Part shown: piece after piece, positions 1 to 64,000 of the stretch
Layout: every line of letters begins with the position of its first letter
How positions within the stretch are numbered: the first letter of the stretch is position 1
Assembly: GCA_017404955.1 (NCBI GenBank)
Contig: JAFRBH010000008.1
Coordinates: forward strand, 38,941-102,940
DNA: 64,000 bases
Source of the DNA: Candidatus Saccharimonadota bacterium
GTDB taxonomy: Bacteria > Patescibacteriota > Saccharimonadia > Saccharimonadales > Saccharimonadaceae
Direction of reading: 5' to 3'
The notes under the pieces: generated by a model
Told to the model about the DNA's origin: nothing
Databases searched by the model: none
Seen by the model: the letters and a program-made list of their open reading frames with translations, nothing else
Program-made: the position numbers and the translations under genes

Positions 1-2
1 TT

Positions 3-338
3 GAAGTTGCTAATAAGCGCACCCTTCCTCGCATCGCACGTTATCTTACTGGTAAGACTAAGGTCAGCCCATTTGACAGAAAAGTCGTCAATCTTTCCGA
101 TATTGATAAAGATGGTTTTTTCAATTACCACCCAAAATATATGGAAAATCTTTTTATTGATACTGGCTTTGACATTGATAAGGTTCTATCCGTTTCAAAT
201 TTCCGCTCCCAAGGTCTTAAGAAAGTCTTTGGTACTAAGAACTTAATTAGACTAGAGAAAGGCGCCCAGACTATTTTAGCGCCAATTCGTTTTGCTCCAT
301 CAATTTACTATCGCCTGAAAAAGCCTGGCGATAAGTAA
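3..338 (+). CDS. C-terminal part of a class I SAM-dependent methyltransferase (partial)
   Basis: An open frame enters from the left edge and stops at 336-338, giving about 111 residues; the start lies outside the window. The visible part reads like the C-terminal segment of Methyltransf_11-type enzymes: a strand and helix ending 'FIDTGFDIDKVLSVSNFRS', then an amphipathic stretch and 'APSIYYRLKK' as the last beta strand. The SAM-binding motif would be upstream and cannot be checked, so the assignment rests on tail resemblance only. The gene converges with murJ, leaving 5 nt between the two stops. A short methionine-initiated frame inside it (141-338) is the same protein. Confidence 0.5.
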   Translation, partial: EVANKRTLPRIARYLTGKTKVSPFDRKVVNLSDIDKDGFFNYHPKYMENLFIDTGFDIDKVLSVSNFRSQGLKKVFGTKNLIRLEKGAQTILAPIRFAPSIYYRLKKPGDK

Positions 339-343
339 TATAT

Positions 344-1969
344 TTAAACGTTTCTGAATAGAGCTTTTTTGATTTTTTGAACAATTGGTTGAACTTCGGG
401 TAGACCGAGAAAGTAGCCGGAAATAATATAAGTAATAAAGCTGACTAGGGAAATCAATAAGAATTTTGGCAGCGTTGCAAGAATCGAGACGTCGGTAGAG
501 CGAAGCGGGAAGAACTTAGTCATGGAATAAGCAACCGCACCAGTAATGGCAGTAGCGAACAACATCTTGTAGAAGCCTTTCCAGAAAGACTTAGAAAGTA
601 ATTTTTTCTTACTAATTTTTTGCAACAGTCCAATCAGAATAATCACTTCAAGAAGTGCACCAATTGACTGAGCATAGCCTAAACCTTCTGGACCAAAACC
701 AGCCATAGTGAAAAGAATTGCGAGCAATGTCGAAAAACCAACCGCTACAATGCTGACAACAAAGGGCGTCCTAGTATCTTGTCTAGCATAGAATCCACGC
801 GAGGCGATATGGAAAACTGAGCGTGCAAAAATTGCAATCACCAAGGTACCTAATACCGAGGCAATTAAGGTATCGCCGCCGTTCTTGATAAACGATACTA
901 CATAGCCACGTGCAAAGAAGGCAATAATTGCTACCGGCAGGGAAATCCAGATGATTGACCTTAATGCTGCACGAAGAGTTGCATAATACTCGTCTTCTTT
1001 TCCCTCGCCTAGTTGCTCTGTCATTTGTGGGAAGAAAGCGGTGGAAATAGCCACCCCGATGAGATTAACTGGCATTTGATGAAGCGATGTTGCCTGCTGA
1101 TAACTTCTCATCGCACCAGCGCCCATACGAGAGGAAAGATTAGTATTAACGATAGTATTCACATAATCAATTCCCTGGTCCAAAGAGCGAGCTGGGAGAA
1201 GCTTCAATACTCCACGAAAACCGTGGTTCTTCCAATAAATTTTAAACTCGTAGTCTACGCCTAAGCCGAATAGGCCAATCAAGGAAATAATTACCTGGAG
1301 AATCGCACCAAAGACCACACCGATAGCTACACCCATGATACCACCTTCGAAAATCTGTACACCAAAGATATTGATACCATTAGTAAAGAACACGATGCCA
1401 ATCAAAATACCAATATTATAAACTGCTGGCGCTAGGGCATAAAATACAAAACGCCCAACTGCCTGCTGAATACTAGACAAAACTGTAGCAATCGACATAA
1501 GAAACGGATTAATTGCAATCACGCGCATCATGTTGATAGCGAGAATTGTACCAGCTTCATCTAGACCTGGACCTACTACGTAACGGACTAATGGGTCAGC
1601 AAAAACCATGATAAGAATCGAGGCAATCAAGGTAGCTAATGCCATAAGGTTGAGTACGCTAGAAGAAAGCTCCCAAGCAGATTTTTTATTACCATTGACT
1701 AGACGCTGATTAAAGACTGGGATGAAGGAAACTGCCAAGGCGCCAGAAGTGAGAATGAAGAACATAAAATCTGGAATCGTGAAAGCCGCAGTGTAAGCAT
1801 CAATACCAGTTGGGTAGGTATCAAGATAATAGGAGTTGAGAAGACGGTCGCGGAAAATACCAAGTAACGCAGAAACCAAGGTTGAGCTCGCCAAAATTAC
1901 AGCTGATGCCTTGATTGAAAATCTAGCATTAGCCATCGCAACAATCGACTTAAACTTTGGCGCTTTCAT
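344..1969 (-). CDS. murJ: Lipid II flippase MurJ (MviN family)
   Basis: This 541-residue polytopic membrane protein belongs to the MOP superfamily and would flip undecaprenyl-linked peptidoglycan precursor across the membrane. The N-terminus has the family pattern: a helix starting near residue 20, then 'GIFRDRLL' and an 'IPDFMFFILTSGALAVSFIPVF' type segment around residues 65-85. About fourteen hydrophobic segments follow, and the length fits the family. A conserved-looking 'PVNLIGVAISTAFFPQM' stretch lies in the middle. It is the last gene of the minus-strand block, after ftsH with a gap of about 50 nt. Together with murA, murB and galU it indicates that the cell makes its own wall. Confidence 0.93.
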   Translation of the reverse strand: MKAPKFKSIVAMANARFSIKASAVILASSTLVSALLGIFRDRLLNSYYLDTYPTGIDAYTAAFTIPDFMFFILTSGALAVSFIPVFNQRLVNGNKKSAWELSSSVLNLMALATLIASILIMVFADPLVRYVVGPGLDEAGTILAINMMRVIAINPFLMSIATVLSSIQQAVGRFVFYALAPAVYNIGILIGIVFFTNGINIFGVQIFEGGIMGVAIGVVFGAILQVIISLIGLFGLGVDYEFKIYWKNHGFRGVLKLLPARSLDQGIDYVNTIVNTNLSSRMGAGAMRSYQQATSLHQMPVNLIGVAISTAFFPQMTEQLGEGKEDEYYATLRAALRSIIWISLPVAIIAFFARGYVVSFIKNGGDTLIASVLGTLVIAIFARSVFHIASRGFYARQDTRTPFVVSIVAVGFSTLLAILFTMAGFGPEGLGYAQSIGALLEVIILIGLLQKISKKKLLSKSFWKGFYKMLFATAITGAVAYSMTKFFPLRSTDVSILATLPKFLLISLVSFITYIISGYFLGLPEVQPIVQKIKKALFRNV

Positions 1970-2019
1970 TACTATTAATTATAGCACAAAAGTAGCACGT
2001 TTTTATCTATAAAATCAGC

Positions 2020-3939
2020 TTAGTGGAGTTTGGCGGCTGTCGGAAGTACTGCGCCTTCCATAAGCGGTGCGATTTGCTCCTCCTCGATGGTCTCGTTTTC
2101 TAGAAGAGCTTTAGCCACGCGATCAAGAACTTTAGTGTTGGCCTTAAGTACAGCTTCGGCACGTTTAGCGGCCTCATCAGAAAGTTTTTTAATTTCCGCA
2201 TCAATCAGTTCGGCAGTCTTTTCTGAATATGGCTTGCCCGTAGAAATAGTGTAATAGCCCATATTGCTATTTTCTGGGAAGACAAGATTGCGGGTACCAG
2301 AGCCCATACCTTCTTCGACAATCATTTCTTTAGCAAGCTCTGCGACATTCTTAAGATCGGAAGATGCACCGGTAGTAATGTCATCTTCGCCAAAAATAAT
2401 TTTTTCAGCAATACGGCCGCCCATTGCGCGTGCGAGCACGTCTTTTAGCTCATAGATATTTTTATAGCTTCTGTCTTCAGGTGGCAAGAACCAAGTGACT
2501 CCACCAGTTCTACCACGTGGAATGATGGTAACCTTATGAACCGGATCGGAATCCGGAAGTACATGACCAACTACAGCGTGGCCAGCTTCATGGTAAGCTG
2601 TAAGTTTGCGTTCATAATCGTTCATTACCTTGCTCTTTCTTTCTGGGCCAATTGCTACGCGTTCAAAGGCTTCAGTAAGGTCGCTATTCATGATTTCTTT
2701 ATGGCCTTCGCGAGCAGCTGTGATAGCAGCTTCGTTAGCAATATTAGCAAGATCAGCACCAGAAGAGCCGGCAGTTTTAGCAGCAAGTTCTTCTAGTTTT
2801 ACATTCTTATTGGTAGGTTTATTTTTGAAATGGACCTTCAAGATTTCTAGACGGTCTTTTCTTTCTGGAAGAGTAACATTAACATGTCGATCAAAACGCC
2901 CTGGGCGGAGAAGTGCTTTGTCTAGCATATCGACACGGTTAGTAGCGGCCATCACAATCACACCAGAATCATTATCAAAGCCATCCATCTCAACTAGGAT
3001 CTGATTTAAAGTTTGCTCGTCTTCACGACCTGCGCCACCACGCGCATCACGTTTATGAGCGACTGCATCAATTTCATCGATGAAGATAATCGATGGAGCA
3101 TTTTTCTTAGCTTTAGAGAAGAGATCGCGTACGCGAGATGCACCCACACCTACAAACATTTCTGCAAATTCGGAACCAGAAATAGAGAAAAATGGAACAT
3201 TAGCTTCGCCAGCTACTGCGCGCGCCATCAATGTTTTACCAGTACCTGGATCGCCAGCTAGCAGAACACCACGTGGAATCTTAGCGCCAAGTTTTTCATA
3301 CTTCTTAGGGTTTTTCAAGAAATCAACAATTTCTGTCAAATCTTGTTTAGCAGCCTCGTTGCCGGCAACATCTTCAAATTTTACTTTCTTTTTGTCTGGG
3401 CCATAAAGTTTAGCCTTAGCTTTGCCAAAACCCATAGACTGGTTATTCATAGACTGTGCTTGACGTAGTAAATAAATAAAGAAGCCAATCATTATGATAA
3501 CTGGAACGACAATTACTACTACATCAAAGATTGTACCCCAGACATTAAACGGCTCAATGTATTCAATTATTGGGTATTTTTCTTGGCAAGATTTCAAATC
3601 ATCGCCAGATTTTCCTTCACATTTATTTTCTAGACCTTGATCATAAAGTGTGCCAGAAGCATCTTTTCTGGAAATTTGAGTTGGCTGATCCTTGCCCTTT
3701 AAGGTGATTTTAAGTTCGGAACCGGCGACAGTGATTTTCTCGATGTCGCTATTTTCGCTATTAGCTCTAGTAATGACAGCGGAAAGAGGAACTTCCTCTA
3801 AGTGTGTTTGTGGCGTCATTAAAGTAACAAAGGCTAAACACATTAAAATCAAAATTAATATAAAAGAAATACGACGAGCACTATTAGAAGCATCTTGCTT
3901 CTTTTGTTGCTGTGATTTTTGATTATTTGAACTTGGCAC
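2020..3939 (-). CDS. ftsH: ATP-dependent zinc metalloprotease FtsH
   Basis: This 639-residue membrane-anchored AAA+ protease degrades misfolded membrane and regulatory proteins. It has an N-terminal transmembrane helix (about 23-42), an extracytoplasmic loop, a second helix (about 136-160) and an AAA domain with Walker A GDPGTGKT and Walker B FIDEIDAV. The second region of homology is present (ATNR...LLRPGRFDR), and the zinc site HEAGH lies in the protease domain near residue 450. The start is GTG at 3937-3939, with an AAGGAG Shine-Dalgarno about 9 nt upstream. The first 20 residues are rich in Gln, Ser and Lys. The loop is longer than in many homologues and contains two cysteines. Confidence 0.96.
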
Positions 3940-3999
3940 AATAAAAACTCCTTAATAGTTAAATTATAGCATATTTAAGATAAAAATAGTACTTTAAAC

Positions 4000-6024
4000 T
4001 TACTCAAAAACTGGACCATCGTCAGGGAAGGGATCGTTGTCGAAAAGCTCAACATCGTCTTTCCATGGATCAAATTCTTTTTTCACCGGTTCATCGCTAA
4101 AATCATTGGAACCGTACGGATTAAAGCCTAATTCTAGTAAGAAGCGAGATGGGGAAGTATAATTACGTGAACCAAAAGTAAAGCGTGATTTCGCATAACT
4201 GAGATGCAATTCTTCCTTGGCACGAGTCATACCGACGTAGGCCAAACGTCTTTCCTCTTCAAGCTCGGCTTCATTATCGGAGCGCTCGCTAGGGAAAAGC
4301 CCCTCCTCCATGCCCACGATAAAGACTACTGGAAATTCCAAGCCTTTAGCAGCGTGTAACGTCATTAAAGTAACTGAATGTTTATCGGTGACTTCATCAG
4401 CAGATGACATTAGAGCCGCGTCAGCCAAAAATTCATCTAGAGCCTCGTAGTTCACTGCGTTGCCAGCTAGTACGCTCAGGTTCTCTAGGCGATCTTCTCC
4501 ACTTGGCGTGCCGTCATTCAATAACTCTTCAAAATCAAAGTATTTAATTGTCTGGTTAATTAGTTCTGAAACGGTTCGATCTTCCGAACTAGCAAGCTTT
4601 AAATAATTTTGAAGTCTAAGAACCGAAGTTTTGGCTTTGGCAGAAAGACTACTAGCTAAATCTTCATTGGTTAGCGGATTTCCATCTGGGTGTGCGGCAA
4701 GAATATCATCTAGTGCAGAATAGAGTTTTCTAATACTGGCATCACCTATGCCGGAAAGTACATTTTTCAATACGCGTTCTAAGCTAATACGGTCCAGAGG
4801 ATTGATGATTAGTTTCAAGATCGCAAGTGCATCTTTTACTTCTTTACGATCATAAAATCTTACACCACCAATGATTTTGTAGGGAATCTTTTCGGCAATG
4901 AAAGCTTTTTCAAAAGCATAGGACTGGGCATTGGTACGATAGAGAACTGCAAAGTCCGAAAATTTTCGTTCTGTTTCCCTTTTAATTTTATTTGCAACCC
5001 AAATCGCTTCCATGGTCTCATCAGCTAAAGCTTCAATTTCTACCGGTTCCCCGTTCCCTGCTTCGGTAAATAATTCCTTGTCGGTTCTGGTTTTATTATT
5101 CTTAATAATTTTTTGTGATGCCTTTAAAATATTTCCGGTACTACGATAGTTCTGCTCCAACTTTATTACTTTAGCTTCAGGGAAATCTTTTGTAAAATTC
5201 AAGATGTTGGTGAAGTCGGCACCACGCCAAGAATAAATCGATTGCCAGTCATCTCCAACCACGCAAATATTTTGCGATTTATTAACTAGCGCTCGCACTA
5301 ATCGATACTGGACCGCATTAGTATCCTGATACTCGTCAATTAAGATGTGCTCAAATTTTTCCTGCCATTTCTTTCTGACTTCCGAGTTTTTGGTAAAAAG
5401 TTCAGCGGTTTCAAGTAGGAGATCATCAAAATCGAGAGCGCTGCATGAACGTTTTTCCTTTTCATATTCAGCATAGATTTTAGCAATTTGCTTGAGATTT
5501 TCGTAGTAAGCCTCATTTTCTAAATCACTAGGACTTTTTAATTCGTTTTTGCATTTAGAAATCACCGATTGAATAGCTTTCGGCTTCAAGTTTTTGCTAT
5601 TGTAATCACCATTTTTAATAATACGACGAATGAGGGAAATCTGATCTTCAGTATCATAAATCACAAAGTTGCGGTTGAGGCCAGCAGCCAAATATTCTAT
5701 GCGCAAAATCTTTACACAAATACTATGAAAAGTACCCATGTAGGGCATAAACCTAGCTGGTGGAGTTTCGGTTCCGCCGGATAATTTCCATAAACGTTCG
5801 CGCATTTCGCCAGCTGCTTTATTGGTAAAAGTTACTGCAAGAATATTTTTAGGATTAACACCATGAGCAATCAAATTAGCAATGCGATGAGTTAAAGTCT
5901 TAGTTTTGCCGGAACCAGCGCCAGCCAAAATTAGTAGGGGACCAGAAAGAGTGTTCACCGCGTCTTGCTGAGCGGGGTTTAAACCTTTCAAAATTTCCTC
6001 TGAGGCTTGCTCCACTTTGTCCAT
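4000..6024 (-). CDS. pcrA: UvrD/PcrA-type superfamily 1 DNA helicase
   Basis: This 674-residue 3'-5' SF1A helicase would act in nucleotide excision repair, replication restart and removal of recombinase filaments. Motifs in order: Walker A GAGSGKT at about residues 35-41, DEYQDTN (motif II), QSIYSWRGAD (motif III), QNYRSTGNI (motif IV), TLHAAKGLEFPVVF (motif V) and RRLAYVGMTRAKEEL (motif VI). The C-terminus is acidic and Phe/Asp-rich, unlike the usual Tudor-like PcrA tail. The start codon at 6022-6024 lies 6 nt after a TATAAT box at 6031-6036, so the mRNA is probably leaderless. UvrD or PcrA is uncertain; the gene symbol is by similarity. Confidence 0.93.
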   Translation of the reverse strand: MDKVEQASEEILKGLNPAQQDAVNTLSGPLLILAGAGSGKTKTLTHRIANLIAHGVNPKNILAVTFTNKAAGEMRERLWKLSGGTETPPARFMPYMGTFHSICVKILRIEYLAAGLNRNFVIYDTEDQISLIRRIIKNGDYNSKNLKPKAIQSVISKCKNELKSPSDLENEAYYENLKQIAKIYAEYEKEKRSCSALDFDDLLLETAELFTKNSEVRKKWQEKFEHILIDEYQDTNAVQYRLVRALVNKSQNICVVGDDWQSIYSWRGADFTNILNFTKDFPEAKVIKLEQNYRSTGNILKASQKIIKNNKTRTDKELFTEAGNGEPVEIEALADETMEAIWVANKIKRETERKFSDFAVLYRTNAQSYAFEKAFIAEKIPYKIIGGVRFYDRKEVKDALAILKLIINPLDRISLERVLKNVLSGIGDASIRKLYSALDDILAAHPDGNPLTNEDLASSLSAKAKTSVLRLQNYLKLASSEDRTVSELINQTIKYFDFEELLNDGTPSGEDRLENLSVLAGNAVNYEALDEFLADAALMSSADEVTDKHSVTLMTLHAAKGLEFPVVFIVGMEEGLFPSERSDNEAELEEERRLAYVGMTRAKEELHLSYAKSRFTFGSRNYTSPSRFLLELGFNPYGSNDFSDEPVKKEFDPWKDDVELFDNDPFPDDGPVFE

Positions 6025-6030
6025 TAATTC

Positions 6031-6036
6031 ATTATA
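6031..6036 (-). promoter_or_regulatory. -10 box for a leaderless pcrA transcript
   Basis: TATAAT on the minus strand, ending exactly 6 nt before the pcrA ATG, so +1 would be the A of ATG. No Shine-Dalgarno lies between. Confidence 0.6.
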
Positions 6037-6073
6037 GCATTAATATAGTTAGGCTGGGCAAAAACTCTGCAGA

Positions 6074-7624
6074 TTAAATACCAGTGAGCGGGGCAATGTC
6101 AGCACCAAGCTGACGGAGTCTAGCGGCAAAGTCTTGATAACCACGATCGATTGAATAAGTGTTTCTTAAGATTGAAGCACCAGGCGCAGCAAGCATTGCA
6201 ATTAAAATTACCACAGCCGGTCTCAAAGCTGGTGGCGCTACCAGCTCCGCAGAACGCCAATTAGTTGGACCTTCCACATAAACACGATGTGCATCAAGAA
6301 GCTCAACCTTGGCGTTTAGCTTGGTAAGATCGGTAGTATAGACTGCGCGATTTTCAAAAACCCAGTCATGAATCAAGGTCCTGCCACGAGCAGAAGCTGC
6401 AATGACAGAGAAAAATGGCAAATTATCAATATTTAGGCCAGGAAACGGCATTGGATGAATTTTATCGGCCGGCGCGACCAAATCAGTCTTTTTAATAGTG
6501 AGGTCAACTAGTCTAGTTTTACCATTGTCAGCTAGATATTCCTCACTTCTTCTAATATCAGCATTCATGGTTTTTAGAATTTCTAACTCAATTTCTAGAA
6601 ATTCGATTGGCGCACGACGAATAGTAATCTCCGAATGAGTAGTAAGTGCAGCGGCAATAAAAGACATGGCCTCGATTGGATCTTCAGAAGGGGAATATTC
6701 GATTGGCTGACCGATTTTTGCTTTACCAATAATTTCTAACGTAGTGGTACCAATACCAGTAATTTTTACACCGAGTTTCTGCAAGAAGAAGCAAACATCT
6801 TGTACCATATAATTTGGAGAAGCACCAACAATGATAGTTTTACCTGGATAGAGAGCGGCAGCCATAAGGACGTTTTCCGTAACGGTATCCCCACGTTCAG
6901 TTAGAACAATACGGCGTTCTGGCTTTACGCCAACCTTCACCTTAGCATTATAGAAACCACTCTCCTTCCTAGCATCGACTTCTAGACCGAAGCTCTTTAG
7001 TGCGCGAAGATGTGGCTCAACAGTACGTACGCCAAGGGAACAGCCACCAGCATAAGGAAGTTTAAACTCGTGAAATTTGTGTAGTAATGGTCCCAAAAAC
7101 ATGATGATTGAGCGGGTTTTTCTAGCGGCATTGATATCAAGATTTTTAATTTTTAATTCACGTGGTGGTATAATTTCTAAATCTCGATTACGATTAATCC
7201 AGCGGCATTTTACACCGATAGACTCCAAAACTTCAATAATACGGAAAACCTCTTCAATACGAGCTAGATGCTTTAGAGTAGTTTTTCCGGAATTCAAAAG
7301 TGAAGCACAAAGCAAACCTACAGCTGCATTTTTACTAGTATTAACAGTAATTTCGCCATGTAGTTCCTTACCGCCTTCAATAAAAAGACTCTGGGAAACA
7401 GAGGTATTGACTGACAAAATTGGGCTACCCAGTGCACTAGAGAGTTTCCTGATCATGTCGAGGGAAACGTTCTGAGCGCCTTTTTCAATACGATAAATAG
7501 CTGGCTGAGAAGAGCCTACAAGTTTAGCGAGCTCAGCTTGAGTAAGACCACGCTCCGAGCGAAGATGCGCAACAACGCCACCAATTTCCTGCTGATAGGT
7601 CTTATTCTCCACACTTTTTGACAT
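6074..7624 (-). CDS. murA: UDP-N-acetylglucosamine 1-carboxyvinyltransferase (MurA) with N-terminal XRE-type HTH
   Basis: The first committed enzyme of peptidoglycan synthesis transfers enolpyruvate from PEP to UDP-GlcNAc. The protein is 516 residues, about 95 longer than ordinary MurA. The excess is an N-terminal lambda-repressor-like HTH (about residues 10-65; 'RGLTQAELAKLVGSSQPAIY' is the recognition region). The MurA body follows with the conserved Lys-Asn pair (about 98-99, TSKNAA) and the catalytic-loop Cys at about residue 195 (AGGCSLGVRTVEPH). I chose ATG at 7624 because a TATAAT box ends 6 nt upstream; an in-frame TTG two codons earlier is unlikely. The fusion suggests DNA binding or autoregulation, which is inference. 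Confidence 0.9.
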   Translation of the reverse strand: MSKSVENKTYQQEIGGVVAHLRSERGLTQAELAKLVGSSQPAIYRIEKGAQNVSLDMIRKLSSALGSPILSVNTSVSQSLFIEGGKELHGEITVNTSKNAAVGLLCASLLNSGKTTLKHLARIEEVFRIIEVLESIGVKCRWINRNRDLEIIPPRELKIKNLDINAARKTRSIIMFLGPLLHKFHEFKLPYAGGCSLGVRTVEPHLRALKSFGLEVDARKESGFYNAKVKVGVKPERRIVLTERGDTVTENVLMAAALYPGKTIIVGASPNYMVQDVCFFLQKLGVKITGIGTTTLEIIGKAKIGQPIEYSPSEDPIEAMSFIAAALTTHSEITIRRAPIEFLEIELEILKTMNADIRRSEEYLADNGKTRLVDLTIKKTDLVAPADKIHPMPFPGLNIDNLPFFSVIAASARGRTLIHDWVFENRAVYTTDLTKLNAKVELLDAHRVYVEGPTNWRSAELVAPPALRPAVVILIAMLAAPGASILRNTYSIDRGYQDFAARLRQLGADIAPLTGI

Positions 7625-7630
7625 AAGCAA

Positions 7631-7636
7631 ATTATA
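7631..7636 (-). promoter_or_regulatory. -10 box for a leaderless murA transcript
   Basis: TATAAT on the minus strand, 6 nt before the ATG at 7622-7624. This spacing decides the start choice for the HTH-MurA protein. Confidence 0.6.
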
Positions 7637-7671
7637 TCACAGAATGAATAATTTGTGAATAGAGAACTACC

Positions 7672-8508
7672 TTATTTTGAACTACAGACAACGTTATTAG
7701 CATGAACCCAGCCTTCTAGGGAACCGCCGTCTAGATACTCGCCATCGGTTTTGGCCACACGCATAATACCACCTTTTTCGATATAGGTAGCAAATGGGTC
7801 AGTAATCATATATTCCTGGTCTAATGGTCCAAAATCGTGACTATGAACATATTCAACAATTTCTTTTAGTAGGCTTGGGGAAATGATGTATTTAGAGACG
7901 GACGCAATGCCGGTGACTTGCTCCGGCTTCGGCTTCTCGGTAATCTTGGTGATTTTTTCATCTTCAATAGTAAGTGCACCACCATTTAGAAGCGCTGCTT
8001 CTGGTTTAGTAATGCCAATCAAGGCAGACTCATCTTCGGACTTTACAGCTTTCAGTAATGCTTCGGCGGAAGATTCACCATCTGGGTTCCAAATAAAATC
8101 ATCACCCATAAAGACAAAGACTGGTTCATCAATGTTGTATTCTTCAACTGCTAAACAAACCGGGACAGCGGTGCCATACTTACCAGATGGGTCCTGAGAA
8201 ACATAGTGAATATGGACATTATCTGGCAAAGTTTTAGCAAGTTCTAAACGATCGTTCTTACCACGTTCTTCTAGATACTTATTAAGAGCAAGGTTGTCTT
8301 TATAAAACTCGCGCACTTGGCAAGGTTCAACATTGGAGATCACCATGTAAATATCAGTTACGCCGGCATCTATTAGCTCTTGTACTGAATAATCAACCAA
8401 TGGGCGATTTCCTACTGGCAACATCGACTTCTCGATTATTTTAGTAATTGGAAGTCTCCTAGTTCCCCAACCGGCAACTGGAATGATGGCTTTGGTGATT
8501 TTTTGCAT
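7672..8508 (-). CDS. galU: UTP-glucose-1-phosphate uridylyltransferase
   Basis: This 278-residue nucleotidyltransferase makes UDP-glucose from UTP and glucose-1-phosphate for envelope glycans. The N-terminal nucleotide-binding signature is clear (IPVAGWGTRRLPITK then KSMLPVGNRPLVDY). Further GalU-like segments are DIYMVIS, PVFVFMGDDF and the late 'DGGSLEGWV' stretch. The length matches bacterial GalU (about 280-300). An AAGGAG site lies 4 nt before the ATG and overlaps the stop of the upstream ZIP transporter gene, so the two are probably co-translated. A related sugar such as UDP-GlcNAc or dTDP-glucose is possible but less likely. Confidence 0.9.
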   Translation of the reverse strand: MQKITKAIIPVAGWGTRRLPITKIIEKSMLPVGNRPLVDYSVQELIDAGVTDIYMVISNVEPCQVREFYKDNLALNKYLEERGKNDRLELAKTLPDNVHIHYVSQDPSGKYGTAVPVCLAVEEYNIDEPVFVFMGDDFIWNPDGESSAEALLKAVKSEDESALIGITKPEAALLNGGALTIEDEKITKITEKPKPEQVTGIASVSKYIISPSLLKEIVEYVHSHDFGPLDQEYMITDPFATYIEKGGIMRVAKTDGEYLDGGSLEGWVHANNVVCSSK

Positions 8509-8516
8509 AAAACTCC

Positions 8517-9218
8517 TTATTTTGCTGGAACGCCTTTTTTGGCTTTATTCCATATTACTTTAATAATACTCCAAATTTCTCCGAGTGCAATATAAATAAA
8601 GAAACCGGCAATAAATGAAAGCAAAGTCGGCAGGGCCGGCGTCAGGGCATCACCAATGAAATAGGAAACAACGGAAAAAGGAACGATTATCAATGCTGAA
8701 ATTATCTGAAGTTTAATAATCTTTTTCGGCTCCATTTTGGAACGAATCATAATAGAGAAGTCGCCCACTTCTTGAGGAATTTCATGAGCGGCAGTGGCAA
8801 GGGAAGATGTAAGACCAGTAGGAATACCAGCTGCGAAAGATGTGCCAATTACAATACCATCCATTGCGGTGTGGAGGCTGTCAACAATCAGCATCGCATA
8901 TGCTTGCTTTTTGTTTTTAAAAGTTTTTTCTTCACCATGTTTATGATAATGTCCAGCTAAACCACTAATAATAAAACAGGAGAGAACACCAATGGCAGAG
9001 AACAGAGCGACTTGCCAGACTGGAAGTTCGCCTTCTTCCAAAATCTCTGGGATAATGTCACCAAAGGCAGCATAAAGCAAAACTACTGCCGCAAATATAG
9101 TACCATATTTTTGAAAAGTCTTAGCAAGCTTAGAACCAGATAATAATAAAAAGCCGCCAGTAAGGGATAGAATTGCAGTTACTGAAGTAATCAAAATAAT
9201 TAATAGTACTTCTATCAT
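8517..9218 (-). CDS. ZIP family divalent metal transporter
   Basis: This 233-residue membrane protein has about seven to eight hydrophobic segments and a His-rich cytoplasmic loop after the third helix (GHYHKHGEEK). The two metal-site helices typical of ZIP transporters are visible: 'DSLHTAMDGIVIG' (helix IV) and 'AAHEIPQEVGDF' (helix V, HExPxExGD pattern). The probable role is import of zinc, iron or manganese into the cytoplasm, relevant to the zinc protease FtsH and to rubrerythrin encoded nearby. It sits 18 nt downstream of gpmI in the same operon. The substrate cannot be told from sequence. Confidence 0.88.
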   Translation of the reverse strand: MIEVLLIILITSVTAILSLTGGFLLLSGSKLAKTFQKYGTIFAAVVLLYAAFGDIIPEILEEGELPVWQVALFSAIGVLSCFIISGLAGHYHKHGEEKTFKNKKQAYAMLIVDSLHTAMDGIVIGTSFAAGIPTGLTSSLATAAHEIPQEVGDFSIMIRSKMEPKKIIKLQIISALIIVPFSVVSYFIGDALTPALPTLLSFIAGFFIYIALGEIWSIIKVIWNKAKKGVPAK

Positions 9219-9236
9219 GATTTTATTTTATCTCTG

Positions 9237-10859
9237 TTAGATATTCCCGTCAATAGGGGAGATTAATGATGGTCGCCAAGTGTCTGGGTAGTCACTTTGT
9301 CCTAGGAATGTAGCAATCGTAGCAGCGATATTGGAAATACCAGCATCTTCAAGTTTAGCGAACTCATACTTATCACGATTTTCCGTGTTGTCATAAATTA
9401 CAAATGGTACCGGGTTAGTAGTATGAGCAGTCTTGGCATGACCTTCATTATCCGTCAACTCCTCAGCATTACCATGATCAGCAGTAATAATTAGCACGCC
9501 ACCGAGGCGGTCAACTTCTTTAGCGATGCGTGCTAGCTGAATATCAATAGCTTCCATAGCGACAATTGTCGGCTCAAGCTCCGCAAAATGTCCCACCATA
9601 TCTCCGCCAGGAAAGTTAAGACGAATAAACTTATATTTATCAAGATTTTCAATTACAGCATCAGTAATCTCCGCCGACTTCATCCATGGACGTGTGTCAA
9701 ATGGCTGAGTATCGGATGGTATCTCAATATGTTCCTCACCAATAGCTTTTTTGTAGCTATTGCCGTTAAAATAATAAGTGATGTGACCAAACTTCACAGT
9801 CTCAGAAACTGCTAATTGATGAATGCCGCGAGAGCCCAAGAAGGAATTAAGCGTATCATTAATAACGACTGGTTCGACTAGGCGATGTTCTGGCACATGA
9901 GTATCAGAGTTATATTCTGTCATCCCCACGAAATAAACATCTGGTTTATTGTGATAGAGTGTACCATCCTTGTCATAATAAGTACGATCAAAATGAGGGA
10001 AGTCATTATAAGTCATTGCCATAGCAAATTCCACAGCACGATCAGCCCTAAAATCATAATAGATAAAGGTATCACCATCTTGGACGCGGCCAACTGGCTT
10101 GCCATTTTCTACAACGACAAATGGTGGAATATATTGATCTTGAAGACTAGGGTCTTTCTCTCTAAAGGTATTAATGGCGCTGGTAGCTGAAGGGAAGCGA
10201 TGAAAAGCTTCACCACAAACAATGGCATCCCAACCAGCTTTAACAATATCCCAATCACTTTCGTAGCGGTCTGCCACGAAGACCATACGGCCACCGCCAG
10301 AAGCGATGCGATAATCAGGATGATCAGGGAAGGAAGCGATAAACGCTTCTAGTTCTGCTACATATTGAAGTGCTGATTGTGGCGGAGTGTCACGACCATC
10401 TAGTACGAGGTGAATGCGAATATGCTCAACACCCTCAGAATGAGCTTGGTCAATCATACGTTCTAAATGGTAAATGCTACTATGGACGTTGCCGTCGGAA
10501 AAAATACCAGCAAAATGCAAAGTAGAATTTCTTTCCTTAGTACGTTTGATAACTTCTTGCCAAGCTTCAGATTTCCAAATGTCACCGCTATTAATAGCTT
10601 CGTTAATTTGAGCAATGTCTTGTTTAATAATTTGACCAGAGCCAATGGCGTTATGTCCAACTTCAGAGTTGCCCATACTACCTGGCATAATTCCTACTGC
10701 TTCGCCAGAAGCGTTGAGACCGGTGGTTTTGTAATTTCCTACTGCGTAGTTCAAAAATTCGGTGTGAGCTTGCTTCACAGCATTACCCATTAGATCACGT
10801 TTCAAGCCGACGCCATCTAGGATTGCTAGCACAACTGGACCGTTATAGTTTAAATTCAT
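9237..10859 (-). CDS. gpmI: 2,3-bisphosphoglycerate-independent phosphoglycerate mutase
   Basis: This 540-residue alkaline-phosphatase-fold enzyme interconverts 3- and 2-phosphoglycerate using two metal ions, often Mn2+. Metal ligands and the catalytic Ser are visible: 'LAILDGVG' (Asp), 'MPGSMGNSEVGHNAIG' (phosphoserine), 'LDGRDTPP', 'ADRY', 'GHFAE' and 'ITADHGNAEE'. The length is a little above the usual 510-520. An AAAGGAG sequence lies 12 nt before the ATG, rather far. It belongs to a lower-glycolysis cluster with pgi, pgk and pyk on the same strand; tpiA is at 56.7 kb. Confidence 0.96.
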   Translation of the reverse strand: MNLNYNGPVVLAILDGVGLKRDLMGNAVKQAHTEFLNYAVGNYKTTGLNASGEAVGIMPGSMGNSEVGHNAIGSGQIIKQDIAQINEAINSGDIWKSEAWQEVIKRTKERNSTLHFAGIFSDGNVHSSIYHLERMIDQAHSEGVEHIRIHLVLDGRDTPPQSALQYVAELEAFIASFPDHPDYRIASGGGRMVFVADRYESDWDIVKAGWDAIVCGEAFHRFPSATSAINTFREKDPSLQDQYIPPFVVVENGKPVGRVQDGDTFIYYDFRADRAVEFAMAMTYNDFPHFDRTYYDKDGTLYHNKPDVYFVGMTEYNSDTHVPEHRLVEPVVINDTLNSFLGSRGIHQLAVSETVKFGHITYYFNGNSYKKAIGEEHIEIPSDTQPFDTRPWMKSAEITDAVIENLDKYKFIRLNFPGGDMVGHFAELEPTIVAMEAIDIQLARIAKEVDRLGGVLIITADHGNAEELTDNEGHAKTAHTTNPVPFVIYDNTENRDKYEFAKLEDAGISNIAATIATFLGQSDYPDTWRPSLISPIDGNI

Positions 10860-10901
10860 AAGTGTTGCCCACTCCTTTTAATTGCTCTTTATATTATACA
10901 C

Positions 10902-12182
10902 CTAAGCAATTGGTTTGCCTAGTAGTTCAAACATATTTTGCTTATATGTTTCCACGCCTGGCTGGTCAAACGGATTGACACCAGAAATTTTAGCAGAAAG
11001 GGCACAAGCGAGTTCGAAGAAGTAGATTAGCTCACCTATACTTCTTGCGGTTAAATCTGCAATCTCAATTTCAAGCACTGGAATACCGCCAATACGATGA
11101 GCCCTAATGGTAGCTTCTTCAGCTTTTTGATTGACATAGTCTAAACTTTTACCGGCGAGATAATTTAAGTTGTCGAGATTTTCTGAGTCATTTGGAATCA
11201 CAATTGATCTAGCATTAGGTGTTGTAATTTTTACAACAGTTTCAAACATATTACGACGACCTTGCTGAATATACTGACCAAGAGAATGTAGATCTGTAGT
11301 ATAAACAACGGAGGCAGGGAAAATTCCTTGTCCGTTTTTCCCTTCAGATTCGCCAAATAGCTGTTTCCACCATTCCATGAAAGTGGTAAGTCGCGGCTCA
11401 AAAGTAGCTAAGATTTCAGTCTCTTTCCCCTGCTCTTTGTAAAGCATTTGGCGGAGGATGGCATATTTGGCAGCCTCTCTTGCAATAGCGGCAGAAGTAT
11501 CTACAGTAGCCGAACTCATAGTTGTGGCAAATTCTGCTTCGGTGCCAATCGCGGCTTTGCGTGCGCTTTCTAATAATTCATCAATGTTAACACCAGCTAC
11601 TGCCATTGGTAAAAGCCCTACTGCAGTTAGTACCGAAAAACGTCCACCAATATTATCTGGTACAACAAAACGTTGGTAGCCTTTTTTGACAGCCTCATCA
11701 TGTAAGGCGCCTTTATTGGCATCGGTTGTAGCATAAATACGCTCCGCTGCACCTTTCTCACCATATTTGGCAATCAGACCAGCCTTGAGCAGCCTAAAGG
11801 CAATCGCTGGTTCAGTTGTGGTGCCAGATTTAGAAATAACATTCACGGAAAAATCAGCTGTGCCAATTTCGGCAAATAGTTTGTCTAGTGCGGCAGAACT
11901 TAGATTGTTCCCAGCATAAACAACTTTGGTCTTACTATTGTTGCCAAGCGCATCAATTACGGCCTTGTGCCCCAAATATGAGCCACCAATACCAACACAG
12001 ATTAAAAAGCTTGAATCGCTGCTAATTTTAGCTGCAGCCTGCTTGATGCGTGTCAATTCATCCTGGTCAATTGGGACATTGAGCCAGCCAGCCATAGAAT
12101 CGGTTTTGATTTCGGCGAGCGCAGTTTCTGCGGCAGAATAATCAGAAATATGTATCGTTGTATCCGTAAGAACCCTTATCAT
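10902..12182 (-). CDS. pgi: Glucose-6-phosphate isomerase
   Basis: This 426-residue SIS-domain enzyme interconverts glucose-6-phosphate and fructose-6-phosphate. Motifs: GIGGSYLG phosphate loop near residue 66, VISKSGTTTEPA in the SIS fold, the PGI signature 'DNIGGRFSVLTAVGLLP' and the C-terminal 'NPFDQPGVETYK' with the catalytic Lys. The length matches the short Bacillus-type form rather than the 550-residue proteobacterial one. The ATG at 12180-12182 has a GGAGG site 5 nt upstream. It is 27 nt downstream of the HNH nuclease gene. Confidence 0.95.
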   Translation of the reverse strand: MIRVLTDTTIHISDYSAAETALAEIKTDSMAGWLNVPIDQDELTRIKQAAAKISSDSSFLICVGIGGSYLGHKAVIDALGNNSKTKVVYAGNNLSSAALDKLFAEIGTADFSVNVISKSGTTTEPAIAFRLLKAGLIAKYGEKGAAERIYATTDANKGALHDEAVKKGYQRFVVPDNIGGRFSVLTAVGLLPMAVAGVNIDELLESARKAAIGTEAEFATTMSSATVDTSAAIAREAAKYAILRQMLYKEQGKETEILATFEPRLTTFMEWWKQLFGESEGKNGQGIFPASVVYTTDLHSLGQYIQQGRRNMFETVVKITTPNARSIVIPNDSENLDNLNYLAGKSLDYVNQKAEEATIRAHRIGGIPVLEIEIADLTARSIGELIYFFELACALSAKISGVNPFDQPGVETYKQNMFELLGKPIA

Positions 12183-12209
12183 TTTTCCTCCAAATTATGC
12201 TTATATTTA

Positions 12210-12944
12210 TTATACACCGATTGCTGGTTCTTTCGGGCATTTTTCTAAGACATTCGCAATCGCACTTTTCTCTGCCTCTGTTACCCAGAGAGAATATTTG
12301 TATTTTACAGAAATTTGACGAGTAACATATTGGCATCTAAAGGCTTTATTTGGTGGCAACCAAGTAGCGGCATCTCCATCAGATTTTTGTTGATTGGCTG
12401 CGCTATCCGCAGCAATTAGATTAAGTGGGTCAGTAGCAATCTGGTAGCGCTCTTCCTTGGTTTTATACTGAGCCCCTTTTTGCCAAGCATCAGAAAGCGC
12501 TACGATGTGATCGATTTGAATCTTTTTACTGAACTCAGATTTGCTAGAAAAAGTCATTTCATTCCCAGTGTATGGCTCAATAAATTTTCCGCCAACCACA
12601 TCACAACCATCCATCACTGCAGTATTACCTAATTCTCTTTTGATGATAATTTGGCGAAGCGAACAGCCATCAATCTTTGGCCAACCAGCATAGAACTCAG
12701 AGCGATTGTAACCAGTTTTTGGAGCGCGACCTTTAACTTCAAGTTTTTCTAGAACTGTAGTGGCTAATGTAGTACTTTCATTTTCTGGGGCAATATCAAT
12801 TGTCCCAGCTATAGCTTCTGGGTCGTCTTCTTTTGGGACTACTTCTTTCTCGTAGCTGGCTGGGTTAATAATCAAGAAAACCGCCACAACAAAGAGCAAG
12901 GCAAGCATAGCAGCTATCCTTCTGATTCTATACGGTTCTTTCAT
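12210..12944 (-). CDS. Membrane-anchored or secreted HNH nuclease (DUF1524/GmrSD C-terminal-like)
   Basis: This 244-residue protein has an N-terminal hydrophobic helix (about 9-28) that acts as a signal anchor. An acidic linker and a C-terminal HNH-type domain follow: 'QIDHIVALSDAW' carries the catalytic DH pair, and 'DPLNLIAADSAANQQKSD' gives the Asn and Lys-x-Asp positions of the DUF1524 pattern. 'AATWLPPNKAFRCQYV' closes the domain, as in secreted bacterial nucleases. Location outside the membrane is inferred from the single N-terminal helix. A role in degrading external DNA for nucleotide salvage or competence is plausible. It sits between pgk and pgi in the glycolysis block, with no obvious Shine-Dalgarno of its own. 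Confidence 0.78.
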   Translation of the reverse strand: MKEPYRIRRIAAMLALLFVVAVFLIINPASYEKEVVPKEDDPEAIAGTIDIAPENESTTLATTVLEKLEVKGRAPKTGYNRSEFYAGWPKIDGCSLRQIIIKRELGNTAVMDGCDVVGGKFIEPYTGNEMTFSSKSEFSKKIQIDHIVALSDAWQKGAQYKTKEERYQIATDPLNLIAADSAANQQKSDGDAATWLPPNKAFRCQYVTRQISVKYKYSLWVTEAEKSAIANVLEKCPKEPAIGV

Positions 12945-12990
12945 AAGACTAGTGTTTCACAGAGACTAAAGTTTCGCAAGCACAAGTGTG

Positions 12991-14097
12991 TTATTTATCA
13001 TCTAGAGAGTCTAAACCTGGCAGAGACTCGCCGGCAAGGAGTTCTAAAGCTGCTCCACCACCAGTAGATATTAGACCATATTTTAAGCTGTTGTCAATCT
13101 TCTGTAACCCTTCCACAAAGCCAGTGGTGTCACCGCCACAAATTACAGAGTAAATTCCCTTCTCTTTCCCTAGAAATTCGGCCAGAGCTTGAGAGCTTTT
13201 AGCAAAATCTGGGTTTTCTACGTAGCCTAAGACACCGTTCCAAAGCACGGTTTTGGCGCCTTTTACCAACTCAATAATCTCAGCTGTTGATTTTGGACCG
13301 AGATCGAGTTTTGTACCATTTTCGTCAGTAGCAAAGTCGGAAGCAATGTAAATCTTATCGGAAGAAGTTAGCAATTCCCTTTCCTCGTCAGATAAACTAC
13401 CATCCGCAATATCTGCGGCAATCTTACCGCCAACAATGATTTTGTCGGCAATCTTCAAAAACTTGGTGATTAATGGCTGCTTGTCTTTGACCTTGGCACC
13501 ACCAATTACTACTACAAATGGGTGGGCCGGATTTTCGGCGAGCTTAGATAAGCTTGTGACTTCTTTCTCTAGAAGTGGGCCGGCTACGGAAGGAAGTTCA
13601 GAAGTAATAGCGGAAGTTGAGGCGTGAGCACGATGAACCACGGCAAAGCCATCTTGGACAAACACCTCTGCATGAGTAGATTCGGCAATCTCCCTGGCAA
13701 ACTCAGCAGAATTCTCTTCTTCACCTGGGAAGAAACGCAAGTTTTCCAAAAGTAAAATTCCACCGACTGGTAATTTTTCTACAGCTTCTTCAACATCTGG
13801 ACCAGAAACATCAGCCACGAAAAATACTTTTTTATCTGGCAAAAGTTCTTTCAGTTTATCAGCAACGGGCTTTAAAGATAACTCCGGGACCTTCTTACCT
13901 TCTGGACGGCCAAGATGAGAAATTAGAATAATACGCCTAGCTCCTTTTTTCTCTAATAACTCTAAGGTTGGAATAGTTTCGCGAATACGTAAATCGTCAG
14001 TAACTACTCCATCTTTCATTGGTACGTTATAATCAACGCGCATGAGAACGGTTTGCCCACGTACTTTAGTATCGTTTAAGCTAAGCTTTTCAAACAT
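12991..14097 (-). CDS. pgk: Phosphoglycerate kinase
   Basis: This 368-residue glycolytic kinase makes ATP from 1,3-bisphosphoglycerate. Motifs: 'LMRVDYNVPMKDG' near the N-terminus, 'LISHLGRPEGK', 'LLENLRFFPGEE', 'VVIGGAKVKDK' and the C-terminal nucleotide site 'VICGGDTTGFVEGL' followed by 'ISTGGGAALELLAG'. It is slightly shorter than the usual 390-400. I placed the start at ATG 14095-14097 because GGAGG lies 4 nt upstream; the frame stays open a little further upstream into the end of pyk but has no support there. Confidence 0.96.
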   Translation of the reverse strand: MFEKLSLNDTKVRGQTVLMRVDYNVPMKDGVVTDDLRIRETIPTLELLEKKGARRIILISHLGRPEGKKVPELSLKPVADKLKELLPDKKVFFVADVSGPDVEEAVEKLPVGGILLLENLRFFPGEEENSAEFAREIAESTHAEVFVQDGFAVVHRAHASTSAITSELPSVAGPLLEKEVTSLSKLAENPAHPFVVVIGGAKVKDKQPLITKFLKIADKIIVGGKIAADIADGSLSDEERELLTSSDKIYIASDFATDENGTKLDLGPKSTAEIIELVKGAKTVLWNGVLGYVENPDFAKSSQALAEFLGKEKGIYSVICGGDTTGFVEGLQKIDNSLKYGLISTGGGAALELLAGESLPGLDSLDDK

Positions 14098-14123
14098 TTT
14101 GCCTCCATTAACTCTATTATACA

Positions 14124-15557
14124 CTAGATACGCACAATATGAATAGTGTCTGTGCCACCAGCGGTGTCTTTGTGACCAGAGATGATTACTGCTAAAATGT
14201 CGTCTTTATCTTCACGGACTTGGAGATAACCATTTTCTTTTAGCTCACTGGCTAAATCCTGACCATAGGTTTCAGAATAAGTGCGAACGAAAGCAGAATT
14301 AGCATAAGTCAAGGCAAGCTGTCCAGCTACGCGTGGATTGCTGGTGACGGTAACAATCGGTAGCTTTGGACGCTGCGCGGCAATTGCAGAAGCAGTTGCG
14401 CCAGAAGCAGTTTGACAAACGATAACATCAGCATCGATTTTTTCTGCAAGGCTAACAACGCCATTAGCAATAGCGTCATAGCTTTTATAATTGCCGGTAA
14501 CTTCATGGTTGATTGGTGAAACGTGAGAATGATTTTGGGTGTATAAAATCACCTTTTTCATTGCCTTTACAGTTTCTACTGGGTATTTGCCGTTGGCAGT
14601 CTCATCAGAGAGCATTACGGCATCTGCGCCTTGAATTACAGCATTTGCTACATCAGAGACTTCAGCACGAGTTGGCTCTGGGTTCTCTACCATTGAACCC
14701 ATCATCTGAGTAGCCACAATACAAAGCTTAGAGTGCTCGCGGCACATAGCGATTAATTTTCTCTGGACAATTGGCACTACTTCAGCACCAGCTTCAACGG
14801 CCATATCGCCACGTGCGACCATGATACCATCGGTTGCTTTGACGATTGCTTCCATGGTTTCATCAGACTCAATAGCTTTTTTAGTCTCAATCTTGGCGAT
14901 AATGCGAGCGGTAGAGCCATGAGAAAGTAGAATCTGTCTCAACTTCTCAATATCCTCTGCCGACTGTACAAAAGATAACGCCACATAATCAAAATCACGG
15001 CTAGCACCAAACTCAATATCAGCCATATCCTTTTCAGTAATAATGTCGCCACCAAAATCTGTATCTGGAAGATTGAGACCTTTATGACTCATAATGAAGC
15101 CATCATTTAAGACCTTCACTTTAATAGCGGTATTGGATACAATCTCGGTAACCTCAGATTTAACTTTGCCGTCAAACATAGAAAGCGGTTCGCCGACTTT
15201 TACCTTCTCGGCAAGATTATATTGAACTGGGATAATGTTACTGCCATCATGTGTGGTGATAGAATTATCCAAAATCAATTCATCGCCCGTGCGAACATCC
15301 ATATGATTATTTTGAATCTCGCCAAGACGAATCTTTGGTCCCTGCAAATCCTGCAGAATAGCCACAGAACGACCTTTCTTTGCGGCAGCCTTTCTTATCC
15401 ATTCAATTTGTTGGTCGCGCTCGGTATAATCACCGTGAGAAAAATTAAGTCTGCAACCATTAACGCCAGCCATGATCAGCTCTTCAATTTTCTCTTCAGA
15501 AAAAACTGCTGGTCCAATGGTGGCAAGAATTTTAGTTCTTTTAAACAATTTACTCAT
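14124..15557 (-). CDS. pyk: Pyruvate kinase
   Basis: This 477-residue enzyme converts PEP and ADP to pyruvate and ATP. The start 'MSKLFKRTKILATIGPA' fits the family. Motifs: 'GCRLNFSHGDY', 'ILQDLQGPKIRLGE', the active-site region 'IIAKIETKKAIE' with 'IMVARGDMAVEAG', and 'IVATQMMGSMVENPEPTRAEVSDVANAV'. The C-terminal allosteric domain is present. The start ATG 15555-15557 lies 7 nt after a TAAAAT box, so the transcript is probably leaderless; 12 more codons are open upstream without support. It is the first gene of the minus-strand block. Confidence 0.96.
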   Translation of the reverse strand: MSKLFKRTKILATIGPAVFSEEKIEELIMAGVNGCRLNFSHGDYTERDQQIEWIRKAAAKKGRSVAILQDLQGPKIRLGEIQNNHMDVRTGDELILDNSITTHDGSNIIPVQYNLAEKVKVGEPLSMFDGKVKSEVTEIVSNTAIKVKVLNDGFIMSHKGLNLPDTDFGGDIITEKDMADIEFGASRDFDYVALSFVQSAEDIEKLRQILLSHGSTARIIAKIETKKAIESDETMEAIVKATDGIMVARGDMAVEAGAEVVPIVQRKLIAMCREHSKLCIVATQMMGSMVENPEPTRAEVSDVANAVIQGADAVMLSDETANGKYPVETVKAMKKVILYTQNHSHVSPINHEVTGNYKSYDAIANGVVSLAEKIDADVIVCQTASGATASAIAAQRPKLPIVTVTSNPRVAGQLALTYANSAFVRTYSETYGQDLASELKENGYLQVREDKDDILAVIISGHKDTAGGTDTIHIVRI

Positions 15558-15564
15558 ATCTTTT

Positions 15565-15570
15565 ATTTTA
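15565..15570 (-). promoter_or_regulatory. -10 box for a leaderless pyk transcript
   Basis: TAAAAT on the minus strand, 7 nt before the ATG. It would drive the long minus-strand glycolysis and wall block. Confidence 0.5.
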
Positions 15571-15629
15571 CCACAGAAAATGGTGGCGCTCAAAGTTTTT
15601 ATGGTAAAATGGTCTTAAGGAATTTTTGT

Positions 15630-16118
15630 ATGCCAAAGAAGAAAAAAGTTTTACAAAGATACTATTCTTACCCTAAACAGCCTGAGCCGTTGAATTTTCC
15701 AATTGAGCCGATTGCTCATAGATTTTCAATGTTTGCGATTGTCCTCTGCCTTGTCCTGGTATTTGGAAACTTAATCGCTCATTTCGTGTTTAATCCAGAA
15801 ACCGCCGCAAAGAGAGAGCTTGAACGCATCGCCAAGGATTATTACGAAAATTATTACTATGATATTTTTACAGAGAATACACCAGAAGATGAATTAGCAA
15901 TCGCTCTACAATCTTATGCTGATTATGGTTTTCCGCCAGTTTATCTAAGGCAGCTATTGTTGTTTGATGATGGTAGACACGAAGCCTCTAGGCAATACTT
16001 TACCGGCCAATATTTCTGCAACACCAATCATACTTCAGTGATTTATATGCCTTATGCCCCGTACGGGAAGACTGATTATAATATTAAATATAGCTACGAC
16101 TGCTGGTGGGAAAAATAG
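15630..16118 (+). CDS. Single-pass membrane protein of unknown function
   Basis: The protein has 162 residues: a basic N-terminus (PKKKK, then 'RYYSYPKQPEPLNFP'), one transmembrane helix at about residues 33-53 and an external domain rich in Tyr and Phe ('RIAKDYYENYYYDIF', 'YADYGFPPVYLRQLLLFDDG'). Two cysteines in the C-terminal part ('YFCNTNH' and 'YDCWWEK') could form a disulfide. I place the start at 15630, with AAGGA 8 nt upstream; the frame stays open far upstream antisense to pyk, which is not real coding. I do not recognise the family. It is the first plus-strand gene and precedes the pyrophosphatase. Confidence 0.75.
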   Translation: MPKKKKVLQRYYSYPKQPEPLNFPIEPIAHRFSMFAIVLCLVLVFGNLIAHFVFNPETAAKRELERIAKDYYENYYYDIFTENTPEDELAIALQSYADYGFPPVYLRQLLLFDDGRHEASRQYFTGQYFCNTNHTSVIYMPYAPYGKTDYNIKYSYDCWWEK

Positions 16119-16140
16119 TCATAAAATAAAATGCTTATCT

Positions 16141-16169
16141 TTGCGGTTTTTCGCAATGGGTGTTAAAAT
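16141..16169 (+). promoter_or_regulatory. Promoter of the pyrophosphatase gene
   Basis: TTGCGG (16141-16146) and TAAAAT (16164-16169) are separated by exactly 17 nt. The predicted 5' leader is about 70 nt and ends in a strong AAGGAGG site, unlike the leaderless promoters elsewhere in the window. Confidence 0.5.
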
Positions 16170-16248
16170 AAGTTTGGTGGGCGTCTAAGGAGCGCGCACT
16201 ATTTTGTTTTGTAGCAAAGTTCTTTAACAAAAAAGGAGGTAGAAGCCT

Positions 16249-18468
16249 ATGTTAGTTTACTATGGCGTTATGTTTATCTCTATCATTACCTTCTGTCTCA
16301 TCTTCCGAAACTTCAAAGATTTGAAGAATCACGATGAGGGTACTGAGGAAATGAGTGAGATTGCCAGTATTATTCGCGCTGGTGCAAAAACTTTCATGCG
16401 CAGAGAATATCGGGTAATTATTCCTACAGTTATTATCGTATCAGCTGTCTATTCCCTGTTTATAGAAAGGACGGCCGGTCTCTCATTCATGTTTGGGTCA
16501 TTACTGTCTAGTTTAGCTGTAATAATCAGTATGAGGGGAGGCACTTACGGCAATGTTCGGACAACTAACGCAGCGAGGGTAACTAAGGCTATGAGCAGAA
16601 CCTTGCGTATTGCGTTGCTGGGTGGCAGTATCAGCGGTTATTCCGTGCCGGCCTTCGCTTTGTTCGGAGCGATGGTAATCTTTATCGCATCTGGCGGTAT
16701 TACCACCAACGTTGATGGGCACGGTTTTCTTCTGAGCGTGCCCTGCAACCCTTTGGCTATGCGTGTCACGACGTATTCACTTGGCTATTCACTAGTCGCC
16801 ATGTTTAATCGTGTGGCTGGCGGTAACTACACCAAAGCTGCGGACATTTCGGCAGACATTGTCGGAAAGAATGTTCACAACTTACCTGAGGATGATGCAA
16901 GAATGCCTAATACTTTAGCTGATTTCATTGGCGACTGTGTCAATGATATCGCTGGCAACGTTTCCGATCTTTCGGAATCGTTTATCGCTACGCCGGTAGC
17001 AGCAATCTTGGTGTCAATACAGGAGTTCGCAGAAAATACCGAGACTTTGAATGCAGCTTGCATTTATCCGTTTATCTTAACGGGAGGCGGTCTACTCGCG
17101 AGTATTATAGGTGTTAATCACATCATCTTGAGGAACCGTAAGCAAGTTCAGATCATCAACGGCAAGGAAGTGGAAGTTTCCCGTGAAGACATCGATCCGG
17201 CAACAGAGTTAGATCATGCGACTTATCTTTCAGCTATCGTAGTAGGGCTAATCGGTCTCATAGGAGCAAAGGTGGTGTTCGGTCACATAGAATTACCCGA
17301 GTGCTTCATCTGGGGTTGGCTCTCTCCTGTAGTCGCAGCGATACTCGGCATGATTAGCTCTGTAGCAATAGGTAAACTCACAGAACTCTACACCAGCTAC
17401 AAGTACCATCATGTCAAGAGACTTGCTTATATGGCACGAGAAGGTGTAGCCTATGAACAAACAGAGGGTGATTCGATTGGTAAACGCTCAGTTATGGCGC
17501 CGTGCATCATCATTGCGTTAGCAATTATTATTTCCTGTGCAATCTGTGGGGTTTATGGTGTTGCTATCGCAGCAGTTGGCGTACTTAGCTTTATTGGAAC
17601 TACTGTGTCTATTGATGCTTTTGGTCCGGTGGCAGACAATGCTGGCGGTATCGCTGAAAGTTGTCATCTTGATCCGAGCGTTCGAAGGATTACTGATGAA
17701 CTGGACGCGGTCGGAAACACTACCGCCGCTATTGGAAAAGGAAATGCTATTTGTGGAGCAGGATTTGCAACTGTGTCATTGACGTTTTCCTATATCGGCT
17801 CATACGACATCTCAAAGTATTTTGGGACATCACGAGCTACGATTATGTCTATAGTGACTATCATTGGTGGTTTAATCATCGGTTCAGCGCTGATTGACTA
17901 TTTCTCATCAATACTTGGACATAATACCATCGAAGCGGCCAAGAAACTTGCTGATGAAGGCGAAAGACAGCTCAAAATCCCTGGCGTGCTGGAAGGAGAA
18001 ACTCGCCCTGACTATGAGCATGTCATCACAATGGCAGCCGATGAAGCTCTCGGTTATATGTTCATGCCGTCGATCATAGCAATGGTGGTGCCACTTTGTG
18101 GTTTTATCTTTGGCCCAAATCTTGTACTCGGATTGCTTGCAGGAGCTATTGCTGCCGCAATCAAGGAAGCGCTCTTTATGGGCAATTCTGGCGGAGCATG
18201 GGATAATGCTAAGAAGATGTGGGAAGCAGGCATGGTAATATTGTTGGGAGAAGACGGAGAGCCTGTCCGCAATGAAGATGGCAGTGCCGTTATTCTCTAC
18301 AAGAATAATCCTGAAAACACTGAAGCGTACAAATCTGCCGTGGCTTGTGATACTATGGGTGATACCAGAAAAGATGTAATCGGTGTAGCCCTTGATATCT
18401 TTATCAAGATCATGTCCACCGAATCGAACACTCTGGCGCCGCTCTTCGCCGCGTACAGTTTGTTCTAA
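16249..18468 (+). CDS. hppA: Membrane-bound proton/sodium-translocating pyrophosphatase, K+-dependent type
   Basis: This 739-residue integral membrane enzyme couples PPi hydrolysis to ion pumping. Signature segments: the PPi-site region 'KAADISADIVGKN' with acidic 'GDCVNDIAGNVSDL', 'DAFGPVADNAGGIAE', and 'DNAKK' near the C-terminus. The motif 'GNTTAAIGKG' has Ala where K+-independent enzymes carry Lys, so K+ dependence is expected from family knowledge. Whether H+ or Na+ is pumped cannot be decided here. A strong AAGGAGG lies 9 nt before the ATG, and a GC-rich terminator follows. Codon choice is more GC-rich than in neighbours, consistent with high expression or different ancestry. Confidence 0.95.
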   Translation: MLVYYGVMFISIITFCLIFRNFKDLKNHDEGTEEMSEIASIIRAGAKTFMRREYRVIIPTVIIVSAVYSLFIERTAGLSFMFGSLLSSLAVIISMRGGTYGNVRTTNAARVTKAMSRTLRIALLGGSISGYSVPAFALFGAMVIFIASGGITTNVDGHGFLLSVPCNPLAMRVTTYSLGYSLVAMFNRVAGGNYTKAADISADIVGKNVHNLPEDDARMPNTLADFIGDCVNDIAGNVSDLSESFIATPVAAILVSIQEFAENTETLNAACIYPFILTGGGLLASIIGVNHIILRNRKQVQIINGKEVEVSREDIDPATELDHATYLSAIVVGLIGLIGAKVVFGHIELPECFIWGWLSPVVAAILGMISSVAIGKLTELYTSYKYHHVKRLAYMAREGVAYEQTEGDSIGKRSVMAPCIIIALAIIISCAICGVYGVAIAAVGVLSFIGTTVSIDAFGPVADNAGGIAESCHLDPSVRRITDELDAVGNTTAAIGKGNAICGAGFATVSLTFSYIGSYDISKYFGTSRATIMSIVTIIGGLIIGSALIDYFSSILGHNTIEAAKKLADEGERQLKIPGVLEGETRPDYEHVITMAADEALGYMFMPSIIAMVVPLCGFIFGPNLVLGLLAGAIAAAIKEALFMGNSGGAWDNAKKMWEAGMVILLGEDGEPVRNEDGSAVILYKNNPENTEAYKSAVACDTMGDTRKDVIGVALDIFIKIMSTESNTLAPLFAAYSLF

Positions 18469-18490
18469 CTAAATAAATACTCCTTAGAGA

Positions 18491-18518
18491 AGCCCCCAGC
18501 TTGTGCTGGGGGCTATTT
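18491..18518 (+). terminator. Rho-independent terminator after hppA
   Basis: A perfect 10-bp stem (AGCCCCCAGC / GCTGGGGGCT) with a TTGT loop, followed by ATTTTAT. It lies 22 nt after the hppA stop. Confidence 0.85.
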
Positions 18519-18535
18519 TATGACGGTATAAATTT

Positions 18536-18565
18536 AAAAAATAAACCCTACGGGCTTATTTTTTC
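18536..18565. terminator. AT-rich hairpin, probable bidirectional terminator
   Basis: An AAAATAA...TTATTTT stem with an inner CCC/GGG and one mismatch, flanked by A and T runs. It lies between hppA and the minus-strand tRNA-Glu and could stop both. Confidence 0.55.
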
Positions 18566-18575
18566 GTTCGAAACT

Positions 18576-18651
18576 TGGTGATCTCGAGGAGAGTCGAACT
18601 CCTATTGACGGGATGAAAACCCGTTGTACTAACCGTTATACTACGAGACCA
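18576..18651 (-). tRNA. tRNA-Glu (TTC)
   Basis: A cloverleaf on the minus strand: acceptor TGGTCTC pairs with GAGATCA (one G-T), CCA is encoded, and the anticodon stem ACGGG/CCCGT closes the loop TTTTCAT with anticodon TTC. The T-arm contains GTTCGACTC. Confidence 0.92.
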
Positions 18652-18754
18652 ATAAAGACTCGTTCGGACGATTATTATTATTTTATCAGATTATCCAATT
18701 TTTCGCAAGCATTTATGTTATAATATAAACATAGCCTGCGAAAGCAGACTTTTT

Positions 18755-18829
18755 GCCCCGGTCGTTCAACGGATAGGACATATCCCCTCTAAGGATACAA
18801 TGCTGGTTCGATTCCAACCCGGGGTACCA
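18755..18829 (+). tRNA. tRNA-Arg (TCT)
   Basis: Acceptor GCCCCGG pairs with CCGGGGT (terminal G-T); CCA is encoded. The anticodon stem TATCC/GGATA closes loop CCTCTAA, giving anticodon TCT. Position 33 is C instead of the near-universal T, and the T-stem has one C-A mismatch. The preceding permease-like gene ends inside this tRNA on the opposite strand. Confidence 0.85.
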
Positions 18830-19375
18830 AATTCCCGACTACCGCTGCATCATTTGGGTTAAATATTGAGTAGACGAAATCAGCACAAATCAAAAGTAAG
18901 ACGACTATCAAAATGATAGTCATTATTTTTGGATTAATTTTCTTGTATATGATATCCATTTTCGGAACCACAAGATAAACGATTAGGCAGGCTATTATAG
19001 CAAAAGCTAGTAGGTATTCCAAGCAGATTCTTCCCTGTATATCAAAATATAACATGCTATAATCCCACCATTTGGCATTATAAACTTCCTTTAATATGGT
19101 TGCTGTCGCGTATTCTAAAATTCCGCTAACGATAAATGCAGCTAAAAATAGCTGCCATGGTTTCTTGAATTTTTTGGAAAGTAATAATATACCAACGCCA
19201 CCAAAGCCATAAATTGGTGTCCATGGACCAAATAGCGTTCCACGATTTACGAAATGTCCGGTCATTATAAAACTCAGAAGAACTTCCCATACCCAACCCA
19301 AAAATGAAAAAATAATAAAATAAAAACGACGCGTTTAATTTTTTCGATAAGGTTTTTATTATTTCTATTTTTCAT
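18789..19375 (-). pseudogene. Permease-like membrane protein (PF06541, CmpB-like), apparently frameshifted
   Basis: The main frame (18789-19301) encodes about 170 residues with five hydrophobic segments and the family pattern 'FLGWVWEV...FVNRGTLFGPWTPIYGFGG'. It has no proper start: in that frame the sequence is closed by TAA at about 19335-19337. A different frame begins with ATG at 19373-19375 (MKNRNNKNLIEKIKRVVFILLFF) and would join smoothly to 'SFLGWVWEV' if one base were added in an A/T run near 19305-19310. So this is a recent single-base frameshift or a sequence error. The last 12 or so residues are read antisense through tRNA-Arg and are not family-like. Function unknown. Confidence 0.6.
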
Positions 19376-19426
19376 AATATATACATATATATTATATCAT
19401 GACTAGCGTAAGAGGTGAAAATGTAG

Positions 19427-19432
19427 TATAAT
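19427..19432 (+). promoter_or_regulatory. -10 box of tRNA-Ser
   Basis: TATAAT ends 7 nt before the first base of the mature tRNA, so transcription may begin at or within one base of the mature 5' end. Confidence 0.5.
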
Positions 19433-19439
19433 AATCTAT

Positions 19440-19525
19440 GGAAGGGTGGCCGAGTGGTTGATGGCACTGGTCTTGAAAACCAGAGATGGAAACATCCGCA
19501 GGTTCGAATCCTGTCCCTTCCGCCA
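19440..19525 (+). tRNA. tRNA-Ser (TGA)
   Basis: A class II tRNA of 86 nt. Acceptor GGAAGGG pairs with CCCTTCC; CCA is encoded. The anticodon stem CTGGT/ACCAG closes loop CTTGAAA with anticodon TGA. A long variable arm (GATGGAAACATC) follows. Its last 17 nt are repeated twice downstream. Confidence 0.95.
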
Positions 19526-19564
19526 AAATGGATAAGCAAGAGTTTACTCTTGGTTAGCCATTTT
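19525..19564 (+). terminator. Hairpin after tRNA-Ser
   Basis: AAAATGG...CCATTTT outer stem and AAGAG/CTCTT inner stem with a TTTA loop. It starts on the last base of the tRNA and may terminate or help process it. Confidence 0.5.
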
Positions 19565-19606
19565 GAAGGAAGAGCGGATACGTAGTTTCCTGTCCCTTCC
19601 GCCATC

Positions 19607-19643
19607 ACATAAAAAACGAGAGCTTGCTCTCGGTTTTTTATGT
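19607..19643 (+). terminator. Second hairpin in the tRNA-Ser repeat region
   Basis: ACATAAAAAAC-GAGAGC pairs with GCTCTC-GGTTTTTTATGT, with a short loop and a T run in the 3' arm. It is a good intrinsic-terminator shape on the plus strand. Confidence 0.6.
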
Positions 19644-19701
19644 ACAAGTAAAGGTGTATACGTAGCTTCCTGTCCCTTCCGCCAAAATTCTTAAATAAGA
19701 C

Positions 19702-19721
19702 ACCCCCCTATGCAGGGGGGT
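19702..19721. terminator. C6/G6 hairpin downstream of the 19.7 kb gene
   Basis: ACCCCCC and GGGGGGT arms around TATGCA. It lies just after the stop of the minus-strand gene ending at 19729 and could be its terminator, although no T run follows. Confidence 0.4.
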
Positions 19722-19728
19722 AGACCCT

Positions 19729-20019
19729 TTAGAAATGTCCAGTTTTTTCAAGACGTTCTACATCTTCTGCGCTCGCATGAAAGCCGCGGGCAAGTAAAAA
19801 GAACAGATACCCTATGTCAGCGAGTTCATCCAGTTCTTCCTCACTTAGTTCTTCGACGTCGACATCCGGATATAACACTTTGGCTGCACTACTGGCAAAA
19901 CTACGATCAACTGACTCGAAAAGCTCGTTTGTATTGCCATAGTACTTATCATCTGGTATAGGCATTTCTTCTTCAGCTACTCTTTTTTGAAATAGCTTTT
20001 TAAAAAAATTTTTGAACAT
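19729..20019 (-). CDS. Small acidic protein of unknown function
   Basis: A 96-residue protein starting 'MFKNFFKKLFQKRV', an amphipathic basic helix. An acidic, helical body follows with 'DVDVEELSEEELDELADIGYLFFLLARGF'. The start ATG at 20017-20019 has a GGGGGTGA Shine-Dalgarno-like sequence 4-8 nt upstream; an in-frame extension to 20067 lacks one. The N-terminal helix could associate with the membrane surface. I do not recognise the family. Confidence 0.6.
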   Translation of the reverse strand: MFKNFFKKLFQKRVAEEEMPIPDDKYYGNTNELFESVDRSFASSAAKVLYPDVDVEELSEEELDELADIGYLFFLLARGFHASAEDVERLEKTGHF

Positions 20020-20151
20020 TATGTCACCCCCTTTCGATAATATTCCTGGACTTAAGCTACTAAGCAATGCCTATTTTTCTATTATACCATAGATATCTTA
20101 AATAGTCAATACTTTCCTTTTCCTGTCCAGATGTGTTATAATGTACTAAGT

Positions 20152-20228
20152 GGCAACGTAGCTCAGTTGGTTAGAGCGTGGGACTCATAAGCCCAAGGTC
20201 ACTGGTTCGATCCCAGTCGTTGCTACCA
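20152..20228 (+). tRNA. tRNA with CAT anticodon (Met, or Ile2)
   Basis: Acceptor GGCAACG pairs with CGTTGCT (terminal G-T), CCA encoded, loop CTCATAA with anticodon CAT. Position 1-72 is paired, so this is not a typical initiator. Elongator Met or lysidine-modified Ile2 cannot be separated here. A TATAAT box (20137-20142) lies 9 nt upstream. Confidence 0.88.
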
Positions 20229-20242
20229 TTTTTGTTACGTGT

Positions 20243-20248
20243 TATAAT
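20243..20248 (+). promoter_or_regulatory. -10 box for a leaderless pilin-like transcript
   Basis: TATAAT ends exactly 6 nt before the ATG at 20255, with no Shine-Dalgarno between. The box lies only 15 nt downstream of the tRNA 3' end. Confidence 0.6.
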
Positions 20249-20254
20249 TAGCTT

Positions 20255-20644
20255 ATGAAAAAGAAATCTGGTTTTACACTAATTGAACTCATTATCGTAA
20301 TTGTTTTTGCTAGCCTCGCACTTATTCTTTTCTTTGTTCAAAAAATGAATATGGATGCAATGAATCGTGATGACCATCGTAAAACTGCAATCAATGCAAT
20401 GTATTACGGCCTAGAAGAGGGCTATTTCACTAAAAATGGTTACTACCCAGAAACTATCTCCGAAGAAAATCTTACCGTAATCGACCCAAATCTCTTTACT
20501 GATCCTTCTGGTATTGTTCTCGGTGAGAATGGCTGTTCTTATCTTTATGAAGCTGCCAACTGCGAAGATGGAAAATGCAAAGAATACACTCTTCGCGCAA
20601 TTCTAGAAAAAGAAGAAGATTATATCAAGAAAAATCGTAACTAA
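20255..20644 (+). CDS. Type IV pilin-like protein (prepilin N-methylation motif)
   Basis: A 129-residue protein beginning 'MKKKSGFTLIELIIVIVFAS', a textbook class III signal: basic leader, cleavage after Gly, new N-terminal Phe and Glu at position 5 of the mature protein. The hydrophobic helix runs to about residue 28. The globular part has two pairs of cysteines ('GCSYLYEAANCEDGKC'), probably disulfide-bonded. It is likely a minor pilin or pseudopilin of a type IV pilus. No assembly genes are nearby. It is convergent with the PH-domain gene, abutting without a gap. Confidence 0.85.
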   Translation: MKKKSGFTLIELIIVIVFASLALILFFVQKMNMDAMNRDDHRKTAINAMYYGLEEGYFTKNGYYPETISEENLTVIDPNLFTDPSGIVLGENGCSYLYEAANCEDGKCKEYTLRAILEKEEDYIKKNRN

Positions 20645-21442
20645 TTATTTCTTTAGGGCTTGGTTTAGTTCTTGGATGCTTTGTGGCTGATTAGTTGTAA
20701 CAGTAGTTTGTTGCACTGTCACCGATCCAACCGATGACGACTGAACCGGAAATGGTTGTGCTGCTGCAGATTGCTGAGTAGTGGCTAGCTGCTGTTCTGG
20801 TATTGGCATCTCATCGTCAAAATCTTCATCATCATAGTATTGTTCTTCATCTGGGCGACGATGACGGCGCTTAGTCTTTTCTTTCTCTACGTGAACTAAG
20901 TGCGTAATTGCGTCAAGTTCATCTTTTGGCGTATTTACATATTTGAATGTATATGTAGTTTCATCACCGACTGTAGCCATACGGATAGTTCCAAGTTTGA
21001 AAATATGATCGGCAATATTATCTTGCTTAAAAGAAACGTCCTCGATAGAAACGAGCTCAATAATATTTACTGATTTAGAAAAAAGCGAGTTGGCGCAGTG
21101 GTGAATAAGACGCTTGTTAGTAACGTAGAGGCGGTTACTCTTGTAGACCCTACTTCCCACGAGAGCAGCGATTGTAATAATTCCAAACAAAATTAGAATG
21201 ATAAGATAAAGATACGATTTAGCAAAACCATTTAAGACATTAGTATGGGTACCATTGGTTTCCAGAAAGATTAATGCAATCAACAACGATACGTACCCAA
21301 TACAAGCAGCTGTCCAGATAAAAATAATACCCAGTCTAGAACGCTGGATAGCTAACTCAACATACTCATTTTCCTCAAGTTTTAACTCAGGAAAATCCTT
21401 CTTACTACGAGCGTGATGAAGTTTGACAAGTTCCTGTTTCAT
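20645..21442 (-). CDS. Membrane protein with bacterial PH-like domain (YdbS/DUF304-like)
   Basis: A 265-residue protein. Two adjacent transmembrane helices lie at about residues 40-60 and 80-105. Then comes a bPH_2-type domain ('SNRLYVTNKRLIHHC', 'SVNIIELVSIEDVSFKQ', 'GTIRMATVG') and an extended low-complexity tail rich in Glu, Asp, Gln and Thr. The start ATG 21440-21442 has GGGAAAG upstream; 13 further in-frame codons are not supported. A second, shorter PH-domain protein is encoded at 34525-35013. The function of these proteins is not established. Confidence 0.75.
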   Translation of the reverse strand: MKQELVKLHHARSKKDFPELKLEENEYVELAIQRSRLGIIFIWTAACIGYVSLLIALIFLETNGTHTNVLNGFAKSYLYLIILILFGIITIAALVGSRVYKSNRLYVTNKRLIHHCANSLFSKSVNIIELVSIEDVSFKQDNIADHIFKLGTIRMATVGDETTYTFKYVNTPKDELDAITHLVHVEKEKTKRRHRRPDEEQYYDDEDFDDEMPIPEQQLATTQQSAAAQPFPVQSSSVGSVTVQQTTVTTNQPQSIQELNQALKK

Positions 21443-21498
21443 AGCACTTTCCCTTTTCTTAATTATACCACAAATTGACAAAAATTTGAAGTGTTTTA

Positions 21499-21504
21499 TA
21501 TAAT
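21499..21504 (+). promoter_or_regulatory. -10 box that decides the ruvA start
   Basis: TATAAT directly abuts a first ATG (21505) but lies exactly 6 nt before a second (21511). Transcription can start at the second but not before the first, so the protein starts 'MIAHIEG'. Confidence 0.6.
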
Positions 21505-21510
21505 ATGAAC

Positions 21511-22086
21511 ATGATTGCTCACATAGAAGGTATTATTGCAGAAAAGTTTGGGAACTCAGTGATTGCTGATGTTAATGGCGTCGGTTACGAAATCGCCCTT
21601 ACTTCCCTAGATTATGATGATACAAATTTAAATGATAAGAAGAAATTTTATACTTATCATAAAATTTCTGAGAACGCCGAAGAATTATATGGCTTCTCCA
21701 CGCTCGCTGCTAAAAAGATTTTTGAACTCTTGATTTCCGTAAATGGCGTTGGTCCAAAAGCCGGAATCGCTATTCTCTCTTTGGGTGCACCAGAAGATGT
21801 ACGAAATGCCATTGCTAATGGCGATGTGGCTTATATTTCCAAGGCCGCTGGCGTTGGTAAAAAATCCGCCGAACGTGTGATTGTAGATCTTAAAGACAAA
21901 GTCGGTTTGCCATCTAAATATGGGACTGCGGAAGTAATTGGTGCCGCCAAGGTCCAGGAAGGTGATGAGGCGCTGGACGCTTTGATGGCGCTAGGATTTA
22001 CTTTGAAAGAAGCAACTGATGCACTATCTGAAGTCGACCAAAAATTACCAGTCGAAGAACGCATCAAACAAGCCCTCAAAAAATAA
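21511..22086 (+). CDS. ruvA: Holliday junction branch migration protein RuvA
   Basis: A 191-residue protein. The N-terminal OB-fold ('MIAHIEGIIAEKFGNSVIADVNGVGYEIAL') binds the four-way junction. Tandem helix-hairpin-helix motifs follow in the middle ('LISVNGVGPKAGIAILS', 'ISKAAGVGKKSAERVIVDLKDKV'), and domain III at the end ('EALDALMALGFTLKEATDALSEV') contacts RuvB. The length matches RuvA. It converges with ruvB, with adjacent stops: unusually, the two partners are on opposite strands. ruvC is 5.4 kb away. Confidence 0.96.
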   Translation: MIAHIEGIIAEKFGNSVIADVNGVGYEIALTSLDYDDTNLNDKKKFYTYHKISENAEELYGFSTLAAKKIFELLISVNGVGPKAGIAILSLGAPEDVRNAIANGDVAYISKAAGVGKKSAERVIVDLKDKVGLPSKYGTAEVIGAAKVQEGDEALDALMALGFTLKEATDALSEVDQKLPVEERIKQALKK

Positions 22087-23112
22087 TTACTTATTTAAGT
22101 GTTTTTTAGCTTTTTCGGTAATTCTGCGTCCGCGTGGAGTGCGCTCAATGAAACCGATTTGTAATAAGTATGGCTCGTTATAGTCTTCAATCGTAGTGGC
22201 TTCATCACCAGTAAGTGCTGCGAGCGTATTGAGTCCTACTGGGCGATCGCCATAATTCTCTTCCATGAGCTTTAGCAAATTCCTATCTGCTGGATCTAGA
22301 CCAAGCTCATCAATCTCCATCAAATCGAGTGCAGAGTTAGCAATTTTATTATCGATAATACCATCACCGTTAACGTCAGCATAATCACGTACGCGACGAA
22401 CTAGGCGGTTAGCAATACGTGGAGTTCTGCGTGAACGAGTAGCAAGAAGCTTAACTGCACTTGGTTCAATCTTAGTGTTTAGGATATTGGCTGTCCTATT
22501 AATGATTTGTTCGATTTCGTTTTCTTTGTAATATTCAAGGCGATGAAGCATACCAAAACGATCGCGAAGTGGGCCGGCAAGAGAACCCGTGCGTGTAGTA
22601 GCACCAATTACAGTAAAGTGTGGCAAATCTAGACGCATGGAACGTGCGGCGGGACCTTTGCCGATAGTAATATCTAATTTGAAATCTTCCATTGCGGAAT
22701 AGAGCACTTCTTCAACGGCGCGACGCAAACGGTGAATCTCATCAATAAACAGTACATCCCCATCTTGTAGATTAGTCAAAATGCTAGCTAGGTCACCCGC
22801 GCGCTCAATTGCAGGACCAGATGTCACCTTGAGATTAGCAGACATCTCGTGGGCAATAACATTTGCCATAGTAGTCTTGCCTAAGCCTGGTGGCCCATAC
22901 AATAGTATATGGTCGAGCGTACTGCCTGGGGTATCAGTCTCGCCTTCACTTTTACGTTTCTTTACGGCATCAATCGCAATTTTGAGATTATTTTTCATGC
23001 GCTCTTGACCGATATATTCATCAAAAGTTAGCGGACGAAGAGATTTTTCAATAATTTCTTCTTCTTTATCATCTTCGGAAATCTCCGTGCTGACAATTCT
23101 TTCAATTCCCAT
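22087..23112 (-). CDS. ruvB: Holliday junction branch migration ATPase RuvB
   Basis: A 341-residue AAA+ motor. Motifs: '[19 protein letters not shown]', Walker A '[20 protein letters not shown]', Walker B 'LFIDEIHRL', sensor 1 '[20 protein letters not shown]' and the C-terminal winged helix ('[37 protein letters not shown]'). All are canonical. The start ATG 23110-23112 lies 6 nt after a TATAAT box. It is divergent from rubrerythrin, with a shared promoter region of 45 nt. Confidence 0.97.
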
Positions 23113-23118
23113 ATATAT

Positions 23119-23124
23119 ATTATA
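23119..23124 (-). promoter_or_regulatory. -10 box for a leaderless ruvB transcript
   Basis: TATAAT on the minus strand, 6 nt before the ATG, within a run of alternating AT. Confidence 0.55.
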
Positions 23125-23157
23125 TCACGCGTGTTATAATGAGAAAAAGGAGATTAT

Positions 23158-23703
23158 ATGACTGTTGAATTTGAAAAATCTAAAACTTATCAAAATCTGC
23201 AAACTGCTTTTGCTGGTGAGGCGCAAGCGTTCACTAAATATTCTTATTATGCCAGCAAGGCTAAAAAAGATGGTTTTGAACAAATTGGTGCGATTTTTGA
23301 AGAGACCGCCACTAACGAAAAAGAACACGCCAAAATTTGGTTCAAGTATTTACACGATGGTGGCGTTCCAGAAACTAAAGAAAACCTAAAAGATGCGATT
23401 GCTGGCGAAGAATATGAATGGACTGATATGTACAAAGGTTTTGCCGAAACTGCCCGTAAGGAAGGTTTTAATGAAATTGCCGACAAATTTGAGGGCGTAG
23501 GCGCTATTGAAAAAGAACACGAGGAACGCTACAAAAAATTACTCGATAACGTTGAAAACGATGTCGTGTTTAAGAGTGATAAAGTCACCGTTTGGAAATG
23601 CCGTAACTGTGGCTATATTTTCGTAGGCGAGGACGCACCTGAAATCTGCCCTGTCTGTTCGCACCCACAAGCCTTCTTTGAAATACGTGCCACTAACTAC
23701 TAA
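23158..23703 (+). CDS. Rubrerythrin
   Basis: This 181-residue peroxide-reducing protein has an N-terminal ferritin-like diiron domain with the expected ligands ('[19 protein letters not shown]', '[15 protein letters not shown]', '[18 protein letters not shown]'). The C-terminal rubredoxin-like Fe-Cys4 domain is '[22 protein letters not shown]'. The length is close to classical rubrerythrin. It implies low-oxygen life with peroxide defence. A GGAG site lies 5 nt before the ATG, with TATAAT further upstream, so this transcript has a short leader. Confidence 0.96.
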
Positions 23704-23793
23704 AGTACTTGGGTTCAAAATCCATTACAACCTAAAAGTAAGCGCTCTACTCGTGCTTTACTTTTTAAAAATAAGGTATATAATGTACTCGAA

Positions 23794-25869
23794 ATGAAGG
23801 TCTCAAGATTAATTGTCAAGCATCGTATTTTGATATTAATCATATCTGTTATTTTGATGATTCCAGCCTTTTTAGGTATGATAGCAACTCGTGTCAATTA
23901 TGATATGCTCACTTACCTCCCGTCTGAGATTGACACAATGAAGGGCCAAGAAGAGCTGCAAAAAGAGTTTGGAAAAGGCGCATTTTCCCTAGTAATAATA
24001 GAAAATATGCCAGCTTCCGATGTAGATAAATTAAAAACTGAAATTGAAAAAATTGAAAATGTAGATTCCGTAGTTTGGTACACTTCAGTTGCTGACTTAT
24101 CTATTCCAATGGAATTTTTGCCAGACAAACTATACCAGGCATTTAACACCGATCATTCTACAATGATGGCGGTGTTTTTCACTGGTGGCACTTCTGAAGA
24201 TACTACTTTGGAGGCGGTTGGAAAAATCCAGCAAAAAGCTTCTGGGCAAGTTTTTGTATCTGGTATGTCAGCACTGGTCTTAGACTTAAAGGAACTTTGT
24301 GAAAGAGAGGAAATGATTTATGTAGCAATTGCAGTAGTGCTAGCAATTATTGCAATGTTAATCTTCCTCGACAACTGGCTAACTCCTTTTATATTTATTA
24401 TCTCTATCGGCATGATGATTCTCCTCAACCTTGGCACAAATATTATCTTTGGAGAAATTTCATTTATCACCAAGGCCTTAGCTGCAGTCTTACAACTGGC
24501 AGTGACAATGGACTATTCCATCTTTCTTTGGCACAGCTACAAAGAGGAGAACGCAAAAGATTCTAATAAAGAAAAAGCTATGGCAACCGCCATCTCTAAA
24601 ACATTTACTTCCGTAGTGGGAAGTTCAATTACGACCATTGCTGGTTTCATAGCCCTTTGCTTCATGTCCTTCACTCTTGGCTTAGACCTTGGTATTGTTA
24701 TGGCAAAAGGTGTGGTACTTGGCGTTATCGGCTGCGTAACGGTACTACCGTCTCTGATTCTTGTCTTTGATAAAGTTTTGTCAAAGGCAGCGCACAAATC
24801 ATTATTGCCAGACATGACTAACCTTTCTAAAAAATTGCTTAAAATCTTCCCTATTTTATTAATTGTATTCGTTACAATCGCTGTACCAGCGTATATTTTC
24901 AGCAAACAAGCAGAACAGGAAGTTTACTATGACATGGGCGGCTCCCTACCTGGAGATATGGACGTAGTAATTGCCAACAGTAAGTTGAGAGATGATTTTA
25001 ATATCTCTTCTACGCATATGGTGCTACTGGAAAGTTCCACCCCAGAATCAGACGCTCGCAAAATGGTAAAGGAATTGGAAAAAGCTGATGGCGTAAAATT
25101 TGCCATTGGGCTAGAGACATTAGTTGGAGAACGTGTCCCGATAGAAATTTTGCCAGAATCGGTAACCAAACTTATAAAAAATGATAAGTGGGAGTTAATT
25201 TTAATAGGTTCAGAATATCGTACTGCTTCAGATGAAGTAAACGAACAGATTGGGAAACTAAATGATATAGTCAAAAAATATGATGCCGGCGGCATGCTGA
25301 TTGGTGAAGCGCCGGCCATGCATGACATGATCAAAACTACTGATACTGATTTCCGAGTGGTAAATGCTATCTCTATTATTGCAATATTTATTATTATTGC
25401 ATTGGTAGAAAAATCTTTCTCTCTGCCATTTATTTTAATCATTGTGATCGAGGTAGCAATTTTCATAAACCTTGGTATCTCGCATTTAACTGGTACTCAC
25501 CTACCATTTATCGCCCCAATTTGTATCAGTACAATCCAGCTCGGGGCAACAGTAGATTATGCAATCTTAATGACTACTAGATACAAATCTGAACGTATAG
25601 GTGGCAAAAACAAGCACGATGCTGTACTAATTGCGCTATCGACTTCCATACCTTCGATCATCGTGTCCTCCGCAGGCTTGTTTGTGGCAACACTTGGTGT
25701 AGCTATTTATTCTAATATTGATATGATCTCTGCAATCTGTCTATTGTTGGCTCGCGGTGCCATCATTAGTATGGCAATGGTAATATTAGTTTTGCCTGCG
25801 CTATTTATGCTATGTGATAAATTAATTTGCAACACAACAAAGGAGATGAAAAAATGTCTAAAAAATTAA
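23794..25869 (+). CDS. MMPL/RND-type membrane exporter
   Basis: A 691-residue protein with two repeats of the RND half-unit. Each has an N-terminal helix, an external domain and a block of about five helices; the second begins near residue 350. MMPL-like features are 'TRVNYDMLTYLPSEIDTMKG' after the first helix and 'QLAVTMDYSIFLWHSYKEE' and 'QLGATVDYAILMTTRYKSE', which carry the Asp-Tyr pair of the proton-relay helix. Export of a lipid or other hydrophobic envelope compound is likely. The stop overlaps the start of the following gene by 16 nt, which points to a shared function. Confidence 0.85.
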   Translation: MKVSRLIVKHRILILIISVILMIPAFLGMIATRVNYDMLTYLPSEIDTMKGQEELQKEFGKGAFSLVIIENMPASDVDKLKTEIEKIENVDSVVWYTSVADLSIPMEFLPDKLYQAFNTDHSTMMAVFFTGGTSEDTTLEAVGKIQQKASGQVFVSGMSALVLDLKELCEREEMIYVAIAVVLAIIAMLIFLDNWLTPFIFIISIGMMILLNLGTNIIFGEISFITKALAAVLQLAVTMDYSIFLWHSYKEENAKDSNKEKAMATAISKTFTSVVGSSITTIAGFIALCFMSFTLGLDLGIVMAKGVVLGVIGCVTVLPSLILVFDKVLSKAAHKSLLPDMTNLSKKLLKIFPILLIVFVTIAVPAYIFSKQAEQEVYYDMGGSLPGDMDVVIANSKLRDDFNISSTHMVLLESSTPESDARKMVKELEKADGVKFAIGLETLVGERVPIEILPESVTKLIKNDKWELILIGSEYRTASDEVNEQIGKLNDIVKKYDAGGMLIGEAPAMHDMIKTTDTDFRVVNAISIIAIFIIIALVEKSFSLPFILIIVIEVAIFINLGISHLTGTHLPFIAPICISTIQLGATVDYAILMTTRYKSERIGGKNKHDAVLIALSTSIPSIIVSSAGLFVATLGVAIYSNIDMISAICLLLARGAIISMAMVILVLPALFMLCDKLICNTTKEMKKCLKN

Positions 25870-27476
25870 AACTCACAATTTTTTCCGCCATTATACTTTC
25901 TGGCGTTATTGGCGTAGCGGCGACCTTCGCAGCTAAAGGACTAGGCAATAGTAGTCCAGTTACTAATTCTACGAACTCCAATAGCCTTGATAGTGCATCG
26001 AAATTGGTCGACGAAAACGTATATGTATTTGCGAAAACTGATGGCTCTACTCGTAAAATTATCTCCTCCGATTGGACTCGCAATTTAGATGTAGATGAAT
26101 ATCTAAGTATCCGTGATGACAACAAAAAAATTCCTATTGAATTGAAAGTTACCTATACTCTAGATGGTAAAGAAATTTCTGGTAATGATCTGGCTGGTAA
26201 ATCTGGAAAAGTAACTATGCGCTATGAATACACTAATAGAAGTATCGCTAGTGGATACTATGTACCATATGCTGTAGTTTCTGGACTAATGTTAGATAAT
26301 GAGCATTTCAAGAATATAGAAGTCAAAAATGGCAAATTAATTAACGATGGCGCACGCACGATTGTAGCCGGGCTAATGATGCCTGGGATGCAGGAAAACT
26401 TGGGCCTTTCTAGTGCAGACTTTGAAATTCCAAGTTACCTAGAAATCACTACAGATGCATCAAACTTCGAATTGGGCATGGTGGTTTCTGTAGTTACCAA
26501 TGAAATTTTCTCTGATTTAGACTTCTCTGGTCTTAACTCTGTTGAGCAGCTTTCTGCAGAACTGAACAAAATGAGTTCAGCTATGGATCAGTTAGTTGGT
26601 GGCTCTGCTGATTTGACTACAGGTATCGAAAAATTATACGAAAAGGCTAGCGCGTTACCTGACGGGGTGGCAAAATTATCTGCCGGTAGTTTGGAATTAA
26701 AGGCGGGTACTGCTAAACTAGACGCTGGCGTTGCGCAACTACAAAACAAAGTGAAGACGAATCTTCAGACTGGTGCCAATCAAATTGTAGGAGACAATTA
26801 CGCCAATAGTACCGCGCTTTCAGCTGGAGTGGAAAAATTAGCAAATAACGTAATTGGTTCTACTCTTACTCAGTATAATCCAAGTTTTGAGCCGCTGTTT
26901 CCTATCTTTGAAACAGTTGACTTACCGGCAGAAGCCTTGACCCATGATAATTACAATACAATACTCACCGCTTGGATTGCCGCGATGGACAAGCCCGAGG
27001 TGGTCGCTATTCTTTCCAACTATGGACAAAACGCTCAAGAACTAAAGGTTAAGTTTAATACGCTAAAGACAAGTCTCATCCAGCTTGACACATTAATCGC
27101 TCAGACCAAGGCTTACACTGAGGGAGTGAATCAAGTTGCGGCAGGCATCAACAACGAGCTAATCCTTGGCATTGATGAACTAAAGGCTGGTACCACCAAA
27201 ATTGCTGCTGGGACTTCCGAACTTTCCAACGGTGTTGAAACTCTAAACAATTCTGCTCCAGCATTAGTTGATGGTATCTCTCAGCTTCGCGATGGCTCAA
27301 CGAAATTATCTGCTGGCTTAAAACAGTTCAATGAGGAAGCTGTTAAAAAACTGGTCAATGTTTATAATAATAATGTCCGCGGAATCATTGATAGGTTACA
27401 GGCCATCTCTAATGTCGCCAAGAATAACAGCAGCAAGACTAAATACATTTATCGCATTGATGAAATCAAGAAATAA
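25854..27476 (+). CDS. Surface coiled-coil protein with DG-repeat helices, partner of the MMPL exporter
   Basis: A 540-residue protein with an N-terminal signal or anchor helix (about 5-25), a beta-rich domain (about 45-220) and a long helical part with repeated 'L..G...L..G' spacing, for example 'LPDGVAKLSAGSLELKAGTAKLDAGVAQL' split across about residues 280-310 and 'AGTSELSNGVETLNNS' near 460. Such repeats are known from YhgE/Pip-type and MMPL-linked proteins. The start ATG 25854 has GGAG 7 nt upstream. The C-terminus is basic without a final membrane helix. It may be a periplasm-like adaptor for the exporter; this is inference. Confidence 0.65.
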   Translation: MSKKLKLTIFSAIILSGVIGVAATFAAKGLGNSSPVTNSTNSNSLDSASKLVDENVYVFAKTDGSTRKIISSDWTRNLDVDEYLSIRDDNKKIPIELKVTYTLDGKEISGNDLAGKSGKVTMRYEYTNRSIASGYYVPYAVVSGLMLDNEHFKNIEVKNGKLINDGARTIVAGLMMPGMQENLGLSSADFEIPSYLEITTDASNFELGMVVSVVTNEIFSDLDFSGLNSVEQLSAELNKMSSAMDQLVGGSADLTTGIEKLYEKASALPDGVAKLSAGSLELKAGTAKLDAGVAQLQNKVKTNLQTGANQIVGDNYANSTALSAGVEKLANNVIGSTLTQYNPSFEPLFPIFETVDLPAEALTHDNYNTILTAWIAAMDKPEVVAILSNYGQNAQELKVKFNTLKTSLIQLDTLIAQTKAYTEGVNQVAAGINNELILGIDELKAGTTKIAAGTSELSNGVETLNNSAPALVDGISQLRDGSTKLSAGLKQFNEEAVKKLVNVYNNNVRGIIDRLQAISNVAKNNSSKTKYIYRIDEIKK

Positions 27477-27487
27477 TCATCAGGTGA

Positions 27488-27493
27488 TATAAT
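27488..27493 (+). promoter_or_regulatory. -10 box for a leaderless ruvC transcript
   Basis: TATAAT, 6 nt before ATG 27500, located in the 23-nt gap after the previous stop. ruvC can therefore be transcribed on its own. Confidence 0.6.
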
Positions 27494-27499
27494 GTAAAT

Positions 27500-27973
27500 A
27501 TGAGAATTTTAGGAATCGATCCAGGTACCGGAATTTGTGGTTTTGGCGTGATTGATATTAAACGCAACAAGCCATCACTTGTTGATGCTGGGGTGATTTC
27601 TACTCCGCCGCATACACCACTTCCAGATCGATTAGAAGATATCTATAATTCCCTTTCGGAAATTATAGACACTGACAAGCCAGATGTTGTTAGTATTGAG
27701 AAACTATTCTTTATGCAAAATATCACGACCGGTATTTCTGTAGCCGAAGCACGCGGTGTTTGTATCTTAGTTGCTAAACAAAAGAAGCTACCAATTTTTG
27801 AATACTCACCAAATGAAATTAAAAAGACTATGACCGGTTACGGTCATGCTGATAAAAAACAAATGCAGGAAATGGTACGTCTGCATTTGAAATTAGATAC
27901 TGTACCAAAACCAGATGATGCAGCCGATGCCTTAGCTGCTGCAATCTGTCATTCTCTGATTTCTAAAATATAA
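27500..27973 (+). CDS. ruvC: Holliday junction resolvase RuvC
   Basis: A 157-residue RNase H-fold endonuclease that cuts four-way junctions moved by RuvAB. Catalytic acids are visible: Asp7 in 'MRILGIDPGTGICGFG', Glu near 67 in 'VVSIEKLFFMQN', and the Asp pair near 138-141 in 'KPDDAADALAAAICH'. 'GRG/EARGV' and 'YSPNEIKKTMTGYGHADKKQM' are also family-like. The length is normal. It converges with radA, with adjacent stops. Confidence 0.96.
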   Translation: MRILGIDPGTGICGFGVIDIKRNKPSLVDAGVISTPPHTPLPDRLEDIYNSLSEIIDTDKPDVVSIEKLFFMQNITTGISVAEARGVCILVAKQKKLPIFEYSPNEIKKTMTGYGHADKKQMQEMVRLHLKLDTVPKPDDAADALAAAICHSLISKI

Positions 27974-29332
27974 TCATTTATTCATATATTTGATTAGTGT
28001 ATCGCGCAAATCTTTTGCTGGCAAAACAAATTTATCTTTTATCGTAGCCGGTGCGATTGCGTGAGTAAAGCCAAGCTTCTTAGCTTCAGCAATACGTTGA
28101 TCTGGACGAAATGCAGAACGAATCTCTCCACCAAGACCAACTTCGCCAAATACCACATATTTTTCTGAAAGTTTGCGTTTAGCAAGTGCAGAAGCAATCG
28201 CCATACAGACAGCGAGGTCAGCTGCAGAATCTTGAAGCTTAATTCCGCCAACTACGTTGATATAGACATCTTTGTCGTTTAGCTTTAACTTGGTGCGGCG
28301 TTCAATCACGGCAAGCAACAAGTTCAGGCGGTTGATATCAAAACCAGAACAGGTACGTTTTGGGTAGCCAAAGTTTGTTAGCGTAACTAATGCTTGAATC
28401 TCTACCAGAATTGGCCTAGTTCCTTCTACAGTTGCAAGAATTACAGAGCCATCAGTGTTCTGGCGTTCAGCAAGAAGTACTGCTGATGGATTTTTAACTT
28501 CAGAAAGACCTTTGTCATTCATTTCAAAAATTGCTACTTCCGAAGTGGAACCAAAACGGTTTTTAACTGCGCGGACAGTTTTAAACCCACCGTATCTATC
28601 CCCTTCAAAATTGATTACTACATCTACTAAATGCTCCAGAACTTTTGGCCCAGCTAATGTTCCCTCCTTGGTAACATGGCCAACAATTACTACTGCCGTA
28701 TCGGTATTTTTAGCTGCGCGAATTATCAAGTTCCCGCAGTTAGTAACTTGGGAAACAGTGCCTGGTGCAGAAGTAAGTTCATTTAGTGATAAAGTCTGGA
28801 TAGAGTCTACCACTACAAATTTAAATTTTCCAGATTCAATAGTTTTGGCAATATCATTCCCAGAAGTTGAAGATGCGAAAGAAAGTTGCTCGGAATTAGC
28901 GCCAAGTCTTTTAGCGCGAAGTTTAACCTGCCCAGCAGATTCCTCGCCAGAAACGTAAAGTACTGGTGCAACTTTAGCAATTTTCGCACAGATTTGCATA
29001 AGCAATGTAGATTTACCGATTCCCGGCTGCCCAGTGAGTAGAGATACCGAACCGGCCAAAAAACCGCTACCCAAAACTTCATCAAGATCTGGGAAACCAG
29101 TAGAGAGTCTAGCCTTGGCATCAGATGGTTCAATGTCATTGATAGACATATATTCTAATTTTTTGCCAGAAATTTGGCCTTTGGCAATAGCTGATTTTGC
29201 TTCGGTCTCGTCAACGACCACTTGCTCAGTGAGCGTGTTCCACTCGCCACAATTATTGCACTTTCCTACCCATTTGGCATAAGTCGTGCCACAATTACTA
29301 CAAATAAAATTTGACTTACTTGATGATTTCAT
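27974..29332 (-). CDS. radA: DNA repair protein RadA (Sms)
   Basis: A 452-residue RecA-like branch-migration helicase. The N-terminal zinc finger is '[21 protein letters not shown]'-like (two CxxC pairs, residues about 11-28). Then come Walker A '[14 protein letters not shown]', the RadA signature '[15 protein letters not shown]' and a C-terminal Lon-like domain ('[22 protein letters not shown]'). The start ATG 29330-29332 overlaps the last codons of clpP by 17 nt, so the two are translationally coupled. An in-frame TTG just before is unlikely. Confidence 0.95.
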
Positions 29333-29906
29333 CAATCACTCCGTACTTCTTGGCTTCTTCTGCCGACATCCAGTTATCGCGATCCATGTCCTTTTCTACT
29401 TGCTCCAGAGATTTGCCTGTGTTTTTAGCAAAAATTTCCGCTAAGCGTTTTTTGAGATAGATTCCTTCCTTTAAAGCAATTTCTTGATCCGTAATTTTAC
29501 CCTCAGTGCCAGATGATGGTTGATGAATCATAATACGTGAATTTGGTAGTACGAAGCGTTTGCCTTTGGTACCACTAGAAAGTAGCATTGCGCCCATTGA
29601 AGCCTGAAGACCGATGCCAATAGTTTGGACATCTGGTTCAATATAATTCATAGTGTCAATAATAGCAAGACCATCATAAACGCTACCGCCAGGAGAATTG
29701 ATATAAAACTTAATATCTTTTTTAGGATCTTCATGGGCTAAGAATAGTAGCTGTGCAATTACCAGATTAGCAGTGTGCGGGTTGACATCTTCGCCCAAGA
29801 AAACGATACGGTCGGTGAGTAGTCTTGAATAGATGTCGTAGGCGCGTTCGCCTTTGGCAGTTTCTTCTACGACAGTTGGGACTAAATAATCTTTTACTTT
29901 TGTCAT
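29316..29906 (-). CDS. clpP: ATP-dependent Clp protease proteolytic subunit
   Basis: A 196-residue serine protease forming the barrel that works with ClpC. The triad is visible: Ser in '[14 protein letters not shown]', His in '[10 protein letters not shown]' and Asp in the later '[18 protein letters not shown]' region. '[17 protein letters not shown]' and '[19 protein letters not shown]' are typical. It lies in an operon clpC - metallopeptidase - clpP - radA, 14 nt after the metallopeptidase stop. Confidence 0.96.
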
Positions 29907-29920
29907 ATTATTCCTTTCTT

Positions 29921-30907
29921 TTATTTGATAGTTTCCATCTCCGAATTGGAGTTAATTGCTTTTTCCAACGCATCGCCACGAATGACGTTTTCATTATATT
30001 CCGTAACTAGACTATTATACTTTTCTACTAATTCGTTAGCCACATTGAATTCTTCATTTAATGCATTCTGTGCAGACTGTAAAACGTTTCTTCTGGCCTG
30101 GAAAATGGACTGCGAAATAAAACAACCAGCTGTACCGGCGCAATTATTGAATTCTTCAATTTGCGCAGCTAGGTTGTGAGCGTTCTCATAGTACGTCTTG
30201 GTTCTAGCCTCGATTTCAGTGTCCATCTTCTCTAGCTCTGCAGATAGTTTTTCAATTTCCTCAGCTAACTCTTTGAACGGTTCAATATAAGAATTATAGA
30301 AATCTACTATTAAATCTTGATTTGTGAAATATCTAGCATAGTGTTTCTCCAGTTCTTCTGGAAGTTCAGCGATCTCTGTACCAATGCGAGAATGAAGCTC
30401 ATCAATACGTTCTGCCTCATTATAATTTTCTAGGCCCTCTGCTAACATTTCGTGATATTTGTCATCGTTATAGACATCTAACAAATACTTGGAAAGTCTA
30501 TTTTTCTCACTAGCATCGAGCCTATCCCAAATGGCATGGAGAAGTTCATGTGCGGCGGTAGATTCAACTATGCCTTTTAAATCATCATTTTTGATATCAT
30601 ATATGTAAATATGGCCATTGGTATAGCATCCTAAGACTGAAATATCTTGATCGTGTGATTTACAACGTTCATTAAAATTGTCTCGATTTTCCAGATTTGC
30701 ATTAGTAGCAGAAAATACTAGTCGGCCATAATTAGTGAAGCCAACGTCTTCTGCAACTTTACTTGTTTCTGGCGTGATCTTTGAGAAAAATGATGCAAGC
30801 GCATCAGAAATTAATATACGGTTAAACCAAGCACAAACTCCCACTAAGACCGAAACTACAATAATCAGAATTGTTGTTGATTTAAATTTTGTAGTTTTTT
30901 CCACCAC
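29921..30907 (-). CDS. Membrane-anchored protein with HELLH metallopeptidase motif and coiled coil
   Basis: A 328-residue protein with an N-terminal transmembrane helix (about 11-32). A domain follows with '[24 protein letters not shown]', matching the HExxH zinc-peptidase motif, and further downstream acidic helices that could supply a third ligand. From about residue 210 there is a long coiled coil with two close cysteines (NCAGTAGC). I do not recognise the family. Its position between clpC and clpP suggests a part in envelope quality control, but this is inference. The start is GTG (30905-30907) with AAGGA 6 nt upstream, and it is 2 nt after the clpC stop. Confidence 0.7.
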
Positions 30908-30909
30908 TT

Positions 30910-33387
30910 TTATTCCTTTCCAATTTTAAGTTTCAGCTTTTGTTTCTCAAGATCGATAGTAACAATATCACCACCTTTTAGCTCCCCAGAGATAATAGCA
31001 TCGGAAATTAATGACTCTACATTGTCTTCAATGGCACGACGCAATGGTCTCGCACCATTCTTTGGATCATAACCAATATTAATTAGCCATTCCTTAGCCT
31101 TATCAGTAACTTTGATACCAAGATGCTTAGTGGCGAGACGCTTCCTCAAGTCCTCAATCAGCGTGTCAAAAATTTGCTCGACTTCACGTTTGGTGAGAGC
31201 ATGAAATACTAGCACTGCATCTAGGCGGTTGATAAGCTCTGGACGCATTACCTTCTTAAGAGCACGCATTGCAGTTTCCTTTTGGCGATCATATTCTGCA
31301 TCGCGCTCTTTCTTGGTCTGCTTCAAATGCGCGGAAAAGCCAAAGTTATCATCATCATACATTGCTTCCGAGCCAAGGTTAGAAGTTAAGATTACCACAG
31401 TATTATTAAACTTTACTTTATTACCTTGGCCATCAGTAAGAACGCCGTCTTCTAGAATTTGAAGAAGCAAGTTAAAGACGTCTGGATGGGCTTTTTCAAT
31501 TTCGTCAAATAGTACTACTGAATATGGGTGGCGACGAATAGCTTCGGTGAGTTTGCCACCGTCATCATAGCCGACATAACCAGCTGGCGCACCAACCAAC
31601 CTAGAGACGTTATGCTTTTCGCCAAATTCCGACATATCAATTTTGATCAAGGCATTTTCACCGCCGAAAACTTCACGTGCGATCACGCGCGCAAGCTCGG
31701 TTTTACCTACGCCAGTAGGGCCCATGAAGATAAACGATCCAATCGGACGGTTGCTACTGGCTACACCGGAGCGTCCACGGCGAATGGCTTTAGCTACGGT
31801 ATGAACCGCCTCATCCTGACCAATAATAGCCTTGTCAATGTGTTCTTCAAGATGTAATAATAGCTCCAATTCCGAACCGTGAACTTTAGACACTGGAATA
31901 CCAGTTTTTAGTGATACAGCCTTGGCCAAATTCTCTTCAGTAAGTGTTGGGGTTTTAACTTTAGAAACACCTGCTTTCTCCAACTTCTTGATTTCCTGTT
32001 TCAATTTTTCTAAACGAGTTTTGTAGAGTGCAGCTTTTTCAAAATCTTCATTTTCAGCAGCAGCCTCAACTTTGCCCTCCAACTCCTGCTTCTCAATTTT
32101 TAGCTTTTTATATCTACTACCACCTTTTTTATCCTCAGAAACTTTAGCAATTGCCGAAGCTTCATCAATGATATCAATTACTTTATCTGGCATGAAACGA
32201 TCGTTGATGTAACGATTGCTCATATTGATAGCGGTCTCCAAAATACTGTCTGGAATTTTAACGCCATGATGTTTTTCATAATGTTTCTTGATACCTTTTA
32301 ATATGCGCAAAGTCACTGCATCGCTTGGTTCTTCCACCATCACGGTCTGGAAACGACGAGAGAGAGCTTTGTCTTTTTCGATATTTTTGCGATATTCGTC
32401 CAAAGTAGTCGCGCCAATTAAACGAATTTGCCCACGTGCGAGAGCAGGTTTTAGAATATTGGCCGCGTCCATTGTGCCTTCAGTGCCACTGCCAGCACCG
32501 GCAAGAAGATGCAGCTCATCGATAAATAAAATAATCGATGGGTCGCTGCTAGCTTCGTCAATTACACCTTTGATGCGCTCCTCAAACTCACCGCGGAATT
32601 TAGTACCAGCTACCATTGAGGACAAATCTACTTGATAAATACGTTTGCCAATCAGGAGACCAGGAACTTCATTTTTGACAATTTTGGAAGCAAGTCCTTC
32701 AACGATAGCGGTCTTGCCCACGCCAGCTTCACCAATCAAAACTGGGTTGGACTTAGTGCGACGACAAAGCACAGTAATGGTGCGATCAATTTCTTTGTCG
32801 CGGCCAATTACGGTGTCAAGTTTTCCCCCTCTTGCCATTTCGGTCAAATCTTGGCCGTAGCGAGAGAGCCATTTCAATTTTGGCTTGTTCAGATACTTTT
32901 CCTTTTCACGAGATTTTTTGGCAGCTTCAGCCTGGTCCTCGGCTAGTTTTTCGATAGAGTGTGCAACCTCAATAATGTCTACGCCCATTTCCTGCAAAAT
33001 CAAAGCCGCACGAGAATTTGGCTGGGTAACTAATGCATATAATATATGTTCTGTACCAACCACTTCTACACCATAATCTCTAGCAAAACCAGCAGCCATG
33101 CGCAAAGTCAAAACTGCAGCTTCAGAAAGAGACATCATCGACATTTGTGAGCCAGGAACTTCCACTGCAGTCTGGTTCATCTTCTTTTCTACATCAGAGA
33201 GTTCAATGCCTTCATCAGCAAGAATATGCGCGCCAGTTGAAGCGTCCATATCAAGAATACCAAGTAACAAATGTTCAGTGCTCATGTAGCCACTATTGTA
33301 TCTCTTAGAAAATGTATCCGCTTTTTGAATTGCAAAGCGCGCATTTTCCGACAAATGGCTCATAATTTCATTAAATTCATCTTGCAT
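30910..33387 (-). CDS. clpC: ATP-dependent Clp protease ATP-binding subunit ClpC
   Basis: An 825-residue AAA+ unfoldase. The N-terminal Clp repeat domain spans about 1-150. D1 has Walker A GEAGVGKT near residue 220, followed by a middle domain (coiled coil about 420-480). D2 has GPTGVGKT near 565 and the C-terminal '[20 protein letters not shown]' sensor 2 region. The UvrB/C-type motif in the middle domain supports ClpC rather than ClpB. A perfect CIRCE operator lies just upstream, so HrcA control is expected. A TATTAT -10 box ends 8 nt before the ATG. Confidence 0.96.
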
Positions 33388-33406
33388 ATACCCCTATAAT
33401 AGCAAA

Positions 33407-33433
33407 TTAGCACTCGAGTGTCAAGAGTGCTAA
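33407..33433 (-). promoter_or_regulatory. CIRCE operator of clpC
   Basis: A perfect 9-9-9 inverted repeat, TTAGCACTC - N9 - GAGTGCTAA, matching the HrcA consensus at every arm position. It lies immediately upstream of the -10 box of clpC, so HrcA binding would block RNA polymerase. Confidence 0.95.
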
Positions 33434-33461
33434 TTTGTTATGCTAACTTCTTATTTTTGGC

Positions 33462-34532
33462 TTACTTGGCAGCCTCATTGGACATTTCTGCGTTCTCAGA
33501 TTCGTCGGTTGGGATTTCGATAAACTCCTCTACACGATTCTCTTCGCGTACATTTTTAAGACGTTTATCGAATTCAGTAAACGGAATCCTGAGAGATACA
33601 TAATTCACCCTGGACTCAGATTTTTCATTTAATTTCACAATATAATAAGCATCGCCACCCAGCGATAAGAATACTTCACTAATCTTGCCCGGCTCCAAAC
33701 CATAGGCAACATTAGATCTGCCACCATCAACATTCATGACGTCAATAAGTCCACCTGTTTCTTCGTATTCAACACCCAGCTCTTCAGCTGCAGCCTTAAA
33801 ATTGCCACCATTAGTTAGAACTTTTTGTCTAGCTTCCTCGGCTTTTTTGTTGGCTTCGGCGTCAATTCTCTTTGTAACTTCAGACTTAACCAAAGATAAG
33901 TATAGCATCCTGCGATACTCGGATTCAGAAAGGCCAAAATTGTCGTCAAGTACGTTCAAGAAATTTTCTTTGCTTCTGTCAGTGCCACCGATTTTGCGAT
34001 GTTCATCAAATGATTTATTAATCATTTCATCAGTAACTTCAATGCCTAATTGTTTTGCGAGTTTAATGGCGTAAGTGTAATCTTCTGCAGCATCCAACGC
34101 AAATCTCTTATATGCATTTTGAATATTGTCTATGTCTTCGGTATTCGTAGAGAAATCACCGTTCTGCTGAACAACTGGGGCAAGGCTACTTCTGTAAATC
34201 ATTAGATAATCACTATACCTAACATCTTCACCATCAATTTTTGCAACCGGAATAGGCAACACGGTAGTTAGACGATACAGGACGTCGCCTGCACTTTGGG
34301 ATTTATATAATGCAAACCAGCCAAAGAAACCAGCCAAAATCAACGCTATGATTGCGATTGCTATAGTTGCAAAAACCAGACGATGCTTAGCAAATTGCAT
34401 CGGGTATTTAAATTTACGACCTTTGGCCAAGACCTCCTCGCGGCGCTCTTCAAACTTTTCTTTTTCGGTCTTGACGCCTTTATCCCTGCCAATTTTTGGC
34501 AATCTATCCTTCAAACTTTTATCTTTACTCAT
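33462..34532 (-). CDS. Membrane-anchored foldase, SurA/PrsA-like peptidyl-prolyl isomerase
   Basis: A 356-residue protein. A basic cytoplasmic N-terminus (about 1-50) and one membrane helix (about 53-76) are followed by a helical SurA_N-like chaperone region starting 'PVAKIDGEDVRYSDYL', a common opening of this family. A parvulin-like domain comes next ('AAAEELGVEYEETGGLIDVMNV', 'GLEPGKISEVF', 'YYIVKLNEKSES') and an acidic tail ends the protein. It would help fold exported proteins. The start overlaps the end of the PH-domain gene by 8 nt. The gene precedes clpC on the same strand. Confidence 0.82.
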   Translation of the reverse strand: MSKDKSLKDRLPKIGRDKGVKTEKEKFEERREEVLAKGRKFKYPMQFAKHRLVFATIAIAIIALILAGFFGWFALYKSQSAGDVLYRLTTVLPIPVAKIDGEDVRYSDYLMIYRSSLAPVVQQNGDFSTNTEDIDNIQNAYKRFALDAAEDYTYAIKLAKQLGIEVTDEMINKSFDEHRKIGGTDRSKENFLNVLDDNFGLSESEYRRMLYLSLVKSEVTKRIDAEANKKAEEARQKVLTNGGNFKAAAEELGVEYEETGGLIDVMNVDGGRSNVAYGLEPGKISEVFLSLGGDAYYIVKLNEKSESRVNYVSLRIPFTEFDKRLKNVREENRVEEFIEIPTDESENAEMSNEAAK

Positions 34533-35013
34533 TTTCTGCTTCCCTTGCTACATTTTCCAATTTGTTATGGATTTTCTCAGGTTTAGGAACTTTAGAAATC
34601 ACTAAATCACCCACGCCTGTCTGGATTAATATAGTTCCATATCCCATTATACCAGCAATTAAGCCTGGTGTGCTAACTGAAATACTCTGGATTTTATTAA
34701 GGCCTAAATCTACGACTGTTTTCTTGAATAGGCCTTTCTGGCTAATCTGGCGAATGCGCTCATTAGTCACGATGTATATCGAAAAATACCATAGCATATA
34801 GCCATAGACTAAGCCCAGGATTCCGACAATGACGCAACCCAAGAATATCCAGAACATTCTGGCATCACCTGGCCACATTATCATTGGCACGATGCCTAAA
34901 CCAACCATCACAATCAAGAATAAAATTCCTTTGTTTGCGGTGGAGATGTGACGTCTAAAAATAAACTTTACTTCTTCTCCTTCGCGTTGCCCATCAAATG
35001 ATAATTTTGTCAT
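34525..35013 (-). CDS. Membrane protein with bacterial PH domain (DUF304/YdbS-like)
   Basis: A 162-residue protein with two hydrophobic segments (about 30-48 and 53-78) followed by a bPH_2 domain: 'YIVTNERIRQISQKGLFKKTVVDLGLNKIQSISV' and 'YGTILIQTGVGDLVISKVPKPEKIHNKL'. This is the typical compact form of the family, whose function is unknown. AAGGA lies 6 nt before the ATG. It lies 46 nt downstream of tRNA-Arg on the same strand, so the tRNA and this gene may share a transcript. Confidence 0.82.
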   Translation of the reverse strand: MTKLSFDGQREGEEVKFIFRRHISTANKGILFLIVMVGLGIVPMIMWPGDARMFWIFLGCVIVGILGLVYGYMLWYFSIYIVTNERIRQISQKGLFKKTVVDLGLNKIQSISVSTPGLIAGIMGYGTILIQTGVGDLVISKVPKPEKIHNKLENVAREAENE

Positions 35014-35059
35014 ACTTTTTCCTTGGTAGCCTTTCGGGATATAACTACCCTATTTAGCT

Positions 35060-35135
35060 TGGTAGCCCCGGCGCGAGTCGAACGCACAACCTTCTCCTTA
35101 GGACGGAGCTGCTCTATCCATTGAGCTACGGAGCC
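35060..35135 (-). tRNA. tRNA-Arg (CCT)
   Basis: Acceptor GGCTCCG pairs with CGGGGCT (one G-T), CCA encoded. D-arm GCTC...GAGC; loop GTCCTAA gives anticodon CCT. Stem position 27-43 is a G-A mismatch. Confidence 0.92.
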
Positions 35136-35179
35136 ATATATATATTATACTATATCTGTGGTATAATTAAACTAGGTTG

Positions 35180-35254
35180 GCGAATATCGTATAACGGCTA
35201 TTATGTGTCCTTCCCAAGGACGAGATGAGAGTTCGACTCTCTCTATTCGCACCA
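35180..35254 (+). tRNA. tRNA-Gly (CCC)
   Basis: Acceptor GCGAATA pairs with TATTCGC, CCA encoded, loop TTCCCAA gives anticodon CCC. T-arm GAGAG TTCGACT CTCTC. It is divergent from tRNA-Arg, with TATAAT about 12 nt upstream. Confidence 0.92.
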
Positions 35255-35326
35255 TTAAGATACGGAGTTCTTGCAGGGCGCAGTATGCACCAAGCGCGAG
35301 AACTTCTTTTTTACGCAATCTTGTAG

Positions 35327-35332
35327 TATAAT
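35327..35332 (+). promoter_or_regulatory. -10 box for a leaderless ychF transcript
   Basis: TATAAT ends 7 nt before ATG 35340 and fixes this start over an in-frame upstream extension that runs back toward tRNA-Gly. Confidence 0.55.
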
Positions 35333-35339
35333 AACAGAT

Positions 35340-36329
35340 ATGAATTCAAAGATCGGAATTGTGGGTCTTCCAAATGTTGGAAAATCTACTCTCTTCAATG
35401 CACTGACTAACGCCGGCGCTTTGGCGGCTAATTATCCTTTTGCGACCATTGAGCCGAATGTCGGTATTGTGCCGGTTCCAGACGAACGTCTCGACGTGCT
35501 CGGCAAAATGTATGAAACTGAAAAGATTGTGCCGGCTACTGTAGAATTCGTAGATATCGCAGGCCTTGTTGCTGGCGCATCCAAAGGCGAGGGTCTTGGC
35601 AATAAGTTTCTAGCGCATATCCGCGAATGCCAAGCAATTTGTCATGTAGTGCGTGCGTTTATCAATGACGACATCGTTCGCGCAGATGAGAAAATAGAAA
35701 CTGACATTATCGCTCAGGCTAAGGATGATATTGATATTATCAATCTCGAATTACAACTTGCCGATGATGAAACGAAAGAAAAAATTGCAGCTAAGAGAAA
35801 GAAAGACCCAGCCGATGAAAACATTCCTTTCCTCACCGAAAAGCCAGTAATTTATATGTTCAATGTAGACGAAAAAGGTCTTACAGATTCTGATTTACAA
35901 TCAAAGCTAAAAGCACTCGTCGCACCTGCTGAAGCAATTTTTGTGAATGCTAAACTCGAGGAAGAAATGTCCGGTATGTCTCGTGATGAGCGCAAAGAAT
36001 TTCTAGAAAGTTACGGCGTAAAAGATGACGCACTGGGCCAGCTAATTAACGCTGCTTACAGAACTCTCGGCCTACAAACTTTCTTAACCGCTGGCAAAAA
36101 AGAGTGTCGTGCTTGGACAATCAAAAAAGGTGCCACCGCGCCAGAAGCTGCTGGCACAATTCACACTGATTTTGAACGTGGGTTTATTGCCGCACAAATT
36201 TGCAACTATGACGACCTAAAAGAACTTGGTTCCGAGCAGGCAGTGAAAGCCGCCGGCAAACTTCGCACTGAAGGCAAAACATACGTAATGCAAGACGGCG
36301 ATGTAGTCGAATTCAAATTTAATGTCTAA
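35340..36329 (+). CDS. ychF: Redox-regulated ATPase YchF (Obg family)
   Basis: A 329-residue OBG-type P-loop ATPase that associates with ribosomes. G1 is 'GLPNVGKSTLFNALT'; the switch region 'NYPFATIEPNVGIVPVPDERLD' and G3 'DIAGLVAGASKGEGLGNKFL' follow. Next come a helical insert and the C-terminal TGS domain ending 'MQDGDVVEFKFNV'. It is about 30 residues shorter than the usual 363; the shortening falls in the coiled-coil insert. It converges with the ABC transporter gene, overlapping its end by 11 nt. Confidence 0.94.
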   Translation: MNSKIGIVGLPNVGKSTLFNALTNAGALAANYPFATIEPNVGIVPVPDERLDVLGKMYETEKIVPATVEFVDIAGLVAGASKGEGLGNKFLAHIRECQAICHVVRAFINDDIVRADEKIETDIIAQAKDDIDIINLELQLADDETKEKIAAKRKKDPADENIPFLTEKPVIYMFNVDEKGLTDSDLQSKLKALVAPAEAIFVNAKLEEEMSGMSRDERKEFLESYGVKDDALGQLINAAYRTLGLQTFLTAGKKECRAWTIKKGATAPEAAGTIHTDFERGFIAAQICNYDDLKELGSEQAVKAAGKLRTEGKTYVMQDGDVVEFKFNV

Positions 36330-38100
36330 ACTGAGAATTGTATAATTCGGCGTAGAAGCCATTCTTTTTCATCAGTTCATCATGAGTGCCGGTTTCGATG
36401 ATGTTGCCGTCTTTCATAACGAGAATCAAATCGGCATTTTTGATGGTAGAAAGTCGGTGTGCAATAATAAATGAGGTGCGACCTTTCATCAATTTGTCCA
36501 TAGCTTTCTGGACTAGTTCTTCGGTTCTGGTATCAACATTGGAAGTCGCCTCGTCCAAGATTAGAAATGGTGCGTTTTTAATCATACCGCGAGCAATAGT
36601 GATAAGCTGTCTTTGGCCAGCGGAAACCGAATCATTATCAGAAATTTTACTATTAATTCCCTTTGGCAAAGTTTTGATAAAGTGCGTAAGCCCGACCGTA
36701 TCGCAAACTCTATCAATCTCCGCATCAGAAATTTGAGCGTGATTATAAACGATATTTTCCCTGAACGTGCCGGAAAATAGCCAAGTGTCCTGCAGGACCA
36801 TCGTGAATAGTTCGTGGACATTCTCGCGAGTAAGATCATGAATAGAAACACTATCAATTAGAATATCACCATCGTTGATGTTATAGAATTTCATGAGCAA
36901 ATTTACCATCGTGGTTTTGCCGGCGCCAGTTGGGCCGACAATGGCAATTTTTTGCCCTGGCATAGCTTTAGCTGAAAAGTTCTTAATAATAACCTTGTCC
37001 TCGGTATAGCCAAAATGAACATTTTTAAATTCAATTTCGCCCTTCACAGTATTTTTGTCTAAGTATGCTGGTGCAGTTTCTTTTGCCATCTCCTTTTCAT
37101 CTAGAAATTCAAACACACGTTCGGCAGCAGCGGCAGAAGATTGGAGGAGATTCAAAGATTGCGCAATTTGCGTTAGTGGTCTAGTGAACATTCTGACGTA
37201 GACAATAAATGCTACGATTACGCCAAAAGTAATCGCATGGTTAGTCACCAAAATTGCACCCATTACACATACCGCCACATAGCCAAGATTACCGATAAAA
37301 TGCATCATTGGTGGCATCAAACCAGACAGGAACTGGCTCTTGCGGTTGGCATCATAGACTCTTTTGTTAAGATAGTCAAATTTCTTGCTGGCTTCCGCCT
37401 TGGCATTATATACTCTCACAACGTTCAAACCGGAATAAACCTCTTCGATATGTGAATTAATCTTACCAAGTTCTTTTTGACGCATAGAGAAATATTTCTG
37501 CGAGCGTGACAAAATTAGAGCAACGAAAACCAAGCCAAGTATGCCAGAAATGATAGCAGTAACAGCAAGCGGCGCGCTAGTAACAAACATCATCGCGACC
37601 ACGCCAACTAGCATTAAGATATTTACCAAAATAGACGCTAATGAATCAGACAAACTCTGAGCCAGTGTATCAACATCGTTAGTGACACGAGAAAGAGTAT
37701 CGCCAATTTCATTTCGATCAAAGAATTTGAGCGGCAAACAATTAATCTTTTCCGAAATTCTAGTGCGGAGATCTCTTGCAAAACCATTAGCTACGTCAGT
37801 CATTAAGAATGATTCAATAATTTCAAAAATTGTGCTGACTATGTATAGTGAAACTATAATTAAAATAAACTTCCAAACTGCGGAAAAATCAATACTTCCT
37901 CCAAGACCAGCAGAGATCGTGTCAGTTAAGTCAGAAAGGAAACTTGGACTAATAATCGCAATTGCCGTACTTGTAATCGCCACGGTCGTGGAAATGATAA
38001 TCTTGGCACGATAATTTTTGAGCTCTTTAATCAGCCTAGTGATAGCTGCACCAAAATTTTTACTTTTTTCTGGAACACCTTTATCTCTTGGACCTGGCAT
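36319..38100 (-). CDS. ABC exporter, fused permease and ATPase (second of a pair)
   Basis: A 593-residue half-transporter. Six membrane helices lie in the first 330 residues, with an unusual charged N-terminus of about 25 residues. The ATPase follows with Walker A 'VGPTGAGKTTMVNLLMKF', ABC signature 'VSAGQRQLITIARGM' and Walker B 'FLILDEATSNVD'. The signature is degenerate (VSAGQ instead of LSGGQ), while the catalytic Glu after Walker B is present. The start ATG 38098-38100 has GGAGGGG upstream. The partner gene ends at 38102, so the two almost touch. A heterodimeric multidrug or lipid exporter is likely; the substrate is unknown. Confidence 0.9.
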   Translation of the reverse strand: MPGPRDKGVPEKSKNFGAAITRLIKELKNYRAKIIISTTVAITSTAIAIISPSFLSDLTDTISAGLGGSIDFSAVWKFILIIVSLYIVSTIFEIIESFLMTDVANGFARDLRTRISEKINCLPLKFFDRNEIGDTLSRVTNDVDTLAQSLSDSLASILVNILMLVGVVAMMFVTSAPLAVTAIISGILGLVFVALILSRSQKYFSMRQKELGKINSHIEEVYSGLNVVRVYNAKAEASKKFDYLNKRVYDANRKSQFLSGLMPPMMHFIGNLGYVAVCVMGAILVTNHAITFGVIVAFIVYVRMFTRPLTQIAQSLNLLQSSAAAAERVFEFLDEKEMAKETAPAYLDKNTVKGEIEFKNVHFGYTEDKVIIKNFSAKAMPGQKIAIVGPTGAGKTTMVNLLMKFYNINDGDILIDSVSIHDLTRENVHELFTMVLQDTWLFSGTFRENIVYNHAQISDAEIDRVCDTVGLTHFIKTLPKGINSKISDNDSVSAGQRQLITIARGMIKNAPFLILDEATSNVDTRTEELVQKAMDKLMKGRTSFIIAHRLSTIKNADLILVMKDGNIIETGTHDELMKKNGFYAELYNSQFRH

Positions 38101-38101
38101 T

Positions 38102-39868
38102 TTAATTCCCCTCCAATTCTGACTCAGCAAGTTGAGACTTAGCAATTTCTAGGTAAACTGGGCAGGTTTTTAAAAGCTCTTTGTGCGTGCCTTTGCCAAC
38201 ACATTTGCCTTGATCCAATACGATAATTTGATCGGCGTTCATGATGGTGCCAATACGCTGTGCCACAATCAAAACCGTAGCGTCTTTAGTATATTTCCTT
38301 AAATCTTGCCTTAAGTTAGCATCGGTTTTAAAATCGAGCGCGGAAAACGAATCGTCAAAAATGTAAATTTCTGGCTCTCTCGCAATAGCGCGTGCGATAG
38401 AGAGGCGCTGCTTCTGGCCGCCAGAAATATTGGTGCCTCCTTGTGCGATATGGCTGTCATAGCCTTTCTCCATTTTCTCTACAAATTCTGTGCCCTGTGC
38501 AATCTTAATTGCTTTTTTAACTAAAGCTTCCGATTTTTCACCATTACCGTTTTCGCCAAAAGAAACATTGCTTTTCACTGTACCACCAAATAATACCGCC
38601 TTTTGCGAAACATAGCCGAGCTTATTATAAAGACTTTCAAATGTATATTCTTTGACATTAATGCCATCTACCAGAACTTCGCCAAGCGTTGCATCATAAA
38701 ATCTTGGTATAAGATTAATAAGTGTAGACTTTCCAGAACCGGTCGAACCGACAAAAGCAATAGTTTGCCCTTTTTCGGCCTTGAAGGAAATATCATTTAA
38801 AATTGCTTCTTCGGCGCTTGGGTATTTAAAACTAACGTTTCTAAATTCTACTGTGCCAGTTTCTGATGTCGCGACGATATTTCTTTCCCCCTCTTTCAAA
38901 GTTATCTCTGCGTCCAAAACCTCGTTAATACGTTCAGCGGAAACTTGCGCACGTGGCACCATCATAAAAACGATTGCCAGCATCAAGAACGAGATGATCA
39001 CCTGCATCGCATAGGAAGAAAAAACTACCATGTTGGAAAACAACAACAACTTTTCCTGCTGGTTTCCTACGCCATCGATCAAGAATGCACCAACGAAATA
39101 AATCACCACTGTCACCATTTGCATGATGAAAAACATAATTGGTGAGAAAACTGAAAGTGCCTTCTGGCTAAAAATCTGGGTGTTGGTTAAATTGTCATTA
39201 GCCTTGCCAAATTTTTCTTCTTGATATTTTTCGGCATTAAATGCACGCACTACGCGAATACCAGTGAGGTTTTCTCTAACTACTAAGTTTAATTTATCTG
39301 TCAATTTTTGAATAATTTTAAATCTCGGAATAACGATTACCATCAAAGTTATGACCATCGCAAGTAGAATGACTACAGCCGCGCCAGTCACGGCGCTCCA
39401 CTCCCAAGACTTATCCAAAATTTTGGCAATAGCCCAAACTGCGGTGATTGGCGCCTTAATCATCATTTGAAGGCCCATCACGATTAGCATTTGCACCTGA
39501 GTAATATCGTTGGTGGTTCTGGTGATGAGTGAAGCGACAGAAAATTTACTAATTTCCGCCATGCTGAGATCTTCGACTTTGGAAAATAGTTTTTTCCTAA
39601 GTCTCATCGAAAAACTAGCAGAGATGTTCGCGACTAAAAACCCCACCAACATTGCTGCCGCCATACTGCCAAGTGCACAAAGTAGCATCTTCGACCCAGC
39701 CATCAGAATTTCTGACACTTCTGGGTTTTCCGTATTAACAAGTTGAGTGATTTCCGACATATACTCCGGAAGTCTAAGGTCTAGAAAAACTTGAAAACAA
39801 ATCAGCGCGATAACGATGATTACAAGAAAAATCTCTTTCTTGGGAAAATTTTTCAAGAGTTTAAACAT
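38102..39868 (-). CDS. ABC exporter, fused permease and ATPase (first of a pair)
   Basis: A 588-residue half-transporter of the same architecture: six helices, then Walker A 'VGSTGSGKSTLINLIPRF', signature 'ISGGQKQRLSIARAI' and Walker B 'IYIFDDSFSALD'. Here the residue after Walker B is Asp (FDDS) rather than Glu, the mark of a degenerate ATPase site. With its neighbour, which has Glu there but a changed signature, this fits a heterodimer with one consensus and one degenerate site. A TATAAT box (39876-39881) lies 7 nt before the ATG. Confidence 0.9.
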   Translation of the reverse strand: MFKLLKNFPKKEIFLVIIVIALICFQVFLDLRLPEYMSEITQLVNTENPEVSEILMAGSKMLLCALGSMAAAMLVGFLVANISASFSMRLRKKLFSKVEDLSMAEISKFSVASLITRTTNDITQVQMLIVMGLQMMIKAPITAVWAIAKILDKSWEWSAVTGAAVVILLAMVITLMVIVIPRFKIIQKLTDKLNLVVRENLTGIRVVRAFNAEKYQEEKFGKANDNLTNTQIFSQKALSVFSPIMFFIMQMVTVVIYFVGAFLIDGVGNQQEKLLLFSNMVVFSSYAMQVIISFLMLAIVFMMVPRAQVSAERINEVLDAEITLKEGERNIVATSETGTVEFRNVSFKYPSAEEAILNDISFKAEKGQTIAFVGSTGSGKSTLINLIPRFYDATLGEVLVDGINVKEYTFESLYNKLGYVSQKAVLFGGTVKSNVSFGENGNGEKSEALVKKAIKIAQGTEFVEKMEKGYDSHIAQGGTNISGGQKQRLSIARAIAREPEIYIFDDSFSALDFKTDANLRQDLRKYTKDATVLIVAQRIGTIMNADQIIVLDQGKCVGKGTHKELLKTCPVYLEIAKSQLAESELEGN

Positions 39869-39875
39869 AACATAT

Positions 39876-39881
39876 ATTATA
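39876..39881 (-). promoter_or_regulatory. -10 box for the ABC exporter operon
   Basis: TATAAT on the minus strand, 7 nt before the ATG of the first exporter gene; predicts a leaderless mRNA for the two-gene operon. Confidence 0.5.
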
Positions 39882-39896
39882 TATGTTTTAGGCTAG

Positions 39897-40835
39897 TTAT
39901 TCAATGGTGAACCACTGGTCCAAATGGAAATTTTTATCACTCACACTAGCCGCAGCTAAAACCGGCGATGGCAAATCGTCCTGCTTTCGATTTAGTTCTT
40001 GGCTCAAAAATTTCATAAAAGATTCTGTCGCAAAGGTCATTTGGATTTTCTTTTTCTGATCAATAAATTCTAGTGGCTCACCATGAATACTATCATTGCG
40101 ATATTTTACTTCCGTAAAATAAATGTGTTCTTTTGTAGCGGAAACGATATCGATTTCATAGAATTTAGTTTTGTGATTTCTAGCCAAAATTTTATGGCCT
40201 TTTGATTTAAGGTATTCCGCAACAACACCCTCAGCTTTTTTGCCACTTACAATATTTTTTGGCGCTAATTTCACAACTGGTCTAAAACTTCTCCTATGCT
40301 CCTCACATGGACCAAATTTTTCCAAAGCTTCCCTATGCATCTTCGTGCCATAGCCTACATGCTTGTCGAAGCCATATCCTGGGTATTTTTGTGCAAGCTC
40401 GATCATATAGTTGTCGCGAGCAACTTTAGCAATAATCGATGCAGCGGATACTTCCTTAACTAAACTATCGGCCTTAGGAATAATAGTGACTAATTCTTCT
40501 AGTGGTGTACCTCTCAAAAAATTTATTGTGCCATCAATAATAATTTCCGTAAAACATTCACGCGGAATTTCAGCTACTGCTCTTTTGACAGCGAGTCTCA
40601 AAGCTTCTGACAGGCCAACTTTATCTAGTTCTTCTGCCGACACCCAACCAAGGCCAGTAGCTTTGGCATTTTCTAAAATAACTTCACTCTGAAGCTTGCG
40701 TTTTTTTGCAGTCATTTTTTTGGAATCGTTAAGGTCCTCCCATATTTCATTTTGTGGGTCGCCTAAAACTACTGCGCCTATCACCAGTGGCCCCGCCCAA
40801 GGTCCACGTCCGACTTCATCAATTCCCAAAATCAT
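39897..40835 (-). CDS. rnhB: Ribonuclease HII fused to a YraN/UPF0102 nuclease-like domain
   Basis: A 312-residue protein in two parts. Residues about 1-195 are RNase HII, with catalytic residues in 'MILGIDEVGRGPWAGPLVIGAVVL' (Asp-Glu; start only) and 'IIIDG' plus 'KADSLVKEVSAASIIAKVARD', and it would remove RNA from RNA-DNA hybrids. Residues about 205-290 match UPF0102/YraN ('GKKAEGVVAEYLKSKGHKIL', 'YEIDIVSATKEHIYFTEVKYR'), a restriction-endonuclease-like fold with its E-x-D...ExK pattern. In most bacteria these are separate neighbouring genes. ATG 40833-40835 is chosen because TATAAT ends 6 nt upstream. Confidence 0.92.
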   Translation of the reverse strand: MILGIDEVGRGPWAGPLVIGAVVLGDPQNEIWEDLNDSKKMTAKKRKLQSEVILENAKATGLGWVSAEELDKVGLSEALRLAVKRAVAEIPRECFTEIIIDGTINFLRGTPLEELVTIIPKADSLVKEVSAASIIAKVARDNYMIELAQKYPGYGFDKHVGYGTKMHREALEKFGPCEEHRRSFRPVVKLAPKNIVSGKKAEGVVAEYLKSKGHKILARNHKTKFYEIDIVSATKEHIYFTEVKYRNDSIHGEPLEFIDQKKKIQMTFATESFMKFLSQELNRKQDDLPSPVLAAASVSDKNFHLDQWFTIE

Positions 40836-40841
40836 ACACTT

Positions 40842-40847
40842 ATTATA
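40842..40847 (-). promoter_or_regulatory. -10 box for a leaderless rnhB transcript
   Basis: TATAAT on the minus strand, 6 nt before the ATG, abutting the rplS terminator hairpin. Confidence 0.6.
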
Positions 40848-40853
40848 CATCAA

Positions 40854-40881
40854 AAAATCGCTCAGTTTCCCGAGCGATTTT
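40854..40881 (-). terminator. Terminator of rplS
   Basis: AAAATCGCTC pairs with GAGCGATTTT around an 8-nt loop, followed on the minus strand by a run of T. It lies 8 nt after the rplS stop and directly upstream of the rnhB promoter, separating the two units. Confidence 0.85.
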
Positions 40882-40888
40882 GTTAATC

Positions 40889-41419
40889 TTATTCAGCTTT
40901 TTCTTCTGCCTTTGGTTCTTCTTTAGCAGGTTCTTCAGCTTTAGGCTCTTCCTTTGGAGCTTCGGCCTTTGCGGCGTCTTCAGCTTTTGGAGCCTCTTCT
41001 GAAGCTTCAGCTTTAACTTCTTCGGCTGATTCCTCTTCTACTGCAACATCATTGACTGCTGCACGGTCGAACTCGGTAGCGGAAAGACGAGCGGACTTAC
41101 CAGAGCGCTCACGTAGATAACTCAAATTGTTGCGGCGGACCTTAGAACGCTTAACAACTTCAATTTTCTCTACTAGTGGACTGTGAAGAAGGAAAGATTT
41201 TTCTACGCCAACACCAGATGCAATCTTGCGAACAGTGATGCGAGCAGTATGGGATTCTTTGCGATCTGCACGGATAACTACACCTTCAAAAACCTGAAGA
41301 CGAGATTTGTCACCTTCTTTAATTCTCTGAGTGACTTTAACGGTATCACCAGAACGGACATCAACAACAGCTTTCTTCTTCTGTTCGTCACCGATTTTCT
41401 TTAGAATAGAAAAACTCAT
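40889..41419 (-). CDS. rplS: Ribosomal protein bL19 with long Ala/Glu/Lys-rich tail
   Basis: A 176-residue protein. The first 115 or so residues are a normal bL19 ('DVRSGDTVKVTQRIKEGDKSR', 'QVFEGVVIRADRK', 'LHSPLVEKIEVVKRSKVRRNNLSYLRERSGKSARL'). The extra C-terminal 60 residues are low-complexity and acidic, built of repeated 'KAE/APKEEPKAEE' units. Ribosomal-protein tails of this type occur in some bacteria, but the role is unknown. Promoter TATAAT lies about 30 nt upstream of the ATG. Confidence 0.95.
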   Translation of the reverse strand: MSFSILKKIGDEQKKKAVVDVRSGDTVKVTQRIKEGDKSRLQVFEGVVIRADRKESHTARITVRKIASGVGVEKSFLLHSPLVEKIEVVKRSKVRRNNLSYLRERSGKSARLSATEFDRAAVNDVAVEEESAEEVKAEASEEAPKAEDAAKAEAPKEEPKAEEPAKEEPKAEEKAE

Positions 41420-41518
41420 AATTTTACCTTTATATTAACGCTTGTGATACATTATACCAAGAAACGACAGAAAATTCAAGGGCTAAATTAAGGGGTTTTC
41501 TTTTTTTAGTTTATCTGG

Positions 41519-41524
41519 TATAAT
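41519..41524 (+). promoter_or_regulatory. -10 box upstream of tRNA-Lys
   Basis: TATAAT, followed by a GCAAG-TTTTT-CTTGC hairpin and about 60 nt of leader before the mature tRNA. Confidence 0.4.
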
Positions 41525-41598
41525 AGGTAGAGCAAGTTTTTCTTGCGGCTTAATAATTTGAGTGGTTGGTACGCACTTCTTCGTAGCAATCATAGTTT

Positions 41599-41675
41599 GG
41601 TCCGGTAGCTCAGCTGGTTAGAGCACGAGCCTCTTAAGCTTGGTGTCGAGGGTTCGAGTCCCTCCCGGATCACCA
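41599..41675 (+). tRNA. tRNA-Lys (CTT)
   Basis: Acceptor GGTCCGG pairs with CCGGATC (one G-T), CCA encoded. Anticodon stem CGAGC/GCTTG, loop CTCTTAA with anticodon CTT. T-arm GAGGGTTCGAGTCCCTC. Confidence 0.93.
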
Positions 41676-41684
41676 TTACTTGAC

Positions 41685-41712
41685 ATTACGCAATATCATT
41701 GCGTAATTTTTA
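41685..41712 (+). terminator. Terminator after tRNA-Lys
   Basis: A perfect 10-bp stem ATTACGCAAT/ATTGCGTAAT with a 3-nt loop, followed by TTTTTAT. Confidence 0.85.
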
Positions 41713-41778
41713 TATCTATTGCTTTTTTCTTCACAATATAGTAAAATGTTTACAAATAACCATAAAAGGAAACAAAAA

Positions 41779-42342
41779 ATGACAAAAACTACTTCTAAAA
41801 AATCAGCTAGAACCAGCGCAAGAAAAGGTGTTGGGAGAGCTTTATCCGCAAAAACCAATGCTCAATCTATTTCTGCCTGGGGAAAGATTTGGCGTATTGC
41901 GCTTTGCATAGCTGTCCCTCTCGGTGGTGGGCTTTTAATATCATTATTAACCGGTGATGCCATGGCCAAGTTCGGCAGCTTCAATCAGCCACCTCTCGCT
42001 CCTCCTGCTTGGCTATTCCCTGTTGCGTGGACTATTCTCTACATCTTGATGGGACTTGCAAGCTACCTAATCTGGGCAAAAAGCAAGAAAGGCACAAACA
42101 AAGAAATTCTAATCCTTTACGGATTGCAACTTGCGATGAACTTCGTATGGACTCCGTTATTCTTCCTAGCTGAACAATACTGGTTTGCGTTCGCTTGGCT
42201 CGTAGCTATGTGGATAGTGATCGTTATGATGATGGTGAAAACCAAAAAGGTATCCGTTGCGGCTCTTCTACTACTTGTCCCATATATTCTTTGGTGCACT
42301 TTCGCCGCATATCTTAACTGTGGTATTGCGATTTTAAACTAA
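41779..42342 (+). CDS. TspO/MBR family membrane protein
   Basis: A 187-residue protein: a basic, Ser/Lys/Ala-rich N-terminus of about 35 residues, then five membrane helices with the TspO pattern 'FNQPPLAPPAWLFPVAWTILYILMGLASYLIW' (split around about 70-100) and 'LQLAMNFVWTPLFF'. The Trp and Pro positions of the family are kept. TspO proteins bind tetrapyrroles and lipids; the role in a bacterium without visible porphyrin genes is open. The start 41779 has AAAGGA 9 nt upstream; longer in-frame starts lack this. Confidence 0.88.
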   Translation: MTKTTSKKSARTSARKGVGRALSAKTNAQSISAWGKIWRIALCIAVPLGGGLLISLLTGDAMAKFGSFNQPPLAPPAWLFPVAWTILYILMGLASYLIWAKSKKGTNKEILILYGLQLAMNFVWTPLFFLAEQYWFAFAWLVAMWIVIVMMMVKTKKVSVAALLLLVPYILWCTFAAYLNCGIAILN

Positions 42343-42362
42343 TTTAAGTTGCGAGTACTAAA

Positions 42363-43265
42363 ATGAATGTCATAGAGTTTGCCAAAGGCACAGAGAAAAT
42401 GATTGATCCGATTAAAGTCGGAACTCTCCATCATATGCAGCAAAAGTTGAAAAATTTACCTGCCTTTATTGAGAGAAAAATCGTGACCTCAGCCGCTAAG
42501 AAGGCCGATAAAATGGGTTTTGTGGTAGAACCCTATGCATTCTTTTTAGTATATGAAATAGATGACTTAGCTCGGTTCCAACGAGATCTGCCAGATAGTT
42601 TTGTACCGGCGAAAGCTAAAGTTTTTGAGGGCGATGCAGAAAAATATATTGGTATAATTTGTATTTTTCGGGCGCATACCAGCGCATTCTGGGGATCTCG
42701 TGCAGAATTTTATGCTATCGCTAAAAATGAAGTGACTGGGCTCAAAAGCTGGATAATACTAGACTATCTTTCCGATACTATTTCTTTTGACGAAAAACAC
42801 GGCTTACGTTCGCCAAGCGTAGATAACGCCGCCGTTACCACAACATGCGAAGGTGACTATCTAGCGGAAATACAACAGAACGGAAAGACTGTTATCGATA
42901 TAGAAGCATCACTAAAACACCCAAAGACTAAAAAACTTGATGAGCAATTATGGATTGACGGAAATACTTCTATTGCTTACAGTAAAGAGCTTGGCGGCAA
43001 AGATGGCGATTTATTCTCTCTGACTTTTCTACCTCAAGAAATGGAATCTGCTTGGGAAATACCACTTGCCGATGTGCGTAAAGCGAAAGTTATACCTTAT
43101 CCGGAAATTTCTAAAGGGAAACTGACGAAAGCCGTTTGCTTCCCATTTGCACAGCACATGCTATCTGATAGCCCTGGGACTAAGACTCATTATGGCTCAA
43201 AAGAAGCATTAGAGGCAGCAGCTGTAAAAATTGATTTTAAGAAGCTCAAAGGTTTTGCTAAATAA
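42363..43265 (+). CDS. Protein of unknown function, soluble
   Basis: A 300-residue protein with no signal peptide or membrane segment. It opens 'MNVIEFAKGTEKMIDPIKVG' and has a beta-rich middle ('YIGIICIFRAHTSAFWGSRAEFYAIAKNE', about 100-130) that faintly recalls the acetoacetate-decarboxylase-like fold, but the key residues are not clear to me. The gene is 20 nt after tspO with no visible Shine-Dalgarno, so it may be expressed from the tspO transcript. I do not recognise the family and assign no function. Confidence 0.6.
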   Translation: MNVIEFAKGTEKMIDPIKVGTLHHMQQKLKNLPAFIERKIVTSAAKKADKMGFVVEPYAFFLVYEIDDLARFQRDLPDSFVPAKAKVFEGDAEKYIGIICIFRAHTSAFWGSRAEFYAIAKNEVTGLKSWIILDYLSDTISFDEKHGLRSPSVDNAAVTTTCEGDYLAEIQQNGKTVIDIEASLKHPKTKKLDEQLWIDGNTSIAYSKELGGKDGDLFSLTFLPQEMESAWEIPLADVRKAKVIPYPEISKGKLTKAVCFPFAQHMLSDSPGTKTHYGSKEALEAAAVKIDFKKLKGFAK

Positions 43266-43270
43266 TCTGT

Positions 43271-43276
43271 TATAAT
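43271..43276 (+). promoter_or_regulatory. -10 box for a leaderless queH transcript
   Basis: TATAAT, 6 nt before ATG 43283. Confidence 0.6.
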
Positions 43277-43282
43277 AAGTGA

Positions 43283-43984
43283 ATGAACTTACTTCTTCAT
43301 ACTTGTTGTGCGCCGTGCAGTGTTTACTGCATCAAAAAACTTCGTTCGGAAAAAATCGAACCCACACTTTTTTGGTACAATCCAAATATTCACCCATATT
43401 CCGAATATAAAGCACGTCGCAATTGTCTGACCGAATACGCAAAAACTAAAGAAGTTGAGCTAGTGATAGAAGATCAATATGGACTTGATGAATTTGTCTG
43501 TGGAGTTTTGAAAGATGTCAACACATCCAATATGGATGCCGTCCAAAAAGCTTTACTTTCTAGGTGTCAAAACTATTGTTATCCTAAAAGACTCCGCAAG
43601 GTTTTTGAGTACGCCAGAGATAACGGCTACGATACAGTTTCTACCACGCTTCTATATAGCATTTATCAGCAGCACGATATCATTAAAGACCTAATGGAGC
43701 ACTTGTCGCGTGAATTCAAGATTGATTTTCTATATCGCGACTTTAGAGAAGGTTGGCAAGAAGGTCAAGACGAAGCACGCGAGGCAGGACTCTATATGCA
43801 AAAATACTGCGGTTGCGTTTTTTCTGAGGAAGAGTCAATGCTGGGACGAGAGATTGGTCGAAAGATGCGAAAGAAAGGCATTTCTCCGACCAATCAAAAT
43901 GTACGTTCCGTAATTGCAAAGTGTGGCCCCGATATCAGTGCTAGCTCTGCTAGTGCTAGGCTTAGCGATCAGGAAACGTTTTAA
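43283..43984 (+). CDS. queH: Epoxyqueuosine reductase QueH
   Basis: A 233-residue protein of the DUF208 family, which carries out the last step of queuosine synthesis in tRNA with an iron-sulfur cluster. Cysteine motifs match: 'LLHTCCAPCSVYCI' at the N-terminus, 'LLSRCQNYCYPKRL' in the middle and 'QKYCGCVFSEEES' near residue 175. 'SMLGREIGRKMRKKGISP' follows as an extension. No other queuosine gene is in the window; a small CPR genome might salvage a precursor and need only the last steps. The gene has its own promoter. Confidence 0.93.
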   Translation: MNLLLHTCCAPCSVYCIKKLRSEKIEPTLFWYNPNIHPYSEYKARRNCLTEYAKTKEVELVIEDQYGLDEFVCGVLKDVNTSNMDAVQKALLSRCQNYCYPKRLRKVFEYARDNGYDTVSTTLLYSIYQQHDIIKDLMEHLSREFKIDFLYRDFREGWQEGQDEAREAGLYMQKYCGCVFSEEESMLGREIGRKMRKKGISPTNQNVRSVIAKCGPDISASSASARLSDQETF

Positions 43985-44031
43985 TATTGCTATCTATTTC
44001 TCTAGTGCTTTTCTAGATGTATAAATAATGG

Positions 44032-44037
44032 TATAAT
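44032..44037 (+). promoter_or_regulatory. -10 box for a leaderless murB transcript
   Basis: TATAAT, 7 nt before ATG 44045; drives murB-folD. Confidence 0.55.
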
Positions 44038-44044
44038 ATATAAT

Positions 44045-45091
44045 ATGTTAATCAGAGAAAATGTACCAATTTCTGAACTCACTACTATGCGCCTTGGCGG
44101 AAAGGCCCGCTTTGTTATTGAAATATCTGAACTGTCTGACATTCCAGAAGCATACAAGTTTGCAGCGGAGAAAAAACTTCCTACTTTTGTACTAGGAGGT
44201 GGAGCAAACACAATTGGCAAAGATGAGGGTTTTGACGGAGTAATACTACTCAATCGACTAAAGGGTATTGAGGTAATTTCTGAGACTTCCGATGAGGTAG
44301 TGATCCGTGCAATGGGCGGAGAAGAATGGGATGATTTCGTAAAATATACATGCGAACGTGGATATTCTGGAATTGAATGTCTTAGCAAAATCCCAGGTAC
44401 TGTCGGAGCAGCACCCGTGCAAAATATTGGGGCATACGGACAAGATATTTCCCAAGTGTTAGAAAGCGTAGAAGTATATGATAGAGAAACTCATGAGTTG
44501 ATTGTACTCGGCGCTAATGAACTTAAAATGGGATATCGTTCAACAATCTTCAACAATGGGCCACTTGTTGGTAGATACTTTATCGTGGCTGCGACTTTCG
44601 TACTAGAAAATGAAGAGTGCTTAGAGCCACCGTTTTATAATTCCCTACAAAAGTACATAGATGAGCATAATGAAACCGATTTCTCTCCAGCAAATATCCG
44701 CAAAATGGTTTCGAATATCCGTGCGGAAAAGTTGCCAGACCCTATCCACGAGGCTAGCGCTGGTAGCTTCTTTAAAAATATCTTCATAGATGACGGTGAA
44801 GGAGCTAAAGCGAAAGCACTAGGCATAAAAGTTTGGGAAAAAGCTGACGGACGTAAAATGATTAATTCTGGATATTTGATTGAAGGAGCTGGACTAAAGG
44901 GCGCTAGAATGCACGGATTCAAAGTGTCAGAAAAAGCAGCCTTAATACTAATTAACGAAAGCGCTAAAAGCTATGCTGACTTAGATGCTGCACGCTCAGA
45001 AATCCGCAACAAAGTCCAAGAAAAATATGGTTTCTATCTTGAGCAAGAACCGGTAGAAATTCCTATCGGCAAAAAGAAAGAGGCTTCTTAA
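44045..45091 (+). CDS. murB: UDP-N-acetylmuramate dehydrogenase
   Basis: A 348-residue FAD enzyme reducing UDP-GlcNAc-enolpyruvate, the product of MurA, to UDP-MurNAc. FAD-binding parts: 'TTMRLGGKARFVIEI', 'FVLGGGANTIGKDEGFDGVIL' and 'IPGTVGAAPVQNIGAYGQDI'. Catalytic Ser lies in 'ASAGSFFKNI'; the Tyr loop 'MGYRSTIF' is present. Length and the Tyr loop fit type I MurB (E. coli-like). The stop overlaps the folD start by one base (TAATG). Confidence 0.95.
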   Translation: MLIRENVPISELTTMRLGGKARFVIEISELSDIPEAYKFAAEKKLPTFVLGGGANTIGKDEGFDGVILLNRLKGIEVISETSDEVVIRAMGGEEWDDFVKYTCERGYSGIECLSKIPGTVGAAPVQNIGAYGQDISQVLESVEVYDRETHELIVLGANELKMGYRSTIFNNGPLVGRYFIVAATFVLENEECLEPPFYNSLQKYIDEHNETDFSPANIRKMVSNIRAEKLPDPIHEASAGSFFKNIFIDDGEGAKAKALGIKVWEKADGRKMINSGYLIEGAGLKGARMHGFKVSEKAALILINESAKSYADLDAARSEIRNKVQEKYGFYLEQEPVEIPIGKKKEAS

Positions 45092-45921
45092 TGACGAAAG
45101 TTTTAGATGGACGAGAGCTTGCAGGTTTTATTAAGGAACGCCAAGCACATGTAGTGCGCGGAATGCGTTCGCGCAAGATTTTTCCAAAACTGGTGATTGT
45201 ACGCGATAGCGACAATCCAGTAATTGTAAAATATGTAAACTTGAAAAAACAATATGGAGAAGATATCGGTGTTGAAGTCGTTGACAAAAAAATTGATGCG
45301 GTTTCTGATTCTACAAGTTTAGCCGCTGCCAAGAAGGCTATCATTGCGGCCAATAATGACGTTTCGGTTTCTGGAATAATTGTGCAACTTCCTTTGACTG
45401 ATACTTCTTATACTGACGAAATTGTTAATTTGATTGCGCCAGAAAAAGACGTAGATGGTCTAAATCAGACTGTAGGTTTGAAACGAAAATTTGAGAGCGC
45501 TACAGCAACTGCAATCAATTGGCTGCTTGCTGGACACGGAATAGAACTGGCCAGCAAACGTGTAGCATTAGTTGGTTACGGAAGACTGGTGGGGCAACCA
45601 TTAAAACGTATTTTTGATAATTCTGGAATATCTGCCGAAGTTTTCCGCCACGATAGCGATCTATCTAAGCTTACCGATTTTGACGTAATCATTTCTGCAA
45701 CTGGCGTGCCACATCTTATTACTTCTGATATGGTTTCTAGTGGTGCAGTGATCGTTGATGCTGGGACCGCCAGCGAAGACGGCGTTTTGGTTGGCGATGT
45801 AGACGAAGTTGTGCGCGAACGTTCAGACCTTTTCGCCATCACGCCAAAAACCGGTGGTGTCGGCCCACTAACTGTCGGCGTTTTGTTTGAAGACGTAATT
45901 CAAGCGGCAGAGAAATTCTAG
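45091..45921 (+). CDS. folD: Bifunctional methylenetetrahydrofolate dehydrogenase/cyclohydrolase
   Basis: A 276-residue protein interconverting 5,10-methylene- and 10-formyl-tetrahydrofolate with NADP. Visible: the catalytic Lys region 'VKYVNLKKQYGEDIGV', 'GIIVQLPLTD', 'APEKDVDGLN', the Rossmann segment 'VALVGYGRLVGQPLKRIF' (GxGxxxG with usual SxxVG altered to RLVG) and the C-terminal 'PKTGGVGPLTVGVLFED'. It is translationally coupled to murB. It converges with the 45.9-49.2 kb gene. Confidence 0.94.
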   Translation: MTKVLDGRELAGFIKERQAHVVRGMRSRKIFPKLVIVRDSDNPVIVKYVNLKKQYGEDIGVEVVDKKIDAVSDSTSLAAAKKAIIAANNDVSVSGIIVQLPLTDTSYTDEIVNLIAPEKDVDGLNQTVGLKRKFESATATAINWLLAGHGIELASKRVALVGYGRLVGQPLKRIFDNSGISAEVFRHDSDLSKLTDFDVIISATGVPHLITSDMVSSGAVIVDAGTASEDGVLVGDVDEVVRERSDLFAITPKTGGVGPLTVGVLFEDVIQAAEKF

Positions 45922-45925
45922 AAAA

Positions 45926-48900
45926 CTACGCTCGGCCGTCGTTCATATCGTTATATTGGTCTAAGCCTTCTTGGTTCACTGGGTTACTATTATTCTTAGG
46001 GCGTCTATTTTCCGCAGCCATCCTATTCATTGCAGCGTCATAATAACGATTGGCGCCATTATCGCGAACGTTTAAACGGGTACCGTCATTATTGGTAGAT
46101 GAAGAACCGGCAATCTCCTCCAAAACTGCACGCTGGGAAGTCTTCAGACCTTGTGATAGGCGCTGGTTGTTTAGGGTATCACGGGCCATATTAAGAACGG
46201 TCTGCCGATCAGGATCGGACATAGTTGCCATGGCATCTCGATAGCGAGAGAGTTCAGCCTCATCCATATCAACCATTTTTTGCTGGGTAAGGCTATTCAC
46301 GGCACTGCCGCTATACGAGTTCATACTTCCGCCTTCTCCGTTACCAGCATTCGCCTTGGCAAATTCGAAAGTAGAGCGGGAATTGTTTTTGTACTCATTA
46401 GCGAACTTACCGTTCATGATATTCGAAGCGTAAGCCTTGCGTGCCTCTGCAGAGACATTGCCACTTGCTTCGGCATCAACCATAGCTTTATGCACAGTCT
46501 CACGCCCTTGCTCGCCTTTACCAGAGAGAACATTTTGATACGCCTCAATTGCAACATCGTCGTTATCCATAATGGCGGCAGAAAGTTGTGATCGCATTGC
46601 ATCCATGTCGTCGACATCGCCGGAGAGACGGATTTGATCTTCTCTAGCGTTAACAGTTTCTTGTCTACGTTTTGCTTGAGCTTGTGCAAGCTCAACGTCA
46701 CGAGAAATTGGTGTCAATCCAGCCTCAGCTTCAACATCTTCTCTCTGCAATCTATTAAGTGTAGCCTGTGCCCTGTATTTACGCCTGCGTTGTGCTTCTG
46801 TTAAATTCTCATCATTTTGTCCACCTCTAGCCTTAAGCCTATCAACAATTCTCTGTGCTCTTTCCTGTTCACGGTTACGGTTTCTCTCTTCCAAAATATC
46901 TTTGCGGTTGCTCTGCATATTGTTATACCAGTTAGAATTGCCAATCGCACCTTTGGTGATTCCGCCGAGACCTCTGGAAATCCCATTCCCAAGATTTGAT
47001 AGCGTTGTTCCAAGATTACCAACTGCATTAAGCGATGATTTGAGGATGCGAGGAATAAAGAAGAATGGAATGACTGTGGTGAGCGCTGCAAGAAGCTGAC
47101 CGAGGAAAAAGTCACCAGAAACATTCCAAAGAATTGCACCAGCGAACGCGCCACCACCCATTAAAAGACCGCAGATTGGGAATAGTAATAACACCGCCTT
47201 GAATGCTGACATCCATCTGTCAAATAATTTTCTCGTATTTGGCAACATATACATCACAAAAGCTAGCGGTGATATTACCACGAGAATAATAGCTGCTGCT
47301 CGACGAGCTCCAAGAATAATGAACATGAACAAGCAGGATATTATAATGCTGATGAGACCTAGCAACAATGGGAGGATAATTACTGGCAACCAAATTTCTG
47401 CTGTATAAATAGCCGCTGCTGCACCACCGATGCCGACCGCACCAGAAATAATTGTCGCGCCAATAGCGGTACCATTATTACCAACAGCTGCACCATCTGC
47501 GTTAGACATAGCCTGGCTCGCTAGATTGTCAAACATGTTCTCCATAGAAAATCCTACTATGTTCGATATATCTACTAGCAACTGACAAATAATAAACGAC
47601 AAGTTTACTAGTATCGCACCAACAATTATTTTAGGTAGCATGCGTTTGATACCATAGTTATCAATTCCGTAGCCGGTGACCTGCGATAGGATAACTAATA
47701 TCAAAATTATGACAAATACTATATTTGCAAATGACTGGAATGTCTGCCATCCTTGAAACATTGCACTACTAGTATCAAATGCGCCCACGTCAATTTCTAG
47801 GAACGGAGTAATCACATAATCGTACAAGTTTTCTGTAGTTTGACGAAGGAGCTTGATAATCGGACAAATGATCCAACCGAGAGAGCCAACACCGCCGTCG
47901 AAACATGGCTGATCATCCATTTCATCACCGCCGGTACGACTCGGTTCGATAAAGCCATCATTAACTTGAATGCCTTCTAACTCGACGCACTCCTCTTCCT
48001 TATTATCGCTAGCATTCCCATGAGACTTTAACCAGTCGATGACCTCACCAAGGGTGATATCTGCAATACTAGTACCAGTTTGAAGATCTCTTACGGTTTT
48101 TGACCTGTCAACGACAGAAAGATCTACCCATCTTACATTCCATTTTCCACCAGACCATATTGGAAGTGCTTCCTGGTTAGCATATTCAGCATCGACTTTG
48201 TCACAAGTAAATCTATTCTGTAAGTCATTCGGAATCGCCTTGTTTACGTAGTAAGTATAAAGTTCCGCCCGTTCGTCTTCTGCCAGTGCAAGTGCCGAAG
48301 CACCATTAAAGCCGGAAATTTTTGATAGAAACCTGTTTGCGCCTGTAACCTTATCTGATTCATAGTTAAACGAACCACCCGCCTCTGAATTGACCGACCC
48401 CTCTTGCGAAAATTGGAGGGTTCTAGCTTCCTGCGAAGTACAAGTCTCCGTGTCGACGCACACCCATGATCCACCCCATCTTATGCCGGCTAGTCGTGAA
48501 TTAATTTTATCAATAAGCGTCGCTGTGGTATCTTTGTCGTTCCAGCTGATTGTTTCTTTCTGGTTGCTCCATTCTATAGTGATCTGCTTACTCGGATTAT
48601 TTACGCTAAGCTTTAAATCCTTAAACCAGTTTTGAATCGCCCACCAACCGCCGCCACCGCTACCGTTGGCTCCAGTTTGGACAACTAGTGGAGACTGTCC
48701 ATCTTCTATAATTGTCAATTCAAGTGATTCACTTTGAAGGTTAGCGGTGTAATAAGGCTCATCACAGCCGGATATATTACAGTTTCTCAGGCTACGCGTC
48801 ACATTCGCTTGGATGTTAATAACGGTTTCGGTCTTATTTGGTATATACCCAGTATCAACTAGCAGGCTATTAGTACCAGCGAGATCCTGAAAAGAAACAC

Positions 48901-49219
48901 TTCTATTTCTACCAGCATAATCCAAAGCTTTTAGATACGCATCTGAACAATTAATCGACTCTGACCCAGAACCATAAAAGTCATATGATGGTAACGATTT
49001 TGTTGTCCCACCACTCAAAACTTTATCTGCTACTGTCCCACTAGTACCTCGCGTAATTGGTGTATTGACAGCGCCACCGGTAATGCATTGATACACTATA
49101 GAATTAATCCATTTTTTATTAATGGAGCCAGAGCTTGCAAAGGCCAAGCGGCTAAAAGTCGTGCCGAAAAATATCCCTAATCCTATTATGGCAACAATAA
49201 TACCTATTCGTTTTTTCAT
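45926..49219 (-). CDS. Large TrbL/VirB6-like membrane protein (type IV secretion-type)
   Basis: A 1097-residue protein with a signal peptide or anchor (about 8-28) and a 440-residue external domain with paired cysteines and many Trp/Asn. About six to seven membrane helices follow between about 505 and 760, including 'GARRAAAIILVVISPLAFVMYMLP', the loop-helix pattern of TrbL/VirB6 channel proteins. The C-terminal 340 residues are cytoplasmic, charged and Gln/Arg/Asn-rich with coiled-coil stretches. The start overlaps the stop of the upstream gene (ATGA), so the pair forms an operon. No VirB4 or VirD4 ATPase is in the window. DNA exchange or a link to a host cell are possibilities, not shown. 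Confidence 0.7.
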   Translation of the reverse strand: MKKRIGIIVAIIGLGIFFGTTFSRLAFASSGSINKKWINSIVYQCITGGAVNTPITRGTSGTVADKVLSGGTTKSLPSYDFYGSGSESINCSDAYLKALDYAGRNRSVSFQDLAGTNSLLVDTGYIPNKTETVINIQANVTRSLRNCNISGCDEPYYTANLQSESLELTIIEDGQSPLVVQTGANGSGGGGWWAIQNWFKDLKLSVNNPSKQITIEWSNQKETISWNDKDTTATLIDKINSRLAGIRWGGSWVCVDTETCTSQEARTLQFSQEGSVNSEAGGSFNYESDKVTGANRFLSKISGFNGASALALAEDERAELYTYYVNKAIPNDLQNRFTCDKVDAEYANQEALPIWSGGKWNVRWVDLSVVDRSKTVRDLQTGTSIADITLGEVIDWLKSHGNASDNKEEECVELEGIQVNDGFIEPSRTGGDEMDDQPCFDGGVGSLGWIICPIIKLLRQTTENLYDYVITPFLEIDVGAFDTSSAMFQGWQTFQSFANIVFVIILILVILSQVTGYGIDNYGIKRMLPKIIVGAILVNLSFIICQLLVDISNIVGFSMENMFDNLASQAMSNADGAAVGNNGTAIGATIISGAVGIGGAAAAIYTAEIWLPVIILPLLLGLISIIISCLFMFIILGARRAAAIILVVISPLAFVMYMLPNTRKLFDRWMSAFKAVLLLFPICGLLMGGGAFAGAILWNVSGDFFLGQLLAALTTVIPFFFIPRILKSSLNAVGNLGTTLSNLGNGISRGLGGITKGAIGNSNWYNNMQSNRKDILEERNRNREQERAQRIVDRLKARGGQNDENLTEAQRRRKYRAQATLNRLQREDVEAEAGLTPISRDVELAQAQAKRRQETVNAREDQIRLSGDVDDMDAMRSQLSAAIMDNDDVAIEAYQNVLSGKGEQGRETVHKAMVDAEASGNVSAEARKAYASNIMNGKFANEYKNNSRSTFEFAKANAGNGEGGSMNSYSGSAVNSLTQQKMVDMDEAELSRYRDAMATMSDPDRQTVLNMARDTLNNQRLSQGLKTSQRAVLEEIAGSSSTNNDGTRLNVRDNGANRYYDAAMNRMAAENRRPKNNSNPVNQEGLDQYNDMNDGRA

Positions 49220-50469
49220 ATATCAGCCTCTTCTTCCATTTCCTCTATTAGGTTAAAAATATCGGCGTATGCCACCTGTATTGGCACCATAGCATTTTCA
49301 CGCATGTTATTTTTAATCTCTTCCGACAAAACATATTCGCTCAAATTTTCTGGAGTCAAAATAAATTCGTTGAAAACATCTTCTTTACACGTTGGCTGGC
49401 CATTGTCATTCAAGCAGCCCTCTGAATCTAACTGCTCAATCGTACTAAGCCAGTTGCGTAAGAAAGTTTGTTTGGCAGACATATAATCTTGTATCACAAA
49501 GTTTACCTCATTATAACCTTTAGAAATAAGATCGATCTGACTGTTTGCAGCATCTACGCCATTCTCTTTGTAGATTTCTAATACTTTACTTGCATCAGGA
49601 TTATCTACTGAAGAAAAAGAGTAAAAATATATCGATGGATAAGCTAAAGACTCTGCGCTAACCAGTTCAGAACTATAAATATCAGTAAAGCTTTTCCATT
49701 TATTTTCTAGATCGTTGAAGTAACTACTCCTATCATCTGAAAAAGGCTTGAGTAACTGCTCTTCTGCATATATCGCAGTAGGGCCTTCTATCATGTACGC
49801 GTTCCAAGTCTTTTTGAATGATTCCTCTGTTCCACTGTCATTGCCATAGAACAAGTAGCTCAAATAATCTTCAAAAGCAGCTCTTATTTGGGCCGCTGAT
49901 ACCTGAGTAGTAATCGGTGCTTCCACCTTCTCTCTCCTCGGTGCCGCCACCAGCACTACCACAATCACCACCACTAGTATCAAGGCTAGCGCTCCGCCAA
50001 CAATTCCACCGATGCGTAACATTCTGCGCTTTCTCCTAGTCTCTGGATCGAGCCCATCTACACTCTCCCCCCTGGCGGCAATCATGCTCCCTGTGACATC
50101 ATTGTCCTTATCGCCTCTACTCTTTCTGAAAAACAGCCCCTTAGATTCCGGAATTAAAATCGAGCCATCTGGCTCAGCACGGTCAAATTTGTGTTTAGAA
50201 AATACTGAAGTCCCGGTTTCGGACTGGTTTTTACTGTTCAAACTATCCATGGTTCTGGAAACATTTGCCCCAGTAGACAAGTTTTCAGCACCAAGTGTGC
50301 CTGGCATCTTCTGATCGGAAGCTGGGGTGCCAGCTGGAGCGGAATCAGTACCAGAAGAAAAAACTGGGCTCGCACCAGAATTAGCGCCTGCAGATACAGA
50401 CGATGGATTCTGACCTTCTTGCCCACCACCTGGGGTACCACCCAGAGGGGATGTTTGTTTTGGATCCAT
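49216..50469 (-). CDS. Single-pass membrane protein with disordered N-terminus, partner of the TrbL-like protein
   Basis: A 417-residue protein. About 150 residues rich in Gly, Pro, Ser and Thr (start 'MDPKQTSPLGGTPGGGQEG') are cytoplasmic and probably disordered. One transmembrane helix follows at about 155-180 ('RIGGIVGGALALILVVVIVV'). The rest is a helical, acidic external domain with one CLNDNGQPTC disulfide-like loop. It ends with TGA inside ATGA, coupling it to the TrbL-like gene. The start was chosen at 50469, 10 nt after TATAAT (50480-50485). Family unknown; context suggests a secretion accessory. Confidence 0.65.
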   Translation of the reverse strand: MDPKQTSPLGGTPGGGQEGQNPSSVSAGANSGASPVFSSGTDSAPAGTPASDQKMPGTLGAENLSTGANVSRTMDSLNSKNQSETGTSVFSKHKFDRAEPDGSILIPESKGLFFRKSRGDKDNDVTGSMIAARGESVDGLDPETRRKRRMLRIGGIVGGALALILVVVIVVVLVAAPRREKVEAPITTQVSAAQIRAAFEDYLSYLFYGNDSGTEESFKKTWNAYMIEGPTAIYAEEQLLKPFSDDRSSYFNDLENKWKSFTDIYSSELVSAESLAYPSIYFYSFSSVDNPDASKVLEIYKENGVDAANSQIDLISKGYNEVNFVIQDYMSAKQTFLRNWLSTIEQLDSEGCLNDNGQPTCKEDVFNEFILTPENLSEYVLSEEIKNNMRENAMVPIQVAYADIFNLIEEMEEEADI

Positions 50470-50521
50470 ACCTGGGAAAATTATATCATAAGCGGAATAA
50501 AATGTACAGATTTTTTTCATC

Positions 50522-50561
50522 AAAAAGTCCTCCCGAAAACGAAGTTCGAGAGGACTTTTTT
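50522..50561 (-). terminator. Terminator of the surface-protein gene
   Basis: AAAAAGTCCTC pairs with GAGGACTTTTT, with a CGAA/TTCG inner stem and T runs on both strands. It lies about 60 nt after the stop at 50622 and is likely bidirectional. Confidence 0.8.
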
Positions 50562-50621
50562 AGGTAAAGTTGTTAGCACCTACCTAGTCTCCCGCCCAAA
50601 AGTGCATCTAGAGGCGGTCAA

Positions 50622-51917
50622 TTAGCGTAGAGATTTACGGCTAGCAATGATGTAACCGAGACCAGAGATACCAGCAATACCAGCTACGGTTGCAATGATA
50701 GCAGCGGTAGGACCAGTAGAAGGCATAGTCTTTCTGTCATCGGTGTGTGGGTTAACTGGAGTATCTTTACAACCTTCAGTTTTCTTAGTCATAACAAATG
50801 CATTGTCCTGAAGAGTAGTTTGACCAACGCCAACCTGACCCCAGTTCACAAGTTTGTTAGTGCCACAAACCATGCTCTTGTCTACAACTTTAGCACGGAA
50901 GCGAATGTAAGCATCGCCACCTGCATCGTAACCACCGATGTTGATACCGGTAGTAGTAATAGTGTCATCAGTGTTTATGATACCATTTGGGTTAGTAGTA
51001 TTGTAAAGCTTAGTAGTACCAGCGATATATTCCATGTTGTTTGGAAGAATATCTTTAACCATTACGTTGCCAACGTGTTCAGTAGAATCGTTTTTGTAAT
51101 GGATCTGGTATTCAACGGTGTCGCCGATATTAGCTTCGACAGTGTCTTTGAAGGACTTGTTTTCATCGCCAATTCTGCGAACGGTTTTCTCAACAGTATA
51201 AGAGTTGTTAAGATAAACAGCCTTTACACGAATAGTAGTGTAAGAAGCATATTTGAAACAACCAGGAACGTTACCATCGAGGGCATTGTAACCGATTTTT
51301 GCGCCTGAGCTAGTGATAATGTTATCGGAAAGTTGAATGCCACCATTGGCACCGATACCGTTGTTTTCAAAGAGAGCAGAACCCTCAATGTAGTCTAGGT
51401 AGAAAGCTTGGCCATCAGCGCTCTTGAATACGACGTCATCATAAACACGAGTAGGATCAGCGTTAGAAGAGTCGATAGAGCCCTGGACGGAAAGCTGAGT
51501 ACCAGCAACAGTAGGAAGAGTAAAGTGAAGGGTAGTATCCTTAGCAACTTTCTCATTTGGGTTGTTGTTGTGAGCGTAGATACGGATAAGATATTCTTTA
51601 CCGTCTTCTACAGTAATTTCGTTAGCATTCCAAACTTGGTTACCATCATTGATACCAGTGTTTAGACGTGCGCCAACGAAGTTTCTTTCATCACCAGCGA
51701 TAGCTGGGTTATTGGTGATAGAGTTAAAAGTAACTTTGTCACCAAGAGATGGAGTAATAGTACAATTGGTAAGATTTGCACTACAGTTAGATAGAGTGTA
51801 AAGGGTACGAGTACCATTTACGTTGTCGCCCCAAGCCATAACAGTAGGAGCAGCATTCACGCCGACGACAGCAGCAGCGGCCAAGACAGCGGAAGCAGAT
51901 TTGATAACTTTATTCAT
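50622..51917 (-). CDS. Cell-surface protein with DUF11-like domain and sortase-type C-terminus
   Basis: A 431-residue protein with a signal peptide (about 1-30, cleavage after an Ala-rich stretch ending 'PTVMA'), a long beta-rich external region rich in Asn and Thr, and a DUF11-like domain at about 260-385 ('GDTVEYQIHYKNDSTEHVGNVMVKDILP' type). The C-terminal anchor is 'MPSTGP', then a hydrophobic helix, then 'SRKSLR', matching the LPxTG layout with Met for Leu. It is therefore probably attached covalently to the wall by a sortase; no sortase gene is in the window. AAAGGAG lies 8 nt before the ATG. Confidence 0.82.
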   Translation of the reverse strand: MNKVIKSASAVLAAAAVVGVNAAPTVMAWGDNVNGTRTLYTLSNCSANLTNCTITPSLGDKVTFNSITNNPAIAGDERNFVGARLNTGINDGNQVWNANEITVEDGKEYLIRIYAHNNNPNEKVAKDTTLHFTLPTVAGTQLSVQGSIDSSNADPTRVYDDVVFKSADGQAFYLDYIEGSALFENNGIGANGGIQLSDNIITSSGAKIGYNALDGNVPGCFKYASYTTIRVKAVYLNNSYTVEKTVRRIGDENKSFKDTVEANIGDTVEYQIHYKNDSTEHVGNVMVKDILPNNMEYIAGTTKLYNTTNPNGIINTDDTITTTGINIGGYDAGGDAYIRFRAKVVDKSMVCGTNKLVNWGQVGVGQTTLQDNAFVMTKKTEGCKDTPVNPHTDDRKTMPSTGPTAAIIATVAGIAGISGLGYIIASRKSLR

Positions 51918-52158
51918 ATTAAAATCTCCTTTCAAAAGATTCTATAGTTAGTTGATTAGTTAGCTTAAATTGATATTGAATTGCAATAATTACGATGCCG
52001 TAAAAATTACAAAAATCGCTCACTTTACAACTTTTTTGCTAGCCGAATTTTTAATTTTCGTCTTAACCATTGTCGCGATCGGTGACGTCAAATTCCAAAT
52101 CGAACTTCGACGGCGAACGAGTAAAATCGAATCGTCTCAGATGCAAATCATGTAATCT
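51918..52158 (-). other. Upstream region of the surface-protein gene
   Basis: About 240 nt without a gene. The part next to the start holds the Shine-Dalgarno. The rest is AT-rich, then becomes GC-richer towards the 52.2 kb gene. I see no clean -35/-10 pair; the promoter of the surface protein must lie here. Confidence 0.4.
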
Positions 52159-52181
52159 CCGGCGGCTGGTAGGGCCGCCGG
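52159..52181. terminator. GC-rich hairpin after the 52.2-53.9 kb gene
   Basis: A perfect 8-bp stem CCGGCGGC/GCCGCCGG with a 7-nt loop, 25 nt after the stop of the minus-strand gene. No T run follows on either strand, so it may stabilise the mRNA end rather than terminate. Confidence 0.5.
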
Positions 52182-52205
52182 AAATAAAGTGCTTGTGTGC
52201 TGTGC

Positions 52206-53852
52206 TTAATCCTCAGCGGAAGGGGCAGACATACTGCCATTGTGGTCTCCTTCTGATGCAGGCTCGCTACTGCTACTGCTACTTGAGCTTGAAGAGCTAC
52301 TTGAACTCGGCTGCGAGTAGTGGTTTTCATGCTGCTCTATCGGAGCAGTTGCAGGAGGAGTTCCTCCATCAGCAGCGTCCGCTGCCGGACCAGGGTCGTA
52401 TGCGGGAGCCGCCCCGTTATTCACGGTCGAGCTGTTGCCCTGCTGATACTGGCTTCCTTCGACGGTATCCGACTTGGAGTTACCCATGTCGGGCTTATAG
52501 GTGCCAGGACCAGGATCATCGTTCGGACCCCCGCCAACGTTCGCGTTGCCCTGATACCTTGGGTCCTCTGAAGGACTCTTGGTTTCAGGCCCGTTCGGCG
52601 GGTTAACCGGTGTATTAGGGTTGCTCGGAGTATTGTTTGAGGAGCTTCCACCACCAGGATTTATCCATACGGTCTGTACCGGGATATACTCGTCAGTGCG
52701 ACGATATATCTTTCTTTTGACCGGCGGCTTCTTGGATACTGTCGGGTTCAGCACCTCCGCCCGCTTGTCTCGCTCATTGATACCAAAGTATAGAGCGACT
52801 TTCCCCGTCTTGGTATAGAACGGGAATACCAAACTTGCGAGCGTTTCCGGATAGTCCGCGCGAGTGGTTACGCGCGTACTATTAAAATCTGTGGCTACAA
52901 GGTGCGAGTGGTCGCCGGCCTTCGCCTTCAAAACCTGCACCCTTGCGTCTCTCGGAAGCAACATCATGATATAGCTTATGACGTATTTCTGAAAGTTGCC
53001 ATTCGTGTAGTATTCACCGTTGATCTTGGTGAGCCACACGTTGGCCCCCTTGCCGTCTTTGCGAGATTCTTCGGCGATGTCGAGGAATTCTCTGCCAGCT
53101 ACCCAGTTTTCAGAGACTGTAGAATAGTCTGCAATCTTCTGCTCACCGAGCATCCGGATTCCGTCCTCGGCCAATACATAGCTGCCGAGAATTTCATCAA
53201 AAAGTTCCCAACGTTGCGCGTCGATCTCTTCCTCTGAGAAAGCAACTTTCTGATTCCGCCCTGCGGCAAGAATCTTCTTAACCTGCTCCTCATTGAGGTT
53301 GAAAGGAAAGCTAACAGCATCATCGATGGGGTTCTTATTGAGACCCATCTCAACTGTAGCTTTCGGCCTTGCTTCGTCGGTGCTCATGAGAGACCTGTCG
53401 TACAGCAGATGTACGTATTCGCCTTCTTCCGTAACTTTCCAGTTATGGAGTTTATCCCCATAGGTCTGGTAGAAAGCCTTTACAAGGTCAGCGTCGACAT
53501 CAGGCTGCTCTTTCAAAAACTCCTCAAAAGCGTGAAGCTCTTCTTCTGTTGCGATGTCCTTGTATGCAAGTTCATCGACATCCGGAGCCTCGTCTTTTGA
53601 GACTGAAAGAAGCGTAACCTCCGCCGCCACAACTTCCTCGGCTGCCTCTTCGTCATCAAGCTCAGTTTTCACCGGCTCAGTGACGTCAGGCGTCTTGGTG
53701 TCTACAGTTACTTCCGCTTTCGCGGTTTCAGTCGCTGTTGCGACTGCGACATATTCAGTTGTGTCAGCCTTGGGAAGGTAGGACCATACCCCAAAACTGA
53801 GTGCCGCAACTCCCAGCAAGGAGAGCGCTACTGTTGCTATTTTTTTCAGCAT
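52206..53852 (-). CDS. Secreted or membrane-anchored protein with Ser-rich tail, unknown function
   Basis: A 548-residue protein: an N-terminal helix (about 5-25), an acidic/Thr/Val linker (30-80) and a folded region (about 90-385) with 'FAFEEFLKEQPDVDADLVKAF'-like helices and a beta part ('GKVALYFGINERDK'). A disordered C-terminus rich in Pro, Gly, Asn and Asp follows ('NPNTPVNPPNGP'), with a run of 14 serines encoded by mixed codons. It is the second gene of an operon with 53869-54288. A strong AAGGGGGG site precedes the ATG. I do not recognise it; the architecture fits a surface-exposed protein. Codon use is GC-richer than in most neighbours. Confidence 0.65.
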   Translation of the reverse strand: MLKKIATVALSLLGVAALSFGVWSYLPKADTTEYVAVATATETAKAEVTVDTKTPDVTEPVKTELDDEEAAEEVVAAEVTLLSVSKDEAPDVDELAYKDIATEEELHAFEEFLKEQPDVDADLVKAFYQTYGDKLHNWKVTEEGEYVHLLYDRSLMSTDEARPKATVEMGLNKNPIDDAVSFPFNLNEEQVKKILAAGRNQKVAFSEEEIDAQRWELFDEILGSYVLAEDGIRMLGEQKIADYSTVSENWVAGREFLDIAEESRKDGKGANVWLTKINGEYYTNGNFQKYVISYIMMLLPRDARVQVLKAKAGDHSHLVATDFNSTRVTTRADYPETLASLVFPFYTKTGKVALYFGINERDKRAEVLNPTVSKKPPVKRKIYRRTDEYIPVQTVWINPGGGSSSNNTPSNPNTPVNPPNGPETKSPSEDPRYQGNANVGGGPNDDPGPGTYKPDMGNSKSDTVEGSQYQQGNSSTVNNGAAPAYDPGPAADAADGGTPPATAPIEQHENHYSQPSSSSSSSSSSSSSSEPASEGDHNGSMSAPSAED

Positions 53853-53868
53853 AATCTATCCCCCCTTT

Positions 53869-54288
53869 CTAGGATGTTGCTGAAATTTCTCTGTATCTAC
53901 CAACTGTAACAGCTATCACAATGAAGAATAACGGAAACAGCAAAAGCTTCAGTTCAGAGAACTTCGGCCCTGTCTTGTCCCATCCTCTTGCGATCGCCAT
54001 CAGCATCATTGCGCCATTCAGCACAAGAAGCGCTACCCACGAATAACTGCGGTGAACGCCCTCCTTGTTCATAATGGCAAGGATCCCTATCGCAAAGACG
54101 ATGATCAGTGCCACCACCTTCGAGATTGCAGCAAGGAACGCCAGCGCTATTCCGATTACGATGTAGCCAATATAGCCCTTGATTCCTATGCCGCCGGCAC
54201 GGTTTCCTTCTGTTTTTGATGCCGTGTCAGCCTGTAAGGCTGATATGAGTACGCAGCAGATCGCTGCCAGGTAAAATCCCAGATCCAT
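53869..54288 (-). CDS. Small polytopic membrane protein, unknown function
   Basis: A 139-residue protein with four predicted helices (about 5-20, 37-55, 57-72, 82-98, with a last segment about 115-130). The loop 'DTASKTEGNRAGGIGIKG' and 'ARGWDKTGPKFSELK' are the only polar parts. AAGGAGG lies 6 nt before the ATG. It is the first gene of the operon whose leader carries the structured RNA at 54336-54491. Not recognised; its place suggests it belongs with the secreted protein that follows. Confidence 0.65.
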   Translation of the reverse strand: MDLGFYLAAICCVLISALQADTASKTEGNRAGGIGIKGYIGYIVIGIALAFLAAISKVVALIIVFAIGILAIMNKEGVHRSYSWVALLVLNGAMMLMAIARGWDKTGPKFSELKLLLFPLFFIVIAVTVGRYREISATS

Positions 54289-54335
54289 AATTATCCTCCT
54301 TGTTTTTTGTGTATTGTAACCTTAGTTATTGTTTT

Positions 54336-54366
54336 ATATAAAAACAGGAGGCTACCAACCCTCCTG
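54336..54366 (-). terminator. Intrinsic terminator within the 54.3-54.5 kb leader
   Basis: CAGGAGG pairs with CCTCCTG around an 8-nt loop, followed on the minus strand by TTTTTATAT. It lies between the promoter at 54498-54526 and the gene starting at 54288, so it could act as an attenuator or end a small RNA. Confidence 0.75.
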
Positions 54367-54491
54367 ATTGAAGAGTTGATAGACCACTATGGGCCTAAAA
54401 GCACACACCAGATACGTTTGTATCTGGGATGATTCGATTTTAATGGTCGTCTAGATGCAGGTGGTGCTTCAACAACTCTCCCACATAGACT
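54340..54491 (-). ncRNA. Candidate structured leader RNA or small RNA
   Basis: About 150 nt transcribed from a consensus promoter and ending at an intrinsic terminator. Visible pairing: an 8-bp hairpin CCAGATAC/GTATCTGG with a 4-nt loop (54408-54427). Two crossing helices can form: 54480-54488 with 54387-54393 (CTATG-bulge-GGG with CCCATAG) and 54472-54479 with 54372-54379 (AGAGTTG with CAACTCT). The order a-b-a'-b' is a pseudoknot. It matches no class I recognise (tmRNA, SRP RNA and 6S features are absent). It could be a riboswitch-like leader for the downstream operon or an independent sRNA. Confidence 0.5.
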
Positions 54492-54497
54492 ACCTAC

Positions 54498-54526
54498 ATT
54501 ATAGCACAGATAGCCAAAAAAGTCAA
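54498..54526 (-). promoter_or_regulatory. Consensus promoter of the leader RNA and 52-54 kb operon
   Basis: TTGACT (54521-54526) and TATAAT (54498-54503) are separated by exactly 17 nt. The predicted start is near 54491, about 200 nt before the first gene. Confidence 0.8.
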
Positions 54527-54707
54527 TAGTTAGACAATATTTTTGCAATAGTACTAACAGGGGTGGAGTGACGCCAAAGGTGTCAAAAATAGGCAATTTT
54601 GCTTGTATTTTTGTGAATTTTATGGTTTTAGTTTAAAAATATTATTTTTTGCCGGTTTCTCAATGAACGGCTTAGTATTTTCTAGCGATTTTTTTGGGCA
54701 AAAAATT
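54527..54707. other. AT-rich gene-free stretch
   Basis: About 180 nt between the leader-RNA promoter and the terminator of the next unit. It is T-rich on the plus strand and I see no coding or RNA signal in it. Confidence 0.4.
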
Positions 54708-54731
54708 GCCCCGCAAGTTTCCCTGCGGGGC
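54708..54731 (-). terminator. Terminator of the 54.9-55.8 kb gene
   Basis: A perfect 8-bp stem GCCCCGCA/TGCGGGGC with an 8-nt loop, followed on the minus strand by AATTTTTT. It lies about 130 nt after the stop codon, leaving a long 3' untranslated region. Confidence 0.85.
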
Positions 54732-54747
54732 GGTTACAATACCACAA

Positions 54748-54856
54748 TTTGGGGGCACCACACTTCTGTCGCGTTGTATCTTGCTTCTTGTTCTGTCGCG
54801 GTTTGCGAAAAAAACGTGTGCTTGCCCTTCTAGGAGAGTTTTGTGGCACCCCCAAA
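54748..54856 (-). repeat. Imperfect inverted repeat with internal direct repeat in a 3' UTR
   Basis: TTTGGGGGCACCACA (54748-54762) and TGTGGCACCCCCAAA (54842-54856) pair except for a 2-nt internal mismatch. Between them TTCTGTCGCG occurs twice (54764-54773 and 54791-54800). The element lies between the stop at 54864 and the terminator, so it would fold in the mRNA 3' end. Confidence 0.55.
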
Positions 54857-54863
54857 GGAGGTG

Positions 54864-55772
54864 TCACTTGTCGGCGGTGTCGGCCTGCTTGGTTTCCTTC
54901 TTGGCGGCTTTCTTGGTCGGATCGGGAAGGTGCAACTTCTTTCTGAGTGCCTCCTTATTTCCGTCAAATGTCGAAACGAAGTCTATGACCTCGTCCCTGG
55001 AAACCTTGGCACCGATTGAGCCATCAGCGTTTACCTTGTGATAAACCAGGCTCAGCATATCTGACGCCTTCATAGAGAGGCGTTTTGCCAGGCCACTGAC
55101 TGCTGCTTCGGCTTCTGCCTTGTCCTCATACTCTTTGTCGTCCACCTTCGAAAGGTAGAGAACAACGTACGGAACATGAGCTTCGGCCGAGGCCACCAGC
55201 ATTTCTTTGATTGAGGGAATCAACTTAGGATTCCTCTCAATTATAGTCGGCAGAGTCTTCAGGACCTCCTTTGCGAGTTCCTGATCCTCGCCGAACTTGT
55301 TGACGATCCATGACTTCAGATCCTGGGACATTTCCAGGCCCCGGTCGAAGTCATACATCTTGCTACCTGCCTCGTTATAGAAGTTCATTGTCTGCATTTT
55401 CCTGTTCATATATTCTTCCTCCTCTGTTTTCTCTACCTCGACGATTTCTTCGATGACAGGTTTGTCATCATCGTTTTCTGTCGCCTCGGCCTGATCCTGC
55501 TCTTCTTGCTTGAGTGCTGCCTCGGTAGACTCATCCTGTGAAGGTTCGACCTTCTTGGAAGCCTTGCTCTTTACAGCTTCGCCCGCCTTTTTAGCCTTGT
55601 CTTTTACGACTTTGAAGACGGGCTCGTCGTCAAGCTGGTCGACATCATCGATGTCTTCCTGCTCCTCAGCGGCCTTCTTGGCTTCCTCAGCGGCCTTCTT
55701 GTTCTCTGCCTCCTCGTTGTAAGGGGCTGCGGTGCCGGTGATCTCGGCAAGTTTCGTTAATACTGACATCAT
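54864..55772 (-). CDS. Acidic, Lys/Glu/Ala-rich soluble protein of unknown function
   Basis: A 302-residue protein. Residues about 15-125 are charged low complexity (repeated KKAAEEAKKAAEE, then acidic). A more ordered helical domain follows at 130-275, with 'YNEAGSKMYDFDRGLEMSQDLKSWIVNKFG' and 'VPYVVLYLSKVDDKEYEDK', and a basic tail ends it. No signal or membrane helix. AAGGAGG lies 8 nt before the ATG. Strong promoter, structured leader, strong Shine-Dalgarno and strong terminator suggest high expression. I do not recognise the family. Confidence 0.65.
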   Translation of the reverse strand: MMSVLTKLAEITGTAAPYNEEAENKKAAEEAKKAAEEQEDIDDVDQLDDEPVFKVVKDKAKKAGEAVKSKASKKVEPSQDESTEAALKQEEQDQAEATENDDDKPVIEEIVEVEKTEEEEYMNRKMQTMNFYNEAGSKMYDFDRGLEMSQDLKSWIVNKFGEDQELAKEVLKTLPTIIERNPKLIPSIKEMLVASAEAHVPYVVLYLSKVDDKEYEDKAEAEAAVSGLAKRLSMKASDMLSLVYHKVNADGSIGAKVSRDEVIDFVSTFDGNKEALRKKLHLPDPTKKAAKKETKQADTADK

Positions 55773-55809
55773 GGTAAAACCTCCTTTTTTGTGGATTGTT
55801 AAGTTACGT

Positions 55810-55829
55810 GCTGGGACTCCCGGCCCAGC
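55810..55829 (-). promoter_or_regulatory. Hairpin in the 5' leader of the 54.9-55.8 kb gene
   Basis: GCTGGG/CCCAGC stem with an 8-nt loop in the predicted 69-nt leader, about 10 nt after the expected transcription start. It may protect the mRNA 5' end. Confidence 0.45.
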
Positions 55830-55847
55830 AAATGGTATTGTGACTCC

Positions 55848-55876
55848 ATTTTATCACACTTTTGCTTTTTTGTCAA
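55848..55876 (-). promoter_or_regulatory. Strong promoter of the 54.9-55.8 kb gene
   Basis: Perfect -35 TTGACA (55871-55876), a 17-nt spacer and TAAAAT (55848-55853). Confidence 0.8.
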
Positions 55877-55933
55877 GCATTATGACACATTGTGGCGCCA
55901 TAATAAAGGTTTTATTTCTAGGCGTTGTGATGC

Positions 55934-55939
55934 TATAAT
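55934..55939 (+). promoter_or_regulatory. -10 box for a leaderless transcript of the 55.9 kb gene
   Basis: TATAAT, 6 nt before ATG 55946; divergent from the strong promoter 60 nt to the left. Confidence 0.55.
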
Positions 55940-55945
55940 ATCTGT

Positions 55946-56344
55946 ATGAATATGAACGGCAGCAGCGATAAATTACTCCTAAAATATGCCATGAAAAATG
56001 ACAAAAAAGAGGAGATTTTCCATAGTTCTGGTTACGCACGCGCGCAAGCGGGTGCAAATTTTGGGGCTGCCGGTGGAAGCACGGAGAGTTTTTCTGAGCG
56101 CAAAAGTATTGAGACTGACAGAAAATATATCCAGGGCTACAAAGACTCACGCATTACTAATGAATATCGCAACATGCAAAGAGCAAAAAGTATGGCCAGT
56201 TCGGCTGCGTCGGCTATCAATAACAATTCCGGCAGGGGTGGTACGGCAAACCTTATGGATACCGCAACTGCGCGAGCTCAGCAAACGGCCAACAAGCCAG
56301 TGCCGCACGCTCCAGCAATTCCATCAAGAAAAATGGGCATATAA
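55946..56344 (+). CDS. Small basic, Ser/Ala/Asn-rich protein of unknown function
   Basis: A 132-residue protein with no membrane segment, opening 'MNMNGSSDKLLLKYAMKNDKKEE'. The remainder is polar and low in hydrophobic residues ('YARAQAGANFGAAGGSTESFSERKS', 'RAKSMASSAASAINNNSGRGG'), likely disordered. The -10 box fits a leaderless start. I do not recognise it; coding status rests on an uninterrupted frame with codon use like the neighbours. Confidence 0.55.
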   Translation: MNMNGSSDKLLLKYAMKNDKKEEIFHSSGYARAQAGANFGAAGGSTESFSERKSIETDRKYIQGYKDSRITNEYRNMQRAKSMASSAASAINNNSGRGGTANLMDTATARAQQTANKPVPHAPAIPSRKMGI

Positions 56345-56366
56345 AAATCCCCTTTACAGGGGTAAT
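56345..56366 (-). terminator. Terminator of the tRNA-His/tRNA-Gly unit
   Basis: ACCCC/GGGGAT-type stem with a TGTAAA loop, followed on the minus strand by TTTTTAT, directly after the tRNA-Gly CCA. The hairpin also follows the plus-strand stop at 56344. Confidence 0.7.
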
Positions 56367-56441
56367 TGGTGCGGGTAGAGGTAGTCGAAACCTCATCCCA
56401 AGTTTGGAAAACTTGTATACTAGCCGTTGTACGATACCCGC
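56367..56441 (-). tRNA. tRNA-Gly (TCC)
   Basis: Acceptor GCGGGTA/TACCCGC, CCA encoded. Anticodon stem CAAGT/ACTTG, loop TTTCCAA with anticodon TCC. T-arm GAGGT TTCGACT ACCTC. Confidence 0.94.
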
Positions 56442-56454
56442 AAGTTCTATTTTG

Positions 56455-56532
56455 TGGGGCGGGTGACTGGTTTCGAACCAGCGACCTTCTGGACCACAAT
56501 CAGACGCTCTAACCAACTGAGCTACACCCGCC
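56455..56532 (-). tRNA. tRNA-His (GTG)
   Basis: Acceptor GCGGGTG/CACCCGC with an encoded extra G at -1 opposite C73, the identity element of tRNA-His; CCA encoded. Loop TTGTGGT with anticodon GTG. It is 13 nt upstream of tRNA-Gly(TCC) on the same strand, likely one transcript. Confidence 0.95.
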
Positions 56533-56700
56533 ATAGTGGGACGAGGAGGATTCGACGCCCACATCTTATTAACTGGGCGCACAGGCGAAGATTTTCCCTG
56601 CGCGGTTCTTTAATTATAACATAAAATACTAAAAATCGGAAAACTTTATATCTTGGCAAAAAAGGGGCAAAAAAGCAATGACCTTCCGCTGCATCTATGA

Positions 56701-56706
56701 TACAAT
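56701..56706 (+). promoter_or_regulatory. -10 box for a leaderless tpiA transcript
   Basis: TACAAT, 6 nt before ATG 56713. Confidence 0.5.
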
Positions 56707-56712
56707 AAACTT

Positions 56713-57483
56713 ATGAAGACTTATATCGTGGGCAACTGGAAGATGAACTTTACCGTAGGTGAAGCTTCCATTTATTTACATAAACTCTTAAAAACTATCA
56801 AACCGGCTAAGAATTTACAGGTTGCGATTGTGCCATCAACTGTCGCTTTGCAGCCGCTTTCTCTCCAAATTGACCGCAAAAAGTTGAAACTCGGTGCGCA
56901 AAACTGTTGCGAAAAAGATTATGGCGCCTACACCGGTGAAACCTCCATTACTCAGCTTAGAGGCCTAGTTGATTATTGTATCATCGGCCATTCTGAACGC
57001 CGCTATGTCTTTAACGAAACCGACAAAATGATTCGTGAAAAGGTTGCAGCTTGTATTCGCAACGGCGTCACCCCTATTCTTTGTATCGGCGAGACTGAGT
57101 CTGAGCGTACTTTTGGCGAGACTAAAGATGTTTTGAAAGATCAGCTCGTTTCCGGTCTCAAGGATATTTCTAAAGAAGATTTAGACAAATGTATCATCGC
57201 TTATGAGCCAGTTTGGGCGATTTCTAGCGTCAAAGGCGCACGCCCTGCTACCCCTGATGATATTGCTTCTAGCATTAATATTATCAGAGATCACCTGAAA
57301 GCCACCTACGGCAAAGAAATTGCCGAGAAAATTCCGGTGCTTTATGGTGGCAGTGTCAACCCTAACAATGCCGGTGCGTACCTCACTATTCCAGGCGTAA
57401 ATGGTCTCCTAATTGGGGGCGCTTCCTTGATTGCTTCCCAGTTCAATGATATAATCGAGACAGCTAAAAAAGTGGCGGCGTAA
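56713..57483 (+). CDS. tpiA: Triosephosphate isomerase
   Basis: A 256-residue TIM barrel interconverting dihydroxyacetone phosphate and glyceraldehyde-3-phosphate. Catalytic residues: Lys in 'VGNWKMNFT', His in 'IIGHSERRYVF', Glu in 'IAYEPVWAISS'. The phosphate loop is 'LYGGSVNPNN' and 'GLLIGGASL'. Normal length. It completes the lower-glycolysis set found at 9-15.6 kb, but no GAPDH or enolase gene is seen here. Confidence 0.97.
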   Translation: MKTYIVGNWKMNFTVGEASIYLHKLLKTIKPAKNLQVAIVPSTVALQPLSLQIDRKKLKLGAQNCCEKDYGAYTGETSITQLRGLVDYCIIGHSERRYVFNETDKMIREKVAACIRNGVTPILCIGETESERTFGETKDVLKDQLVSGLKDISKEDLDKCIIAYEPVWAISSVKGARPATPDDIASSINIIRDHLKATYGKEIAEKIPVLYGGSVNPNNAGAYLTIPGVNGLLIGGASLIASQFNDIIETAKKVAA

Positions 57484-57503
57484 AAGATTACAAGAGGTAA
57501 AAT

Positions 57504-58835
57504 ATGCCAGAAGAAGCAAAATTGAAAAAAACCAGTACGAAAACTAGCGGGACTAAGGTTGCGGCTACAAAAAAGGCGCCAGCAAAAAAAGCCACGCCAA
57601 AGAAAGAAGCTCCAGCAGAAAACTCAGTAGCGAAAAAACCGGTGGTAAATCGCGGAATGTTTATTGATTTTGCGCCCGGTCACAAATCTCGCGTTGAAGA
57701 GTTGAACAATAAATTATCGCAACAAAAATCACCAGATGAGTTGCCGACTCGTCGTCCTACCCCTGATAGACCAATCGATAGGCCAGTAGTTCCGCGCCCG
57801 CCGCGCTCTAAAGTTCCAATCAAGCGTAAAGTAGGAATTACCTCTGGTAATATGCCTCATATTCAGGGCCCAGCTAAAGTAGTTAAACAGACTACCGTTA
57901 TTGCTACTACAGATAATATGCCAGAGATTGGTCAATCTAAGCGCAGTCTTCGCGTAGCTCCACGCCGTCCAACTCCAATCACGCGCTCTGGTGCCGTAGT
58001 AATGCCATCCGCACCAAGTGCCGGTTATACTGGTCACAAAAATTCTAATATTGGTGAAGATGGGTTCTTTAAAGATTCCTCTCCGTTAATGAGCGATGCA
58101 GACCTTGCTATTGCGCTAGCTGGTTTTGCCGATGACTCCGAAGAAGAAACTTCACCACTTACTGATAATCTTTCTAGGGAGGCAGCGGAGTTTGCCGAAG
58201 AAATTGATGCGCTTGACGAGGTAGAAGACGTTGAGGAAATTAGTGGTATCTCTGATGAATTGTCGCGCGATATTTCCGACAATCTTGATACCGATGTGAA
58301 AAAAGACAACCTAACCGTTGCTGACGCCATGAAGAATCTCAAAGAGAAAGAGCAAGAAGAGGAAATTGAAGATTTTGTTACTGAACCGAAAGCTTTCTTT
58401 GGCGAGGAAGAACAAGACGAGCCTAAAAAGAATACAATTTTCCGCTCGCTTTATGATGGTAAATCGCCGTTCTTAACCTCTGTAACTGTAGAAAAACGTC
58501 CACTTTCCGGAGCCGCTCCGGCAACCGAAGTGGTGATTTCTGGCGGAGAAGTAGTCGGTGGCAGACTAGCCAAACAAGCTGAAGCTGCGCAAAAAGAAAA
58601 GAAACCAATCAAATTGGTACGAAAAAATAGCCCAGAATATCGCCCAATTCATAGCAAAAATGTCTACGCTAAGCGTTCTGAGGAAAATGCTGAAGTCGTA
58701 AAGAACGAGCCAAATAGCACTATCGTGATCACCCCAGAAGAAAAAGGGCATAATATTGGATTGATAATTGCTATCTTGCTAACAATCTTGCTAGGTGCTG
58801 GAGTTGGCGCACTAATATACTTAATTTTCTTTTAA
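57504..58835 (+). CDS. Tail-anchored membrane protein with low-complexity cytoplasmic part
   Basis: A 443-residue protein. The first 45 residues are Lys/Ala/Pro-rich like histone-H1-type tails, followed by a Pro/Arg-rich part (to about 185), an acidic helical part (about 190-310) and a single C-terminal transmembrane helix (about 420-442) that reaches the very end. This is a tail-anchored topology with nearly everything in the cytoplasm. The basic tail could bind nucleic acid. GAGG lies 9 nt before the ATG. Co-directional with tpiA (20 nt gap). I do not recognise the family. Confidence 0.7.
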   Translation: MPEEAKLKKTSTKTSGTKVAATKKAPAKKATPKKEAPAENSVAKKPVVNRGMFIDFAPGHKSRVEELNNKLSQQKSPDELPTRRPTPDRPIDRPVVPRPPRSKVPIKRKVGITSGNMPHIQGPAKVVKQTTVIATTDNMPEIGQSKRSLRVAPRRPTPITRSGAVVMPSAPSAGYTGHKNSNIGEDGFFKDSSPLMSDADLAIALAGFADDSEEETSPLTDNLSREAAEFAEEIDALDEVEDVEEISGISDELSRDISDNLDTDVKKDNLTVADAMKNLKEKEQEEEIEDFVTEPKAFFGEEEQDEPKKNTIFRSLYDGKSPFLTSVTVEKRPLSGAAPATEVVISGGEVVGGRLAKQAEAAQKEKKPIKLVRKNSPEYRPIHSKNVYAKRSEENAEVVKNEPNSTIVITPEEKGHNIGLIIAILLTILLGAGVGALIYLIFF

Positions 58836-58840
58836 AAAGA

Positions 58841-58873
58841 AAACCGCCGAGCTAAAACTCGACGGTTTTTTGT
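58841..58873 (+). terminator. Terminator after the tail-anchored protein gene
   Basis: AAACCG(C)CGAG pairs with CTCG(A)CGGTTT, one mismatch, followed by TTTT. It lies 6 nt after the stop. Confidence 0.85.
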
Positions 58874-58972
58874 TGGTTCACTCTGCTCTTCAAAATTTTC
58901 GTTTTCCATAGTTTGCCCCTTTTTCATGGAAAAATTTTCGTGCTATAATAGAGATATCTAAGTGGAGAAATT

Positions 58973-59758
58973 ATGAAAAAAGTATTATCTTTTGACATTG
59001 ACCAGACTTTAAATATCGCTAAGACCCCTGTTCCGGATGAGATTGCCGACCTTCTCACGGCTTGTCTTGACCATTTTGAGATTTGTCCGATTTCTGGGCA
59101 GAAGTTCGACCAATTTTTGATTCAAATTGTTAATCGTCTAGTAGAACGTGGCGCTAAACCTTCCCAGCTAGAACACTTGCATCTGTTTGTTGCACAAGGC
59201 ACCCAATATTATCGTTACCGTGCCAATTCCGATACTTATTCCGAAGGTGATTGGGAACAGGTTTATAATTTCCCTCTAAAAGACGAAGAAGTAGCAAAGA
59301 TTACCAATGCAATTGAAACCGCAGCCAAAGAACTTGGCTATTGGGAAGAAGACGAGCTGCAACCTGGCGATGAGATTATCGAAAACCGTCTGTCACAGGT
59401 GACTTTCTCTGCACTAGGCCAAAAGGCTGGCACTGAAGAAAAATATGCTTGGGACCCAGACACTAAGAAGCGTGAAAAAATTGTGGCTAGGGCTAAAGAA
59501 CTCGCGCCAGAATTTGATTATGAAATCGGCGGAACTACTTCTATCAACGCCATTACTCCTGGCATGAATAAGCAATTTGGTATGAACAAGTTACTCGAGC
59601 AGCTAAACGTTGAGAAGTCTGATATTCTTTACTTTGGCGATATGACTCAACCGGGCGGCAATGATTACCCAGTCGTGCAGATGGGTATTGATACTATCAC
59701 CGTACGCAGTCACGAAGACACCGCATTTGCTTTGCGCGGAATTCTCGGTGTAATTTAA
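58973..59758 (+). CDS. HAD-IIB hydrolase, phosphomannomutase-like
   Basis: A 261-residue haloacid-dehalogenase fold. Motif I is 'SFDIDQTLN' (DxDxT). The cap region has 'ENRLSQVTFSALGQKA', a pattern of eukaryotic-type phosphomannomutases. Motif IV is 'LYFGDMTQPGGNDYPVV', again PMM-like (GDxTxxGGND). It could therefore interconvert mannose-6- and mannose-1-phosphate or act as a sugar phosphatase; galU would use related sugar phosphates. GTGGAG lies 6 nt before the ATG. It converges with grpE. Confidence 0.82.
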   Translation: MKKVLSFDIDQTLNIAKTPVPDEIADLLTACLDHFEICPISGQKFDQFLIQIVNRLVERGAKPSQLEHLHLFVAQGTQYYRYRANSDTYSEGDWEQVYNFPLKDEEVAKITNAIETAAKELGYWEEDELQPGDEIIENRLSQVTFSALGQKAGTEEKYAWDPDTKKREKIVARAKELAPEFDYEIGGTTSINAITPGMNKQFGMNKLLEQLNVEKSDILYFGDMTQPGGNDYPVVQMGIDTITVRSHEDTAFALRGILGVI

Positions 59759-59787
59759 GCGAATCTTGGCGTAATTTGAACTGAGAT

Positions 59788-60219
59788 TTAAGTGTTTTTG
59801 ACTTTGACCATAGCTGGGCGAATAACATCGCCACCGTATTTGTAGCCGGAGCGGAGAGACTCGGAGACGATTTCCTTTTCCCCGTCGCCGCCTTCCATCA
59901 TGACAGCATCGTGGAGGTCTGGATTGAATTCGGTGCCGGCACTTGATTCGATTTTTTCGAGACCTAGATCTTTGGTGGTTTGCTCTAGGCTTTTTGCTAG
60001 CGGAGCTAAATCTGGCACACTGGCAATGGCGCGTTCCATATCATCTAGAAGTGGCAAAAATTTCTTAACAGTTTCTTTGCGAGCAAAGTCAGCAGTCTGG
60101 GCCTTTTGGGCATCCATTTGTTTGCGATAATTTTCAAAATCAGCACGAGTGCGCTGAAGATCGTTGGTAAGTTCAGCGATTTTTTCTTGCTCGGCGGAAG
60201 GTTTTTTTACGGTTTTCAT
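59788..60219 (-). CDS. grpE: Nucleotide exchange factor GrpE
   Basis: A 143-residue DnaK co-chaperone: an N-terminal coiled coil ('EKIAELTNDLQRTRADFENYRKQM') and a C-terminal beta domain with the signature 'ESLRSGYKYGGDVIRPAMVKV'. It is shorter than usual, mostly at the N-terminus. Its ATG overlaps the hrcA stop (ATGA), so expression follows HrcA. dnaK and dnaJ, often next in this operon, are absent here. Confidence 0.95.
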   Translation of the reverse strand: MKTVKKPSAEQEKIAELTNDLQRTRADFENYRKQMDAQKAQTADFARKETVKKFLPLLDDMERAIASVPDLAPLAKSLEQTTKDLGLEKIESSAGTEFNPDLHDAVMMEGGDGEKEIVSESLRSGYKYGGDVIRPAMVKVKNT

Positions 60220-60965
60220 AGCATTTTCTCCAACATATTACCAGCGTGACGAACGAGTGACATCACGCGACTGTAGTTCTGGCGAGTTGGGCCAAGCACA
60301 CCAATATAACTATTATCTGAATAAGGCGAGCGGAATTTGCTGATGATAAGAGAAACGCCAGAAGTTTTGCCGATTGGGTTTTCCTGACCAATGAAGATAT
60401 TTAACGGCTCACCTGGAGCGGCTTCGCGAAGCCATGGCTCAAGGTTGTCTAGCAATTTCGCAACATTCTGAACGCGAGTGTTGTCGGAAAATTCTGGCTG
60501 CGTAAAAAGCTTGGAAATACCGGCAAGATAAAGCTGATCGCCGATAGTGGCAAGACCAAGATTGCCAGTGAGCTCAACCAACGAATCGACAGCACCACGA
60601 ATGGCATAGTCGGCGCGAGTCTGGGAAGAAACACGAATCTCAAGAGCGTGGGTGCTGCGGTCAAAAGTCTTGTCAGGGATAAGGTGAGTAGGATTATTTT
60701 CGGCTTGGTCGATTTTTTGGTCGGCGTTTTCAGTCAAAGAATTTACATAAAAACGATAGCCAGCGTCAGTAGGAATACGGCCGGCAGAAGTGTGCGGCTG
60801 AGCGATGAGGCCGGCTTCTTCAAGTTTGGCCATTTCAGCACGAATGGTAGCACTGGAAACATCAAAAAGTTTGGCAAGAGTGACCGAACCAACTGGGGCG
60901 GCCATTTCGGCGTATTCTTCGATAATTGCAAAGAGAATGTCTTTTTGACGTTTGGTAATATTCAT
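60216..60965 (-). CDS. hrcA: Heat-inducible transcription repressor HrcA
   Basis: A 249-residue repressor binding CIRCE. The N-terminal winged helix is 'MNITKRQKDILFAIIEEYAEMAAPVGSVTLAK' (split at about residue 20), 'SSATIRAEMAKLEEAGLIAQPHTSAGRIPTDAGYRFYV'. The C-terminal domain ends 'VLGPTRQNYSRVMSLVRHAGNML'. It is about 90 residues shorter than typical HrcA (340), in the central and inserted domains. I chose ATG 60963-60965 because a TATAAT box ends 6 nt upstream; an earlier in-frame start would lie inside CIRCE. The gene ends with TGA. Confidence 0.95.
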   Translation of the reverse strand: MNITKRQKDILFAIIEEYAEMAAPVGSVTLAKLFDVSSATIRAEMAKLEEAGLIAQPHTSAGRIPTDAGYRFYVNSLTENADQKIDQAENNPTHLIPDKTFDRSTHALEIRVSSQTRADYAIRGAVDSLVELTGNLGLATIGDQLYLAGISKLFTQPEFSDNTRVQNVAKLLDNLEPWLREAAPGEPLNIFIGQENPIGKTSGVSLIISKFRSPYSDNSYIGVLGPTRQNYSRVMSLVRHAGNMLEKML

Positions 60966-60971
60966 AACTAT

Positions 60972-60977
60972 ATTATA
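60972..60977 (-). promoter_or_regulatory. -10 box for leaderless hrcA-grpE
   Basis: TATAAT on the minus strand, 6 nt before the ATG, with TTGCTT 17 nt further upstream inside CIRCE. Confidence 0.65.
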
Positions 60978-60982
60978 TATAA

Positions 60983-61009
60983 TTAGCACTTAAAAAGCAA
61001 GAGTGCTAA
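60983..61009. promoter_or_regulatory. CIRCE operator between hrcA and the DGR template RNA
   Basis: TTAGCACTT - N9 - GAGTGCTAA, one mismatch to the consensus arm. It overlaps the spacer and -35 of hrcA and also the -35 region of the divergent plus-strand promoter that faces the DGR template repeat. Confidence 0.93.
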
Positions 61010-61012
61010 TTG

Positions 61013-61018
61013 TATAAT
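61013..61018 (+). promoter_or_regulatory. -10 box of the putative DGR template RNA
   Basis: TATAAT facing right, with a weak TTAAAA at 17-nt spacing inside CIRCE. Predicted start near 61025, about 285 nt before the template repeat. Confidence 0.5.
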
Positions 61019-61024
61019 ATACTT

Positions 61025-61308
61025 AGTGGGGAGTGGGTGCCTCAAATGAAAAAATCGAAAAGTATTAAGGGCTTAGTAGATCTTTTGTCATTTGAACCTT
61101 TTTCTTGCGAAACGGGAGCGTCCTTGTCCATGAGCTATTAAGTTTCTGGATAAGTATCAAGCAAATTTCTCTAATCTGGCTCGGAGTAGAGAGAATCAGG
61201 AAGGCGCTTCTTATTGTCACAAAGATACTTTGAGCTGTTGTCAGTTGTGGGGAAAGTATCAGGAGGTGTAGCAGAAGATACGCCAAATCAGGGTTAAGCT
61301 CGCCGCGT
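61025..61308 (+). ncRNA. Putative 5' part of the DGR template transcript
   Basis: About 285 nt between the predicted start and the TR. It has no convincing protein gene; a 31-codon frame at 61046-61141 (opening MKKSKSIKGLVDLLSF) is the only candidate. DGR template RNAs need flanking sequence outside the TR for cDNA priming, usually on the 3' side, so this part may be structural. Extent is inferred. Confidence 0.35.
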
Positions 61309-61512
61309 ATTTCGCGCGTTCCGGCAACTACGGTGGTGGTAGCCTGAACAATAACGGTACCAACGGCAACTACTGGTCTAGTACTGCTTATAGTAGTAGT
61401 ACCAACGCGTACAACTTCAACTACAACACTTCCAATACCTACCCGCAGAACAACAACAACAAGTACAACGGCTTTAATGTCCGCTGTGTGGCGCAGTAGG
61501 GTTTTCCCAGCG
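61309..61512 (+). repeat. DGR template repeat (TR)
   Basis: A 204-nt repeat matching the VR at 63673-63876 (opposite strand) without gaps. Read on the plus strand it encodes the same C-terminal domain as the target, but with AAC/AAT at every variable codon (for example NNNNKYNGFNVRCVAQ-stop). All 20 differences from the VR are at TR adenines. It is 69 nt from the RT stop and on the opposite strand to RT. Confidence 0.95.
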
Positions 61513-61581
61513 CTCCGCAAAGAAAAGCCACCCCCACGTTTAATATTGACAACATCCGAATTGATAACGTTTTTAAAAACC

Positions 61582-62700
61582 CTAGTATTGATAGTCCCAG
61601 CCTACTGCACTAAAAACTTTGTCGCAAAGTTTCTTACCACGAATATGTTTGAGCCAACCCATATAAGACACGATGGTTTCGTTTTCTTTGAAACCTTGGC
61701 TATAACTATAGGCTGCTTGATAAAAATTGCGCTTAAACCTTTTGCCAGCAACTATGCCAAAAGGATAAATCACCATGCCAAGAAAAGCCACGCCTTTTTT
61801 TACATCTTGAATATAAATTTTGTTGGGATGTAAGATTAACCCCATCCCAGCTAAGAACTTGCGGATAGTTTCGATATCAAATATAGCTTTTTTTAACTCC
61901 GATTTTGGCACCACAATGTAAAAATCATCTACATAGCGACCGTAATGTTTATAGCCTAAAGTTTCGGTGACAAAACGGTCGAACGAATCCATGAAAATAT
62001 TTGATAAAAGTTGAGAGGATAAATTGCCGATGACAATTCCCTGGCCTTTTGGTTGATGAAACAAGCTCTTGGAGTTTGGTAAATCGTTCCAGGCCGAATA
62101 GGGTGGACGTTTCATCACACCCTTGGTGGGTTCATCAAAAATAATTTCTCGCCAAAGATATTTTAGCAAACGATATTTATCTCCACCTTTTGGCAATTGG
62201 CGGTCTAATCCCCATTTAATGCGGGCAAACAGTTTCTCCCTAGATAAACTCATGAAATAGCCCTGGACATCAAGTTTGATGATGTAAGTTGGGCGAGTAT
62301 AATTATTGGAAACCGAACGAATATCATGTTCCATACGTTTGACGCCAAAAAGAGTACCCTTGCCTTTGCGGCAAGAAAATGAATTATAGATAAGATGACG
62401 ATCCCACCATTCGGCACACATGTTATAAAGAAAATGGTGGATAACGCGATCCCTAAAAGGAGCAGCAAAAATTTCACGCTTGACTGGCTTTTCAACAACA
62501 AAAGCTACGCCTGGTGAGGGTTGGTAAGTACCGTTTAGGATATCTTCTAGAAGGATTTCGATATTTTCGGCAAAATTAACTTCAAACTTATATTCATCGG
62601 CAGTATTAGTTTTGCGCTTTCTAGCATCCATAAAAGCGATAAAAAGTTCATGGCGCAGCCAATCTTTATCAATTTTGCCATTTAGATTGGGTCCGCGCAT
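61582..62700 (-). CDS. DGR reverse transcriptase
   Basis: A 372-residue reverse transcriptase that copies the TR RNA with errors at adenines. RT motifs: RT1-2 'KPVKREIFAAPFRDRVIHHFL' (starting near 71), RT3 'IIKLDVQGYFMSLS' with catalytic Asp at about 144, RT4 'QGIVIGNLSSQLLSNIFM' at 220-237, RT5 'YVDD' at 256-259, then 'FLGMVIYP'. The IGxxxSQ form in RT4 is the mark of DGR enzymes; group II intron RTs have SP there. There is no maturase or endonuclease domain. The ATG overlaps the stop of the accessory gene (TAATG). Confidence 0.95.
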   Translation of the reverse strand: MRGPNLNGKIDKDWLRHELFIAFMDARKRKTNTADEYKFEVNFAENIEILLEDILNGTYQPSPGVAFVVEKPVKREIFAAPFRDRVIHHFLYNMCAEWWDRHLIYNSFSCRKGKGTLFGVKRMEHDIRSVSNNYTRPTYIIKLDVQGYFMSLSREKLFARIKWGLDRQLPKGGDKYRLLKYLWREIIFDEPTKGVMKRPPYSAWNDLPNSKSLFHQPKGQGIVIGNLSSQLLSNIFMDSFDRFVTETLGYKHYGRYVDDFYIVVPKSELKKAIFDIETIRKFLAGMGLILHPNKIYIQDVKKGVAFLGMVIYPFGIVAGKRFKRNFYQAAYSYSQGFKENETIVSYMGWLKHIRGKKLCDKVFSAVGWDYQY

Positions 62701-63536
62701 TATTCCGCTTCTTTGGATTTAGTACGTTTCTTAACTTCTGCTTCTACGAGACGACGAAGTTTCATCATGCCGGTGGAAAATTGATAAACCTGTTCATTGT
62801 CAAATATCCGCAGAGCAATGGCTGACAGAACATAGCCATCAAGATTGTCTACGCATTCTAGAATACCAACAATAGCTTCGGCACGCTCAAAGGTGCCCCT
62901 GGCGGCTAGTTCCACTAAGCGTACAATTTTGATAAGATTTTCCATCATTGGATCGCCGATAACACGCTGGAGGTGATGGTCGAGGTTTCTAACCATAGAA
63001 CGACAAAGTACGAGCTGATTTAAGGTCTCAGTCTTGATACCTGGCCAAATAATAGCTGTGGAAACCATTCTTGCGGCAATACTACGCTTTTCTTTATCTT
63101 CGTTCAGAAGTATATTGTATTGCTCTGGAGTAACTTTGTTACGAAGCTCAATCGCAACAAAATCCTCGTTCTTTTCTCTTTTAACTTTGTAACCGGCTTT
63201 TTCGGCGCGCTCTAGTAATCTGTTGATGTCGGGAATATGTACGATACCTGTGGAAGATGGTTGGCTGTAATCACGATCTGGCTGTATTGGGTTGGACTTC
63301 TGCCCTGGCTTTTTGATGTGGGGAAACAAAAGTTTGGCGTAATAGATGGCGCTTCTTTCAACAGCGTTCCAAAATACGCCAGTACTGCGAAAAAAGATTA
63401 TCAAACGGTCATTGGTCTTTTCACGCTTTATGACTTGCTCTTTGCGCAAGAGGTAGGCGACCTTTTCGGCCTTTTTTTGGGCCGCCGCTTGCTCAGGGTC
63501 AAGCGAGAGCGATGTCTTAGTAGATTTTGTTGCCAT
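62700..63536 (-). CDS. DGR accessory protein, MutS domain I-like with C-terminal helical domain
   Basis: A 278-residue protein directly coupled to the RT. Residues about 40-125 resemble the mismatch-recognition domain I of MutS: 'DRLIIFFRSTGVFWNAVERSAIYYAKLL' corresponds to the 'FFRxGDFYExFxEDA' segment, and 'HIPDINRLLERAEKAGYKVKREK' to 'GVPxHAxxxYLxKLxxxGYKVAI'. The Phe-x-Glu pair of true MutS is not kept (Val-Phe-Trp-Asn). Residues about 140-278 are helical with a basic end, possibly an Avd-like bundle. MutS-like accessory proteins are known in DGR surveys. AAGGA lies 8 nt before the ATG. Confidence 0.72.
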   Translation of the reverse strand: MATKSTKTSLSLDPEQAAAQKKAEKVAYLLRKEQVIKREKTNDRLIIFFRSTGVFWNAVERSAIYYAKLLFPHIKKPGQKSNPIQPDRDYSQPSSTGIVHIPDINRLLERAEKAGYKVKREKNEDFVAIELRNKVTPEQYNILLNEDKEKRSIAARMVSTAIIWPGIKTETLNQLVLCRSMVRNLDHHLQRVIGDPMMENLIKIVRLVELAARGTFERAEAIVGILECVDNLDGYVLSAIALRIFDNEQVYQFSTGMMKLRRLVEAEVKKRTKSKEAE

Positions 63537-63553
63537 TTGATACTTTCCTTAGA

Positions 63554-63582
63554 ACTTCCTTGGGGGCAAGCCCCAAGGAAGT
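63554..63582. repeat. Perfect 12-bp hairpin downstream of the VR
   Basis: ACTTCCTTGGGG pairs with CCCCAAGGAAGT around a 5-nt loop. It lies 90 nt downstream of the VR in target-gene direction and upstream of the accessory start. No T run follows. It may be an mRNA processing or homing structure. Confidence 0.6.
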
Positions 63583-63614
63583 CTTCTTCCTGGGGTTTGC
63601 GGTGAGGCTAATTG

Positions 63615-63657
63615 AAGTGTATTGAACGCTAAGTTTTGCTTAATTCAACACTTTTTT
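63615..63657 (+). terminator. Hairpin between VR and accessory gene
   Basis: AAGTG/CACTT, TTGAA/TTCAA and TAAG/CTTA stacked with small internal loops, then TTTTTT on the plus strand. It lies 16-58 nt after the VR in target direction. It works as a terminator only in plus direction, so for the target gene a DNA or RNA structural role is possible. Confidence 0.5.
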
Positions 63658-63672
63658 ATCCATTTTGCGAAA

Positions 63673-63876
63673 CGCTGGGAAAACCCTACTGCGCCACACA
63701 GCGGACATTAAAGCCGTAGTACTTGTAGCTGCCGTCCTGCGGGTAGGTATAGGAAGTGCTGTAGTCGAAGACGTACGCGCCGGTACTACTACTATAAGCA
63801 GTACTAGACCAGTAGCGGCCGTCGGTACCGTTATAGTCCAGGCTACCACCACCGTAGCGGCCGGAACGCGCGAAAT
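63673..63876 (-). repeat. DGR variable repeat (VR)
   Basis: A 204-nt copy of the TR at the 3' end of the target gene, including the stop codon and a GGG-TTTT-CCC mini-hairpin just after it. 15 codons differ from the TR by 20 substitutions, all at A, producing Arg, Asp, Tyr, Gly, Val and Ser in place of Asn. Confidence 0.95.
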
Positions 63877-64000
63877 TAAGTGGGGATGATTCTAGTTCAG
63901 AGACGTGGTTCTGGGAATTGTTAGCACCACCGGAAGTGAGGTTATAGGCGTTAGTGAGTGAACCATAAGACTTGGTGGAATCTATAGTATAGTTTGCTGG
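63686..64000 (-). CDS. DGR target protein, C-terminal FISUMP/C-type-lectin-like domain (partial)
   Basis: The last 104 residues of a gene that continues past the right edge. The sequence 'RYWSSTAYSSSTGAYVF' and the end 'YYGFNVRCVAQ' match the Fib_succ_major (FISUMP) pattern YWSS...GFxVRCV, related to the C-type-lectin fold used by DGR targets for ligand binding. Variable residues sit in the loop segments between the invariant Trp, Ser and Cys positions. The N-terminus, which would show a signal peptide or pilin motif, is not in the window. A surface location is expected from the family. Confidence 0.85.
   Translation of the reverse strand, partial: PANYTIDSTKSYGSLTNAYNLTSGGANNSQNHVSELESSPLNFARSGRYGGGSLDYNGTDGRYWSSTAYSSSTGAYVFDYSTSYTYPQDGSYKYYGFNVRCVAQ

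What the first reader, a model, noticed from the sequence alone, without database searches (positions are those of the whole stretch)
61309..64000. Complete diversity-generating retroelement in a CPR-type genome
RT with DGR signature, accessory protein, TR, VR and target are all recognisable within 2.7 kb. In so small a genome, keeping a machine for protein hypervariation suggests that variable binding, perhaps to a host cell, matters to this organism. The components are seen directly; the host-binding role is inference.
Basis: partly seen in the sequence, partly recalled or inferred. Interest (0 to 1): 0.92.

Follow-up and report, generated by a model that had tools for sequence, protein, structure and literature searches.

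The report
Flipped-template hypermutation cassette in Saccharibacteria
A very small (718-kb) bacterial genome carries a protein-diversifying cassette whose master template lies on the DNA strand opposite its copying enzyme and likely rewrites the tip of a predicted surface protein; in the copied stretch, a near-identical relative's protein differs only at positions that the template leaves variable.

Summary
The finding is real: a diversity-generating retroelement (DGR) in a 718-kb Saccharibacteria-type genome. RT, accessory protein and target lie on the minus strand. TR and VR (213 bp) differ at 22 sites, 20 of them TR adenines. The window ends at a contig end inside the target; contig C5 carries the rest (exact 141-bp overlap, lepA-hrcA synteny). 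A near-identical protein, P0001, differs from the window's VR at 13 of 17 TR-Asn codons and 0 of 45 others, so the element has diversified this target. The accessory protein's C-terminal half has a predicted Avd fold; a related target domain matches C-type-lectin folds modestly.

Of 88 non-redundant loci with a detected TR/VR pair, 68 share this, and the 67 placed in an RT tree fall in one clade; of 61 typed viral relatives, none do. The template RNA must therefore be transcribed apart from the enzyme, here perhaps from a promoter at a CIRCE/HrcA element (inference). DGRs in CPR and 'inverted' DGRs are published; this is a lineage-wide variant. Host binding is untested.

The parts
61309..61521 (+). 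Template repeat (TR), on the strand opposite RT and target
   Evidence: 22 mismatches to VR, 20 at TR adenines
61522..61581 (+). TR-RT gap (60 nt); any longer 3' spacer of the TR RNA would run antisense into the RT gene (inference)
   Evidence: coordinates; no synonymous constraint at RT 3' end; no unusual folding of the 150 nt after TR in the window (z +0.8; z -1.5 for the stretch from 30 nt before to 120 nt after the TR end)
61582..62700 (-). DGR-type reverse transcriptase, 372 aa
   Evidence: PF00078 5.4e-14; phrog_1423 1.1e-77; PDB 8ub7 7e-25, titled DGR ribonucleoprotein RT; IGNLSSQ and YVDD
62700..63536 (-). Accessory protein, 278 aa: N-terminal alpha/beta domain plus predicted Avd-fold helical bundle; its stop overlaps the RT start
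63554..63582 (.). 12-bp perfect hairpin downstream of VR
   Evidence: DNA fold z -4.9 for 63540-63680
63615..63653 (-). Imperfect stem just beyond VR 3' end
   Evidence: fold
63664..63876 (-). Variable repeat (VR)
63686..64000 (-). 3' end of the target gene (FISUMP-like C-terminal domain), cut by the contig end; the rest lies on contig C5
   Evidence: Fib_succ_major 9.1e-5, below its cut-off; exact 141-bp overlap with C5 end
60983..61009 (.). CIRCE element upstream of hrcA
   Evidence: pattern search; consensus recalled
60990..61018 (+). Promoter-like site TTAAAA-17-TATAAT facing the TR, across CIRCE (candidate TR promoter, inferred)
   Evidence: 6/6 TATAAT on the side away from hrcA in 1 of 18 same-genus hrcA loci
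61019..61308 (+). Putative 5' leader of the TR RNA (inferred)
   Evidence: no + strand promoter-like site listed inside it
60216..60965 (-). hrcA, divergent neighbour (in-frame GTG at 60989 also possible)
   Evidence: 74-84% identity in the 17 same-genus loci fetched; gene name by recall and CIRCE context, no family search run

Best explanation
This is a diversity-generating retroelement in which a reverse transcriptase and its predicted Avd-fold partner likely copy an RNA made from the opposite strand (the TR) with errors at adenines and write the copy into the 3' end (VR) of the gene for a predicted secreted C-type-lectin-fold protein. Shown: the parts, the adenine-only differences in the coding part, VR variation between near-identical targets, and the tail-to-tail TR in 67 of 78 typed members of one RT clade. 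Inferred: the copying and homing steps (as in phage BPP-1), separate transcription of the TR because it is antisense to the RT operon, the role of the hairpin downstream of VR as target mark, and display of the variable face on the cell surface for binding. In this genome the TR RNA is most simply made from a promoter that overlaps the CIRCE element shared with hrcA (inferred, one genome only).
For: A-specific TR/VR differences (P = 1.7e-9). Between window VR and P0001 (11 differences in the 549 residues of the C5 part): 13 of 17 TR-Asn codons differ, 0 of 45 others, Fisher 2.9e-10. RT motifs and DGR-RT best match. Avd-like fold of the accessory model; an open frame of accessory size directly upstream of RT in 55 of 56 convergent loci examined, one of which (L080) looks unlike the rest and one (L119) partial. 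Perfect hairpins of at least 9 bp downstream of VR in 19 of 68 loci against 0.2 expected, and downstream of TR in 4 of 68 against 0.1. TR tail to tail with RT in 68 of 88 typed loci against 0 of 61 viral ones.
Confidence: 0.87

Rival explanations
1. A decayed DGR: the parts persist, but no diversification takes place.
For: A second target copy on C11 lacks a start codon nearby and follows a stop.
Against: RT catalytic motifs are intact; VR differs from that of a near-identical target at 13 of 17 template-Asn codons and nowhere else in the VR.
Confidence: 0.06
2. The opposite-strand TR is an assembly artefact: inverted repeats of about 200 bp let assemblers flip the segment.
For: TR and VR are inverted repeats at 90% identity; contigs C5 and C11 end inside VRs.
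Against: 68 of 88 typed non-redundant loci from many assemblies agree; in 16 of the 68 the VR lies on the TR's strand, so TR and VR are direct repeats there and cannot explain a flip; viral relatives show 0 of 61.
Confidence: 0.04
3. The RT-accessory segment is an invertible module: recombination between the inverted TR and VR flips it, so that TR is sometimes co-transcribed with RT and sometimes not.
For: Two loci show the mirror order TR-accessory-RT-(target on opposite strand): L157 and L197, against 52 with target-accessory-RT-(TR on opposite strand). The shared 3' tails of TR and VR would allow crossover without spoiling the TR.
Against: Only 2 loci; both forms were not seen in one population (not searched with reads). 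The nearest tree neighbours of L157 (L125, L119) carry the VR on the TR strand, so a simple flip is not the direct step there.
Confidence: 0.15
4. TR RNA comes only from read-through of a neighbouring gene, with no promoter of its own.
For: In 16 of 68 convergent loci the target gene lies on the TR strand beyond the TR and could read into it. Promoter-like sites upstream of TRs are not enriched.
Against: In the window the neighbour hrcA points away from the TR, so no gene recognised here reads into it.
Confidence: 0.15

Closest known systems
Bordetella phage BPP-1 DGR (bRT, Avd, TR, VR; PMC12875486 and PMC3240598, passages read)
   Same: RT family, predicted Avd-like fold, adenine-specific differences, stem-loop downstream of VR
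   Different: In BPP-1 TR lies between avd and brt with its spacer before brt (PMC12875486, Fig. 1 legend); here TR is antisense, tail to tail with RT. The accessory protein here is 278 aa with an extra N-terminal domain.
'Inverted' DGRs of Shewanella, Vibrio and Photobacterium (DiGReF, PMC3521204, passage read)
   Same: RT on the strand opposite TR
   Different: There RT stands alone and TR, VR and target share the other strand. Here TR stands alone and target shares the RT strand (as in 52 of 68 convergent loci); the other 16 of 68 do match the published pattern in strand terms
DGR cassette patterns of PMC6642488 (122 groups, passages read)
   Same: Catalogue of order and orientation variants, including RT-inverted G5
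   Different: The 122 patterns are in a supplement not read, so a pattern with TR against both RT and VR may be among them
CPR DGRs, clade 2 of Roux 2021 (PMC8144416, passages read)
   Same: DGR in Patescibacteria
   Different: Targets of CPR clade 2 are said typically to show no recognisable transmembrane or conserved domain; here 31 of 38 targets scanned match Fib_succ_major and 8 the Listeria-Bacteroides repeat. Clade assignment of this RT was not tested.

Membership tests
Diversity-generating retroelement | RT with DGR motif ([I/V]GNxxSQ) and YxDD | tested here: met
   I224 G225 N226, S229 Q230 and Y256 V257 D258 D259 invariant in 30 RTs; motif definition recalled
Diversity-generating retroelement | TR/VR pair with mismatches at TR adenines | tested here: met
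   20 of 22
Diversity-generating retroelement | VR at the 3' end of a target gene | tested here: met
   VR ends 22 nt past the stop codon of the target frame
Diversity-generating retroelement | C-type-lectin-like fold of the VR domain | tested here: inconclusive
Diversity-generating retroelement | Avd-type accessory protein | tested here: met
Diversity-generating retroelement | Hairpin downstream of VR | tested here: met
   12-bp stem at 63554-63582, 81 nt from VR; phage examples lie 4-34 bp away (PMC3240598), an imperfect stem lies 10 nt away
Diversity-generating retroelement | VR diversified in related strains | tested here: met
   13 of 17 against 0 of 45, window to P0001; 13 of 17 against 2 of 45, window to P0004
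Diversity-generating retroelement | cDNA synthesis and retrohoming | not testable with these tools
   needs an assay
'Inverted' DGR type (DiGReF) | RT alone on one strand; TR, VR and target on the other | tested here: not met
   target and VR share the RT's strand in the window
MutS domain I-like N-terminal part of the accessory protein (recalled 'MSL' accessory class) | homology to MutS domain I | tested here: inconclusive
   hhalign aligns 89 columns in a collinear way, but probability 2.0% and E 0.025; controls 0.1% and 0.9%
Group II intron RT | group II maturase family score over cut-off | tested here: not met
   TIGR04416 is the best NCBIfam match but reaches 77.4 bits against a cut-off of 300

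The most novel reading that the evidence does not exclude
The cassette is a self-flipping hypermutation switch: because TR and VR are inverted repeats around the accessory-RT pair, recombination in their shared 3' tails turns the pair round without spoiling either repeat, toggling between separate, antisense template transcription (here from a heat-shock-repressor CIRCE promoter) and one transcript that carries template, accessory protein and RT.
Probability: 0.12. Interest if true: 0.87.

Novelty: new variant of a known kind. Interest (0 to 1): 0.6.

Why it matters
It shows that in one lineage of very small, presumably host-dependent bacteria a DGR arrangement with the template turned against the enzyme has been kept across most typed members of an RT clade, with strain-level variation in the target. 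That makes two open questions testable: whether DGR template RNA and enzyme can be regulated separately (the CIRCE neighbourhood suggests a stress input), and what the 3' spacer RNA looks like when it must run antisense to the RT gene. MutS domain I was found in 0 of 30 genomes searched (the own genome, 17 of its genus, 12 of its order), so cDNA mismatches may face no MutS-type repair.

Tried and rejected
Tried without result: Rfam over the window (tRNAs only). Synonymous-site constraint at the RT 3' end as a sign of a conserved antisense spacer RNA (none in 67 sequences). Folding of the TR 3' flank (mean z -1.01 over 68 loci, against -2.67 for VR flanks and about 0 for the middle of RT; window +0.8). 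Promoter enrichment upstream of TRs (not significant). Pfam and PDB sequence profiles for the accessory protein (no credible family). MutS domain I by profile comparison (inconclusive). Foldseek on the target domain and on the accessory model: no match at E of 0.001 or less. Literature: ten searches; in the listings, abstract openings and passages I saw, nothing describes a lineage-wide tail-to-tail TR, but most subscription papers, including large DGR surveys that I recall, are not held, and supplements could not be read. No population reads were available, so VR polymorphism was tested only through protein records.

Considered and set aside: group II intron, retron or Drt RT (NCBIfam scores far below cut-offs); phage-borne element (the cassette sits between lepA on C5 and hrcA, and the best-ranked phage RT is 39% identical).

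Full report
WHAT IS THERE. The window's last 3 kb hold an RT (61582-62700, minus), an accessory ORF (62700-63536, minus; its stop overlaps the RT start) and the 3' end of a target gene (63686-64000, minus). A 213-nt inverted repeat pair joins 61309-61521 to 63664-63876. Read in the coding sense of the target, the two copies differ at 22 places, 20 of them adenines in the 61309-61521 copy (P = 1.7e-9 for 20 or more of 22 given 61 A in 213). Up to the stop codon, 15 codons differ and all 15 are AAC or AAT in the template (15 of 17 such codons; 0 of 45 others). So 61309-61521 is the TR and it reads on the plus strand, opposite to RT and target. The two remaining differences, C to T, lie after the stop codon.

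ORGANISM. G001, given as same genus as the window, has contigs of the same lengths (32,553 and 232,758) as the two Nanosyncoccus alces records, so the window's genus is most likely that one.

RT. RVT_1 at 5.4e-14, phage RT family phrog_1423 at 1.1e-77. The best solved relative by sequence is 8ub7 (7e-25), titled in the structure library as the DGR ribonucleoprotein reverse transcriptase. With a profile of 30 relatives, 8ub7 scores 3.7e-45, the next (called retron-type RT) 3.8e-15 and the best chain labelled group II 1.1e-14. The catalytic aspartates and the IGNxxSQ stretch are invariant in the 30. In NCBIfam the best model is group II RT/maturase (1.1e-21), but it and the retron and Drt models stay far below their cut-offs. 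A phylogeny with all RT classes was not run.

STRAIN COMPARISON. A database protein, P0001 (606 aa; source not shown), has 11 differences to the 549 residues of the C5 part, all at residues 438-487, and none in the first 437. In the VR it differs from the window at 13 of 17 TR-Asn codons and 0 of 45 others (Fisher 2.9e-10). P0004, a different target that shares the same flank, differs from the window at 13 of 17 and 2 of 45. It does not show when, or in which cells, and it rests on two protein records.

ARCHITECTURE. I collected 137 RT loci (own genome, relatives, the 80 best named genome contigs, 20 family and order relatives) and reduced them to 114 by RT sequence. 88 have a TR/VR pair by the same script (at least 9 mismatches, at least 70% of them at A of one copy, TR within 2 kb of RT): 68 have the TR antisense and downstream of RT (median gap 41 nt; 65 of 68 at most 124 nt), 8 same strand downstream, 8 same strand upstream, 4 antisense upstream; 26 have no pair found. 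In a quick tree of 113 RTs (one short row dropped), all 67 convergent rows fall in a 99-row clade (SH-aLRT 97), where they are 67 of 78 typed rows; of 14 rows outside, 9 are typed and none is convergent. Among the 80 best viral relatives (of 229), 75 are non-redundant and 61 typed: 60 same strand upstream, 1 same strand downstream, 0 convergent. In 52 of the 68 the target lies upstream on the RT strand, as in the window; in 16 it lies on the TR strand beyond the TR. So the constant feature is the tail-to-tail TR, not the place of the target. 22 of 35 same-genus relatives carry a match to this RT, and G007 and G034 at three places each; at order level 89 of 392 genomes match.

CONSEQUENCES. Mutation at template adenines means that the TR RNA must be read from the plus strand; RT and accessory protein are read from the minus strand. 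The template must therefore be transcribed apart from the enzyme. In the window the neighbouring hrcA points away, and in the scanned stretch (60900 onward) the only plus-strand promoter-like sites upstream of the TR are at 60945-60974 and 60990-61018 (TTAAAA-17-TATAAT), the second lying across the CIRCE element 60983-61009 (10 sites found in the whole stretch against 6.3 in shuffles, so chance is not excluded). A perfect TATAAT within 16 nt of CIRCE on the side away from hrcA is present in 1 of 18 same-genus hrcA loci, namely this one, while the hrcA-side TATAAT is perfect in 16 of 18; among 12 order relatives one (L185) also has it, next to a second CIRCE-like motif. A shared HrcA-repressed promoter for the TR RNA is thus plausible but rests on one genome. 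Across the 68 loci promoter-like sites upstream of TR are not enriched (17 of 67 against 12.2). The 3' spacer that BPP-1 has after TR (PMC12875486, passages read) would here run antisense into the RT gene; I found no synonymous constraint and only mild folding bias for it. The stem-loop expected downstream of VR (PMC3240598, passages read) is present in the window, and strict hairpins are found after VR in 19 of 68 loci (0.2 expected) and after TR in 4 of 68 (0.1 expected).

FLIPPED ISOMERS. Two loci, L157 and L197, have TR, accessory and RT on one strand and the target on the other, the mirror of the window's order. An inversion between inverted TR and VR would produce this. It may be a slow evolutionary change, an assembly effect or a switch; the data do not decide.

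KNOWN OR NEW. DGRs in CPR bacteria are published (PMC8144416, passages), and so are three 'inverted' DGRs with the RT alone on one strand (PMC3521204, passage) and a catalogue of 122 cassette patterns with an RT-inverted group (PMC6642488, passages; the list itself is in a supplement I could not read). I therefore rate this a new variant of a known kind: a lineage-wide tail-to-tail template. That it is not in print is not claimed beyond the ten searches listed under Tried and rejected.

Noticed in passing
L041:1-489 (G000 contig C11): A second FISUMP-type target fragment that begins after the stop of a thioredoxin/DsbA-like ORF, has no start codon nearby and runs into a VR cut by the contig end. 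A full-length relative exists (P0004).
   Followed up: partly
L041 (C11) against L042 (C5), about 135 nt up to the first VR codons: The two targets are identical over this stretch but diverge further upstream, as gene conversion between targets would leave it.
   Followed up: no
G000 and 29 relatives: MutS domain I found in 0 of 30 genomes, while 11 of 14 control genomes have it; DGR mismatches may escape MutS-type repair.
   Followed up: partly
L160, L162: lepA ends directly at CIRCE-hrcA, the unoccupied form of the site where the window carries the DGR.
   Followed up: yes
L108, L111, L117, L120, L123, L124, L126, L131, L133: A group of RTs with no TR/VR pair detected nearby; several contigs end close to the RT.
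   Followed up: no
L122, L129, L140, L146, L153, L158 accessory ORFs: N-termini look like helix-turn-helix (Xre-like) sequences by eye, which may hint at DNA binding or autoregulation.
   Followed up: no
L135: An RT of this clade on a record labelled Bifidobacteriaceae, perhaps a mis-binned Saccharibacteria contig.
   Followed up: no
L078 (G012 contig C31): A divergent DGR with TR upstream on the RT strand lies about 3 kb from an hrcA-like gene.
   Followed up: no
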